Source of the DNA: Coffea arabica
Taxonomy: Eukaryota; Streptophyta; Magnoliopsida; Gentianales; Rubiaceae
Assembly (NCBI RefSeq): GCF_036785885.1
Contig: NC_092323.1
Span: 7,696,501-7,760,500 of the forward strand
Reading direction: 5' to 3'
Length of the DNA stretch: 64,000 bases
Shown: positions 1 through 64,000 of the stretch, piece after piece
Layout of the letters: each line of letters opens with the position of its first letter
Position numbering within the stretch: position 1 is the first letter of the stretch
The notes under the pieces: model-generated
What the model saw: the letters and a program-made list of their open reading frames with translations, nothing else
The model's database searches: none
What the model was told of the DNA's origin: nothing
Translations under genes and position numbers: made by a program

Positions 1-1
1 A

Positions 2-322
2 AAGTTTTATCAGACTGTTCCGCAAGCCACACCTGCAGTCAGTGCACCTACTACACAAGGTAAGCAGCAATTTATGGAGCTTCCTGAGCTGCAGCATCCT
101 TCGCAAACAGTTGTCAGCGCTCCAGTGGCAAGCTCTAATTATGCTAACGAATTTGATGATGATGTTGCATACACTCAGATATATAAAACGCAGCCATCAG
201 GTTCTGCCTTGCCGTTGCCATACCAAACGTTGATGAAGGGAGTAAATTTGATGACGTCAGAGTCATCATCAACACAGGAAAACATGGGCATCAAGCATCA
301 GACGCCGTCACATCCTCAATGA
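2..322 (+). CDS. C-terminal part of a probable PB1-domain (octicosapeptide/Phox/Bem1p) protein, 5' truncated by the window edge
   Basis: The frame is open from base 2 to a TGA at 320-322, giving about 106 residues of a Gln/Pro/Ser-rich, low-complexity tail. The PB1 domain itself would lie upstream, outside the window. The call rests on the style of this tail: a short segment (YTQIYKTQP...LPYQTL) recalls the C-terminal tails of plant PB1 proteins, where a QVYY/QIYY motif is followed by a PYQT/QYQT motif. As I recall it, the Arabidopsis RELCH homologue At5g16210 sits next to a PB1 gene (At5g16220), which would match the neighbour at 7.1-15.2 kb here. That is memory, not a search. No catalytic residues are visible. 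It could be another low-complexity plant protein. Confidence 0.5.
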   Translation, partial: KFYQTVPQATPAVSAPTTQGKQQFMELPELQHPSQTVVSAPVASSNYANEFDDDVAYTQIYKTQPSGSALPLPYQTLMKGVNLMTSESSSTQENMGIKHQTPSHPQ

Positions 323-1952
323 GGCTCTCGTCTTAGAACAGGAAAATTTTGATAGGGGGTAAATTTTCATATCAGGTATAGTCTTTCATTGTGATTGGTT
401 TTGGGGTTAGAATAAACCGTATTTTGTGTCATTTGTTGATTGTTTATTTATTTATTTTCCGCAGACTGCTTTTTTTTTTTTGGGTGGCTGTATTATCTGT
501 TAATGGATTTCAAGTTATGAGTGTGGGAAAATCTGTAAAAACTAGAGTTTTTTTCTTGCCAATTGCGATCTGAAACTAGAGTTTTTTTCTTGCATCTATT
601 TTAGATGCATACATTAGTCTCTTTTTCACTAGCTTTACTATGGCTTTTCATAGCTTCTTTTTGGTGATGCTAATGGCAATGTTGGACTCATCCCAGTCAC
701 ATTCAGAATAATCTGTTCTCGCTACTCTATTATTACCAATACCAAAATATCTTTGATACCGGCCTTGAAGGAGTAGGCGTCGGAGCTCCGTCAGCTATTT
801 CATTCTTGTTATTTACTTCGGTCTTCACATCTATTTTTAATCATTTAAAAATGAACGTCTTAGCTAACTGTCCCATTTGAAGGAAAAGTAGATTATTGCT
901 GTAACACGTTATGGACATCAAAATGCTTATCCTTGGCAAAGTTCGAAGTCTCTGCAACTTGCGGGTTGATCAGGATATTGTTCTCTACTACTCTCTTTTT
1001 AGTGAAAGCAGCCAATATGTTTTACCAGAAAGATTTTTGTTGCAATTGGAATGGTGAATTTACACAATCGACTTGTACTTTCTCGGGTACGGTGGAAATG
1101 AACGCAAAAAATTGCCAACATACTGTTGGTCGTTGGAATTCTCAGATTCCAGGGGCTAGGTTCCTCTGACTTTTAAGAAGCAACTGACTAAGAATCTCAA
1201 GCGCAATAGTAGCAGGTCAGCCCGTCGAGCGAGGGACTGTCCTGTTCCCTCTTCAAACTAGTAGCATTTTGTGGAGCTTTACAAGAAAACGAGTTTACAG
1301 GCTCTTTAGCCGCTATCTTTTACCAATTTCGAAGTTTGTATCATTTGGTAATATTATATAATGGTGCTTGTTTTTGATGGGATCTCAAGTTCATATTCGA
1401 AAATTTTGGTGGATATACGTACGCATTCTAAAAGATAATGCTGGCTGGGAATTCGAATTGCTCATGCCACAGTATGGTTTCCTCGATGATTTTCAGACAC
1501 TTACTTCCCCTTAATACGTCAAGATTAAGAACGTGTTATTGGGCTAAATACTTCTCCCACGGTTAACCAAAGCAAGCAACCTGATAAAGTGCTGCTTCTT
1601 TTCTGAATTTCAATAGCTTTTGGTTCTCTGGTTCTTAATGAGATAATAATGCCATCAAGATTTAGATACTACTATCTTCTATAAAATTGCTTAATAGATT
1701 CTTAGGACCATTCTCAAATATCTCACATAAACTCGCAAGCACAGTTACTAAAAACTTTTCTTAGCATGATTTCCTGATACATGTACAGCAAGTTTACTGG
1801 TTTAGCAGGTTAATAAGTACTAAACCTGGAAGAAATGCGTCTGACTGGGGTGAGACTTAGCCCCTAGCAGTTATGCAACAGAAAATCTTATTTGATGTAT
1901 CTACTTGCCAGAAGGGGATTTACTAGTAGTGTTTAGGCTGTATGATAACCTC
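323..1952. other. 3' UTR of the first gene plus spacer
   Basis: T-rich sequence downstream of the stop codon is probably 3' UTR and terminator of the left-hand gene. The remaining sequence, up to the stop codon of the minus-strand PMI2-like gene, holds only short ORFs with no family resemblance. The two genes are convergent, so this spacer probably contains both polyadenylation regions. Confidence 0.5.
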
Positions 1953-4008
1953 TCAATGGGCTTCTATGCCTTTATTAGTGCTCTTGCCACTGAAGAACTT
2001 GGCTAGATTTGGCATAACCTTTTTTCTCCTCCTGACTGCAAAAGAAGCCGACCTTGGTGTACTCCGAGGAGCCGGAGATGCTGCTTTTCGCAGCTTAGCT
2101 CGTCTCATCGGCGTCGTTCTTCCGCTTCTGTTTGTTAATTTTGCTGGCAATCCAGCCTGAGGCCGTGGCGTTTCCGGAGCAATGATCTTTTCATATTTTT
2201 GCTTCCAACTTTTGAATTCACTCTCAACTTTTAGCTTTTCATGAAGTGATTCCTGTGTGTTGTCAGCCTCCTGGTCTTCCTCCACCTTTAGCTCTCTAAT
2301 CTCTTTTTTAGTTTTCTCAAGTTTGATCAGGATTTCTCTTTCACTGGCTTTTAGAGCTTCAATCCAGGCCTGGGCAGCTGCAACCTTTTTATCTGCAATT
2401 TCTTCAGCTCCAGCCGCACGATTTCTTAGGTATTCGTATTCAAAACTAGAGATCATTATGACTGGGCTGCGCTGTGAAACTGAAGCTCTTCTTCTCACTG
2501 TGTTGTCAATAAGCGTTTTTAGTTTCCCCAGAGCCGCAGCTTCTGATGACTTGGCAGATTTGAGCTCTTCGATTGCAGCTTGTAACCTTTCCTCTGCCAA
2601 GTCTATCTCTGATTCAGTCTTCTCAATCTCTGCCTTGATGTTTCCGGTTTCTTCATCTATAAGTGACCTTTCTTTTTTGGCTGCCTCTGCTTCTGTCTTC
2701 ATTTGCTCAAGAGCACGAGATAAATTTGACACAATTTCTTTAGCCTTTTCTTCAGCTGCTGATGCAGCTTCCAATTTGGCTTTTCCTCGCAGGAGCTTTG
2801 CATTCAGGTTTTGTACTGTTAAGTCTGTCTTCTCTTCCCTTTTCTTCGATCGCGCTGCTTCTTCTTTGACATTTTTTAGTTCGGTCCTTACTATATCCAT
2901 GGAAGCCATAAATTTAAAACCTTCTTCCCTGACAGAAGCTAATTCTTTCTTAGTTTCCTCCAATTCTTTTGTGATAGATTTCAGCAGTTCTGGAGTACTT
3001 GATACATGCCCATCCTGAGAACTACACTCCGAATTTCTCATGGTCTCTTTACCTCGGTTTACTGTGCCCATTTTTTTGACTTGCTTTAGTTCACTCTCTA
3101 GCATTTTGACATCTGAAGTAGTAATGGCCAGTTTCCTCTCAATCTCTTTTGCAGCATCAATTTCTTGAGTCATCTCTTCGATTTTCTTCCTTGTTTCCTC
3201 CATTGCAGCGGAGTGTCTTTCAGCTTCTTTTTTTCCCTCGGATTCAATAGCTCCATGTTCCTTGAGGGCCTCCATCCGAGCCAACTCCACAAGCACTTGT
3301 TCTTCATTTGTTTCCTCAATCTCCCTCTTCAGCGCAACCACTGTGCTTGAATAAGATCCCAATTTCGAATTGGAAGCTTCTGTTTCTTTCTCTGCCTTTC
3401 TTTTTTCTTCCAAGAGAGAAGCCATCTCCTCCTTGAGCTTTTTCAATTCTTGCTTTACATCTTTCAATTCTGCCATTAGTTGTGGGTACCGATGATTTTC
3501 CATGTTCCTCCCCCAACCTCCTTCAACCTTTTTAGTCTTCGTTAACTTCTCTAGGTATTGAATCTGTTCTTTTGCTCTGGAATTTGATCCTTCAATCCTT
3601 GAAGTTAGATCCTTTACAGTGTGGTTTGCGACTAAAAGTTCGGATTCTGCTTGTGGTTCTGCCGGCTTTCGATTGCTTCTGCTCCCATTATACTTGATAG
3701 TCTCGCCCATTGCAAACTTGGGCTCCCTTGTTAATGGAGATGGTTTCTGAATACATTTCAAAATGTTTCAGTACAGCTAAAAAGCAGAAACAAATTAATC
3801 TAGCTGCAATTCTTAGAATTACAATTTAAACCTGAAAAATGATGTTCAAGTATTACTGCTGGCAAGTATCTCATATCTATGGTACCTCTGAGTAGATTTG
3901 TGGCGGTTTCTTCAAAGAATGATGGTTTTCAAGCATTCTTTCCCCATACACGGTTGCAGCTGCTTTAACTGGTCTACTACTCCTGTGGTAAACATCACCC
4001 GCATTCAT
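1953..4008 (-). CDS. PMI2/WEB-family (DUF827) long coiled-coil protein, two exons
   Basis: Two coding exons on the minus strand: 4008-3886 (ATG at 4008-4006, donor AG|GTACC) and 3746-1953 (acceptor ATTCAG). Both junctions are phase 0 and give 638 residues. Exon 1 carries the short motif AATVYGER near the N-terminus, typical of the family. From about residue 70 to 540 the protein is almost unbroken Glu/Lys/Ala-rich coiled coil. Near the end are a conserved FEYEYLRNRA...EEIADKKVAAA...WIEALKASE block, then a basic tail (MRRAKLRKAASP, RRRKKVMPNLAKFFSGK). The last block is diagnostic of PLASTID MOVEMENT IMPAIRED 2 and relatives, about 600 residues in Arabidopsis. In Arabidopsis PMI2 acts with WEB1 in blue-light chloroplast photorelocation. 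This copy could be PMI2, PMI15 or a close WEB paralogue, so no symbol is given. A 5' UTR exon may lie at about 4.05-4.3 kb. Confidence 0.88.
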
Positions 4009-6900
4009 CTTTCCTTATCCTGCATAAGCAAAGCAAAGACTGCATAAAACAAGGGATATAATTAACTTACGAAAAGATTCAGAAGGGAGACACCAGAGTA
4101 GGAATATAACCAGAATCCTTGGAGGATCAGAATCCAGGCATCCACGTTAGAAAGGATTGCTTGCTGTGTCCGTTGTCGGCAGCTGGTGCAAGTGATAGGA
4201 GCACCAAGAAAAATGGCTATGAAATAATGAAAATTCTGAGGGAGAGGATAAGTGCAGCGAGGCACGGCTGAGAGAGTTAGTTGTTGGCTTGCACGTAGCC
4301 TTGGTGGTAAAGCTGTAACAAAGCCAGTTCAGCGAATGAGATAAATCAGCAGAGAGGAGAGAAATCCTATGATTGGCTACCATTGGAAGCATCGCCAGCC
4401 ATCTAAATTGTCCAATCTCTGGACCCCAACGATACCAATTTTCTGGTCACTTAAGTTTCAACTTCACATCTTATTTTTTTTTTTTTGTACATCATTCAAG
4501 TTAACCCTCGTTTCTTGTTCTATTCTGAGGTCTTAAAAATGCCTACTTTTGGTTCTTTTGTTGCCGATATATATTGTCTTAAGCTTGCTTGTCAAGTTGC
4601 AATGACTTTTAAGTAGTTGGATTTAGCGTACGTATGTTTTCGTATTGCTAAAGGCTTCTATCTATGTCCTTTTCCTATGGGCAAACTTTTGGTTGCAAAA
4701 CAGTAGTAGAAATTTCATGTGTAGTTGGATAGTAGTAATTTACACGGGATTAGCTTAAATTTGAGACTTCATTGTTTTGAAGCCTCCGCTTCAATTTGCA
4801 CCTAGATTAATATACATATGACAAGTTGAGAATGCTCCAGTAATTGGCTTTATAGTTCTATATCTTGAATTGTACTTGGTCACTAGTTATGTAACTCCAA
4901 ACCGAAGACAAGAATCTGCAATTGTCAGAGGCTCAAACTTGGAGGGCGACAAAAAGTTGTGTTCTTTTCTTTTCTTTTTATTCCCCCTCTTTTTGGGCGC
5001 ACACACAAAATTTTGAGGAGTTAGGCAAAAGAAGGCGATAGTCAAATCCAACGTTTATCCTTGCAATTGATTCAGGTGATTAAAGTAATCAAATATTAAA
5101 TTAAGCGAAAAATCAGGTTATTCCAACTTCAGGAATAGCAGCAAACTCCGTCAAGAAACTTACAAAAAAAGTTAAAAAATTATATAATTTGGCATTCATG
5201 AGTTAATATAGAAAATGATATTAACAAACCTTCATCATCTTAATCTTTATTGCATTTTAAATCAATAGCGAATAGTTATTGATATAATAGAGGAATGTCT
5301 GAGTATCATTTACCGTCAATAATAAGTGAATATAAACTAGTGAAATATACATCTTACTTTAATTGGTCTTAAACTCTAAAAATCTACTTCGTTTGTATCG
5401 CAATGATAAGTTGAATTGTCAAACAGACCTAAGTGAATTGAATAGACTGAAGGGTTATTGGTGAATATATAGAGGGACAATTTTGTCTTTTAGAATATTT
5501 GATAGATTTTTGTGTCATTTCATTAATTAAAAAGGAAGGAAGAGTACTTGAAATTTTTTTTGAGTGCAAATATCATTTCAGTCAATTTATTGCAATGACT
5601 ACACATGGTGAGGTGTCACTTAAACTACAAAAAAAAAATTTTTTTTTTAGTTAGAGACAAAAAAATATACTAATCCAACATGTTTCTCACTAGTTATTTT
5701 ATTGCAATGACCGTGTCTGCCTTAATATATTGTGAGGTGTTTTCAAGCTTCAACGTGTTATCAATTATCACCGTGCCTTGATACTTAAAGGTGTCAAATT
5801 TCGAAAGATTATTTATTTATTCATAGTCACCTAATTAATGTTTTTTATTGAGTTTTATGATTTTAAAAATTATTTTAAATTTCAAAGCTGTCAAGGGTCT
5901 AAGGTTGCAAAAGAATCGAACCGCTCGGTCAAAATTCGATTCGAGCTCGAGTTGGCTAAATCGAAATAAAAAATATTAAACTCGTTAGCTCGTGAACCAG
6001 CTGGCGAGCTCAAGTATATATATATATATATTAAATTTTAATAGTAAAATTACTTATATATTTCTAATATTTTATTATTTTTTAAAAATATTATTTTATT
6101 TATTTTTTAAAAATAAAAATAATTTTTTTTAAAATTTTTTCGAGCTCAAGTTCAAGCTTGAGCTTGACTCGAATTTGAGTCGGGTTTTGAGCTTTGCAGC
6201 TCATCGAATTCGAATTCAAATTCGAGCTCGAATTTGATAAAATTAAATCAAGACTCGACTCAACTCGTTTGCAACTCTATAATGGCTTTTGCGCTTTCTT
6301 GGCAGATTGGGCCCCAAGATACAGACAGGCCTTTTTTGAATCACGTAGTCCGCATGCAAATTGGGTCTTTTGGGCCTCGGACATTTTGTGGATAACACTG
6401 GTACCTTCCGTCGGTAAATTTCTACTATTTGCATGGTGTGTTAAAAAGGTTATCTTGTACGTTGTAAATACTCCATAAAAGATTAAAAGGGTGCCTCTGA
6501 AAAATCATTATTTTTCTATTAATGGACCAATTTCATAATTAGTGGACCTGAAATAAAACAGCTATTTGTTTCGCAAATTTTCATTTATTCCCTTTTTGAT
6601 GAACTACACAGTAGTATTTTGCAGGTGTAAAATCAAATCAACTACAATAGAATTATACCACCGCTTATTTTTACTAGCCAAACAAAAAAAAAAAGAAATT
6701 TCTCTTCCCTGATATAGTATTTCTTTATGCGGTGGGCGGTGACCAAATCTCGTGCAGAAGCAGTATCAGGTGAGCCTGCCGCGCAAACACCCTCGATCAT
6801 CATATTATGATGAATGGACAGTTTTTACGCCCACACTGATTCTGATGCTGCTGCATAGCACTGTAGTACAAACCTTTCTCCGCCAGGGAGAAAGTCATAA
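4009..6900. other. AT-rich divergent spacer between the PMI2-like and RELCH genes
   Basis: The 5' end and promoter of the minus-strand PMI2-like gene lie in the left few hundred bases. The middle is AT-rich and without credible coding sequence. A foldback, GAGCTCGAG-rich repeat occupies about 5905-6275 and is listed separately. Confidence 0.6.
5903..6278. repeat. MITE-like foldback element rich in CGAGCTCGA, copy 1
   Basis: The ends read GGTTGCAAAAGAATCGAA and CTCAACTCGTTTGCAACTC, an inverted GTTGCAAA/TTTGCAAC pair. The flanks are full of short GAGCTCGAG/TTCGAATTCG palindromes, and the core is over 80% A+T with runs such as TTTCTAATATTTTATTATT. The same core and palindromic arms recur at about 34.69-35.09 kb, so this is a repeat family and not chance. 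Boundaries are approximate and no clear target duplication is seen. Confidence 0.6.
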
Positions 6901-6917
6901 ATGAAGACTAGTCTTCG

Positions 6918-6925
6918 TATATATA
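6918..6925 (+). promoter_or_regulatory. Probable TATA box of the RELCH gene
   Basis: TATATATA inside the palindrome CGTATATATACG lies 183 bases upstream of the ATG at 7101, leaving a 5' UTR of about 150 bases. Position and sequence are suitable; no transcript evidence is available. Confidence 0.45.
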
Positions 6926-7100
6926 CGCAACACAAGAATGGTTAGAATTCACCCAAATCTCACTTCTCAGCTGGAAAAAACTCATTCCAGATTCAGATCT
7001 AAGAAGAGATTCTCTCCCAGAAAATGTCATTGACGTTGATGATTATCAGAAATTGGAATTTAGATTTGCAATTGAAATAGAGACGCATAGGAGATAGGAA

Positions 7101-10100
7101 ATGGATGTGGAGAAATCGTCGCTGTGTAATTGCGTGGTGAATTTCCTACTGGAGGAGAATTACTTGTTAACGGCGTTCGAACTTCTCCACGAGCTACTTG
7201 ATGACGGCCGCGATGATCACGCTATTCGTCTTAAGGAATTCTTCTCCGATCCTTCTCGTTTCCCTCCCGATCAGATTTCTCGCCTCAATTCCCTCAGAGG
7301 TTCCATTAGTTTTGTTTTTCCTTATTTGTCCATTCAGATACACGAATTTTTGTAGAATGTCTGCATAACTTGTCCCAACTGTTTAAAAATAAAGTTTATG
7401 CAGTTTCGCTTTCTTCTTTTCGTTGGTCTGAATTGAGTTGCATGAATTCTAGACTCGAAGGAATTGTTGAAGATCGAGCGGTAGTTTCTAGCTTCTTGAA
7501 AGGATGCTCAAATATAATGCACTAAAATGTTAACATTTAAATGTGTGTAATCTGGGACGAGATATCGGCGTGGCAGCATTTCCGTTGTTGCATTTACTTG
7601 CATTTTAAAAAGTTCTAAGATACTTCTTTTCTTGGTGATTCAGTGGATGTGGCTCTCGAGATCCGGACTTGATTAGTGCTATGTAGGTTGTATGTTAATC
7701 TTTAATAATTTAAAGTTTTTGCAACAGAATATATCAGAATCTTCTTCCATAAAGATTTTATGATTTCTAGATGCTGATGGAGGCTGCTTAAAATAATGTA
7801 CTGGTGATAGATTAAAGAAACAGAGCTGGTAAAGTAGTCTGAAGTGAGTACTGTAGTATGCGAAGATGTTTTAGCTTATTTGACTAGCATACTTGAAATC
7901 CTTGGTGGAACAAAATTTTCACCACAAGGCTAAGCGGCTTATTGGTTTTAATGGTTTAAAAGATTTTGTTTTAAATAATTCCTTTTCTAAGATGTTACTG
8001 AGGCTTAGGTTTTTATGTTTTTTCAATTTTATGCCCAAGTGAATGCATGCATGAAAGTGTTGCACTATGGTATAACTGATGCCCCAACCATCTCTTTTCA
8101 TGTGTGAACAGTTGCGGACCCACAAAGTCTGCTTGACGAAAAAGAAGCCTTAGAAGAAAAATTAGCATTGAGTCAGTATGAGCTCCGTTTGGCTCAAGAA
8201 GATGTTCTTAAACTCAAGACTGAGTTAGAAAATAGATCCAAGGGTACTCTGGGTGAGAGAAGTGGTAAGTCTTTGAATCTTATTACAATTACTTGCTTTT
8301 GTTTAATATAGCTTTGCGTTTGGGATATGCAGCTATATCCTTGAAAATGTTTCCTTCTATTTGATTAAATGACTAGATTTACTTGGAATTTGTGTGGATA
8401 ACCGGATCCATAAGCTGGTGTCTGAAAATGTGTATACTTATCTTAGAGATGTAGGTTGATGCTTGCTCTCCAGTTTTTTAATCTTTCTTCCCCATGTTTT
8501 CTAAACCTACACAATTCCTTCCCCCCTCTCCCGGGCCCCCCGCCCCAACAACAATATATATATATATATATATAATTTAAAAAACAAAAAGTAAAAGCAA
8601 AGAAAATTTTCCTGTATTTTCCAGTGAGACTAGTGTCCGGTTTCACTCTGCCAATTATACCATAACTATGCTTAGTCTGAGTAAATTATGGAAACAGAAT
8701 ATTCTCTCTCAATTGTTCTGCCTAATTGAATTTTGCAGAGACAAATTTAGATGCTTCTGCAGATGTCCAACGCCAGAGGAACGATGCTTCTTTCTTGGAC
8801 TTGGGATCTTTGAAGGACAATGAGCGACAAGATCTCAACTGTGCTGTAAAGGAATATCTACTATTTGCTGGATATCGTTTGACTGCAATGACATTTTATG
8901 AGGAGGTATTTTAAGCAGAGGTGGCTTATTATTTTATGCATGTTGGGCATATCCTCGTGACAAAGTCAATTCTCATAGAGCTGGAGTATTGTACTTCCAT
9001 TATCTGTAGATGACATCTTCTCCAGCTTTTGTTTTATGGCATTATCAGTATCTAGAAACAAATAAGTGTTTAAGAGGTATTGCTTAGCAGTGGTTGACTA
9101 CTCTAGCCATCCACATTACTCTTGATGCAAGTGACTGAAGGTTAAATATTTAACATTTAAGGATAAAATTTGCAACAGTTAGGGGATGTGTCATATAAGG
9201 TTTTTAAGTTGGATACTTATTGATTTGAATCCCATACTAGAGACATTTCTGGGGTGATTACCTGCATTACTGCAGCTTACTTTTGATCAAAATTCTAAAG
9301 TAAACTATCCGATTTTGATGCATTGACTTTGTGGTTTGCCAAGTGTGGTTTCCGCATAATTTTATGGCAATTTTGTTTGCATAGGATAAGATTGTGATTT
9401 TCTTTAGTATCTTGCCTTGTCTTTTATCCCAATTTCGTTACTGCTGCAATACATGCATCTACTTTTACATGTAGTATGAAAGTTTCTTACTTCCATTACA
9501 TGTTTGACAGGTTACTGACCAGAATCTAGATGTTTGGCAAAATTCCTCTGCATGTGTTCCAGATGCCCTGCGCCATTACTATTACCAGTACCTTTCTTCA
9601 AGTACAGAAGCTGCTCAGGTACTTCCCAGCTCATTATACATTATGAAAAGTTCTTTTTACATTTATTCTCAAAATAACATCAGATAGATATTAAATCATC
9701 TACCTGTTTACCCTCAGCAGAAGGGTGTTTGTACTACCTTGTTTCTTTGTGATTAATCATCTTAGTACAGGTCCAAATTTCTATTGTGTTCCTTATTGCT
9801 ACTTCAGGAGAATAAAGTGAGCCTGATAGCTTGTTGAAAACAACTTGTGATTAGTTATCTTGCAGGCTTACATTTTTTATAGCTTTGTTATTTCCGCTAA
9901 GATCGTGCTTTCTTCCATACAATGATCTGGACTTTGCACATTTGTACTTATTTGCGGTCAATATCTGTTATGCTTTTTCTTCCTTGTGAATTTGGACTGC
10001 CAAATTTTTGCATATTCCCATATGTTTTGCTTTTTATAATTCGCTGCATTGTTTGTGGGGACAGAGTTTTCTTTGTGACAGATATAACATTTCGTATATT

Positions 10101-13100
10101 CTTATATTATCTGCTTGTGATGACCAAGCACTTGATAATATCTTTTCATAAAATGTTGTTGTATTTGCTGAACTGTTCATTGGTGAGAAGAGCCGTTGTG
10201 CTTTGCAGGAGAAAATTACTATGCTTCGTGAAAATGAGTCTCTGCAGAAAGAAAATGATAAGCTGAAGAAGGAAAAACAGTCCTTACTGAAAAGCAAGGA
10301 TATTGCAGACACCCAAGTGGTGGCATTGATGAAATCCCTTGAAGCTTTCCAGAAGGATATAAAGGACAAGGAAGTTCTGGTGATTATCTTAGACTCTTCG
10401 GAAATGTTGCAGCATGTTAAATGCACTCTATTCATGTTTTCTGGACAACATTTTGTCGCAGGTTCAAGAAATGAAGCAGTCTATGGAAAGCCAAAGGAAA
10501 GAACTTAATGACTGCAGAGCTGAAATTACTGCACTGAAGATGCACATTGCACGTTCTGGGCAGAATTTGGTATCAAGTGACTCCAAGCATGTGGAGTTAC
10601 GGTCCTCTGAAAGCTATATGGAAGAAATAAAATTGCTGGAAAATGAGATAGAGAGGTTGAAAGGAACAAATGCCATGAATATTGAACCGACAGAGGCCAT
10701 TGAGCAAAGTAAAGGAGGAGATGCTGAAGGTGAAGTTCGAGATTCGGTCAAAGCTAATAGATTAGAATCTCCAGGTCATATCTCCAGAGAGGATTTACGA
10801 AGTGAAGATTCTAACTCACAATCTGTGCCAACTGTGGATGCCACCACAAACATATTAGACAAAGTGTCAGAAGGGAAACATTTGTCATTATCAGATGACA
10901 ATGGTGTCTTTGTTAACAATGAAAAGTTTCTCAAAGGGGTTCATGAAACTCCTATAGAAACTAATGAGCTAATTCTAAGAACTGAAAACATTCCTGTTGA
11001 TGCTGAAACTACTGTAAGTTCCTTCAGTTTCCTTTTGAATCATGCTTTCTTTGACCTGGAGATATACTTTTCTGAATTGATTTTCTTCCTTACCAGGGAT
11101 TGGCAACCATACAGGTCCTTTCAGATGCATTGCCTAAAATTGTACCCTATGTATTGATAAACCATCGAGAGGTATGCTTCAGAAGTTGTTGCCATCTGTG
11201 TTTTGATTAATTTTTTGATGATACTTTCAGAACAGCTTCTGATATCCCATAGCAATATGGTTTTTCATGGATCACATGATATTGCGTATCTGCAGGAGCT
11301 CCTTCCCCTGATGATGTGTGCAATTGAGCGCCATCCAGACAGCATGACTCGAGATTCCTTGACCCACACGTTATTCAATTTAATCAAGCGTCCAGATGAA
11401 CAGCAGAGACGTATTATTATGGATGTTAGTTTCGTAACTATTCTTATCTGTACTATACATATATATATTAGACAAGTTGCTGATGCTGTGACCATGTTCA
11501 GGCTTGTGTTACACTTGCCAAGAATGTTGGAGAGATGAGAACAGAAACGGAGTTGCTTCCTCAATGTTGGGAGCAGGTATGCCTTACCACTTCCAGAATG
11601 ATGGTTCTTAAATTTATTAACGTGTTTTTGGCTGTTTCCAGTCTGATTTGTGAATGATTGATGTGTAGATCAATCATATGTATGAGGAGCGACGTTTGCT
11701 GGTTGCTCAATCATGTGGAGAGCTTGCAGAATTTGTCCGTCCAGAGATCCGAGATTCTCTCATCTTATCTATTGTGCAACAGCTGATTGAGGATCCTGCA
11801 ATAGTTGTTCGTGAGGCTGCTGCTCATAATCTCGCTTTGCTGTTGCCACTCTTCCCCAATATGGATAAATATTTCAAGGTCAGCCTCACTAAATATGCTT
11901 CGAGGCTATCATGGAGAAGAAATCTGACTTCACAGAATTGCCTACAATGTAAGCTCCGTGGTCTAGGGAATGGAGCATTTCCCCTGGTCATAGTATGATG
12001 ACTTACAAGAAACAGTAAGACCAATAAAAAGGAGTTTCTCCAATAAATATTTTTATTTGTTGATAGGTTGAGGAGATGATGTTTCAGTTGGTGTGTGATC
12101 CGTCTGGGGTGGTTGTAGAAACTACTATCAAAGAACTGGTTCCTGCTCTAGTAAAGTGGGGTAACAAATTGGATCATGTTTTACAGACTTTGCTTTCCCA
12201 CATCTTGGGTTCTGTTCAGGTACTAGTCCAGCTTCTCGAACTTGAATGGAACTGCTTTAGTTGTAGCTCTAATATGCTTCTCTATTTTCCAGCATTGTCC
12301 ACCTCTATCGGGGGTTGAAGGTTCTGTTGAGTCGCATCTTCGTGTTTTAGGTGAAAGAGAACGCTGGAATATTGATGTCTTGTTGCGCTTGCTGACAGAA
12401 CTGCTCCCATTTTTGCACCAGACAGCTGTTCAGACTTGCCCATTTGCCTCAGTTTCAAATGGTGTAGGAACTTTCTTCTCTGTTTCCTTGCTCGAACTAT
12501 ATTCTAGGTGAGCTCATGTTTACGTTGTCTCCCTTCCAGATCCAATAGGAAATGGTTCTTCATGTTTTCCATCCACCTTGGGAGTCCAGGAAATCTAGAT
12601 TTGGTATGAGCTTCTAATTTGAAATTTCTGTTTAGGGGAAATGTGGAGTGGCCTTCATTTGATTGGCTACATATTGACTGCTTTCCTGATTTAATTCAAC
12701 TGGCCTCTCTATTACCTCAAAAGGAAGACAATTTGAGAAATCGAATCACAAAGGTATTTGAACAGTCCAATCGGGTGCATTTGATTTAATGATTCTTCTG
12801 ATTTCACTTTGAACTGTTATTGATATGGTGTTTCCTGATGCAGTTATTGTTAAGGGTTTCTGAATTTTATGGGGAAGCTTATTTGACACACATTGTGCTG
12901 CCTGTATTCTTGCTAGCAGTGGGTGATGATGGTGATTTGACATATTTCCCCCAGAACACTCATGATAAAATAATAGGTGATTGAATGCTTAAAACCTTCA
13001 TGACTGCATATTCCTCTTGATTTGAGTTTTGAAGGATAGAGTCATAGTGATGAGTAGTTCCTTTTGTAACAGGTTTGAGACCAAAAACTACAGTATCTGG

Positions 13101-15211
13101 TAGACTTGCTACCATGGGTGTTCTGCCACTTCTCTTGGCAGGTGTTTTAGGATCCTGGAGCAAGCATGATTACCTCACTGAGTACTTGAGGAAGAAGATG
13201 TTTCAGAGCTCTGAGGACGAAATTCGGCCAGCAAAGCCTGAGCTTGTTAATTCTGTTCGCTTCCTTTGGTTGGTTTTGTGATGAAATTTTCACATGTTGT
13301 GCTTCCATTGTAATTTACATGTATTCTGTTATTTACTATATATGTCAATGCAGCATGTACGAGGACAATCATAACATGATTTTTGACATCCTTTGGGAAA
13401 TGGTGGTCAATTCCAATATAGACACGAAAATTTGTGCAGCCAATCTTCTGAAATCAATTGTAGGACCTTTAATTCTTGAAAATTTTCAGTTCCATTTTGG
13501 TTTAGAATGTGTTTATTGAATCTCACCATTCTTTCTCCTAGGTGCCATATCTGGATGCAAAAATTGCTTCAACACATGTTCTGCCTGCTCTTGTTACCCT
13601 GGGTTCTGACCAAAATTTGAATGTTAAATATGCAAGTATTGATGCATTTGGAGCTGTAGCACAGCATTATAAAAATGACATGGTATATACCTATATTTTG
13701 TTCCAGTTTTACATCCGATTAGATATTGATATCTTTATGTTGGCTGATGAGATATTCTCTCAGATTATTGACAAAATTCGGGTTCAAATGGATGCTTTTC
13801 TTGAGGATGGATCGCATGAAGCTACAATAGCTGTTGTCCGTGCATTGGTTGTTGCTGTTCCACATACGACAGACCGACTCAGAGATTATATCCTCTATCA
13901 TTCTGCTTTGAGCAGTTTATTTTCGTGCTTTAAGTGTCTCTCTTCATTTGCTGTAATCTTAAGTATTCTTTCCTAACCTCTAGTTGTGTGAATGTGGTGA
14001 AATCCTTTGTTCTTTAACTCATTGTACATCTCTTGTCCAAGATTTTCCAATTCACAGCCGTGCCACTCCCTTCAAATGATTTGATTCGTCGGCGTGAGAG
14101 AGCCAATGCATTTTGTGAAGCCATACGTGCTCTTGATGCAACAGGTTTGCTTCTGTTAATGTTATGAATTAATTTTTTATTTTATGTCATTCTCTTCTCC
14201 CACATACATGGGAAACAGCAAAGTGAAAAAAATTGTTCAAAAATAAGCATGCAATTTTATAGGGCCATTTCCTTGGGAAGTATATGTTGTTACTGTTTGT
14301 GTTCAATACCATTCAAGACTACAAGATGTAAAAGTTTGAACTGTTAGGCTGCAGCCAACTCTGACTGCTAAGCTTGAAGCATTCATAGTTGAGAGGCTGT
14401 AGCTGAAGTGGCTGTTGCCTGTTAGATTGTTACCTTTTCTAAAGTGGATGGAATCATACAACCCCTTATCTTCTAGAACTTTCTGTTCTTTTCAAGAATT
14501 TGCTGCTAGAATCTCTGGAGATGTTTAATATAGTTTTACTTCCGCAAGTTTTTATGGAGTACAACTGTCAGCACAAGACGTCTCATTATTATTTTGGAGA
14601 CAATTTAGTAAAAGCTATGGGTTATTCTTTGAGGTTGGTAGATGCTCCTGAGTGGATGAGATTACAGCAGTAATAACAATTTTGGTATAAAACATTTATA
14701 TCATGAATGTGGCTTCAAGAAATTGATGATTGTCATGTAACCAACTTTCTACTGTTGATTGTAGTATAAAAAGCTGTGTGCGCCAAATTCTTATAGGGCT
14801 TTTTTGCACTTATCATGCTCAACTTTTCTTTCAGATCTTCCTGCTTCAAGTGTTAGGGACTTTCTTTTGCCTGGAATCCAGAATCTGTTGAAGGACACTG
14901 ATGCCTTGGATCCAGCGCACAAGGAAGCACTTGAAATCATAATGAAGGAGAGGTCTGGCGGAACCTTGGACACTATTAGCAAGGTAATGGGTGCCCATCT
15001 AGGTCTACCATCTTCTGTAAGCAGTTTCTTTGGTGAAAGCGGGTTACTGGGGAAAAGGGAAACTGTCGATCAAGCTTTGCCATCACCAGAGCCTGTTCCA
15101 TCACCACCAGCAGTTGAAGATACAAGACTACGGCGGATCATGAGGGGCAGTTTCACGGATATGCTCAGGGGCAAAGCAAAGGGCAGTGATGACACTCCTC
15201 ACAGCCAGTGA
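7101..15211 (+). CDS. RELCH (KIAA1468)-like protein: LisH motifs, coiled coil and HEAT repeats, 20 exons
   Basis: Exons: 7101-7299, 8112-8264, 8739-8905, 9511-9618, 10209-10379, 10462-11013, 11097-11171, 11296-11424, 11502-11576, 11669-11878, 12067-12219, 12293-12507, 12636-12753, 12844-12976, 13073-13268, 13354-13459, 13542-13682, 13764-13887, 14028-14144, 14835-15211. They total 3519 bases in one frame, or 1172 residues, close to the length I recall for Arabidopsis At5g16210 (about 1180). The N-terminus (CNCVVNFLLEENYLLTAFELL) is LisH-like, and a second LisH-like stretch (VKEYLLFAGYRLTAMTFYEE) is in exon 3. Exons 5-6 are coiled coil and exons 7-19 encode HEAT-type helices (ELLPLMMCAIERHPD, ADQNLNVKYASIDAFG-like repeats). 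Every intron is GT-AG except the one after exon 18, which is AT-AC. Mammalian RELCH binds Rab11 and moves cholesterol from recycling endosomes to the trans-Golgi; a plant role is only inferred. Confidence 0.95.
13888..14027 (+). other. U12-type AT-AC intron in the RELCH gene
   Basis: The intron starts ATATCCTC (minor-spliceosome consensus ATATCCTT) and ends TGTAC. A branch-site match TTCTTTAACT lies at 14010-14019, with the branch adenosine 10-11 bases from the end, the spacing typical of U12 introns. No GT-AG pair in this interval keeps the frame and the conserved protein. With AT-AC splicing the junction reads GAT T|AT CTC TTG TCC AAG (DYLLSK), which fits the family sequence. Confidence 0.9.
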
Positions 15212-16302
15212 CGAGGCTTTACTTTTGTAGATTTTAAACCATAGGGCCTTAGGCACGTTGGGTGGGTGGTAATGAAGGAAGAATACAAATAGTGTGCGAG
15301 CTAGTTAAGGATTTCTTTACATTCTTTGGTTCCTGTGACCCATATAAAGTTTGAAATTTTGCAGTTTCTTGAACATAAGTTCATCATTTCTTGTGGAACT
15401 ATACATGGAAAAAAAAAATAAAACAACATTGAATCAGCACAATCCACTGCAGGTTTTACATTTCGTGTTTTCTGAGTGGAACGTGCCTTCAGTCCTTTGC
15501 CAACCAGTTCAGGAGGCCATTCGTGTTGCTTGAGTTAGAAAATAGACTTCTTGTAACCATTATTATGACTTGAAGTTCAGAGTTTATTCGCCTTGATATC
15601 GTATGTAAAAGGCAATGGTTCTGGTATTTAAAACAGCACGAAACAAGAGCAACTGCTCTGAGATATACGGCGTAGTTAGTCTGCAATCATACCGTGGCTT
15701 GCCATTTTCACCAGCCTTAATGTGGCGTGCTAGTCTCTGATATTCTGTGTGTGTTCCCCTGTGGCTGCAGGAAACAGGAGGCTCTTCCATGAAAACTTAA
15801 TAGAGCAAATGCGACCTCAACTAAAATCTAATGTTTGAACTGGCCATGCCTGGTTAATGATTTTTTATTAGTTCTCATTACCATAATTATCGAAGTCAGC
15901 TAAAGAATAACAACATGAACACCCTTCGGCCCTTAACTTTTCAATTCCAAACCCAAACGAATTGCTGGAGCCAAGTCTTCTGTGCGCTATTGCGCTTTTG
16001 TTGATTTACGTTGTCAGTTAATTGAGTGTCTGTCAACATACTTTTGAGATTCAATCGACTTTAGTGTCTTATAATGCTGGGTCTGCTGGCTGTGCAGTCG
16101 GATAATTCTCTGGGACAGCTTCATCTTGATTTCACAATTTTAATCCGAGGACCAAGGAGTGAACTTCCATTGTTCCTTGTCCCAAAATCATATTTCATGA
16201 TAGATCGCCAACGCGTGCCATGTGCACTAAAGAATATGACTGCTATAGCATGTAAAATTTTGGGTGGCCAACTTAAAGGCACCAGGGGAAAGCCAAAAGT
16301 AT

Positions 16303-16514
16303 ATTCCATCCGTCCCATTTTGATGATCCTATTTTTTTCGTATCTCAAATTGTAGTCTATTTTTCAACTAGTGAATATACAGATCCAACTAGATCAAGGA
16401 AGTGTTATGGCACAATCCTTAGATTTTTTTCGCTACAGGTGAGATTCGAACCCCCACCTACAGCCCAAGGAGGGACTTAACTCTCCAGTGGTTCAAAATG
16501 GGATGGATAGAGTA
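16303..16514. mobile_element. Stowaway-like MITE
   Basis: The ends are inverted: TATTCCATCCGTCCCATTTTGA on the left, TCAAAATGGGATGGATAGAGTA on the right, bounded by TA dinucleotides. The motif CCATCCGTCCCA is close to the CTCCCTCCGTCCC terminus of plant Stowaway (Tc1/mariner) MITEs. Length is about 212 bases, including a tRNA-like fragment of about 60 bases at 16436-16497, so the MITE alone is about 150 bases. Confidence 0.7.
16436..16497 (-). repeat. tRNA-derived SINE-like fragment inside the Stowaway-like MITE
   Basis: Read on the minus strand, this has a Pol III B-box-like GGGTTCGAATCTC and ends CTGTAGCGAAAAAA, as a short poly(A)-tailed SINE would. The A-box side is poorly preserved. No target duplication was identified, so it could also be a captured tRNA-like segment. 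Confidence 0.35.
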
Positions 16515-17987
16515 TAAAATTTTAACTATGCTGGTGCAAATATCCGCAATACAGGAGAGTGGCCGGTGGCTTCGATTGACAGGTGAAATGTCCCAGAAAC
16601 AGTAGGGCTTTCCTCCTGTTTTCGCTTCCGATGCTTAAATTAGTTATAGGTTTTTATCAAAAGGAAAAAGTTGGAGGAAGAAAGCTAATGATCTCTGTCT
16701 TCAAAAATCAACGCGTACCTTTGAATTAGGGTCTTTTATCTCTAAATCTATTTTGGGCTCAGTATACAGCTATTATGATAATGTCGTCAATATGTCTTAT
16801 CTTAACTGACCCTTAACTGATCTTGTGAGCAATAGGGTAACGCTATCACTACTTGTGATCTGCGATCACGAGATCACAAAACAAATCACAAGGGAATAAT
16901 TAGATTGTCAGAATGTCTTTTCTTCTGAATACATGTCAGACGTTAGGGTGACTAAAACTATATGTGAAATGTCACGATGATCGACACGTTGTCAAGATTA
17001 CGGACACGTGTCGTCCTGTAAGATCCGTCTGACGGAAACTATACGACCATAATCATAAAAAATGTATTAAAAAAATTAAAAATTAAAAATTACTTTTAAT
17101 GAGTAGAATATATAATCTAAAATTACTTAAAACTTTAAATGAATTCTCTCTCTCACCAAGTTTCACCCTATAGAAGAGAAATGCGGCTTCCCGTCAGGCC
17201 ATAATTGAATCCAACAATTGGAGTAAAGGCTCTCTACAGCTAGAAAAAATGATGGCAAAACAACTGGGCACAGGTTTAATGCTAATCTTTTGATGTATGG
17301 AGTTGATCATTTTCGAAGTTATTAATTCCTAACCAAAGTTACTAGGATTTCAAACCAAGTTCTATAGTTTATTCGGCCTATCAAGCGAGTTGTTTAATTG
17401 GTTCAACAAGGTGCATGTTTGTTCCGTTAGTTGATGCCCCGTGAATCATGATCATTAGATAATAACACCCGTCGCCAGATTGACAAGGCAGTGATTCAAG
17501 CTTCTGTCGTCTTGTCCTATATAAGACCATTAGATATGCCGCAGGTCATAGTGAGAATTGCATGGAGATTTAGAAATTAAGGGGAAAAAAAAAAGACAAA
17601 AATTTTGGTTCCTTCCATACATGTTCAGTATTTTGCTGCGAGGCAATTACTTGTACACGTGATTTTATTTCCCTAATCGCAACTTTCCACGTCGAATCTA
17701 GCAAGAGTCCTATTCTTCATATGATTAAGCTTTTGGATTTTGTAGTTTATAGAAGGATGACTGATTTGGCGGTGTATTAACATGTATTAGAAAATTTTTC
17801 CATAACCATTAACATCCTCCTCATCTTGTTCTACATTCGAGAACAAAGGCCATTAGCAAGGGACTTGATGACGAACGAAAGGCCATTAACAAACAACTGC
17901 ATCGAGAACAAAATTAAATTGCATCCACACCTAGCCAAGAAGCTCCAACAACTCTTCAAAAAGTCCTCAGGAGCAGGAACTCTAAAT

Positions 17988-18457
17988 TGAAGAATATTAA
18001 ACCAAACTGTTTTAGTATTAGTTTTCCAATTCTTTTTGATGTCTTGTTTGTCTAGTTTTCTAATTAGATTAGGGAAATTTCAAGTCAGTTTTCAAGTAAG
18101 TTTTGGTTTATAATTGTATTTGTTTTAGAAAATTTTACAGTCTATGAATACTACTAATCTAGTAGGTTATTATTTGAAAAATTAAATTGAAGAGTCGAGT
18201 CGAGTCATAGAAGAGTTGAATTGAAGAGTTAAGTTGAATCTTGAAAGTAGGTTTGAGAGAAAATCTCATAATTGAAATTTATGAGTTGTCGTGAGCGAAA
18301 AATTACGATTTGATATTTTTATTGTTGAGTTTGAGTTAAATACAATTATTAAAAATTTATTGAGTATTTGTTCTCCTCTTTTTTTTTTTTTTTTTACATA
18401 TTTTTATATGTGCTAAAATTATTTTCGCTGTGTGTGCGCGTATTTTTTGTGCCGACA
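17988..18457 (+). mobile_element. 5' LTR of a non-autonomous copia-type element
   Basis: 470 bases starting TGAAGAATATTAAACC and ending GTGCCGACA, so TG...CA. It aligns along its length with 19671-20082, but keeps an extra block at about 18270-18320 that the 3' copy lacks. It is followed directly by a primer-binding site (TGGTATCAAAACTC at 18460), matching the plant initiator-Met tRNA type TGGTATCAGAGC with two changes. Confidence 0.85.
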
Positions 18458-19670
18458 AGTGGTATCAAAACTCTAGATTTTGATCTTGGAACTTGTTCAC
18501 AAAATTGGGACTTGGATCTTGTTCGTGAAATTGAAGTATGGATCCATACCATTTAGAGCATTGTCCTATTTTTATCTTTCATGGTAAAAATAATTTTGAA
18601 ATTTGGAGGTTGATGATAAAATTTTTTTTCAAAGATATTGGAGTTTGGAATATTATCCAAAAGAGGTTCACGGAACCTATAGTAGGTACAGAATTATCAA
18701 ACGATGCAGTTAAACAATTACAGAGAAATAAATAGTTGAATTGCAAGACATTCTACTATCTCAGTACTCAAGTCCAGTACATGTAGTGAAAAAATTTATA
18801 TGTATAAAGGCAGCAAAGGATGCTTGAAAATTTTTAATAAATTTTTATAGTTATGATGGAGAAGAAATTTATGACGAGAAACAAGAAATAGAAAATTTTG
18901 ATGAGGCAAAGAACGAAGAAATTGCAGAAATTGTGGATACAATTGAAGATGAAGAGTTTGTGATTCAAGAAGAAATTTCACATATGGTTGAGAAAAAAAA
19001 AATGAAGTCATTGATGAAATTAAAGATGTGCTTGAAGATCATGACCGCATAGAAATTGTTAGGTCCCGTTTGGATTGCATTTTCCGTCATTTTTCATGGA
19101 AAAATTACTGTAGCGATTTGATGTATGTGAGGAAAAAAGGTAATAGGGAAATGTGTTCACGGAAAATGACGAAATTTTTCTACGGAAAACAGCAATCCAA
19201 GCAAGGCCTTAATTTTGTCAAGATTGGTGAATTTTTTGAAGAGAAAAATCACGTGATGGATTTGGTTGAAATCAATTATAAGGTGGACAAATTAATTGAA
19301 GGTTGCAGTACTGCTAAAGTTGATGCAGCTGTTAGTGTTGAAAAATTAAAGAAAAAACATGGTGATATTGAAAATTTCGTTGGTAAAATTATGATTTTTG
19401 GAAATTTTATTAATGATATGAATGAATTGAATTGTGGATTATTTAATGAAAATTGGTGGATATATTTGAATATTTTGACAAGAGTGATCAAACCAAGAAA
19501 TTGTTTGAGAACTACAAGTTTCGTCCACTATCGCGCGTGAAGATAAAATTAAAAATTCACTGCAAATTGGTGTTTTATGTGTTTATACAACGATTGAATT
19601 GTTCATGAAAATTCAATTTCGTGATAGTATTGGAGATGACAATATTAAGAGTTTGATTTAAGGGAAGTAA
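18458..19670 (+). mobile_element. Internal region of the non-autonomous copia-type element with a gag remnant
   Basis: The 1213-base interior is far too short for gag-pol. An ORF at 18538-18735 (65 codons) reads MDPYHLEHCPIFIFHGKNNF then EIWRLMIKFFF, which is the N-terminal copia gag (DUF4219/UBN2-type) pattern. After it the sequence codes a broken Glu-rich stretch (IAEIVDTIEDEEF) and a 147-base Tourist-like MITE at 19062-19208. A purine-rich tract (AAGGGAAGTAA) precedes the 3' LTR. There is no protease, integrase or reverse transcriptase, so it depended on another element. Confidence 0.8.
19062..19208. mobile_element. Tourist-like MITE inserted in the LTR element, copy 1
   Basis: The terminal inverted repeats are GGTCCCGTTTGGATTGC and its partner GCAATCCAAGCAAGGCC, flanked by TTA on both sides (19059-19061 and 19209-19211), as in PIF/Harbinger-type insertions. 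The core, TTTTCATGGAAAAATTACTG and following, is nearly identical to 48604-48749. It must have inserted after the LTR element. Confidence 0.82.
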
Positions 19671-20082
19671 TGAAGGAAATTAAGCCAAACTATTTTGGTA
19701 TTAGTTTTATAATTCTTTTTGGTGTCTTATTTGTCTAGTTTCCATATTAAATTAGAAAATCTCAAGTTAGTTTCCAAATAAACTTTGGTTTACAATTGTA
19801 TTTGTTTTAGGAAACTTTGTAGTCTATAAATACTACCGGTCTAGTAGATTATTATTTGAAAAGTAGAGTTGAAGAGTCGAGTCGAGTTATAGAAGAGTTG
19901 AATTAAAGAGTTAAGTTGAGTCTTGAAAAATAGACTTGGGAGAAAATCTCATTGTTATTGTTGAGTTTGAATTAAATAAAATTATTGAGAATTTGTTAAG
20001 TATTTGTTCTTCTTCTTTCTCCACATATTTTTATATGTGCTAAAATTGCTTCCGCTGTGTGCTCGTATTCTTCGTGCCAACA
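19671..20082 (+). mobile_element. 3' LTR of the non-autonomous copia-type element
   Basis: 412 bases starting TGAAGGAAATTAAGCC and ending CGTGCCAACA. Many substitutions and an indel relative to the 5' LTR mean an old insertion. The 5 bases before the 5' LTR (TAAAT) and after this LTR (TGACG) differ, so no target duplication survives. Confidence 0.83.
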
Positions 20083-20621
20083 TGACGTTGACGCAAGAGA
20101 GATGCAAAAAAGCCTCACATGAGTTTGTTTTGGCTCATGAGTCTTCTAACCTTGTAGACTCTTCCTATATAATTGATCGACTACGTAGATTCAACACTGC
20201 CTTGAAGAGCAACAGAGGTGCAACAAGAATAGTGACCTCTGGTACAAAGTCAGAAAGGGTTCTTGAATGTAGTAAGGCTACCGATGAGGTTGAGCGTGAT
20301 CGAAAGATTAGAGAATACATTGTTTTCGACTTTGGTGATGATTATGGCAAGAGGGGTTATTCAGATCTAGATGACGACGAGTTCTTTTACGGAAATTTGG
20401 ATCCCAGCCTCACTGATAACGTAGTTGTGTTTGACAACATCTGTCTCACCGAAATTGAGGATAGAAAGTATCGAAGAGATGAGATATTTACGCTGTCACC
20501 ATTGACAAAAGAAGATTTGGAGTTTTTTACTTCTCAAGGGGAAAAATCTTCATCCACGATCTCTGGTTTCTTGGGTAATAGTTGCAATCCTACGTCATGT
20601 GCATTTTTCAAGTTTTATTAA
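20082..20621 (+). CDS. Unrecognised ORF adjoining the 3' LTR
   Basis: An ORF of 179 codons whose ATG overlaps the last A of the LTR. I do not recognise it. The product is acidic and charged (KATDEVERDRKIREYIVFDF, DLDDDEFFYG), with no signal peptide or membrane segment. A possible donor, CTTGG|GTAATAG at about 20573, would make 20082-20573 an exon instead of a full gene. The length and balanced composition make a chance ORF unlikely. It may be an exon of a host gene broken by the LTR element, or sequence carried by it. No downstream exon was found. Confidence 0.35.
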   Translation: MTLTQERCKKASHEFVLAHESSNLVDSSYIIDRLRRFNTALKSNRGATRIVTSGTKSERVLECSKATDEVERDRKIREYIVFDFGDDYGKRGYSDLDDDEFFYGNLDPSLTDNVVVFDNICLTEIEDRKYRRDEIFTLSPLTKEDLEFFTSQGEKSSSTISGFLGNSCNPTSCAFFKFY

Positions 20622-22320
20622 TTTTGTGAGTTACCACTTCTTTTTATTTCCAAAAGTAGTAAGAGTACAATTCTTTCTTTGTTTCATAATGTTACCTTCA
20701 TGCAAGCGCCCCCCAAGCTTAGCTAATGATTTCAAGAAGTAAATGCTTTCGTTTTTCTTGAATCAAATCTCAATTCAATTTTGTTTTGTAATTTTGTGCC
20801 CAATTCGTTTTTCATTGTGGAGAATTACACGAGTAAAATAGTAATGGCACTTTGCTTCCTCCGTGAATGAGAACAAGAAAAATAATAACCCCTACTTAAC
20901 GGCAAAAACATGAAAATTCCATTACTTGCATCGCTACCAGTCAAATTGACACATTCCAATTGCGGACACAGAAATATTTTGCTCTTTTAGTGCAAATTCA
21001 ATGTCATATATACTAAGCTCAAAGAGAACATAGAAACGTGCGGGCAAATTCTATCACTACATTAAAATATGAGCAGGCAAGTAATACGAAATCAAGAACT
21101 GTATAAGAAAGTAAACAATTAATTACTCGTCGAAGAAGAATATAAGAAGCATATACGTGGGAATATTACATACGCATAAACTACAATGGGATGAATTGTG
21201 TATTTCTGAAGTAAAGGAGACCGAAAAGCTTCAAAATCAACAGATATTTCATGCATCGTAAAGATGTCGATGTTAATGATATGCGAGTCAGTAACAGATG
21301 TCAGGGACAACTTGGAACGGGGATTTAGCCCCTCCAAATCCAATGGAGGAATGGAGCTTCTCCTCTTTCTCACACTTTCTGCAGTTGCAGCTGAAGTTGG
21401 CATCTCTGCCAATGCTGCAACTGAAAATAAAAAATACTAGTATTAAATTATCTGGGCTTCTTAATCCAATCAACATCGATCAAATAACTGATTGCTTTCT
21501 TCCCAAAGGAATCATCTCAGGAAAAAATAATGATAACAAAAAATGTTTCGTTGTTTTTTCTAATAATGATACCATGGTCCCAAAGACTGCAAGTCCCGGC
21601 GCAAAAACATCAAGATTGTCGTTTTTGTTGCTAGTGCTGCATAATGTTATGGTACATTGCCTTGGACCATTGATGTTCTTAGCACATCTTAAATTCCAAA
21701 AATTTAAAGCAGAAGAGGCACTTTATATGGCTGTGAAAAGAATTTGAGTAGGAAATTAATGACCCTTAATTGACAAAATCACCATTGGTTGCGTCCTCCT
21801 TTTGGAGGGATTGGAATTTGGAAACAAAATGAATAATGAGATCGGGCTGGAAAGTGTTACTTTGAAAAAAAAAATGGCGATGGCTAGAAAGAAAGAAAGT
21901 TGAACAAGAGGAGACGAATAAAAAGAACAGGAAAGGAAAAGGTTTCAAGTTTCTCCCTTAGTCAAAATCTCTTTCGTCCAAGAAATAGCTTCGAAATTAG
22001 CGACACATGTCTGTGAGGTGGAGGGCATTGCGGGAGGTAAATGCGTAAAATGATAATTTGTTGAGTGCACTCCGATATTAAAATCAGTTAAAATGAGTAA
22101 AATGATAATGAGGAGGGCACTCAAGACTGTAAAAAGAAAAGGCTTCCTGTAAAATACACTCCATTATCAAAATGCTACGAGTAGGTTTTGACATGACCTT
22201 AGCCTACCAACCAACCCATCCTCGCGACAAACAGTGCAAGTTTGGCACTTGGCAGGCACACATGGGCAGTCAGTGGGATGTCCACTGCCCCAAACCTAGT
22301 CAGTATTTCTATTTCCCCTC
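20622..22320. other. Spacer before the nsLTP array
   Basis: AT-rich, with opposing ORFs at 21119-21412 (-) and 21298-21747 (+) that overlap in antisense. Neither resembles a known family, and neither has a supporting splice structure. The last 250 bases are the promoter of the first nsLTP gene. Confidence 0.5.
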
Positions 22321-22327
22321 TATAAAT
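22321..22327 (+). promoter_or_regulatory. TATA box of nsLTP copy 1
   Basis: TATAAAT, 170 bases upstream of the ATG at 22491, in a C-rich context (CCCCTC) typical of strong plant promoters. Confidence 0.6.
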
Positions 22328-22490
22328 TGCCCAGCAACTGAGGCCTTCTTGCACACATTCACACTTGCCCCATCTAATCTACATCAAATATTTCTCGTCT
22401 CCTCTCCCCAATTCTGCACTAGCATTGCTTCCCCAGAAGAAGAGGAGAAAAAAGAAAGAAAACTTCTCAAGTAGGAGCAGCAAAGTAGCA

Positions 22491-22781
22491 ATGAAGATGA
22501 AGTTTCGTCATGCGGTTGCAGCCTGGTTGGTGATGCTGGTGGTGGCCGTCGGTGAGGTCCAAGTGAGCAGGGCAGTTACCTGCAGCATAACAGAGCTGAG
22601 TCCGTGCCTTTCCGCCATCAATGGGCCCAACCCACCGTCTGCGGCTTGTTGCGCCAAGCTGAAGGAACAGAGGCCTTGCTTTTGTGGGTACATCCAAAAT
22701 CCCACCTATGCTCAGTACGTCAATTCCCCTAAAGCCAAAGGCATTGCTAAAGCCTGTCAAGTCTCGATTCCCAACTGCTGA
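22491..22781 (+). CDS. Type-2 non-specific lipid-transfer protein, copy 1
   Basis: A 96-residue intronless preprotein. The start at 22491 begins a standard signal peptide (MKMKFRHAVAAWLVMLVVAV...SRA), and the open codons upstream are probably leader. The mature part, about 69 residues, holds the eight-cysteine pattern of type-2 nsLTPs: C, C, CC, CxC (CFC), C, C, with the Phe between cysteines 5 and 6 that marks type 2. These small secreted proteins bind lipids in the apoplast and help build cuticle or suberin, or act in defence. The gene is the most diverged of the three in the array and does not share the long upstream block of the other two. An AATAAA at about 22859 is a likely poly(A) signal. 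Confidence 0.93.
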   Translation: MKMKFRHAVAAWLVMLVVAVGEVQVSRAVTCSITELSPCLSAINGPNPPSAACCAKLKEQRPCFCGYIQNPTYAQYVNSPKAKGIAKACQVSIPNC

Positions 22782-24190
22782 GTTAATGGGAAAGGCAAGT
22801 TCTCGCCTCATGGAGGCTGGTCATGATATATACTACTACTACTATGTATTCTCGCCTCAATAAAAGTGGTCTTTACCTGAAACTACTGAAAGGGAACGGA
22901 GGCATATATGATTATATATGTATGTACTAAACTGCTTTGCTCCTCCATCATCTCGTCCTCGAAGCGCCATGCACACTCTATTTCTTGAATGGTTTCATAT
23001 GCATTCCAATTAATTATTCTAGAAGATAATTTGCATATATAGTTTTGCAATCGATCGCTTTAACTTTCATTTCTGTGTACAGCCATACCATCCGTCACTC
23101 ACGCTTTAACCTTTTTTTTTTTTTGGCGATACGACAAATTAATGAAATGGGAGCATAAAAACAGAGTATTTGAAACACAAGTTTTTTTTTTTTTTTTTTG
23201 GATTGAAGAACCCCAGCAGCATCTTGCAATGCTTAAACATAATAGAAAAGGTCAGACGAAGGGAAACCAGATCGATAGCTGGTTTCTCAATAACAATCCT
23301 CAGAATCTCTCATAGGAGTCTTCCCTCAGTATCATAATAGTTTTTTTTTGTGGGAAAAACTCAGCAGAGCAGAATCATAGAAGCGGAGCCTTCTATAAGT
23401 TAATATGCATTAACCACCGACAATTGAATACCAATGTCGAATTATCATATCAGATAGGCAATGATAGGCAAGGGAGGGCCGCTACAAAGAAGTTTCAAAA
23501 TTAAACGTACAAATGAAGCTGATGTCCATATAATTACTAGTTGAGATGATTGTGGGTCTAAGAAACTTCACTTTCGCAACTCTTTTTCTTCCAATAAACA
23601 ACGACAACCGAAAATTCATTCAAGTCATCACAAACTGCATCAACCTTCTTCTCTCTTTGGACCTTTTTTCAGCACATTACGTGCCCCCGTCTACGTTTTT
23701 TTTTTTTCCTTGGAAGCGCACTCTTATGAGATGACGAACCTTAATAAGAGGATAATAATAATGCTAGATATTATTATATTGTTCTCCTTATTAAAATGTA
23801 TTAGCCTATTAGGATATAATAAGAGAGAGTAATTCAAGCCTCGTACGAAAAATTTTAGTATTCGATTGAAATAAAAACATGTCCGTCTGTTTTCATTGGA
23901 AGAAAACTACAAAACAGAAACTTATACACTACTCTTTCTATAACTTTTTACTGAGCTTGGGGTCGTCAAGACTCACGAGAGGGAAGTCTTCCTTTCCGGA
24001 CAAAAAGAGCGGCTGGTTAGGCGGATGACAGAGAGAGGTGGGCAAGTGAAACGTAGTATGAAAACTTGACTTCTTCCAGCTGGCTATACAAATGATTCTT
24101 CGCTCCCATCCAAATCCAGACAAGACGGGGACGATGAGGTTCGCGACAGAAATTATTATCATGATTAGTGTTAAAGCCACCCGTGATGAT
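22782..24190. other. Spacer between nsLTP copies 1 and 2
   Basis: 3' UTR of copy 1 and AT-rich spacer with several T runs. No coding sequence of recognised type was found. Confidence 0.55.
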
Positions 24191-24966
24191 GCGTGTGTGT
24201 GCATTCTAAAAATACTTTTTTCGACAAATTAATTTTACTTAAAATTTTCGTTACTACAGCAAATTGTGGTTTGCTTGAACCCTTTTTTCCTTCCCTATAA
24301 AATGATGATTATTTTAGTAGTAGTTACAATGATTAGAGGTAGTTATTTTGTCAAGGTGTGTTTAGATAGTCCTTCCCTATTTTCTTTGTTGCCATTATTG
24401 CTTCTGTGCTTTGAACCAATAGATAAAAGAACAGGATCAATTTCATTTCCCGGGTCAGGCCGATGCTAGAAAAATGGACTTCTGCCGGAGTTATTCTTGT
24501 GATTTTCTGAAATGCGCGTGCAGAAATAACGGAAATGGGCCGCGAGGCGTTTGACACGTAAGGACGACGACGAAGACTTGAATGAGTCAGGAGACTAATC
24601 AGTCATGCCCTCTCTTCAGTCTTCTCTTGCAATTCACGCGGGAGAAATTAGTGGTTGACGTTGAAACTTTTGGCCAAATGTTGAAACTTGAAGGTGGAAA
24701 ATATTGGAAAAGCCACCAAGATTTTTAAAAGATTTTCCACTTCATTCATTACAAGCAATTAGGCCAATGTCAATTTCCTAGTGAAATTTGGCACGAAACC
24801 TCTCGTCTTATGGACTATAGTAAATGGGACCTATTACTATATTTATTCCTGGCTAATCCCTTTCACACCTCTATTTGACATTATTGTCTGCGACTAATAA
24901 TGAATCAGCCATGACTAGCAACATTTTACCAACTCCGTCTTCACTACAAAGAATTTGTAATCCTCC

Positions 24967-24974
24967 TATAAATA
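24967..24974 (+). promoter_or_regulatory. TATA box of nsLTP copy 2
   Basis: TATAAATA, 75 bases upstream of the ATG at 25042, in the core CCTATAAATAGCTTAGCAGG shared with copy 3. Confidence 0.65.
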
Positions 24975-25041
24975 GCTTAGCAGGATTGCACCTCTTCCTC
25001 AAATTCTCATAACCCTTCATTCATTCCAAAAAAAAAAAAAA

Positions 25042-25329
25042 ATGAAGCTTTCGCAGATGCGTCTGTGTAGCGTGTTACTGTTAGTAGTGGTGATTGTTGG
25101 TGAAGTGGAAGTGAGCAGGGCAGTGACATGTACTCCCACGGAGCTGAGTCCTTGCGTTGCGGCAATCATAGGGCAGCAGCCACCGTCGGCGGCTTGCTGC
25201 AGTAAGCTGAGGGAGCAGAGGCCCTGCCTCTGTGGTTATCTCAGAGATCCCAACCTCCGGCAGTATGTCAACTCCCCTAATGCTCGCAGGGTTGCTAGCT
25301 CCTGTGGTGTGCCCACCCCAAGATGCTAA
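25042..25329 (+). CDS. Type-2 non-specific lipid-transfer protein, copy 2
   Basis: A 95-residue intronless preprotein with a hydrophobic signal peptide (about residues 1-27, ending SRA) and a mature chain of about 68 residues. All eight cysteines are present: TC, SPC, AACC, PCLC, SSC and the terminal RC. Leu sits between cysteines 5 and 6, a hydrophobic residue as type 2 requires. It is the intact partner of the damaged copy 3, and shares its promoter and 3' flank. The role is extracellular lipid binding as for copy 1; tissue cannot be inferred. Confidence 0.94.
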   Translation: MKLSQMRLCSVLLLVVVIVGEVEVSRAVTCTPTELSPCVAAIIGQQPPSAACCSKLREQRPCLCGYLRDPNLRQYVNSPNARRVASSCGVPTPRC

Positions 25330-25793
25330 ACTCCTCCTCCGTTGCAACAATTCTGGATCATTAATAGTAGTAGTACTTAAATATTTCTACTCCTACTTTG
25401 GATAATACGAATGAAAGAGCAATAAATAAATGTTTTACCTATATCACATCTTGCCTATTAGGCTTGTATGTAATGCCGGGATTAACTTAAGTACCATATG
25501 TTACTGCTTCGGTATCTCTGCTCTCCATTTATTTAATTCTATTATTACACTGCACAATTGTCTTCCGATGGAATCAGATCCTTAATATAAAAGTAAGATA
25601 ACCAATTCGGTCGATCGATCAGGTTAGAATTTGCGTTTTGCCCCCGTTGGTAAATGGTAAACTCATAGCATAGCCACAAGCAACAAACTGCCCTCTCTGA
25701 TTGCATTTTTAGCCCCAAAAAAAAAAAAAAAAAGCGAAGAGAAGAATGAAACACTAAGAACATAAGAGCCAACTGCCGTAGTTGTGAATTTGA

Positions 25794-26179
25794 TTTTTTT
25801 TTTTTTTTTTTTTTTTTTTTGCATTCTCTCGTGCAACTGACCACTTCTTTTTCTCTATTATTATCAGTGCTAAGGGCACACCTATTATACTGTATGTGCA
25901 ATTTGGAAACAATTATTCAATAGATTTTTTGAATAGGATTTTAAGTAATTCGCGGTGATTACAAACACTCCATGGATGGTTATAGTTTGAATAGTTAGGG
26001 TCAAAGGTAGTTGTTGTTATATTGGTTGACAAAATGAGCAATATGTGATTAGACAGTAAAAAGTAAAATTAAATATTTATATGGATAATGTTGATACTAT
26101 AAAAAGTGACGAGAAATGTTTATACCAAATTCATGGTTCTTTCTTTATATATAGTATAAATTAGTTCTAAAGGCTTGCG
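25794..26179. other. Spacer between the two nsLTP duplication units
   Basis: It starts with a run of 27 T at 25794-25820 and is otherwise AT-rich, with no gene visible. Confidence 0.6.
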
Positions 26180-27289
26180 CACACAATATGTGTGCATTTT
26201 AGAAATACTTTTTTACAAGTAATTTTATTTAAAACTTCTTTCCCTATCAAATGATGATTACTTTACAAGTAATTTTTACAAGTAATTGTTTAGAGGCAGT
26301 TATTTTATCAAGATGCGTTAAAATAGTTATGGGGGAAAAAATATTTACAGCTAGTTATCTTAACAATTCATGTTGAAATAGTGAAGTAATAATTTCACAT
26401 AAGCAAAGTTCAAAGTGACAGCAAATATTTATCCCAAACCTTCTAGTTCTCCCTTTATATATTATAGATGTTGACTTTATTCTGGATTAAACAACGATCA
26501 AAACAGACAAACTAAAAAAAAAAAAAGGAGTAAAAAAATTCTTGGATGCAGTTCATTCTCACTTTTTCCTTCCATAATTAATAACTTCCTGGAGAATTTG
26601 TCATTTCCTTGGAGTATCTCGAGTTAGAATTTAAAGATAAAATTGAAATCCTCCGATTTCCCTGGAGAACTGGAAATACATCTGGGGGCATCACAGTACC
26701 AGATATACGCATTACCCAAAAAATGCAAAAATAGTATTCTCAGTTTGGGGCGTGACCGATCATAATGATTTGCATCATGTTTATCCGTTTTAAACACATT
26801 AATTACCTTCCGACCACCACTTTAGCAATCTTTCTAGTTCCTCTGCCAAAAGCATTAGCCATTTTTGCGTCTCAGTTCGAACCAATGGATGAAACGGCTG
26901 AATCGAAGGGGAAGCTTTTTGTTCCCGGGCCAGGCCGGTATTAGAAAAATGGACATCTGACGGAGCAGTCGCGTCATTTTCTGAAGAAGAAACGGAAATG
27001 GACAACGAGGACGACTTGGCGTTTGACAGGTAAGGACACCGGCGAAGACTTGGAATGAATCGTGAGTCTCCAATGACTAATCCGTCAGTCATGCCTCTCT
27101 TCTCTTGCAATTAGCCAATTCCTGGCACAAGTTGGAACTAATTTATTCCTGGCTAACGTGCTAATCCCTTTCAAAACCCCTATTTGACATTGTCTGCGAT
27201 TCATAGATCAGCCACGACTAGCTAGCTAGGGATACTAACATTTTACCTACTCCCTCAATCACGTCTTCACTGCAAAATATTTATAATCC

Positions 27290-27297
27290 TATAAATA
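27290..27297 (+). promoter_or_regulatory. TATA box of nsLTP copy 3
   Basis: TATAAATA, 133 bases upstream of the ATG at 27423, in the same core as the copy-2 promoter. Confidence 0.55.
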
Positions 27298-27422
27298 GCT
27301 TAGCAGGATTGCGTCTCTTCCTCAAATCCCCATAACCCTTCATTCCTTCGATAACTATATCCCTTCTGGAATACTCATATAACCCACCAAGAAAAAGAAT
27401 TAAAAAAACGAAGTTTTCTCAT

Positions 27423-27827
27423 ATGGGTCTGTGTAGTGTGTTACTGTTGGTAGTGATGATTGTTGGTGAAGTGCAAGTGAGCAGGGCAATAATATGTAGT
27501 CCAACGGAGCTGAGTCCTTGCGTTGCGGCATTCATATCGCAGCAGCCACCGTCGGGGGCTTGCTGCAGTAAGCTGAGGGAGCAGAGGCCCTGCTTCTGTG
27601 GTTATCTCAGAGATCCCTACCTCCGGCAATATGTCAACTCCCCTAGTGGTCGCAGGGAGGCAAGCTCCTGTGGTGTGCCATCCCCCCTAGTGGTTCGAAG
27701 TCTCGGCCGATTTTTCGGCGAGTTAAATATTTCGGTATTATTTCGTTACGGTATCGTATCGGTAAGGGCCGAGACGGTGACGACTCGGCCGAGTCGTCTC
27801 GGTCTCGGCCGAGACTTCGAACCATGA
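27423..27827 (+). pseudogene. Type-2 nsLTP, copy 3, with altered C-terminus (probable pseudogene)
   Basis: The first 89 or so codons match copy 2 closely, keep a signal peptide (GLCSVLLLVV...SRA) and have seven of the eight type-2 cysteines. The copy-2 start codon has become ACG here, so translation would begin at the next ATG, shortening the signal peptide by five residues. After GVPSP the frame runs into a 134-bp inverted-repeat element that adds about 45 foreign residues (VVRSLGRFFGEL...), rich in Arg, and ends at a TGA just past its right end. Cysteine 8 is lost, which removes one of four disulfides. Transcription is possible because the promoter is intact, but a folded nsLTP is unlikely. 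Confidence 0.8.
27691..27824. mobile_element. 134-bp inverted-repeat (foldback MITE) element
   Basis: A perfect 20-base terminal inverted repeat: TGGTTCGAAGTCTCGGCCGA on the left and its exact reverse complement on the right. The centre repeats CTCGGCCGAG motifs. It sits at the 3' end of nsLTP copy 3. No clear target duplication is seen, because the insertion coincides with a deletion. Confidence 0.85.
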
Positions 27828-28444
27828 TTAGACTTGTTATGGTTCTTATAATGCGGGGATTAAGTAAGCACACGTTTCTGCTTCGGCATCTCTCCTTTCC
27901 CTTTATTTAATTCTATTATTACACTACACAATTGTCTTCTGATGGAACCAGATAATCCACATAAGTGTGATAACTAATATGATTATGGGGGGTCGATCAG
28001 GTGAGAATTTGCATTTTGCATCAGCTGGTGAGCTTAGAGTGTAGCCACAAGCTACTAAGTTTCTCTCTCTGACGGCATTCTTACCAAAAAATGCAAAGAG
28101 AAGAATGAAACTCCACTAACATAAGAGCCAACCGTCGTCGCGAATTTGAGCTTCTATCCTTGATGAATCCAAGTCGAATTGAGAAAGAAGAATAGAAAAA
28201 TCAGCAGGAAGGCAAAAGAATTTGTAAGGAATGGTATTACAAACACAAATCAGATTCTCAGTGTCATTTAACCAGTGACAATTTGGTATCACTCTTTCAT
28301 TCGATGCTAAGTGTTCAATTAATTTTAATTAAAATTAAATATCACGTTTAAGAGTGGTACTGAATTGCCACTGAGACAATGGCGCTGAGGATCTCAATTG
28401 ATTACAAACAAGCCAAAATAAATTTAAAAATTCTCACCAATATC

Positions 28445-28604
28445 CAATGTTTTGAAAACCGGACCGGACCGGCCGGTTCGACCGGTTGAACCGCGAACCG
28501 GGCATGGCACCGGTCCGATTCTATGCTCTAGTTGACTTTGCCAGAGAACCGGTCAAACCCGGTAAAAACCGGGAAAACCGGTGAACCGTGTTGAACCGGT
28601 TTTT

Positions 28605-28643
<39 letters not shown>

Positions 28644-29483
28644 TGCAAAATGCTTCTATCAAGATTCGAACTCAAAACCTTTGTAATAGAAGACCAATGT
28701 AGTAACCATTGCACTATCACATCTTATTTGCTTTTTTTGATAACTTATTTATATAAAACAAACATCTATATTTCATTTTTTCATTTTTCTTACAAAATCT
28801 CATCCTCTCATGACTCTTTCTTTTTAATCTTCAACTCTTTCTTTTCTCCCTCATCTTTTCTTTTGTCACTCCATTTTTAATCAAACCTCATTAGTTTTAA
28901 TTTATTGATGTTTTCTTCTATCTTTTAATTTTGTTTTTGCCCATTAAATTGGAAAAAGTTAAAAAAGAATTATTTTTCTTTAACCCAAATTATTTAATGC
29001 CACAACCACTCACTTTTATCTCATTTTTTGTTTCTTATCAAGTTTGCATTTCTATTTTCAATTCTCTTAACTTCTTTCGAACTCCAAACTTTCTTTTTTA
29101 AATTACAATCTTTAAATCTCAAAGACGTAAATTAAAATTTAAGTTCACAATATCAAATTCTCATAGACGTGAATTTGTATAATTTCAAAATATTGTGATA
29201 TTTTTGGGTTGTATTTAAGATTTTTTTGGTAGATATAATTGAAATTGAGATGAAATTTATTTGTTTTAACTTATAATTTAAATAATTTATTTTTGAAAAT
29301 CCAAATTATTCAAAAATAGTGAACTTTTCATCATATAAAGTTTTAAATTAGTCCATTGCATGTCTTATTTTGTGCATATATATATTTATATAAATTATTT
29401 TTAAAAAAATTCATTGAACCGATGTTGAACCTCGACCCTTTCACCTCACCGGTTCAATTGATGGTCCGGGTTTTAAAACATTG
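28445..29483. mobile_element. 1039-bp hAT-type foldback element
   Basis: The termini are inverted: CAATGTTTTGAAAACCGGACC and, on the opposite strand, CAATGTTTTAAAACCCGGACC. Each end is flanked by CCAATATC (28437-28444 and 29484-29491), an 8-bp target duplication as hAT elements make. The left arm is packed with CCGGTT/AACCGG repeats and contains a long T run at about 28610. No transposase ORF is present, so it is non-autonomous. Confidence 0.85.
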
Positions 29484-29491
29484 CCAATATC

Positions 29492-31520
29492 CCACATTGG
29501 CTTCTTTACTACTAATTGTAATGTATATAGTTCTTGTAAACATTAAATCTAGAGAAATTATGCACGGCATTTCAGCATTTTGTGGGTAGTTTATTGCTTT
29601 AGTGCATAGCTTTTGTACCTAGTTTATTTTATTTTTGGTATGACTAAATAGTTTTTTGCATTGGCAGTGACCTCATGGCACTCGTCATAATCAGCTACTT
29701 CTGATCAGTCTTGAAGGAAATAGCCGACAGACATCGACTTACATTAAACCATCATTTTTTTTAAATAGAAAATTGATTGCTCCAAACACTTGTTCAACAT
29801 GATAACATGCATAATTGGGATGTCTATGGCTACCGCCCAATTTAGATCAATGCACGCCAAGTAGTCGCAAGCATAAATGAGTTGCCAATATTGATCTGAA
29901 CAAAATCAGAATATTAAAAAAGAAATAAAGGAAGAGATCAATTTTGACTTTAGCTACGAGGGGAGGTCAGCCCCAGCCAATCGGTTGCTAGGATGCCCTT
30001 CTCATTGCTAGTTGGGGAGAGCAGAGACAAAAGCCAGACTGGCTATGTTTGGATATCAAATTTTTTTATCTAATATTTCGCTTGCATGATAAATATATTT
30101 CTTAACTTACATATATATATTTTTAATTACATTTTTGTTTTACATACATCAGATCACAAAAAATGTTACAATAATTATTTTAAATAATATTTCAAATAAT
30201 ATTCTATCCAAACAAACCCAGTACAACTATTGGTATTACTACAACTATTAGTGTTACTGTGTTTTTAAAACCTGGACGCTATTGGTATTAAAACCATTCC
30301 TATTTTGGCAAAGATTAGAACTTAGAAGTGGAAGTGAATGCTACAACTTTGTTTACTTTTTATGTCTTTTCTTCTATTCCATCACAACTCCTTATTGAGA
30401 ATACTTCAAAAACTCTTGGAAAGCCTTAAATTACTTTCTCCTACTGGGAAAGTTAGAAGAAACTGTTAACTGCAATGCGATCCACATATAATAATGTTTT
30501 GAATTAGAACAGAAACGTGCTCTAACCCCATTTAGTAAGCATTCAACGTTTTAAACTAATTACTAACAACTGGAAAAAGATTGATCCTCAAAAGAATGGC
30601 CAAGAACTAGAACAATTGCATCATCTTGGAAACCTCAGGTCGCTTTGCAACGTTCCTCCCATATGACGAAGTAAATTAAGCCCTGATCCAATCCAACAAC
30701 CAAGGAGAAGCAAATTCAGTGAACCAAAAAAAAAAAAAAAGGGTGCACCACCTGGCTATCAATAAAACAGACCAAAAGCATTAATTAGTCAGATGAAACT
30801 GAACCAGATGTGATTAATGGATTCTTTGTGCTTAGTCGCCATTGCGTATACAGATACAATCATCATTCCCCCGACCTACCAAATTGTCTCTTCATGCTTC
30901 AAAAGAGCCACCAAGCAAGCACACTTTTATGTGTCCAATAACATGCATGCATGCATCCATCCAGTTGTACCTGATAGAAGAACCGCCACTGGATAAGCCT
31001 TCATTACAATAAAACCCATGATCACAAAGCACAGGATTGTTTGTAAATTTTCGTTTTTTTTTGGCTTTCTGGGTGATTAGTTACTAGTATTTTGCATTTG
31101 CATGTTTTGTTTTTATCATGTGTTTAAAAAAAAATCTTTTTGTCAAAAAATGAAAATAAAGAAACAAAATAAGATTGGCTACATTAACGTTAGTCCTAGA
31201 ACAAGATTGGTCCTGGTCATTTTGCCACATGAGCTCCTCCTCAGCTTTGACTCCATTAGATAAGTACGACTCGAGCCACGTGTTAATCTCAGCGACGTGC
31301 ATTAAACACACATTTTCCTAATACAGTAATACTTGCACGTTTAGTGGCTTTTTTTTCGGGGGTCCTATTTTTATATTTAGATTTAGCAGTTGTATGCAGC
31401 GCCTAGACGCCTCCACCCCACCACCGTTTTCTTGATTTCCTGATCACAGTAGTATTACTATTAGCGTAAATACTACTGTGTGGATTATTAATCCGGCATA
31501 GTCTAGCACTAGAATCCTTC
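29492..31520. other. Spacer before the glutamine amidotransferase gene
   Basis: AT-rich, with a 169-base MITE at 30046-30214 and no coding sequence that I can support. The last part is the promoter of the next gene. Confidence 0.55.
30046..30214. mobile_element. MITE with TGTTTGGAT termini, copy 1
   Basis: The ends are TGTTTGGAT and ATCCAAACA. The interior shares GATCACAAAAAATGTTACAA-like sequence and the TAAATAATATTTCA tract with 57455-57612. About 169 bases, with no coding capacity. Confidence 0.68.
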
Positions 31521-31528
31521 TATAAATA
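31521..31528 (+). promoter_or_regulatory. TATA box of the glutamine amidotransferase gene
   Basis: TATAAATA in the context CTTCTATAAATAGTG, 87 bases upstream of the ATG. Confidence 0.6.
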
Positions 31529-31607
31529 GTGAACAAAAGTTGCTCGCCTTTTCCATCCAGTCCTGAAATCTTCTTCAATCTTCTAATCGTCTACTGATAA
31601 TTCTGCG

Positions 31608-33346
31608 ATGGCCACCGAGCTCTCAAACATTCTGCCTCGTGTCCTCATCGTATCCAGGCGTACGGTTCGCAAGAACAAGTTCGTCGACTTCGTAGGTACG
31701 ATATTAATCGTATGTTTATGTTTTTGATCCCTCACATAACATGCATGCATCTCATTGGATTAGGGCCCTTTCGCCGAACTTAATTTCAATCCGATCCAAC
31801 AGCAGGGAAAACTGGACTATGTCTTCATTTATGCATCTATAGATTCTTTACATTCAGTGCTAATTTGGGTGAGAAATATCTTCAGGTACTAATTTGTATG
31901 TATTTGCATCTGATCAATTTCAGGAGAGTACCATCTCGATCTTATAGTAAGCTATGGGGCTGTACCGGTGATTTTACCCCGGGTGACGGGGGTGCACATG
32001 CTGTTAGAGAGTTTTGAGCCGATTCATGGAGTTCTTCTCTGTGAGGGGGAAGATATTGATCCATCACTGTATGAAGAAGAAGCATCAGGTTTAACGCCAG
32101 AAGAATTGGACGAAATCCGGAGGGTGCACGCCAGCGATACTTCCGTAGACAAAGAAAAAGACAACATAGAAATGAGGCTAGCCAAACTTTGCCTGGAGAG
32201 GAACATTCCTTACTTGGGAATATGCAGGGGTTCACAAGTCCTGAATGTTGCATGTGGGGGTACCCTTTATTTAGATGTGGGGAAAGAATTAACTAATAAG
32301 GTTCCTGAAGATCTGAGGGTAATGCACATGGATTATGATAATTATGATGGGCACAGACATGCTGTGAAGGTTGTGGAGAATACTCCTTTGAGTCGTTGGT
32401 TTAAGGACTCTTTGGAGGAAGGGAAAATGGAGCTCTGGGTGAATAGTTATCATCACCAGGGAGTTAAGAGGTTAGCTGAGCGTTTTGTTCCAATGGCATT
32501 TGCTCCTGATGGTTTGATTGAAGGGTTTTATGATCCTGATGCTTATAATCCTGAGGAGGGTAAATTCATAATGGGGCTCCAATTTCATCCCGAGAGAATG
32601 AGGCAACCTGATTCGGATGAATTCAATTATCCTGGATGCCCTTTTGCTTATCAGGTGAGATGTTTGGGAACTCTCTGTATTTACATGTGCAAATTGTACA
32701 AGTCCAGCGCTGTACTGCTTTTTTCCGCCTATGTACTTCATGCTAAAGTTTTGTTCTTTTTTGCTGGAACTGCATAGGAGTTTGTGAAGGCAGTTGTTGC
32801 TTATCAGAAGAAGCTCAATAGTGCAACAAATGTACCGAGACCTGTAAAGCTTGATCAAGAAATGGAGAAGAAAAGAAAATCCATCGTTAGAAGCTTCTCA
32901 ATTGCAAGAATAATATATAAAGGGGGACGTGATATGCATCTATCAAAAGAATCTGAACTTGAAGTCGGAGCAGAATTCCTTGAGGTGTGGTTTCTAATCT
33001 CTTTTAAGTTTAGTATTAAATGGCTAAGCTCTGTGCCTCTATTGTTTGAAACTTACTGTACTCTTTTGTCCTGCTATGTTTTGTTCGCTTACAGTCGAAC
33101 ACAGCTTTGACTTTGGAGCAGGAGAGTAGATTGAAACAAATGGGGGCAACCGTGAGGAACTCATCTTCCTTCTTAGCTAGATTAAGGTTAAACGAAGAAA
33201 GAGAGGCATTAGCAAGGAAAGTGATGGGAAACATGTCGGTAGAACAGTTATCTGATCTAATGTCCTTCTACCACATGATGGGGCAGATATGTTCAGAAGT
33301 CTTGGAGAAAAAACTTCATGGCATGGTCAATGATCTTGCCTCTTAA
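31608..33346 (+). CDS. Class I glutamine amidotransferase-like (GAT1_2.1-type, peptidase C26 fold), four exons
   Basis: Exons 31608-31695, 31924-32654, 32778-32984 and 33095-33346 total 1278 bases in frame, or 425 residues. All introns are GT-AG. The triad of class I amidotransferases is present: nucleophile Cys near residue 130 in YLGICRGSQ, and His/Glu near 251/253 in LQFHPERM. The oxyanion and substrate regions include [11 protein letters not shown] and NSYHHQGVK. After the catalytic domain is a plant-specific, helical C-terminal extension of about 150 residues ([20 protein letters not shown]). The pattern fits Arabidopsis GAT1_2.1 (At1g15040), reported as a glutamine hydrolase tied to nitrogen status. 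A role in glutamine hydrolysis is inferred by family. The start at 31608 lies just downstream of a good TATA box. Confidence 0.93.
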
Positions 33347-34045
33347 ACTTATCTGCACGCCTTTTCATTTGGTTGGGTGATAATTTGCTCCATTGTCAAC
33401 CTTTTCATGTACCTGTCTCTGTTAAAGAATCACGAGAAATTTGCTCAGTGAGCATTAATGCTGTGTAATTAAGATTTGCAGGTTTGTGCCTATGCTTTTT
33501 GTTAGCCATCTTTTTTGCCCTTCACTTTCTTGCTTGACCTTTTTCTTCTTCCACCGAGAAAAGGATGATCCTTCCTGGTTCCAACTTCCAAGCTCTATAG
33601 TTTGAGGTTTCTAAAGATATTTTTGTGAATCACAGCGACTGCTCCGTAATCTAAACAATAGTAGTATGATAAAAGTATACATTCAGTAACTAGGCTGAAT
33701 CCGGTAATCAAAACTCTGTAATCCAAATAATATTTTAAAGAAGATGCAGTAATCGTGCTGGATCTTGTTATCAGAGCTGAAAATGCAGCCCAATTAGTCT
33801 CCGGCAATTTAGTACAATTAGTAACGGGATGGATCTGCAGTCTGAAGTGGCCCAATTTGGATGCACGATCTTGTCTTCGACTCTACTTGTAGATTGCTTA
33901 CCACATAGGCATGGAAATCATATCAATTCTCATGGATCCACCCCCCTGATTCCAATTTAGGAGTCCAGCAGGTTTTGGCCCAAATTGTTTACAAGACCTT
34001 AAATCCTCTTCCCCCAAAACTTTTATTGACCAGAATTATTCAAAG

Positions 34046-34265
34046 TGTCTGTCTGACAGACACCTTATATAAGGCATTCGTTAAAAAGTATTTTAGATTT
34101 TTCGAAACATAAAATGAATTACGAAAAGCATATAAATTCAAGATAATTAATCAGAAAAAGTATATAAATATAAGATAGAGTAATAATTATTAATGTATAT
34201 ATATTCATGGTAAATTAAGTAAAATATAAGTGTGTTAATGAGTATTCACAGAGCACCTGTTAAAA
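34046..34265. repeat. MITE-like element (GACAGACACC ends), copy 1
   Basis: The left end has CTGTCTGACAGACACC and the right end GAGCACCTGTTAAAAA. The middle (AAGTATATAAATATAAGATA, TAATAATTATTAATGTATAT) aligns with 48892-49115. Boundaries are approximate. Confidence 0.5.
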
Positions 34266-34685
34266 AATTCAAAATATCAGTAGTAACCTCAAAGTCTCCG
34301 GTGAAATCTAACCCTCGGGAGTCTGAGATACTAATCTGGCCCTCCCACCGTTTAATTTGTTCGTCCTGCAATTAAGAAGATCATCACCCGGGACTTCGTC
34401 GAGATTGTGATCTGTTACCGTTTGACTAGTGTGTCACCTTTTACGGTTGGGCAGCTTCTACCTGTTAAATTAAATCCAACGTCATCGTAAGTGAGGCCGC
34501 AGGTAGGTCGGGAGGGTTTTCTTTGAGCATCTCTTAAATTTTGATGAATACAGCTTGTAGTTGGGCGTTAGAAGTATCCGTCGTTTGTCACCCCTTAAAA
34601 AGGAAACATCAGAGTACGGCTACTCATAGGTGGGAACAGACCAAACGCAGATATCAAATTGCCCTTAACTTTGGTTATTGTAAAT

Positions 34686-35095
34686 AGGGCTGAAAACTAA
34701 TTGATCGCGAGCGGCTCCGATACGAGGGCCACTCGAGCTCGGTCAACATCGAACTCAACTCGAGTTCGATGTTGATTAAATCGAACTCGAGTTCGAACTC
34801 CAATTCAAAAATACTAAGAACTCGATTATATATATATTTATTTATTTATTTTAATAGTAAATTTGCATATATATTTCTAATATTTTATTATTTATTAAAA
34901 AAATAATTATTTTATTTATTTTTTAAAAATAAAATAATTATTTTTTTAAGCTCGAGCTTGACTAGAATTTGAGTCGAACTCTAGCTCGAGTTTGACATTT
35001 TGAGTTTGTCGAGTTCGAACATCATAAAATTATGTCGAGACTCGATTGAATTAGTTCGAATCTCGACTTGGTTCGGCTCATTTAGACCCCTCATT
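34686..35095. repeat. MITE-like foldback element rich in CGAGCTCGA, copy 2
   Basis: It shares the AT-rich core (TTTAATAGTAAATT, ATTTCTAATATTTTATTATT, TTTTTTAAAAATAAAA) and the palindromic GAGTTCGA/CGAGCTTGA arms with copy 1 at 5903-6278. Its ends are less clear. Confidence 0.58.
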
Positions 35096-35381
35096 GTAAA
35101 CCTTTAATAACTTTCAATTCTTGTGATAAGAAAGCTTAGAGGCCGTTCGCATTTTAGAGTTTTTGTTGAAAGTTTTTTAGAATATTTTTATGATACATTT
35201 TTAGACTGTATATTTATTATACAATCATCACATCCTTATAATACTTTTTTTTTTTTTTAAAGGAGGTTTTTAATTTAAGATTCACTGCTTATAATCCCTT
35301 TCTCCGGTCATAATTGTACCTCACTAGTGATACAGTCACATAGCAATAACACATGGTTTTATTGAACCATAACATGAAAAC

Positions 35382-35842
35382 CAGTGGCGGATTTAAGATG
35401 GGGCACTGGGGGCCCCCAAAAAATTTCTATAATATCTATACAATTTTGATATAATTTTAAGTGTATTCCCGGAGTTTTCTTAGAAATGATGTAAAAGAAT
35501 TACGTGATTCTTTAAGTTAGTTCATAACAGTGACGGATTTAAGGTCACTGCCCCCCTTAAATTCCTATAGTATCCACAGAATTTTGATATAATTTTAAAT
35601 ACGCTCCCGGAGTTTTCTTAGGATGGAAGCGAAAGAATTATGTGATCTTTTAAATTCGTTTATGAACTAATATTCTAAAAAGGTATGCAAGTTACAAAGT
35701 TCCATTTGAAGTAAATTAAAATAAACTTTTCATTTCAACTTATCGGTGAATATTTTTTTACTTAAAAAACTAGAAAAATAATAGGTAAAAAATTTTAGTG
35801 TTGCTTTTGCCCCACTGAGAATTTTTTCTGGCTCCGCCACTG
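35382..35842. mobile_element. 461-bp element with CAGTGGCGGA termini and an internal tandem duplication
   Basis: CAGTGGCGGA at the left and its inverse TCCGCCACTG at the right. The flanks CATGAAAAC (left) and CATGAAACT (right) look like a slightly decayed 8-9 bp target duplication. A segment of about 135 bases beginning GTGGCGGATTTAAG is repeated from about 35527 as GTGACGGATTTAAG, followed in both copies by TTTTGATATAATTTTAA and CCCGGAGTTTTCTTA. It is hAT- or Mutator-like; there is no transposase. Confidence 0.72.
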
Positions 35843-36422
35843 CATGAAACTCCTTTGACTGGCGCTAAACTACCTTTGAATCTAATCTCAGCAATTTCGA
35901 TGAGGCATGGAAATTATTCACCTCAGATTGTACAAGAAATTCTAGCCTGTAGGAAAATTTCCTAAGCTTTTGAGGTGTATACAGGAGACGAACATACACT
36001 CTGCTGATTAGCCAAAGGTATTCTTTTGTCATAAACCGGGTAGTAATACTTTTACTTTCCCCATGTCCAACGATATTCAGACTGGTATGCGAGAATAATA
36101 ACCGGAACAAGATCATTTTCCTACTCCTTCAATTTGCTGACGGTCCAAAGGTTGTAAAACACATGCTAGAAATTTTTTTTCCCCTTATTAATTCTTGGAC
36201 TCTGCCGCTTGATACCTAAATCCATCCAGAACTCTTTAGTCTATATTAATGGTGGAAGGAGGCCTCACAAATCGCAAGTCAACAACTTGTCCTGGTCTGA
36301 TTCCTGTTCAGTGGGGTAATTCTTAAATTTTGGCCGCCAAAGTTCGTTCGATATTTATTGTCCAATTATTAACTCCTCTTTACATTCCCTTCCTCACTCT
36401 TGCGCTCTACTCTTGCTCTACT

Positions 36423-37236
36423 ATGAAGAGCCAGTTCCTCCCGGAGACACCCTTTCCATCTGTGTACAACATCTTACTACTGATTCTCTTCATTCAATTC
36501 CCTTCCATTTTAGGCAACAACACCGAATGGTACACCAGCTGCACCAATTTGTTCAGTTGCGGGGGAATCAGCGGCGTTGATTACCCTTTCTGGGGTGGCA
36601 ACAGGCCTCAAGAATGCGGTCATCCTGGACTAGAGCTCATGTGCGAGGATAGCACTCCAACCATGGAGATTATGAACGTGAAATATCGGGTTCTTCAAGT
36701 CAATCCCAGTTCTCAAATCCTCAGAATCACCAGAAATGAATTTGCAATCAAGGATATCTGTCCAGAGAAATTGGTGAACACCACCCTCGATGCCAATCTT
36801 TTCGAGTATGCTTCGGGATACGTCAATCTTACGATCCAATACGGCTGCCCCTCTCTGAATATTCCCGTCCCGGCTCCAATAGCCTGTAATATCAACGGAA
36901 TCACTTACCGGAACGTTTACGTCGTTCCGGGGGCACAAGGGCCTGGAACTTGTCGGGCGAGCATATTTTTTCCAATTCATAGCACAGCTTTTGGAGGAAT
37001 TACTGAAGAGTTGTCAATTCTGGGGCAAGTAATGGTCAGCGGATTTGAAGTGCGATGGAAAGTGGATAGTATGCAATGCAATGAGTGCAGGAATTCGAAT
37101 GGCAGGTGCGGCTATGACCTCAAATCCAATCAATTTACTTGCCTATGTCCCGGAAATCAAGCCTCTGGTCACTATGGATGCACAAGCACATCAAGTGATG
37201 AAAATGGTAGCCCGCACGAGTCCATGGTTGTTTCAG
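36423..37236 (+). CDS. LRK10L-type ectodomain exon A (GUB_WAK_bind + WAK_assoc)
   Basis: A first exon of 271 codons plus one base. The ATG at 36423 begins a signal peptide of about 31 residues (NILLLILFIQFPSILG). The GUB_WAK_bind pattern follows: CTNLFSCGGISGVDYPFWGG, GHPGLELMCE. After several N-glycosylation sites comes the WAK_assoc C-terminus (CNECRNSNGRCGYD, CLCPG). The exon ends TCA G|GTACGC, phase 1. No kinase follows before the next ectodomain exon at 39587, so either this is a kinase-less remnant or it splices over 8.2 kb to the kinase exons starting at 45449. Read straight through, the frame stops at 37257-37259. Proteins of this type sit at the plasma membrane facing the cell wall; the wheat founder Lrk10 lies at a leaf-rust resistance locus. 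Confidence 0.85.
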
Positions 37237-39586
37237 GTACGCATTGGTTTACATGTTAATTATGACTATGAATCAACAAGTAAATTAAATGCCATGATCA
37301 GTCCATTTTACTAGATGATAGTTTTAAAAGTTTCGGATTTAAAAGGGTACGGTTGCCAAACAAAGAAAGTCTCAACTGGACTCATATGCGCAAGGACGTC
37401 GGGTTCTGTTTTTCTAGATTTTGATCATATTTCTACAGAGGAACCAGAATCATTGCTGAATTTAATTCTATCGTATCTCTCCCCGTTTCTTGATGCTTCG
37501 TGTTGGTTCCCTATACATGTCACTAGATTTTGAAAAATTTATACAGTAGTATGTGTTTTGATTTGTCTGTTTGTGTACTAAAACAGACGATGGTATTTCT
37601 TTTTCTTTTTCTGAAGAGTTGGGGTTTAGTTGGTAGGTAGGAGAAGGGCTGTTTGAGCCGTGGCGAAATAAATTCGAGTTTTAAGGTCATCGCTTTCATG
37701 GCGTAAGAGGAGCAGTCCATTCATAACCAAAAAACTAGCATTGCCTTCCTATGCTACGAGTGGTTCCCGATAGGACCCCAAGAAATGGTTGATGACACTC
37801 ACAGGACAAGTTGCTAGGTTGGGCTGAAACCATCTCGATCCTGACTTAGTATTTTTAAAAGTTCAACTTTTAGCCAAAATGGATTTTTTTTTAAGTGTAA
37901 ATTTATGAATCAAAATGGAACTCTATATTCAACAGAACTATTTTTTTCCCCCTTGGCTTATGATTATATATATAAAAAAAAAGGTATTCAAGTAGCTAAT
38001 GGTCTTGCTTTTAGTTGGTCTGGATTTTATAAAATCCGGTTACAAAAACTTAATGTTACTCCCTAGGTAATTATAAATTTTAACTTTTTTTGTCATTAAA
38101 AAAATTTATTATGAAAATATAAAAATAACTAAAAATATTATCATCAAAACTAATTATTCAAAAATCAAAATCCATAATTAGTTAAAATAATCAACCGAAA
38201 ATAGGCCTAACGTGCTTTGGATGCTAAATGAATGCATTAAAACTATTGGATGGCACACGTCCAAAATAAATTAAAAAAAAAAAAAAAGAAGAACCATAAG
38301 TAGAAGCCCAATAACAAACACTATCGAAAATGTGTGTGTAAAAAAAAAATGTCCAAAACACTAATACCGCACAAATATGCACTCTGTATAAAACTTCAAC
38401 AACTGATTGGGCCTTGGCCCAATATAACCTAAAAAGTACTCTAGAAAATTATGCATCTCATAAATAAGTTGGGGCGTGTGGCATTTGGGAAGACGCCATA
38501 TGTCACATGTGCATTTGCTGGAGTTGGGGATACACGTGTCATAGTCCTGAGAGCCTTTAAAAGTTGTCGGCTTTTAAGGTATTCTAGGGGTTTAGGTTTG
38601 CCTAACAAATTTCTTGCTTTCGTAAGAAAATGTCAGAAAGAAACTTTGCTGGGGTTGTCTGGGTTGGGTTGGTGGGCCCTCTTTAGGGTTTAGTAGCGGC
38701 TGCCCACGGGGCTTGGCCCTTGTCGGGGTTTCTATCCCACATCGGTACTGGGGGTTGGGGTTTGGGTAGATAAGTCTCCTGAGAGCCTTCAAAAGTTGCC
38801 GGCTTTTGAAGGTATTCTCGGAGCTTAGGTTTGTCTTACAAATTTCTTGCTTTCGTAAGAAAATGTCAGAAAAAAACTCACCAAGGTTGGAAGCTGGGAC
38901 CCCTTTCTCGATTAAATGCTGGCAAAAAACTAAGGGAGTCATTTTCATATCGACTAGCTTGGGGAAACTACCTCATATAGATTCCAGAATTGCATTGTAG
39001 TAACAAGTGAAAGAAGCAGTTCTGGGATCTGATAAGAGTAGCGTAAATCAATAATCAATGAAACTACTACCACTCTGCCTCCTCTTATTAACTTTTTTTT
39101 TTTCTCGCAAAAAATCAATCCATTAGTAATCTCACGTACCCAAAAGTTTTTTCTCCTCACACTCACTAACCAATAATAACAATAGTTTAAAAATGATGAT
39201 TACCAATAAGCTTTTCTGTAAACTTGGAGGGAGGTTTATAATGAACTATCAAAAGTCTCAGAGAGGTTTCTGTATACTTAATTTTTTATTTAGAGCTATA
39301 GCACCTTATTCTCCCGTCCACTACAGGGTTGAATTCAGATGGTTGTGACGCACTACCAAAATGTCAAAATGTTCAACATCACTTTCTTTCTTTGCACTCA
39401 TTTCTTCAATATTGAAAATTAGCTACACTGTTCTATCGACTAATAATGGCATTACTTGATCACCCCCAAAGAATTCCATCATCTTCTCTTAAATTTGCCT
39501 CCCCTCCCAACAACTACATCAGTGGCTAGCGATTTCCTTTGCAAAATAAATTTGTTCTCTTCATGATATCTTCTCCTCCAAAATAA
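37237..39586. other. Spacer between ectodomain exons A and B (possible intron)
   Basis: No kinase sequence is present. It holds AT-rich DNA and a pair of direct repeats of about 100 bases (38545-38645 and 38777-38880) separated by a segment with an RTCCCACATCG motif. It would be intron if exon A joins the distant kinase exons. Confidence 0.5.
38545..38880 (+). repeat. Direct repeat pair of about 100 bases
   Basis: Two copies (38545-38645 and 38777-38880) share TCCTGAGAGCCTT, AAAAGTTG, GGCTTTT and a nearly identical AAATTTCTTGCTTTCGTAAG tract. The spacer of about 130 bases is GC-richer than its surroundings and contains ATCCCACATCG. It could be a TRIM-like or other short retroelement; no primer-binding site was found. 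Confidence 0.55.
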
Positions 39587-40370
39587 ATGAAATCCCACAG
39601 CCCTTTACAGTCGTTCCCCACTGTTCTCTGTTTTCTCGCCTCTAGTATACTTCTTCAACTTCATCCCCTTTCAAGTAATCCGGCGGAATTTTATGAGACC
39701 TGTGGGAATGAATTCAGCTGCGGCAACATCACCGGAATAGGATATCCTTTCCGGGGATACGAAGATCCCGCATACTGTGGCTATCCCGGGCTAGAGCTAA
39801 GATGCGATCACAGCAGTAATGTTACAAGACTCGATATCAAGAACATGACATTTTGGGTCTTGGATATCCATCCAACCAGCCAGATTTTGAGGGTTGCTAG
39901 AGAAGACGTGATGGAGAACAACTGTCCTACTGATTTAGTAAACATGACTTTGGATTACACCCTGTTTGATTACTCCGCGAGTTATATAAACGTCACGTTT
40001 CTCTATGGCTGCCTAGTCAATGTACCCAATGTTCTTTTCTCATGTGGGAACAATAGTCTGTCTGTATTGCCTGGAGACCTTGGTGCTGGACTGTGTAAGG
40101 CCAGTGTGGTATATCCGGCACTTCAAACGGGTGATAGAGGATCCTTTAATTTTACGGGCTTGGATCAAGTCCTCCGGCAAGGGTTCGACATCAGATGGAT
40201 AGTGAATACTGGTATATGCAATGAGTGCACCAGGTCCGGTGGAAGGTGTGGGTACGGTGGTGGCACAAATCAAAATCAAAATCAAACTACTTGTTTCTGC
40301 CCAAATCCGCCCTATGTCCAATCTGTTGCTTGCTCATCAAATTCATCACCACCACCTTCACCTTCTAGAG
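39587..40370 (+). CDS. LRK10L-type ectodomain exon B (GUB_WAK_bind + WAK_assoc)
   Basis: 261 codons plus one base, from ATG 39587 to AGA G|GTACGC, phase 1. It has a signal peptide (VLCFLASSILLQLHPLSS), a GUB_WAK_bind region (CGNEFSCGNITGIGYPF, YCGYPGLELRC), several NxS/T sites and a WAK_assoc end (CNECTRSGGRCGYGGG, then a Pro/Ser-rich linker). The frame runs only to a stop at 40388-40390 if unspliced. The donor hexamer GTACGC is identical to that of exon A, and the phase matches the kinase exon. Like A, it has no kinase of its own before the next ectodomain exon. Confidence 0.86.
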
Positions 40371-41588
40371 GTACGCAAGCAAGCAAGTAGTAATAGAAGT
40401 AGTGGTATTTGCTTTTTAACTGTTTAGTCCTGATCATATCTTGATTTGCCGTGATCACGAGAGAAAACCCATCTTCTCCTAATTTGCATGGATGAGTTTT
40501 CTAGTGGAATAGGTTCTTTTTTTAGGTGATCGTCTCGTCTGCGCTCTTGTCATGGTTTACCAATATTGTTAGGCTTGCCGATACTTTGCCCTTTTGAGTT
40601 TTACCAAATAACGTTAGGCATTTTTTCAGATGGTTAGTGTCTGGCTTGCGCGGTGACCATTTGCTTATTAGCTTTATTTGACCTAATAGGAAGCGAAGAC
40701 TGGGCCACGTTATTGACTAATAATGCAGCAAAATAGAACTATAGAGCAATAGACACAAAAAAGCTTCTTCTAGTAGGCAACATTTTTGTTGTCTTTTTTC
40801 AAATAATGAGCAATCTTAACAGGTTTACCCCTCCCAGCCGTTTCGACTCCCAATTCCTCAGAAAACATCTTCCATTCCCACCTTGTTTCCTTCTACGATT
40901 CAACTTTTTCCGAAGGAAAGGAGTTTTATTTTTCTCCAATCCTTCCTGGATTTGCAATGTCTCGACAATTGTCTATTCTTTAATAGACTAAAGTTAGGAA
41001 AATAACGTCGTGGAACTCCTGCGTCACTCCTAAGGCCCCTTTTCTGGGATTTCATATTTCCCATTGACTTTGATCTTCCAAGAAAAAAACCAAAAAAAGA
41101 AAGAAAAAAGGACACGGTTTCTGCGCGTCTGTTGCAGCTATCACTATTCTAATTGCTGAAGCTGCTGTTCTCATTGATATCGTCCAAGGACCGGTAAAAG
41201 TCTTGACTTACCAAAACTTGTTGACCGTAACCCAAGTGCAAAAATTCCACATTTGTATGTTTCTTCAAAGATGCCACATCTTTTGTCCAGTTGTTTAGGC
41301 TATCAATTAATATTCCGCGTAACCCTTTTGTAACTACAGGTTCTCGGATTAGTTTAGACCGAGTCAGCCACTTTTTCATTCCAACGGAAGCTTCCATTCA
41401 TTTCAAAAACTTAACCAAAAAAAGACAGGCTCATCTTAGCCAAAAGCCCCAAAGGTCAAGTTCTTCAAGCTAAAACGACTTCTATGAAATATCTCTCGTG
41501 ATCTATTCCCACCAAACGAACTGGGAGGAACATTTCCAACCTGCAAACTCTTCCTAGTTCCCTACCCTTCTCTTCTCTCTGTCCAACG
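40371..41588. other. Spacer between ectodomain exons B and C (possible intron and promoter)
   Basis: No kinase or other gene is visible. The part just upstream of 41589 is probably the promoter and leader of exon C. Confidence 0.5.
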
Positions 41589-42342
41589 ATGCATTCCGAG
41601 GATCGCCTTCGAACCCTTTCGTTCTTTCTGACGATCACCAGCTTCACTTTACTTCACATCCCGAAATCTTTCAGCCAGGATCAACAACAATTTGAAACCT
41701 GCAGCGAGCCGTTTCGGTGTGGAAATATTGACTTTACTTATCCATTCTGGGGTGGGGATCGCCCGGAGAGTTGTGGCTATCCAGGTTTCAATCTAAGCTG
41801 CCAAGGGAACGTCCCTCGGTTTACGGTTGGCCCCGTTGCATACCGGATCCTCTCCTCTGTAGATACCTCATCTCAAACTCTTACCGTTGCCAGAGACGAT
41901 CTGTGGGATAATAATTGTCCTCAGTATCTCCATAACACCACCTTGAATTTCAACATCTTCAGTTACCCCAGCCAGGTCGATAACATCACTCTGTTCTATA
42001 ATTGCACCCAGCTTCCTACCAACATCCTTCAACAGCTAAATCAGTTTCCTTGCACCGTCAATGGTACCGCACCAACTACCAATTTTTTCCAGACAAGTAG
42101 TGCAGCCTTTTGGACTTCTTGTACTGATAACATCAGGGTTCCCATTAATCGCGCCGCATTTCCGAGTCTCTTCAGTAATACGGCCATATTCAATACTACG
42201 GATCTTCGAACCGCACTTACCACCGGCTTTCCTTTGCGATATGAAGCAAATAATACAGCCTGCAATAATTGCTCTAACACAGGTGGCCGGTGCGGGTATG
42301 ACACTCGTTCCAACTCATTTGCCTGCTATCCCAATAGAAATG
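41589..42342 (+). CDS. LRK10L-type ectodomain exon C (GUB_WAK_bind + WAK_assoc)
   Basis: 251 codons plus one base, ATG 41589 to AAT G|GTACGC, phase 1. It has a signal peptide (TLSFFLTITSFTLLHIPKSFS), GUB_WAK_bind (CSEPFRCGNIDFTYPFWGG, SCGYPGFNLSCQ), many N-glycosylation sites and WAK_assoc (CNNCSNTGGRCGYD). This is the last intact ectodomain exon before the kinase. Joined to exons 45449-45478, 45541-45918 and 46014-46942 it gives one open frame of 696 residues, a normal LRK10L length. The implied intron is 3.1 kb and contains pseudo-exon D. The broken copy at 63.1 kb is most like this exon. Confidence 0.87.
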
Positions 42343-44106
42343 GTACGCCCTCGTCATCCAAATCTTTAGTGTCAATCAGCTTGTGTAGTGGTCCTGTTTG
42401 TTCTTTTAATCTCATGGCCAATTGATCGGTCTTTCTCTTCATTTTGCTAGGCTGTTAGTTATAGATCTCTCCTTCTATATGGCATCAGGGGTTGTTCTCA
42501 TTATATTATTTCCTGAAAGCTTGGTTAGGTTAGGTATTCTAGACTTGTTAGTTAGTTTGTGGTATCTTCTTGGCTTCGCTTTCTTTCTCCTGATCTCCTT
42601 TATTTTTAACTTGTTACATGGCGTGCTCATCCATCACATTTGCAGATACTTTTCCATTATTATGACATAAATCGAGAAATATGAAGTTTTATGCAGATGA
42701 CCATTTGTTGTAGGATTTCAATGCTATGCATTCTTTTTTTGGTTGTTTCTGGTTCTTTGAATGAAAATGGTTAGTCCTCGTAAACCAAATGGTCCGATCT
42801 TGGGTTTTAGCAGATGTTGGGTGGATGAAGTTCAAAAGATAATTTGCTCTTAGATAGGCGTTATAGCCTTTCTTCTGCGTTTGATCTGAATATTTTCCTA
42901 TATTCAGATTTCATCAGGAGAAAAGCTTTGGTGCTATCCTTCAATCTCGTGCATTCTTTACATCATCAAAATTCCAGCCAAAAAAAAAAGAAAAGAAAAG
43001 AAAAAAATAGTTCTTGGTAGTTTGCTGCGTTTGATCTGATTTTTTCTAATAAAAAGAGTGCAACTTTTGATAAAATATATTAGTAGTACAGATAAAAGGA
43101 ATGTCAAAATGTGTGGGCGATTAATCTTTTAAAAAAATCATTGGACTACTGCTGACTCTTTTTTTTTCCATAAATCAAAACGGATATCAGTTAGCTATCA
43201 TTCGTAGTGGTTAGGGCTGTCAACGGTCCGGGTCTAGACCGTACCCGGACCGGATCCGTCAAATTTATCCGGGTATGGGTAGGGATTTAATTCTGTTATC
43301 CGGACCCGGATCCGGATCCGTTTTGTCAAACAAAAAATGGATCGGATACGGAATATAGTATTTCGACCCGTATTGGACTCGGATCTGGATATAAATGGAT
43401 TAATAATTTAAAATATATATATTTATTAATATAATTTGATTAGAATGATGTATTTGAGTAATCAATATAATTGGACCCGGATCCTAATCAATATAATTTG
43501 ATTAGGGTGATGTATTTGAGTAAGGTTAATTTGATTTCTTTTCTTATTTGATTTTTTTTGTATTAGTTAGAAATTAGTTTATAAATATATGTTTTTTTTC
43601 TCATTTTTGTTAGGAATTATAAATTTTGTTAGTTTTTTTTCGAGTAGACCCGGATCTAGATCCCGGACCCGTCGGATCCGGATCCGATATAGTGTACCGG
43701 GTCCGATCTGGAATAATGAATTTCGACCCGGACCGGCCCGTTGACAGGCCTAGTAGTAGTAGAATTTTCTTCGTCGTCTTCCCTCCTCCAATAAACAATT
43801 TTTTGACCCGACAAGACCATTCTCATCCATGATTTGCATTAAGAAATAGAGAGAAAGTTGTCCTTTTCTCTTCCCCACAAAACATTCATTGCACTGCTCA
43901 TGCACCGCGTCGGTCAACCAAAGACAGCTCCTCCCCGCCTTCCACCTGCCGCCTTCCGCCTTCTTGAACCCTTCAATCAACCACTCCAAAACAACTCTTG
44001 GGTAAAACAAAAGCAGTCTCCCCTCCCCCACCCCCCCCCCCCCGCGGGCCCCCAACCACACACACACACACCAACACCCCGGGGATCCCTGCACCCTTTT
44101 ACCAAA
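42343..44106. other. Spacer between ectodomain exons C and D
   Basis: AT-rich spacer containing a 541-bp hAT-like element (43212-43752). Just before exon D there is an unusual C-rich tract (about 44020-44045) followed by a short CA repeat. Confidence 0.55.
43212..43752. mobile_element. 541-bp hAT-like element with TAGGGCTGTCAACGG ends
   Basis: Left end TAGGGCTGTCAACGG, right end CCGTTGACAGGCCTA (14 of 15 inverted matches). The flanks are GTAGTGGT (43204-43211) and GTAGTAGT (43753-43760), an 8-bp target duplication with one change. The arms repeat GGACCCGGATCCGGATCC-like palindromes. There is no transposase. Confidence 0.8.
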
Positions 44107-44930
44107 ATGCCATCTCCTCCCTCCTCTCTCACTTGCAGTCCCGCTCTCCTGTTCCCAAATGCCTTTCACTCTCACTCTCATTCAATCTCTCCACGTCACA
44201 CCAATTATCTGCTTCGCTTCTTTACGTTGTCGTTTTGCGATGGCTTCTCCCCCACTGCCCCCACTTTCATTAACTGCGATAAAACCTTCAACTGCGGCTC
44301 CATCAGCAACGTCACCTTCCCCTTCACCGGGGGAGACCGTCCCGACCACTGTGGACTCCCCGAGTTCAGACTCTCCTGCCAGCAGCCCAACAATGTCGCC
44401 GAGTTGATTCACAACTCCGTCACTTAGCGAGTCCTCCAACTCGATCAGACCCTCAAATGATTGACCCTTTCCCGCTCGGACCTCTACAACAACACCTGCC
44501 CATCCCATTTCACCAATGCCACCCTCAATTCGACCTTCTTCTCCTTCGGCGACCAGGACGACGATGCTTTGAGTATAATCTACGGATGCAATTCCTCGGC
44601 TATGTCTATTAAGCCCCAGAATTTATTCAGTTGTAGTATTCCCGGAGTGAACTTTACGGATGCTTATTACATAGTCGGGCCGATTCCCAGTGACCCCATT
44701 TTGAGATTCATTAATTGCAGCGTCAGTGTTACGGTGCCAATACTGAGGAGTGCTGGGGCGAGGCTCACGAGTAGTGAGATAAGTCTTTCTGAGGCTTTAA
44801 CGCAGGGTTTTAGCGTAAATTATAGCGACCCGTCTGAGAATAATTGCTCCGAGTGTACCCGGGTCGGTGGGCAATGCGGGTTTGATTCGGATTTGGGTCA
44901 GCCCGTCTGCGTTTGTGGGGATAGGTTCTG
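44107..44930 (+). pseudogene. LRK10L-type ectodomain exon D, disrupted by two stop codons
   Basis: The frame from ATG 44107 encodes an ectodomain of the same family: CDKTFNCGSISNVTFPFTGG, HCGLPEFRLSCQ, then YNNTCPSHFTNATLNS and, near the end, CSECTRVGGQCGFD. It is interrupted by TAG at 44425-44427 and TGA at 44458-44460, both in frame, in the conserved segment linking the two halves (VTxRVLQLDQTLKxLTLSRS). The signal-peptide region is also atypical, and the end near 44930 lacks a phase-1 GTACGC donor like those of A-C; the nearest, GATAG|GTTCTG, is phase 2. It lies closest to the kinase and was presumably its original partner. Sequencing error is possible but would have to occur twice. Confidence 0.82.
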
Positions 44931-45448
44931 TGCATTGGCACCTCCCCTCTTTCTGAAGATAGTAAAAATGCTTCTGCAGCATTACAAGGTTGTAGTTTTG
45001 GTAAATTATTTGACTGCCTGGTTCCAAGACTCGGTTTTTGAATGTGTAGAAATTTAGAAATGGTAAAGCTTATTAGCGTTGGCTGACACTTGAATTTTGG
45101 ATGTCATTATTTTGATTTGTTTATGCTGATCTTGAATGATTTATGATGCTTGAAAGCGCTTGCATTAGTTCTTACGTGTCATGAGAAAATTATGCTGATG
45201 GTTTCACTAATCCCTGATTGTTGATGGTTTTATGATCATCCGCTACAACCACCCCTCTTAGGTTTATCAATGTGGTTATCCATTTTATAGCATCTGCACA
45301 TATTAGTGCTCTGCTACTGTGCCTGAACTTTCTTTTGTTCATATGTCCCCTATAAGACTGGTTTATCACTTGGCATCCATCATCATTATGTGGTTTTGTC
45401 TATCATATGTCTCAGTGCTAATGATTCTTGGTGTTTTGATTCTTGTAG

Positions 45449-46942
45449 GCAGTAAAAGTGGTCCCGGCACTCCCGTAGGTACTGCCTCATTCTAACTATA
45501 ATAACAAACTCAACTTATGCATCTGTGGTTATTGTCTCAGAGCAAAATCTTAACATTCTTGTTGTGTTCTCAGTTCTTGCTATAGTAGGTGCAGTCCTTG
45601 CTGGTGTGGGTCTTGGTTGGTTGATTTTCTGGTGTAGGCAACGGAGGAGACGGCTTGCTGCTGCTAAAGCTGCAGAGAGTTACCAAACTCAGAGCAAGGA
45701 TAATTCAACTACTCCTGCTAGCAAAGCCCCTACTTCTGTGCCTTCAACTGTTTTCACCAAAAGCATCCCTTCTTATCCTTCCTCAAAAACTGAATTTGGA
45801 AAAGAAAGCTCCTATTTTGGTGTCCAGGTCTTTAGCTACGGCGAACTTGAGGAAGCCACAGATGGTTTTTCTCAATCTAGAGAACTTGGAGATGGTGGCT
45901 TTGGCGCTGTATATTATGGTATGAACGCAAAACCTCATCCTTCATTTTTAATGAGCTAGTAGCAACAACCAAAGCATTGACTCCAGGGAATTTGTTTTTT
46001 GAACTTGAATTAGGTGTTCTTACTGATGGCCGCGTTGTTGCAGTCAAGCGGTTATATGAAAATAATTTTAAGCGTGTTGAGCAGTTTATCAATGAAGTTG
46101 AGATCTTGACCCGTTTACGGCATCCAAACCTTGTGACACTATTTGGATGCACATCCAAAAGAAGCCGTGAGCTGTTGCTCGTGTATGAATATATACCAAA
46201 TGGAACTGTGGCTGATCATCTACATGGGAAACGTGCCAGTTCTGGTTTGCTATCTTGGCCTGTCCGACTGAACATAGCCATTGAGACAGCTGATGCATTG
46301 GCTTATCTTCATAAATCAGATATCATACATCGTGATGTCAAAACCAACAACATCCTTCTAGACAATGACTTCCATGTAAAAGTCGCCGATTTTGGGTTAT
46401 CAAGGTTGTTTCCCAACGATGTTACGCATGTATCTACAGCTCCCCAGGGGACACCCGGATACGTTGATCCTGAGTATTATCAATGCTACCAGCTCACTGA
46501 AAAGAGTGATGTTTACAGCTTTGGGGTGGTATTGATTGAACTAATTTCATCGCTGCAAGCTGTTGATACTAACAGGCACCGTCATGATATAAATTTGGCA
46601 AATATGGCCGTCAACAAAATCCAAAACCATACATTACATGAATTGGTAGATTCAAGTCTGGAGTTTGGGACAAATAGCCCTATGAGGAGGATGACAACAT
46701 TAGTGGCTGAGCTAGCTTTTCGGTGTCTGCAGCAGGAGAGAGATATGAGGCCTTCAATGCAAGAAGTAGTGGATGCTCTTCGAGGAATTCAGAATGAAGG
46801 GTTGAGTACTGCAAAGGTGGAGGTGGTGCATATCCTGGTTGATGACGTCGCGCCGCTCAAGGATAATGTTGTCCCTACATCGCCTGATTCAGTTGTTCCT
46901 GATAAGTGGCTTAGCAGCTCGACACCAAATTCAAGCGGGTGA
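45449..46942 (+). CDS. LRK10L-type transmembrane and Ser/Thr kinase exons (shared kinase cassette)
   Basis: Exons 45449-45478 (30 bases), 45541-45918 and 46014-46942. All start in phase 1, so they accept the phase-1 donors of ectodomain exons A, B and C. Exon 2 of this set encodes a transmembrane helix (ILVVFSVLAIVGAVLAGVG) and a basic stop-transfer (RQRRRRL), then a Ser/Thr-rich juxtamembrane region. The kinase is complete: Gly loop LGDGGFGAVYYG across the last intron, VAVKRL, an RD-type catalytic loop HRDVKTNNILL, DFGLS, GTPGYVDPEY, and a C-lobe ending RPSMQEVVDALRGI. The whole is typical of LRK10L1.1/1.2 (At1g18390) kinases acting at the plasma membrane. I recall that the Arabidopsis gene makes isoforms from two first exons. 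A start codon is lacking here, so an upstream exon must supply it. Confidence 0.92.
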
Positions 46943-47344
46943 CGTTTCTGTCTGGCTATACTTCTTCTCTTGTAAAAAAAGATTGTACTAGAACAAAGTT
47001 CTTTGTTTCTCAATCGGTGACCTTTAGAGATCTTGGCATTTCATTTTTGAAAATTTATTGGCTTTTGCTGTTTCCTCGTAGCACTACACAGGAAATGTAT
47101 CTACTTATTCTGTAATAGAAAACATAAGCAAGTGATTATATCAATTATTGCAGAGTTAGAGGGAATGTACATATTGAATGGAGCTTCCAATACTTGCAAC
47201 CAAATTTGAGTACAAGGCAAATCTCTGGGTAGAATATACCAATATGTCTCCCAGAAAACGTAACAAGGAAAATGCCATGTTTACACAGAAATTCGAGTCA
47301 AGAATTCTTAACGTGTAAAAGTTTTGTTTTGAGTAGTCTGTGCA

Positions 47345-47424
47345 GCATTGATGGTCCAAACAATTGGCATTGATGGTCCAAACAATTGGCATTGATGGTC
47401 CAAACAATTAGCATTGATGGTCCT
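47345..47424. repeat. 22-bp tandem repeat, about 3.6 copies
   Basis: The unit GCATTGATGGTCCAAACAATTG is repeated at 47345, 47367 and 47389, then a partial copy. The third unit has one change. Confidence 0.9.
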
Positions 47425-47620
47425 CCATTTAATTTAATGCAATTGGGATTACTAAGCAAGAATGCACATAACAAAATGATGTTCTCTGACTGTTATTTTT
47501 TTTTTTTAAAGAATAGGTACCCATGATGTGCAACCTCTGGGGCTATTTTTTGCTTATTTGGTGAAAATTATCCTCTGATCACCACGCAACTTGACCTTAA
47601 GGGCTTAAGCCACAATCAAA

Positions 47621-47768
47621 TTCAAGTAGTGGATGCTCCACAAGGAACTGAGAATGAAGGGTTTAATACTGAAAAATTGGAGGTGACTGGCGGACAACTG
47701 GACATGGTGGGTTGCAAGTAGGTAGCATTTCTATTTGGGTACACTTACTTTTTATTGCCAAAAAAAAA
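47621..47768 (+). pseudogene. Duplicated fragment of the LRK10L kinase 3' end
   Basis: The segment AGTAGTGGATGCTCCACAAG through GAATGAAGGGTTTAATACTG matches the kinase exon at about 46765-46815 (EVVDALRGIQNEGLSTAK), and the sequence after it resembles the kinase 3' UTR (GGTAGCATTTCTATTTGGGT against GGTGACGTTTCTGTCTGGCT). It covers only the last codons and the start of the UTR, with indels, so it is a relic of a lost tandem kinase copy. Confidence 0.7.
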
Positions 47769-48603
47769 AAAAAATCATAGTTGAACAATTTCGTAGTGGG
47801 TTGACAGGGAAAATTGAATATATGCTTTTGGGATCCAACGGGGCTCTCTCTGTCCTAATAACAGGTCGTTTTCTGGGGCTTTCTTTGTACTAATAACACC
47901 TTCTTTTTTTTTTTTTCTATGATAACAATCCTATAACTTATGCTACGTTAAACAGAAGAGCATATATAAAAGACTAACAAGTATATAGAGTCGATTAAAA
48001 TAAAAGATACTTTAGCATTATTTTTAATTTTCTTTTCACTGTAAGTATTGTGCGAATATCCAACCTATCCTCCACAGAGGGATTTAATCACTTTCTGGTA
48101 GCCACTGAATTAAAGCTAGTGATTAATGACAGGCCATTTGGTTTCCCTCCACTGTCCTTTTCTATTGCAAAAGGTCACAAAAGCGTAAGAAGCTAAAGGT
48201 TTTGCTACTATACTGTACTGTCGTGCTCGGAATTGTGGTGTTTTTATGAGCAATCACGAAGTGATCAAAATTTTATTCAACTTCTTCGCCAGTGAAATCA
48301 GCAGGTAAAGTTAAATGGAAATAAAAGTATTGGACAAAATTTTACTACAAATTGCAAAATGGTGAATATTCAAATACCAAGGTATTACGTAAAGTATGTA
48401 CCATGGTGTTGGAACAGCAGTAGTTTTGACAGGCGTCAAAGTTGGCGGTGTACGACCGTACAGCCTTTGCGGGAATGCTTTACTGAAGTTGCAAGTAGAG
48501 GATTACTTTATCCAGCAAGATTTGCCAGGCCACCAAGTGATTATGTCCATAAAACTCCAAAATTAAGGGTCAGGAAAAGGTGACCAAAGAATAAATAAAC
48601 TAA

Positions 48604-48749
48604 GGTTGTGTTTGCATTGCATTTTTCATGATTTTTCATGAAAAAATTACTGTAGCGATTTGATGTATGTGAGGAAAAAAGGTAATAGGGAAATGTGATC
48701 ACGGAAAACGACGTAATTTTTCGACGAAAAATCGCAATCCAAACAAGGC
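48604..48749. mobile_element. Tourist-like MITE, copy 2
   Basis: 146 bases from GGTTGTGTTTGCATTGC to GCAATCCAAACAAGGC. The interior is almost identical to the MITE at 19062-19208 (TGTAGCGATTTGATGTATGT). The flanks are TAA and AAA. Confidence 0.82.
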
Positions 48750-48891
48750 AAATATTTAACTGAGATCGGTTATAATATATCAAATGGACATAAGTATATT
48801 CCATAACCAAACTTATAAAGGAGATCTCACAACCTCCTCAACTCTTGTATGTGTGTAAGGATTTCCGTTTATATATATGTTTGATCTTAAG

Positions 48892-49115
48892 ATCTGTCTA
48901 ACGGGTGCCTACTCGTTAAAATATATTTCAGATGTCATATTTTTAAAATTTAAGATTAATTAGAGAAAGTAAATAAATGTAAGTGAAAGTATGTAAGATT
49001 AAACAAGAAAAATATATAAATGTAAGGAATGAGAATAATTATTAACATGTGTATATAATAATAAGTTATGTGAATTATAAAAGCGTTAACGAATGTCCAA
49101 TGAACACCTGTTACA
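48892..49115. repeat. MITE-like element (AACGGGTGCC/AACACCTGTT ends), copy 2
   Basis: The left end is ATCTGTCTAACGGGTGCC and the right end GAACACCTGTTACA, with an AT-rich middle aligning to about 34046-34265. Boundaries are approximate. Confidence 0.5.
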
Positions 49116-50034
49116 TTTTTAAAACCCTTGATCTTATTACAGTCAATACGAGTTTTAAAAACATGTCCAAAGAATTGAATTTTCACATTATTATGTGCGG
49201 TCAATCAAAATTGTAGTACTAAATCATATGATCCCCTGATATATGATCCAGAGGTGCACGTCAAACACACAACATACGGCTAATATTTTTCAATTAATTC
49301 TACAAGCACCTAAAAGTATTAATTATTATTTGAAAACGACAATCTCATAATTAAAGATCCAATATCCACTGACAGATTGGGTAAGGTATGCATCATTAAA
49401 CTCATGAAATACCTTGAGAGTGCTTCATTTCTAATAATGTCTCGTATGACCACGAAATCTAGACATGCAATTATGCACATTTTAAAACTCAAAACCCCAA
49501 TAGCATTTTATCAACTCGACCTGCTAAAAGGAATAAAAAATCCTAAAATGAAAAAGAATAAAATAAAAATACATACAGTGTGGGACCCACAGAAGGACCA
49601 GTTAGAAGCACCGCTGATTGCCACGTGTAACAAATAATGCCTTGGTATCGATGGGAATGGGGAAAGTGCCGATACAGAACCAAACAAACGAGTCCGATCC
49701 TTATTATATTATATACCGTCTTAGAGCCGTCCGTATACCCCAATTTTTCAATCCCCTTCTCTGTTCGTTATTTCTACTACTAAAATCGTACTGCTACTTT
49801 GTATATATTTCTGTTCACTCACTCAATTTCACTTTGACAAGTTTTGAAAAAGGCAGCATCCTCTCTACGTTCCAAATTTCCATGGCCACCCTTTATTCTT
49901 TCACCAAAAACAAGTCCAGATCTCACTTCTTCTCCCTAATCTCCCGCTTAATTTACTCTTAAAACTACAATTTATTCCTCAAACCATTTTCATTTCTTGA
50001 CAATTTAGAATTTTACGCCCATCAATTGTTTATT

Positions 50035-50520
50035 ATGGCGACGTTGCAGAAATTTAAGCTATTAGCCACGCAGTGTGCGGTCGCCGGGAGTCCGACGAGA
50101 AGCCCATCAGCGAGCCCAGTTATACACCTCCGCCGGAGGAAGACGCTGAGGATGTTGCTCAGCCGCGGGGGAAGTGGTAGCAGGAGGATTCCGCGCCGGG
50201 AAGAGGGTTCTCCGGATCGGAGGGGGTGCGAGAGGAACTCGCCGGAGAAAGGGAAGGAGTTGATGGTGAGTCATAAGCTGAGGGACTTGTTCGTTTCGTC
50301 GCCGCCGACGTTTGACGAGAGGGTGTCGGAGAATGTTAGAGAAGGGTTGTTGTCCGGTGGGGTTAGTAGCGGCGTCGGCGGCGGCGTCGGTGGTGCGAGT
50401 GGCGGGTTTGGATTGAGGAGAGGTGGCGGGGGCCGACAGCTTAGACCGTTATCAGCGACGTTTCGGCAACGGTTGCTTAGGAGGGCATGGAGACCTGTGC
50501 TGGTTACCATACCCGAGTAA
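50035..50520 (+). CDS. Small plant-specific basic protein of unknown function
   Basis: Intronless, 161 residues, TAA at 50518-50520. The sequence has the look of a conserved plant family: an N-terminal block (MATLQKFKLLATQCAVAGSP) with TRSPSASP and a basic HLRRRKTLRMLL block, a middle motif (HKLRDLFVSSPP), a Gly-rich linker, and a C-terminal block (LRPLSATFRQRLLRRAWRPV LVTIPE). I recall similar uncharacterised Arabidopsis proteins but cannot name a function. There is no signal peptide, membrane segment or catalytic motif. The G+C content of the exon is well above its surroundings, supporting a real gene. The ATG at 50035 is preferred because it starts the conserved block. Confidence 0.8.
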   Translation: MATLQKFKLLATQCAVAGSPTRSPSASPVIHLRRRKTLRMLLSRGGSGSRRIPRREEGSPDRRGCERNSPEKGKELMVSHKLRDLFVSSPPTFDERVSENVREGLLSGGVSSGVGGGVGGASGGFGLRRGGGGRQLRPLSATFRQRLLRRAWRPVLVTIPE

Positions 50521-53500
50521 TTTTATAAAAATTGTACCCAAAAATCTGAGAAAAATTAAACTATATATTATACTACCTCTTATTTAAATTTGATTTAAAA
50601 GTTTTAGCTTCACCTTTATTCCATTATTTGTTTCTAATTTAGTTTCTATTTTTCAGATGATATTTTATTTGCCAACTGACGTTTAGGAATAGGGCGGCCT
50701 TTAGGTTCATCTCCATCAGATATTAATCTAAATTAATAACTTCAAAATTGCTTTTAATTTTTTTGTTTTCTTTTTGGGCTTTTGGATAGGTATGTGGGAG
50801 TTGGGAGTCAGAATGAGTTTAGCAATCTGTTTGCTACTTTGATTCTGCCAAGTCAAATTATTGTCCGTTCTGAGGCATGAATTGACTGGTTTGTTGGACC
50901 TCTTGTATTCCATTGTCAAATGACAGCAATAGTTAGAGAGAGAGTTGGCAGGAGCACCGTCTCGGCCATGGATGAGTTATTTTTAAGGGGGAAAAAAAAG
51001 CAATTTTCATTTTTCTTCCACCAAATTGAATGAAGAGAAGGTTAATTTTGAAAAAAAAAAAAAAAAGTAGAAATGAAGAGAACAGGGGACAAAAAGGACA
51101 ATATCCACATTGCTGCATGTTATTCCATTTACACGTGCCTGAATTTTGTACCCAATGAGCTTTTATGAAAAAAAATAATAATAATTGGGAACATTAGAGT
51201 TGATTTTTTTTTTGGGGGGTTAATGTATGTTGAAACTAAATACGAAAAAGGAGATATATAGGAGAGGTTTTAACAGCAAGCTGAGCGTCAATTGCTGGTA
51301 TATTTGTGTCATCATTATTTGGTTAAATGATGAGCATATACGGACATGAATTTGTGTATTGATAGTTACTCAAAAGAACAACATTGAAAAAGAAATGTCA
51401 AGAAAAGGGAAAGGGGCCATTGGAAATGTCAGCAAGTGGAAGAAAATGTGCCATTAGACTAGAAAGTGGAATTGAATTGCGTTATCTCACCGAGGTTAAG
51501 GCAACTCAGGAAGGGCAAAGCTCGAAAATTTTTGCCATTAGTTTGCTTATCATCTGAACATTAATCTATCCTAAATTTACCTAGGGAAATATATAAAATT
51601 CTAGGATTTTCAACTTTAACTCATGTCTCCTATGACTTTCGAATTCTGTATTTGACAGTTATCTTCAAGGAACCACTGAGATTGATTGGCTCAATGGCGA
51701 GGAAAGAGAGCTGTTAAAATCTTTTCTGTGCCTGACACTTGAAAGTAAGACGAATGCCGTGGGGAGGGTATTAAAAAATTAAAAAAAAAGAGAAGAGAAG
51801 ACAATAGTTATCTTCAAAGTTGTTGATTAAGATACTTTGACGGCAATCTCGGTACCGTAACACAAGAAATCAAGAGTTGGTAGTTGGTACTGAAACACAA
51901 GAAAATAACGAAAAAGATTTTGTTTCAGCATCTTAGAAAAATTTACTAGAACTTATAGCGAGCGTCATCCTTTGGTAAGTAATTGGTAAACCGCTGCACA
52001 TGGGGACATGGCTATGTACTATGTAGAAGAGTCGCATGATTCCACGGGCACTGTCCCAAAACTCAACCGGCCAATTGTCTCAAATCGACTCTCACACGAC
52101 TGAGCTTTAGCACATATTTATGCTACGTCATTTTGCAAACTAAACCAACAAACGATGAGTCATACATTGACCTTGAAGGCAAGAGTTGCATTTTTTTTTT
52201 TTTATTTACTCCAAATAAAATTGCGTCTGTTTTTGAAGGTGGGGTAGAATCTTTTATAAAGAGTGTCACAGATCAGGACGACAGGCCAAATGGAAAAGCT
52301 ACTAGAATGGTGATTAATAATTTAATTTCAAGATCTGTCTCATTTCTGCCCCTCTTTATTTCATCTTTGACAATAACTCCATAACCATTATGCACTTTTG
52401 ACGAAGGTAAAGTGGGGTTCTTAGCCATACTTTTGCTCGTGGTCCTCCTGGTTTCTAAATTTTGTGGGTCCAATTCAATTGCTGGATTTAGAACTTATAA
52501 AGTCAATCAGCGACCTTGTGAATTTTCAATGGAGAAAATCCTATCAGTTGGGTTCTGTGCATTCAATCTTGAGATTAATGAACAGATGTGTGAAGATTGA
52601 CTGACTGGGATTGTCGCCTAGATGGTCCCTTTATAGAACACGAGATCAGATTTATTTTATAGCGGACCTTCCAGCCTAACGGGTATCGAGATCGACCGGT
52701 TGTGTAGTTTCTTGAGACAAAAACAAAAACTTTGGGGCCTGGAGAAGACCTCGATCATCGTGGCACTGTAATTCATAGGCAGGAAAATTAGCTGGATTGG
52801 CCCACAGTAACTTCCACGATGGTCTATGAGATTTTTCATTGAAGCATCAGGCGTGATTGGTATTCTGGCTAGATCACAACCTCACCCACCGTTTAGTCAT
52901 GCAAAAGGAGAATTTTCATGGGACCTCTGCTTTTCTTTCTTTTTCTTTTTTTTTGGTTTGGAAAGCAGAACAACAGCAGGTAATGTGGAGCCTGGACCAG
53001 GAATATTGTTGAGCCTGGGGAAATTCATGACTAACTTTAAAAGTGTGGAAGTAGAATCAGTCATTCTTATTCCCTCCTTTGGCGCAGAGGACAAGGCAGT
53101 GTATGCATGGAAGAAGGAAAGTATAATTGGAGTTTGTGCTCCAATAATTGAGAGTGAATTGAACAAGGTACATTATGAGAATCATCATTTAATATGTAAT
53201 ATCCAATGCATATCTTTCTCTTACTTTTGGTTGCTCATTTTTCTGTCACCTGGGAATGGATAACGTATCAACAAAGACAGACAGGATAATAATGGATAAT
53301 CTGCGACGCTTCGCTACATTTGCCTAAAGCAGATTAATATTCTACCATGCTAATCAATTCCCAGTGAGAAAAGAAGGGTGTTCACCAAACAAGAGAAAGA
53401 TGGACAATACGGGAGCAATGGATTTCATGATTAAGAGGCAAAGAATCAACAATTGCAAGGAGGGTGCAGATATTTCTTCACAGATATATCTGTTCTTGTA

Positions 53501-53857
53501 TCGATGCCTGAATTTTGTATAACTGGGAGCGCACAAATCTTTTCCCTCTAAGAAACAATGGTTGATTTGTGAATATTTCCGTCGAGGTTTCTTTTTATGC
53601 TCCCTATGATCTCTTCACATGCTGAAATGCTCTGCTTTGGCAGCTGACAGGTTTCTGCAACTCTTCCCAATTCATCAATGATGAATGTCCCTTCCATCGC
53701 CAAGACTCTACATGAAGGTTGTCATGCTCATAAACATCTCCGTTTTCTCATATGAACTTCAAACTCTCAAATGCAGTTCATTGCCAAAATTGAATTGAGA
53801 TTTGAAAGTGAGGTGAATGTGTAATATTAGCCTAAATCAAGAGAGAAGCGAACTCGA
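50521..53857. other. Spacer between the small basic protein and the MSRA-like gene
   Basis: AT-rich, with no gene that I can confirm. A segment at about 52978-53168 has exon-like coding character, with splice-like borders, but no recognised family. The rest has only short ORFs. Confidence 0.45.
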
Positions 53858-54762
53858 TTACCCGTTTAGTTTGCAAGCAATCTGGGACTCTACAAAGTTG
53901 CAAGTGCTTCGAAGGCTCAAGCTTTCGCAAAGCCAGCAATGCTTCTGCAGATAGTACTTCTGATGATGATTCTCAGCCAGATAGAATTCACCCGAGTATG
54001 GAATGATCTTTGTTACAATCCGTCTGTTAAGCTTCATCTGCCTTCTGATCTTTGACTGTTGTGCTTCTTTCCTCTCTTGATCTGTTGCGTGAAATATAGC
54101 TGACCTATAATGCGTACCTAAACCAAAATTCTGCAGGCGCATAAAATTGTCAGCTGAACATGCAAAAAAAAATGTAGTCCACAGACCATTAAAGATGAAA
54201 AGAGCCAAGAACAGAAATTTCACGCACTAAAAAGTCCTTATTGGTTGGATCATGAGTTTCCCAGAACATGTCACAGAGAAATCCATACGCGATTTTCCTC
54301 TTGTCATACGTTACTTTCACGGCTTCAGTGTGGCCACTTTTTCCTTCACAAACCTGAAAACGGAAAACATACTTCGAAAGGTGAATCTCTATTTTTTTTT
54401 TTATGGGTAAGTGTATATCTGTGCTTACCTCTCTGTATGAAGGTTTACGGATCCTTCCACCACAAAATCCTGCAGCAGTTTTGACAACTCCATCAACTCG
54501 ACCATATGCAGCTTCAAGATCCCAGAATTTATCTGCATATAATAAAATGCCAAATTACCGTTTCCACAATAATCAAGAAGAATGATCTCTTCGCTGGTTC
54601 ACTTGTCACAGTAAAATACACATAAAAAGGGAGGTGAAACGAACCTCCTGCAAACACTGCATCAGAAAGAAACTCTGAGGGGCAAGAAGCTGCTGAACGG
54701 CTCTCAAAAAGATAATCAGGAATTTCTGCTTTAGAATTTGTTTGTGCGAGCAGCTTATACAT
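53858..54762 (-). CDS. Peptide-methionine sulfoxide reductase A-like protein lacking the canonical GCFW cysteine, four exons
   Basis: Minus-strand exons: 54762-54645, 54532-54429, 54353-54228 and 54130-53858. They total 621 bases in frame, or 206 residues, with GT-AG introns throughout. The MSRA fold is clear: FWDLEAAYGRVDGVVKTAAG, CGG, PSYREVCEGKSGHTEAVKV, YDKRKIAYGFLCDMFWETHD, NFGLGTHYRSAIF, LNRRIVTKIIP, FYLAENHHQKYYLQKH. In classical MSRA the catalytic cysteine is in GCFW; here the motif reads AGDKFW, spanning an exon junction, so the cysteine is missing. Cys remains in the FCGG and EVCEG positions. The Glu of LEAA and the HYRSA region are kept. Methionine sulfoxide reduction by the usual route is therefore doubtful. 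The start ATG at 54762 is the first in frame after an upstream stop. Confidence 0.87.
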
Positions 54763-55554
54763 GCTTTGCCCAATTAACAACGACGAAATGCTGGCCTCAA
54801 TCGCCAATCTTAATTTGGTTGCACAAACTGGCTAGATCCCATGCCAGATTGGACGAATCATGATGCAGATGAAATTGATGGTTCATGCTTATGTGGGATT
54901 TATAGTTCAAGTTCAAACATCCACATTACTAATAAGAAGAGGCCGTGTGAATGCACTTGGACCTTTCTCACGAGCCGTGTGGAAATATATGGAGAAAGGC
55001 AGGCGGTTTTACTGTTGGAGGTCAACTATAATCAACTCGCAAGAGATATGCGTTATCCTCCTCGTCGCTTCGCTTCTCTCTCATTTGTTTCTTTCAATTC
55101 TTCAGGCGATCCGTAAGAAACATTGTGCGGACTTGGTTCACCATTCTACTCCGCCCATGTAAATAACTTTTACACTTCTTCTTCGTAACAATTATTATTT
55201 TGAAACGAAACCTAAACCTTATATACTAAACTCTTTAGGGATTTGATTCAGTTATTTTTTATCATTAGATACACATCAAAAGAAACCTCATCAGGGGTTC
55301 GAATTCAATTACGGTCCAGTAAAATAGATCAATCGAAATCTTTTAATTTTTATTTTGAGCGCCTTTTGGAAGGAGGCAGGAGGTGTTGCTGAATGGAATT
55401 TATGGGTCGAGAAAAATGCAAATTAACCGCTACGCAACAACTTCTTTCCCAGATGAGATAACCAGTACTAATACACTAACTGTTTCATTTCAATGCAGTA
55501 CACTTTCCACGTCAACTACCATTTCCAAAGTCTGATAATGAAAAGTATAAAAGC

Positions 55555-55755
55555 AAGAAAAGAAAGATTAGGCACTCAGCTCTTAGCTCAGTGGCCACCA
55601 CCAATGTTGGTGGGGTAGTGCACTTGTCTACGCTGGTAGGTGATTCAGTTTTCTTCGATTTTTTCTCGATCTTTTCAGGTACTCCCCACCTTGTAGCATA
55701 GAATAATTATAGGCCTATCGTATCGATAAAAAAAGAAAAGAAAAGAAAGATTAGG
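55555..55755 (+). mobile_element. tRNA-derived SINE with an 18-bp target duplication
   Basis: The body is 55573-55737. It begins with a Pol III A-box (TTAGCTCAGTGG at about 55584), has a degenerate B-box (GGTGATTCAGTTTTC) near 55640, and ends in a short A-rich tail. The sequence AAGAAAAGAAAGATTAGG flanks it on both sides (55555-55572 and 55738-55755) as a perfect 18-bp direct repeat, the mark of L1-type target-primed insertion. Confidence 0.88.
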
Positions 55756-57454
55756 ACAAAGAAAAATGCAAAGGAGAGCACCTATCTTGGCACTGGGCTA
55801 GCCAGCATCAGCAATAGCAGGGCAAAGGTTTTGTTGTTGAAAGTGGGGGCCAAAGAAAAACTTTATAAACTAGAAAGAACACCAAAGTAAATGGAAATTT
55901 TGCTCCAAGTATTCTTTCATCTTCACTTGTCGTGGCTGATGAAGTTAGGTCATTGAAACATCAAAAGTGACTGGTCTTCCTTGTGCAGCATCCTCCACCC
56001 CACACCCCCATAAGCCCTTAATAATGCATGTAACGTAATTGTATGGTATGGTGGTCCATTTCTCTCCAATTGCCTTCCCCATTCTATTATTATTGTCACC
56101 CCTTCTTCCTTTGGGTTTTGGCTGGCTGTGTTTCTTCCACTCAACTCATAACCTGACTAACTATATGTGATTACTCCACCAATCCCATTTTTTATTGTAT
56201 TCATGTATAACTCTCAATATAATTCGCCTTTTTTTTTTCCTTCAGTGGAGTATCCGACTGCATTGGCAATCGACTAGTCCTCCACTGGGCCCTTGCCCCC
56301 GCCCCATCAAGGAACCAGAGTTTGTTAACAAGGTGAGAGTCGACCACGCGACCAAAGGCCCTAAAGAGGACATCCCTCGGCTAGCCGCTCTACACCCGGG
56401 GGCTAATTCGCCTTATTTGGATTACCATATTTTCTTAAAATTTTTTTATATTTTTTGTGTACACATTATTTTTCAATCAATTTTTTATCTCATATACATC
56501 AGATTGTTATAATATATTTTTCTATAAAAGTTTCAGAAAAAAGATACTACATTAACCATACATTACAAAAACATTGAATGACATGCATGGTCTTAATGAG
56601 AGTGGGATTGTTAAAATTCACAAATTCAAGTAATGTTCCAATTTTGATGTGTGATAGAGTGATGACAAGGGATTCGGAGAGGAGAGAAAAATGAGAGATA
56701 ATTTATTGTTAAGGAAGATGGGAAACGTCAAGAAATTCTTAGGCGTCAATGAGTTTGCATTCATATAAGCGGTCAGCTCTCCTTTGGTGCGTCACGACAC
56801 TTGTGACAGGACAAGGTGGACTGTTGGAAGCGCATTGATTTCTTAGGAGTTAATGTAGTACTATCAAGCAAACAAAATAGCACCAAAATCCAACATCTTT
56901 AACGAGAAATTCTTAAAAAAAAAAAAAAAAAACTCTTCGTATTGTGAAGCTAATCAAAAGCGATTTTGTTGGCTGGGAAGTATATGGCATTCATTAAATT
57001 ACCTTGATTAAAAATATATTTTAGCCAAAAATTTATTTTAAAGAGTTGAACCTACGTATGGTATGGGCGACACAAAATGGTCATTGCTTCTCTAAGAAAT
57101 GTTTTTGAGTTTTTGGGTAATGTATTTTGTCCGAAGTAACGTTAATGCACTTCTCTGTAAAATGCACATCTACATGTTGTACTTATATTGTTGTATCGAA
57201 AGTTAATTGCTCGAAACTATAACAACAAATGCACAAACAATAACCACTTGCCTTATTCTTTTTTCATTGCTATCCATTAATTGCAATCTCAATCTTACAT
57301 AGTTGAGCAAAAAATTCTTCTAGAAGATTACATTTTTGGAGTTACAGTTTTCTCCTGTATCGATATAGGCAGAAATACAACTAGATTACCTATTCGTAAT
57401 AGAGTATCATGCAAAAACCCATTATATTTGCCAAATTCCCAAATTTGTCGAGTG

Positions 57455-57612
57455 TGTTTGGATTGCTGAATTATTTTAAATAATATTTCACTTGCATCAT
57501 AAACATATTTTTCAATCCATTTTTTTATATTTTCAATCACCTTTTTATCTCACATCACATCACAAAAAATGTTACAATAATTATTTCAAATAATATTCTA
57601 TCAAACCAAACA
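57455..57612. mobile_element. MITE with TGTTTGGAT termini, copy 2
   Basis: The left end is TGTTTGGATTGCTGAATTAT and the right end ATCAAACCAAACA. It shares the CACAAAAAATGTTACAATAA tract and the TAATATTTCA motif with 30046-30214. A related, more decayed fragment lies at about 56405-56530. Confidence 0.65.
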
Positions 57613-58308
57613 TGTGTTGTTATCCCAACAAAAACAACAAGAAACAGACATAATAACATGGTAGGATGTGATATACACTAATGCAACAACTTTACAATCT
57701 GCTCATATTGTATACTACTGTTTGAAGTTTAGCTTAATTCCATTTCCATTGGGCCAACCACACTTGAAAAGATTCTAGAAAATGTTCATATTAGTAGCCG
57801 TAAAATTAATACTGTACTAATGGGGTCCGAGTTAACTTTACAATACTGTAATAAATACTTTAATAAAATCCCAAAAGAAAACAGAAATAAATTTCCATTT
57901 ATAGCCTCTGCTAACCAATTTGTCAGATCCCATTTTCATTCGTATGTTTCCGTCCACGGCCCGCCGTCAGGCGATAATATCATCCAAACTCAGCCCCTTT
58001 TTGCAAAAACTTGAAAGCCTCCAACGTTAAAATTCCAAAAAACGCATCTTCGAAATCTCCTCCTCCACACACATTTTTCCCCAGTTTTCCCTTTACACGC
58101 ACCTCCTATTCCATAATCACGCGCCGCCACCACCAGCAGCCCCTCTCTTCTCTCCAGCGCTGTAGACACGCTTCCTTAAATTAGAAAACCCGAGAAGGAG
58201 ATCGAAGAAGAAGATAGATTGAGCCCACAAAACGTTGGAAAGAAGCCGAAAAAGTGGCTTTCTTTATGAATTCAGAAGATATAATACTTTTGCCGAGGTT
58301 GAGAAATA

Positions 58309-60902
58309 ATGGGTGGGGTGACGTCATCAATCGCGGCTAAGTTTGCTTTTTTCCCACCTAGTCCTCCGTCGTACACGGTGGTGGCGGACAACTCTTGCGG
58401 CGGAAAATTGTGCATACCTGAGGTCCCGAGGAGAGACGACGTCGACGTACTGAAGCTTAGGACTCGACGTGGAAATGATATAGTGGCCGTCCATGTGAAG
58501 CATCCAAAGGCATCGGCTACTATGCTGTACTCTCATGGTAATGCTGCGGATTTAGGGCAGATGTTTGAGCTCTTCGTCGAATTAAGTCTTCGTCTTCGGG
58601 TTAATTTAATGGGGTAAAGCTTTGTTTTTTTTTTTTTTATTATTTGTTTACTGGTAGCTCAAGTCGCAGCCTTTAGCTTATTCTTTATTTTTTCTGTTTT
58701 GATTTGATTGCAAATACAGTATTTTGTCCTAATTTAGGTGATTTGTGAAAAAATATATATATAAAGGGTGTTCTGGTTTCCCAATAAATAAGTTAATCTT
58801 GTGCAGTTTCTATGGTTTTTATTGGTATTCTGTGAGCTGGGATGCTAAAAGTACGAGTGCTCAAATTTTTCATATTAAACCTTCGGTTAGGTAAAAATGT
58901 TTTTTTTTTTTGGGGGGTGGGGAGGGGAAGATTTCTGCTTTTAGGCAAGAAGATAGTCTTTCTAAGGGGAAATTAAATCTCTGAAAGAACAGATGATGTG
59001 GTCATTGGTTGAAGTTGTCTAACTATTTGTCTTAAAAGCCAATAGTGCCACTTCAGGCTGGGAAGCTTCCTATGGAGAACAGTTATGTCCAAACTTCTTT
59101 CGTCTACTGTAGATTTTCGGACAACAGCATTGTTTAAGTGTTATGCAAAGACACTACAAACTCTGGAGTTTGGAAGAATAGAATAAGTAGGTAACCGCGT
59201 CTGAAGAAACTGCCTGCTAGCTGAGCGATGTAATGGTTAGTAAGAAGCAAGTTGATGTTGCATTCATAGAACTAGATGTTTATGAAATCTTCAAGTGACG
59301 AAGTTATATTTGAACAATGAGAGAGCACTTTTTGAATCAGCCAAGATAATAGTTGATTCATTTTGGTAAACCACTTAATTAGGCCCTAATGATTAAAAAC
59401 AAAAAAGATTGTTATGTATCAATGATTTTTTCTATATTGATGCCTGATGAGCTTCAAAATTTCTTTCCTAATGTACATTTGGCCCAAGTCCTGGTAAAAA
59501 TTAGTCATCTGGGAAAAGTGCCATCTTGGAAAATTGTTTGTGTTGGTTTTATTTATTTATTTATTTTTTTGGGTTTTTGTAAGCTATGTGCCTCTATTGA
59601 TTGATCATTGACGCATACACAAGCAGGAGATTCCCCGAGACAAATACATCAGATGTACTCTTCTAATAAAAGTAACTACGCATACAGCAGCTATCACTTG
59701 CTAATAATTACAGCACGTTAAGAACAACAAGGGAACGCCTAATGGTAAACAAATCTCTAGGTTCTGTCTCAATCTAGCAATTGGTCTCCAACCCAAGACA
59801 ATGCTTCTAATCTCTGATGATATGAACATGAATGGCAAAAGGGGAAGGAAGAACATTCTTGAACAGCCTCTAGTTTCTGCATCTCTAAACTGAGTATACT
59901 GTTGCAGCAAAAGCAACACACTCCACACAGCAAACAAAATCACTTTTAGCACACTCTATTATCTGCTATTGTAACTCACGAGTCCAACCATCAACAGTTC
60001 TAAAGCTCAAGCAGTTGACCTGTACACAAGTCCAAACTGAGTATATTGTGTGGTTTCGAACTGAATAGTATACAAAAAGCAAGTGTTTCTCTTGATTAAC
60101 ATAGAGTGACTTGAAAATGTAGAACTAACTTTTCACTCTCAGGCTTTTATTGTTCACAAAATCTTCATTTTTCGCTTTGCAGAAGGCCAGGTTAATTTGA
60201 TCTTTCATATTAATTTTGATATTGTCTGATGGGCTAAGGTTTTGCTGTGATGAGCTACCATTTTTCCCTCTTTAGGAAATTCAAATTAGTCATGTCAAAC
60301 ATGCATTTGCTGTTTACTCAATATTGCACCACCTATTTGAGTGCTTCCTGATGGTAGTAGCTCATCATCACCCACTTTGGGATGTGAATTTTTTTATGGA
60401 AGAATTACTGAGTGTACTTTTTTTTTCCTTTTCCCTTTTGTTTTCTTCTTTGTCGGTGATATGCTCTTTCATATGTGTATGACTTGGTAAATTATTTACT
60501 TGGATTAATTGTTTCGCTTTTGTTCTTGTGCTTCATGTCATGTCAATCATTTGGTGAGCTTAATAGTCACATTACTCCCATGCAGATATGATTACTCTGG
60601 CTATGGACAATCCACTGGAAAGGTTAGATATACCCACGCTTCTTCCAATGTGATGGGTTATTCTTTTGCTCCTTAATCACTTGATGGCGTAGTTGTGCAC
60701 TCCCTGTCCCCATCTGGAAGATTAATTGATTCTGAACTCACATTTTCTAGCCCTTTGATGATTCATACGGAAATTCCTTCTGTTGAGGTTTGACTAAAAG
60801 TTTCAAGTGTTCTATATTTCAGAGTGGAGGGCTTATTCAATCTGAAGCTCCCATTCTTCAAGGTGTCATAATTTTTCTCTGGAGATCAAGCTTCACTCCA
60901 TC

Positions 60903-60944
<42 letters not shown>

Positions 60945-62044
60945 ATGTAGACTTGCCTAGTAAAGAAGCATTTTAGTACTTCACTTTGTAAAATCTTGCA
61001 TTTGTTGTACAATGACTTCACTAAACCCAGTGCATCCTGTGGCCCTAGAATACTCTTTTTTTAATTTTGGCTCAGAAAGTAACACAGTCTTCCTTTTTCC
61101 TCTCCTGAAACAGCCCTCTGAGTATAATACATATGCGGATATTGATGCAATATATAAATGCCTGAAGGAGCAATATGGAGTGAAAGATGAACAGTTGATA
61201 CTGTATGGTCAATCTGTTGGCAGCGGGCCAACTGTTGACCTTGCATCTCGCATACCAAACTTGAGAGGTGTCGTCTTACATAGTCCAATTATGTCAGGGA
61301 TAAGAGTTTTGTACCCTGTCAAACGGACATACTGGTTTGACATATACAAGGTAACATGATCCTGAGTTAAGCATCCGTAAAGTGACTTACAGTTGATTCA
61401 GGACTGCTTATTCACTAACCTTGCTTGTTTCAGAATATTGACAAGATTGGTATGATAAATTGTCCCGTCCTGGTGATTCATGTAAGTTCTCCTTTTCCTT
61501 CCCTACTTGGGATCTTCAATCCTCTTTCTGGTACTCGCCCTTTCTTTACTGAACACCCCTCTGCCTATAGTCAAACACTTGTCATTAATCAGCAGTGTTT
61601 CGGAAGCACATTTCAGATATGAATCTTGTTTCCATGGTTTAGGGAACAGCAGATGAAGTTGTTGATTGTTCTCATGGAAAGCAGCTTTGGGAGCATTGCA
61701 AGCAAAAGTATGAACCCGTATGGATAAATGGTGGTGGCCATTGCAATCTTGAACTTTACCCCGAGTACATAAAACACTTGAAAAAATTTGTATTGGCACT
61801 TGGTAAATCAAAGCCTGTGACAAATGGTACTGAAAAAGTATCAGTTGACAGCAACAATCAGAACAAAGCAACTGAAAGCACTACCAAGGACACATTTGAA
61901 CTGCGGGCTGACGTTCCAGAGATTTCTAGAAACAGTTTAGACAGTCGACTTGAAAAATCCAAGAAGCCAAACAAGACTGAGAAGTCCCGCATGAGCACAG
62001 ATCGTGTTGATAGGTTTAGGAGGAAGAAGGGTTTAGTCTGGTGA
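58309..62044 (+). CDS. ABHD17-like alpha/beta hydrolase (probable acyl-protein thioesterase), five exons
   Basis: Exons 58309-58613, 60586-60622, 61114-61350, 61434-61481 and 61643-62044 total 1029 bases in frame, or 342 residues. The first intron is about 2 kb. The N-terminus MGGVTSS fits N-myristoylation at Gly2, as expected for a membrane-attached enzyme. Hydrolase landmarks: [10 protein letters not shown] (oxyanion region), nucleophile Ser in the elbow YGQSVGSG, a likely catalytic Asp in GTADEVVD, and His in GGGHCN. The C-terminal tail of about 80 residues is charged and low-complexity. Animal ABHD17 proteins remove palmitate from Ras and other S-acylated proteins, and plant ABHD17-like enzymes have similar activity; substrate here is unknown. 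Confidence 0.95.
60906..60941. repeat. GA microsatellite
   Basis: About 18 AG units in intron 2 of the ABHD17-like gene (AGAGAG...). Confidence 0.95.
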
Positions 62045-62467
62045 TTTGGCACGAGGACCGTGATGTTGGTTAACTTATTGGCTAATAACATTTGCAAGGA
62101 ATCATCATATCTTGGTTCTGTATCCTTGGCTGTATTCTAGTGTCAAATAGCATCATTTGCATCTACGGGGGATGCTCTTAGGTGAGGCAGAGAAGAAATA
62201 AGAATTTCTGTCTTCTTTTACCTCCTTTTCTGCTTTGTACATTCAACTGTGATTTTGATTTGAGAGCAATATAGTTTCCGTTTCCATTTCCATGTACGAG
62301 TTAACATGTTTTTGTACATCATTCTGTCTCTTTACTTTTGGCGTTCTGTTATTTTAAGTTCAGTTGCTTCAGTTACAAATCTATACGCTTTGGCTACCAA
62401 TCCCTAATCCTCTTGCCTTGTGACTAAAACGATCGAGTGGATTTATTGTTTTAAGCAGTTATAGAAC

Positions 62468-62498
<31 letters not shown>

Positions 62499-63098
62499 AA
62501 CATAGGGTTACAAAGAAGAGGAGTGCGTAGTCAGACCTGAAAATGATGGCAAAGACCGTTCGACTGGATGACTCTGTTATACTTTCTTCATTTCTTCAAT
62601 ATTTATGTTTAGGCCGGTTGACCAGGATGATGGAATAACAAAGCCAACGAATTGGAAAAAGAGAACAGGGAATCAACAGCGGCCAAGATATTTCGTACAG
62701 CCCATCTTGACCTTTCTCAAGAATACAACAACATGGCAAGTCACTACACGAAGCTGGGAGATGGATCAAATTCAACTTATATTTAGTAGAAAAAATTAAA
62801 AAAAAAAAAAAGAAATGAGATTAGCGAATGTAGTAGTCCACTGACCAATTATTGACATTTATTGACATTCACGGGAGAATATTTGATTAAATGCATTAGA
62901 CTGTTTTACCATCAGACTTTGTCAATGTCCAAGCCATTCACCCCACTTGAGCAATGCATCCAAAGTTCAGGGATGGCTTCATTTTCCTTGTGAGAAACCA
63001 GTAACAATAATATGTCCTTCTTGTCAAGATAATTTTTGTGAATGTAATTCCGGGATCCACTTCGCTTTTTTCCTGGCTTTTTTTCCTCCGTGTAAATG
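62045..63098. other. Spacer after the ABHD17-like gene
   Basis: 3' UTR and AT-rich spacer. A homopolymer junction of 22 C followed by 12 A lies at 62467-62500. No gene is supported. Confidence 0.6.
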
Positions 63099-63640
63099 AT
63101 GCATCTGAAAGGTTTCCTTCCAACCCTTTCACTCGTTTATACTCACAATCTTCACTTTAATTCACATCCCAAGATCTTTCTGCCAGAATCAGCACTGTGT
63201 AACCTGTGGGGTGCCCTATCAGTGTGGAAATATTACCTTCACTTGTCCTTTCTGGGGTGAGAATCGCCCAAATTCTTGTGGGCTTCCAGGTAAGTTGCCA
63301 AGCTAACATTCCTAGGCTCACGGTTCCACCTGTTTCGCACCGTATCCTCTTCCCTGTGGATACCACCACGAGCACTCTCATTGTTGCCAGAGATGATCTT
63401 TGGAGTGATAACTGTCCTCAATTTCTCCATAACACCACCTTCAATTCCAACTTCTTCAATTATCCTAAGAACGTCTATAACTTAACTCTGTCCTAAAATT
63501 GCACCACTCCTCCGAACCTAGCAGAGCAGCCACCAAATCAGTTTGCTTGCTTGGTGAGGATGGTCATCCCGGCTCGGTTTTACCGAGACGGTCTTCCCGC
63601 CTACAGATGTTTGCGGTGGTCTTATTGGGGCGGCCTTCAT
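63099..63640 (+). pseudogene. Decayed LRK10L-type ectodomain exon E
   Basis: It aligns with ectodomain exon C from the ATG (63099) onward: ACCCTTTCA..., AGATCTTTCTGCCAGAATCA, TGTGGAAATATTACCTTCAC, GATGATCTTTGG and CTCCATAACACCACCTTCAA. A 2-base deletion early in the signal-peptide region and a roughly 8-base loss after CTTCCAGG break the frame. A later in-frame TAA replaces TAT in the conserved YNCT position (about 63494-63496). Past about 63600 the likeness fades. No kinase follows inside the window. Confidence 0.82.
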
Positions 63641-64000
63641 CTATTATGGTGAGAAATTTTCCTCATTTGAGCAAGCTATGGAGAAAAGGGACTTGGTCTT
63701 CTCTATACAAAGGTGTACCCACACGGCATCCTTCCTACATTCATGACTTTTCGCGTGTGGACTAAATGAGAGTTCATAGCATAACAATAATGCTATTTGG
63801 TAGCATAACAATAATGAGAGTTCATAGCATATCATTTCAAAATCGACTAATTTGCTGTGCCCCAAAATTTGAAGTTCAAAGAAGAATGAAGTCTAACAAT
63901 AAGTCTCGTCATCAATCTCACCCTTTATCTACTGCAGTTATTAGTGGTCTTGACAAAAAAAAGGAATATGTTAAGCAAGAATTCATTGGATTTTCGAAAT
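63641..64000. other. End of window, no gene seen
   Basis: AT-rich, with a short local repeat (ATAACAATAATG...AGAGTTCATAGCAT occurs twice at about 63767-63828). A kinase for the decayed ectodomain could only lie beyond the window. Confidence 0.5.

Follow-up and report, generated by a model that had tools for sequence, protein, structure and literature searches.

A Coffea arabica LRK10L1-type receptor kinase locus with an array of putative alternative first exons

Known systems and the coffee locus

In excerpts from the published accounts, AtLRK10L1 (At1g18390) of Arabidopsis is described as having distinct promoters, which give rise to the transcripts AtLRK10L1.1 and AtLRK10L1.2 (PMC10573068, PMC12479429), and alternative transcription start sites, with isoform 1 possessing a distinct first exon (PMC10337256). 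Alternative splicing of a mini-exon is likewise reported for Arabidopsis LRK10L1 genes, by the title of Shin et al. 2015. As two promoters for AtLRK10L1 are in print, at least in these excerpts, the logic of alternative first exons is not new. Literature searches worded without reference to coffee returned nothing for LRK10L1 with alternative promoter in those terms, and nothing for a tandem alternative first exon serving the extracellular domain of a receptor-like kinase; the only match for LRK10 with alternative promoter was titled on a grape P450. A match for alternative first exons with receptor-like kinase concerns, in the part of the record available, LYM2 in poplar.

The coffee locus is an enlarged variant of the kind already known from Arabidopsis LRK10L1. 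In coffee, more than one ectodomain exon brings its own start and can be joined to the single kinase cassette. Two alternatives are reported in Arabidopsis, whereas coffee has three intact ectodomain exons and one dead; the coffee array also has block copies before another type of kinase, unlike AtLRK10L1 as known from published descriptions. LRK10L2/PR5K-like kinases, which we take to be the subfamily of the neighbouring receptor kinases in the C14 cluster, have the same ectodomain family and the same phase-1 start of the kinase exon as the window, but their kinase is only ~36% identical to that of the window.

Among mammals, the UGT1A and clustered protocadherin genes likewise place a series of variable first exons ahead of constant exons common to all, although their proteins are unrelated to the coffee receptors. 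An earlier note on this DNA had likened the array to protocadherin clusters. Variable exons of the protocadherin type include the membrane span, and their promoters are chosen stochastically in each cell, whereas in coffee the span (placed by eye) lies in a shared exon. Since the coffee variable exon carries the ectodomain only, UGT1A-type variable first exons are the closer animal analogy.

Organisation of the array

The window, a stretch of 64,000 nucleotides, contains, from 5' to 3', the ectodomain exons A, B and C, a broken ectodomain D, and a single set of mini-exon, transmembrane exon and kinase exon (Table 1).

Table 1. Positions of the array and cassette features in the window
Feature	Position	Strand	Description
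Exon A	36423..37236	+	signal peptide (by eye) and GUB_WAK_bind plus WAK_assoc ectodomain; 814 nt, phase 1
Exon B	39587..40370	+	second ectodomain; 784 nt, phase 1
Exon C	41589..42342	+	third ectodomain; 754 nt, phase 1
GTACGC donors	37237 (A), 40371 (B), 42343 (C)	+	directly after each exon
Pseudo-exon D	44107..44988	+	remains of the fourth ectodomain; original ATG probably at 44159; GTTGTA at the donor position
Mini-exon	45449..45478	+	30 nt, phase 1 to phase 1; in frame whether used or skipped
Transmembrane/juxtamembrane exon	45541..45918	+	phase-1 start, no Met; span by eye
Kinase exon	46014..46942	+	ends in stop codon; Pkinase match

The earlier note proposed four complete LRK10L ectodomains, and for A, B and C this stands: each is open from its own ATG and scores above the Pfam cut-offs for both GUB_WAK_bind and WAK_assoc, with signal peptides assessed by eye only. 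Protein identity among the four is ~28–41%. D has two in-frame stops (TAG 44425-44427 and TGA 44458-44460), both of them substitutions, and frame breaks besides, and its two domains were matched by Pfam only as separate pieces. Single-base differences from the homoeologue disrupt its leader and its end, and the homoeologous D is also broken, by frame breaks other than those of the window. The other copies read (D2, D3, D3') have frame breaks or have lost their ends. Judged by its sequence, D is a pseudogene; the lesions in the window and the homoeologue rule out four complete ectodomains, leaving three usable sensors.

As described earlier, A, B and C end in phase 1, as their lengths show, and GTACGC follows each of them; both acceptors, the one ahead of 45449 and the one ahead of 45541, are phase 1 as well. 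Whether the mini-exon is included or not, each of the three exons can be joined to the cassette in frame, so that all six combinations are open; passage through the mini-exon yields the 716, 706 and 696 aa receptors predicted earlier for A, B and C, and skipping it yields 706, 696 and 686 aa, respectively. The shared phase was dropped as evidence on its own, as an LRK10L2-type kinase exon in locus L043 also starts in phase 1. Translation past the donors meets a stop close by, giving tails of a few residues for A and for B, and of 27 for C. A scan of the 400 bases upstream of A, B, C, D and the homoeologous A', B' and C' found no clear or common promoter box. A 63-codon frame occurs at 42479, between C and D.

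GGTACGC occurs five times in the window, three of these at the ends of A, B and C, against an expectation of 1.13, and at least five occurrences were reached in 2 of 100 shuffles. GTACGC also terminates E1, the distal ectodomain of the divergent paralogous C7/C8 locus, which has 25–31% protein identity to A, B and C, and different flanks. In an ectodomain tree of 20 rows, in which 7 of 17 inner branches are open, the deep ones are unsupported and long branches are flagged, the 12 distal GTACGC rows did not form one group, requiring three changes and grouping in 0% of 200 bootstrap trees; the tree paired A with B (93/96), and C with C3, both of C13 (98/99).

The kinase exon scores 155.3 bits for Pkinase (cut-off 31.7); its LRK10L1 name, and with it a place in the clade of At1g18390, comes from the earlier note and presumably holds. 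A LapA_dom match on the transmembrane exon (22.5 bits, below the Pfam cut-off of 28) was treated as chance. As noted earlier, the cassette has no start codon of its own: its first Met is residue 334 of 446, which rules out a kinase made alone. This, together with purifying selection on the cassette, makes it very likely, from sequence, that one of the three intact ectodomain exons supplies the start. Alternatively, a small first exon, as yet unrecognised, may precede the cassette.

Comparison with the homoeologous locus

The homoeologous contig C13 has the same exon order, with ~94% identity across the intervening sequence, and intact A, B and C. It is on account of this locus that misassembly, with the kinase exons of each ectodomain collapsed or lost, is judged very improbable. 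Several of the differences in D are single-base indels within runs of C, and contig C130 has four near-identical LRK10L1 kinases, so that part of the assembly may be redundant, both of which would suit such an error; the stops of D are nevertheless substitutions, and the array is present again as downstream block copies.

A decaying locus, in which the kinase has been deprived of ectodomain D and has ceased to be a gene, with A–C as unrelated leftovers, would fit the breakage of D in both subgenomes and the many broken copies in tandem clusters of the LRK10L1/GUB_WAK family. It is improbable, as the transmembrane and kinase exons keep their frames in the two homoeologues, without an indel in 1307 aligned bases and with dN < dS (P 0.003; dN/dS 0.31 and 0.20, respectively), indicating purifying selection, and the frames of A–C are preserved. 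Between the homoeologues, inter-exon sequence has 42 indels in 4242 aligned bases; B has one in-frame 6-nt indel (7.8 expected), C none (7.5 expected), and D six (8.7 expected), which is about the background rate. For C, dN/dS reaches 0.98; for A or B taken singly, the synonymous excess was not significant (P 0.10 and 0.17).

A third alternative, unlikely though less so, is that only one of the three intact exons serves the kinase as first exon, while the other two arose by tandem duplication and persist as secreted ectodomain proteins in their own right, read through the donor to a nearby stop. The read-through tails described above are short and open, and A is the ectodomain best conserved between homoeologues, with 12 substitutions (1.5%) and no indels in 814 positions (8.1 expected). 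Ectodomain frames are, moreover, abundant in the genome, with 150 PF13947 matches scored, whether or not a kinase follows. Set against this, the GTACGC donor persists in all three exons and in the majority of copies (A' has GTACGA, and lacks ~500 bases found upstream of A); a +1 shift at 42389, past the donor, separates the C tails of the homoeologues while the exon frame is intact; and two promoters are reported, in the excerpts available, for Arabidopsis LRK10L1.

Block copies and the proposed mechanism

A single kinase preceded by three or four ectodomain exons, intact or broken, is the pattern at all five LRK10L1-type kinase loci examined, which favours the mechanism proposed below. Downstream of the window the array is block-duplicated ahead of a chimeric kinase: the copy comprises A2, a truncated B2, C3, a broken D3, a mini-exon and the first part of the transmembrane exon, fused to an LRK10L2-type kinase. 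In each of the two coffee subgenomes the chimera retains an open frame, as do its mini-exon and C3, so that near-identical sensors may report to two kinase families. The transmembrane part of the chimera does contain a Met, at residue 15, and the start-less argument therefore fails there. The mini-exon, with its splice-site dinucleotides, is found in both homoeologues of the window locus, and a mini-exon also precedes both chimeric kinases. Tentatively, the array could be a portable sensor cassette, serving an LRK10L1 kinase here and an LRK10L2-type kinase at the block copy, with the GTACGC donor marking distal sensor exons.

We propose that the locus forms a single receptor kinase gene of the LRK10L1 type, for which several first exons are available. 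Transcription started ahead of A, of B or of C, each from a promoter of its own, would give a pre-mRNA beginning with a signal peptide and one GUB_WAK/WAK_assoc ectodomain, which would be spliced from its GTACGC donor across ~8.2 kb (A), 5.1 kb (B) or 3.1 kb (C) to a phase-1 acceptor common to all three, either that of the mini-exon or that of the transmembrane exon. Up to three receptors would result, differing in their sensors, and perhaps in their ligands, but identical in their kinase, and use or skipping of the mini-exon would add a second layer of variation. Independent support for first exons sharing one cassette, as the earlier note had suggested, comes from the homoeologue order, the keeping of the A–C frames while D decays, the donor in a divergent locus and the preserved start-less kinase; the suggestion is narrowed in that D is not usable. 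That at least one of A–C feeds the kinase is highly probable, that at least two do so is likely, and that all three do is somewhat favoured. Against the model, the 8.2-kb intron, long for a plant, would skip two intact first exons, and the early stops past the donors make stand-alone ectodomain proteins possible. The selection values of A, B and C taken one by one, the lack of clear promoter boxes, the sequence missing before A' and the possible unrecognised exon, with the 63-codon frame at 42479, also count against it.

If these junctions are used, choice of the first exon would equip a single plant kinase with as many as three interchangeable sensors. An automatic annotation pipeline might break up a locus of this sort, calling several receptor-like protein genes beside a truncated kinase and missing the receptors. 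As the kinase is constant across the receptors, the locus would provide a natural test of the contribution of the sensor, and a natural kinase swap adjoins it.

Ectodomain exons and the kinase cassette

Besides the kinase cassette, the window holds A, B and C as the only intact ectodomain exons 5' of the kinase by tblastn, each with a hydrophobic leader after its ATG (judged by eye). In-silico joins to the cassette predict products of 716 (A), 706 (B) and 696 (C) residues when the mini-exon is included; skipping it shortens them to 706, 696 and 686. The fourth exon, D, is on its sequence non-working, carrying a TAG (44425–44427) and a TGA (44458–44460), and missing single bases relative to the homoeologue in its leader and close to its end. 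Its homoeologue D' lacks both stops, the frame being broken by two 1-nt gaps and a 7-nt insertion, and comparison of window and homoeologue revealed no common lesion.

Features of the array, its block copies and the chimeric kinases
Feature	Position	Strand	Description
Exon A	36423–37236	+	open from ATG; GUB_WAK_bind, WAK_assoc; phase 1 end at GTACGC
Exon B	39587–40370	+	as A
Exon C	41589–42342	+	as A
Mini-exon	45449–45478	+	30 nt, 3' of A–C
Transmembrane (TM) exon	45541–45918	+	
Kinase exon	46014–46942	+	
First block copy (window 41406–45548)	C14:7761307–7764899		gapped; C2, D2, then LRK10L2-type kinase
Second block copy (window 35009–45665)	C14:7771552–7783387		in pieces
Chimeric kinase, C14	L046 2674–3994 (about C14:7783174–7784494)		LRK10L1 mini-exon and TM exon start fused to LRK10L2-type kinase; open
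Chimeric kinase, C13	L048 6675–7995		same fusion; open

Within the 446-residue cassette, methionine first appears at position 334. Since a preserved kinase lacking its own start here follows a dead ectodomain, its start is very likely supplied from further upstream; a short unrecognised first exon 5' of the cassette is a less likely source than A, B or C. We consider it probable that at least two of A, B and C serve as alternative first exons. Separate promoters would precede A, B and C, and each transcript would carry one ectodomain exon, spliced to the common acceptor of the mini-exon or TM exon at junctions that are predicted.

The GTACGC donor

GTACGC ends A, B, C and E1 (distal ectodomain, paralogous C7/C8 locus) alike, though the sequence differs on both sides, with protein identities of 31–41% among A, B and C and 25–31% between these and E1. 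It recurs in the C14 block copies A2, C2 and C3, in B', C' and C3' on C13, and in E1'; A' has GTACGA. Its +4 and +6 bases are less usual against the donor consensus, and their outliving of the flanks suggests that GTACGC is in use as a splice site. Kinase-adjoining ectodomains end at different hexamers: GTAGTA in D', D2, D3 and D3', GTTGTA in window D, and GTAACA in E3 and E3'. GTACGC is no rule for all distal exons, since F1, a distal ectodomain on C130, has GTAAGT.

Preservation and decay between homoeologues

Across the assembly searched (1.198 Gb, 131 contigs), in which the window occupies C14:7696501–7760500, matches on contigs C1–C22 are largely paired, and C13 carries the homoeologue of the C14 locus, with the whole exon order retained (L039 and L040). 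As an example of such pairing, 140 residues encoded on C1 match the coffee enzyme 3,7-dimethylxanthine methyltransferase (PDB chain 2efj, residues 26–165) without a difference, and C2 has a close copy. Over the stretches A–B, B–C and C–D, 4242 bases align and 42 indel events separate the two copies; this background excludes 223 bases 5' of A, which align poorly (33% substitutions) because C13 lacks ~500 bases at this point. Observed against expected indels are 0 and 8.1 in A, one (6 nt) and 7.8 in B, 0 and 7.5 in C, and six and 8.7 in D, where each alone breaks the frame, the first lying at 44150, before the likely start at 44159. The ~500 bases directly 5' of A (35828–36327) are absent before A' and mostly present before A2; the two subgenomes thus differ in the sequence preceding A.

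Between homoeologues, dN/dS is 0.39 for A, 0.64 for B, 0.98 for C, 0.31 for the TM exon and 0.20 for the kinase. The synonymous excess is significant for TM and kinase together (P 0.003), and not for A or B each alone (P 0.10 and 0.17). C' (L040) groups with C3' (L048 3667–4584), also on C13, rather than with C of C14 (support 98/99), a grouping suggestive of gene conversion inside one subgenome; such conversion may partly account for C's ratio near 1.

Related loci and block duplication

Of 3419 candidate kinase matches, 128 were scored, and eight of these reach 68% identity or more (C14, C13, C7, C8 and four on C130). Upstream sequence was read for five, and in all five a single kinase follows three or four ectodomain exons: A, B, C and broken D on C14, with their counterparts (D' broken) on C13; E1, broken E2 and E3 on each of C7 and C8; and F1, broken F2 and F3 in one C130 copy, F3 being open with a donor that is not clear-cut. 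The four near-identical C130 kinases lie in both orientations within ~54 kb (C130:288256–342461; L013–L016), as would result from a recent amplification or from redundancy in the assembly.

Two block copies of the array lie past the window on C14. The second holds A2 (96% protein identity, donor present), a truncated B2, C3 (donor likewise present), a broken D3, the mini-exon and a TM exon that continues into an LRK10L2-type kinase in one open frame. C13 holds C3', D3', the mini-exon and the chimera; the two chimeras differ by five synonymous and as many nonsynonymous changes (dN/dS 0.28). No counterpart of A2 appeared on C13 in the PF13947 match list or in 5970001–5979900. After the first copy, L043 7833–9128 has overlapping open frames that, by eye, we take to resemble a hAT-type transposase. 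Within the window, 63116–63604 is a broken C-like ectodomain fragment in two frames (53–63% protein identity to C), and a long minus-strand open frame at 1953–3761 matches WEMBL, weak chloroplast movement under blue light (120.7 bits).

Statements in PMC10573068 and PMC12479429, the latter citing Shin et al. 2015, give AtLRK10L1 (At1g18390) two transcripts from distinct promoters; on such published statements the alternative-first-exon principle is already known in the LRK10L1 family, and the coffee mini-exon fits a theme known from Shin et al., who report alternative splicing of a mini-exon in these genes. What the coffee locus adds is a set of three intact sensors beside a dead fourth, evidence of decay versus preservation, an unusual donor common to divergent loci, and copying of the array in blocks, with a different kinase type attached.
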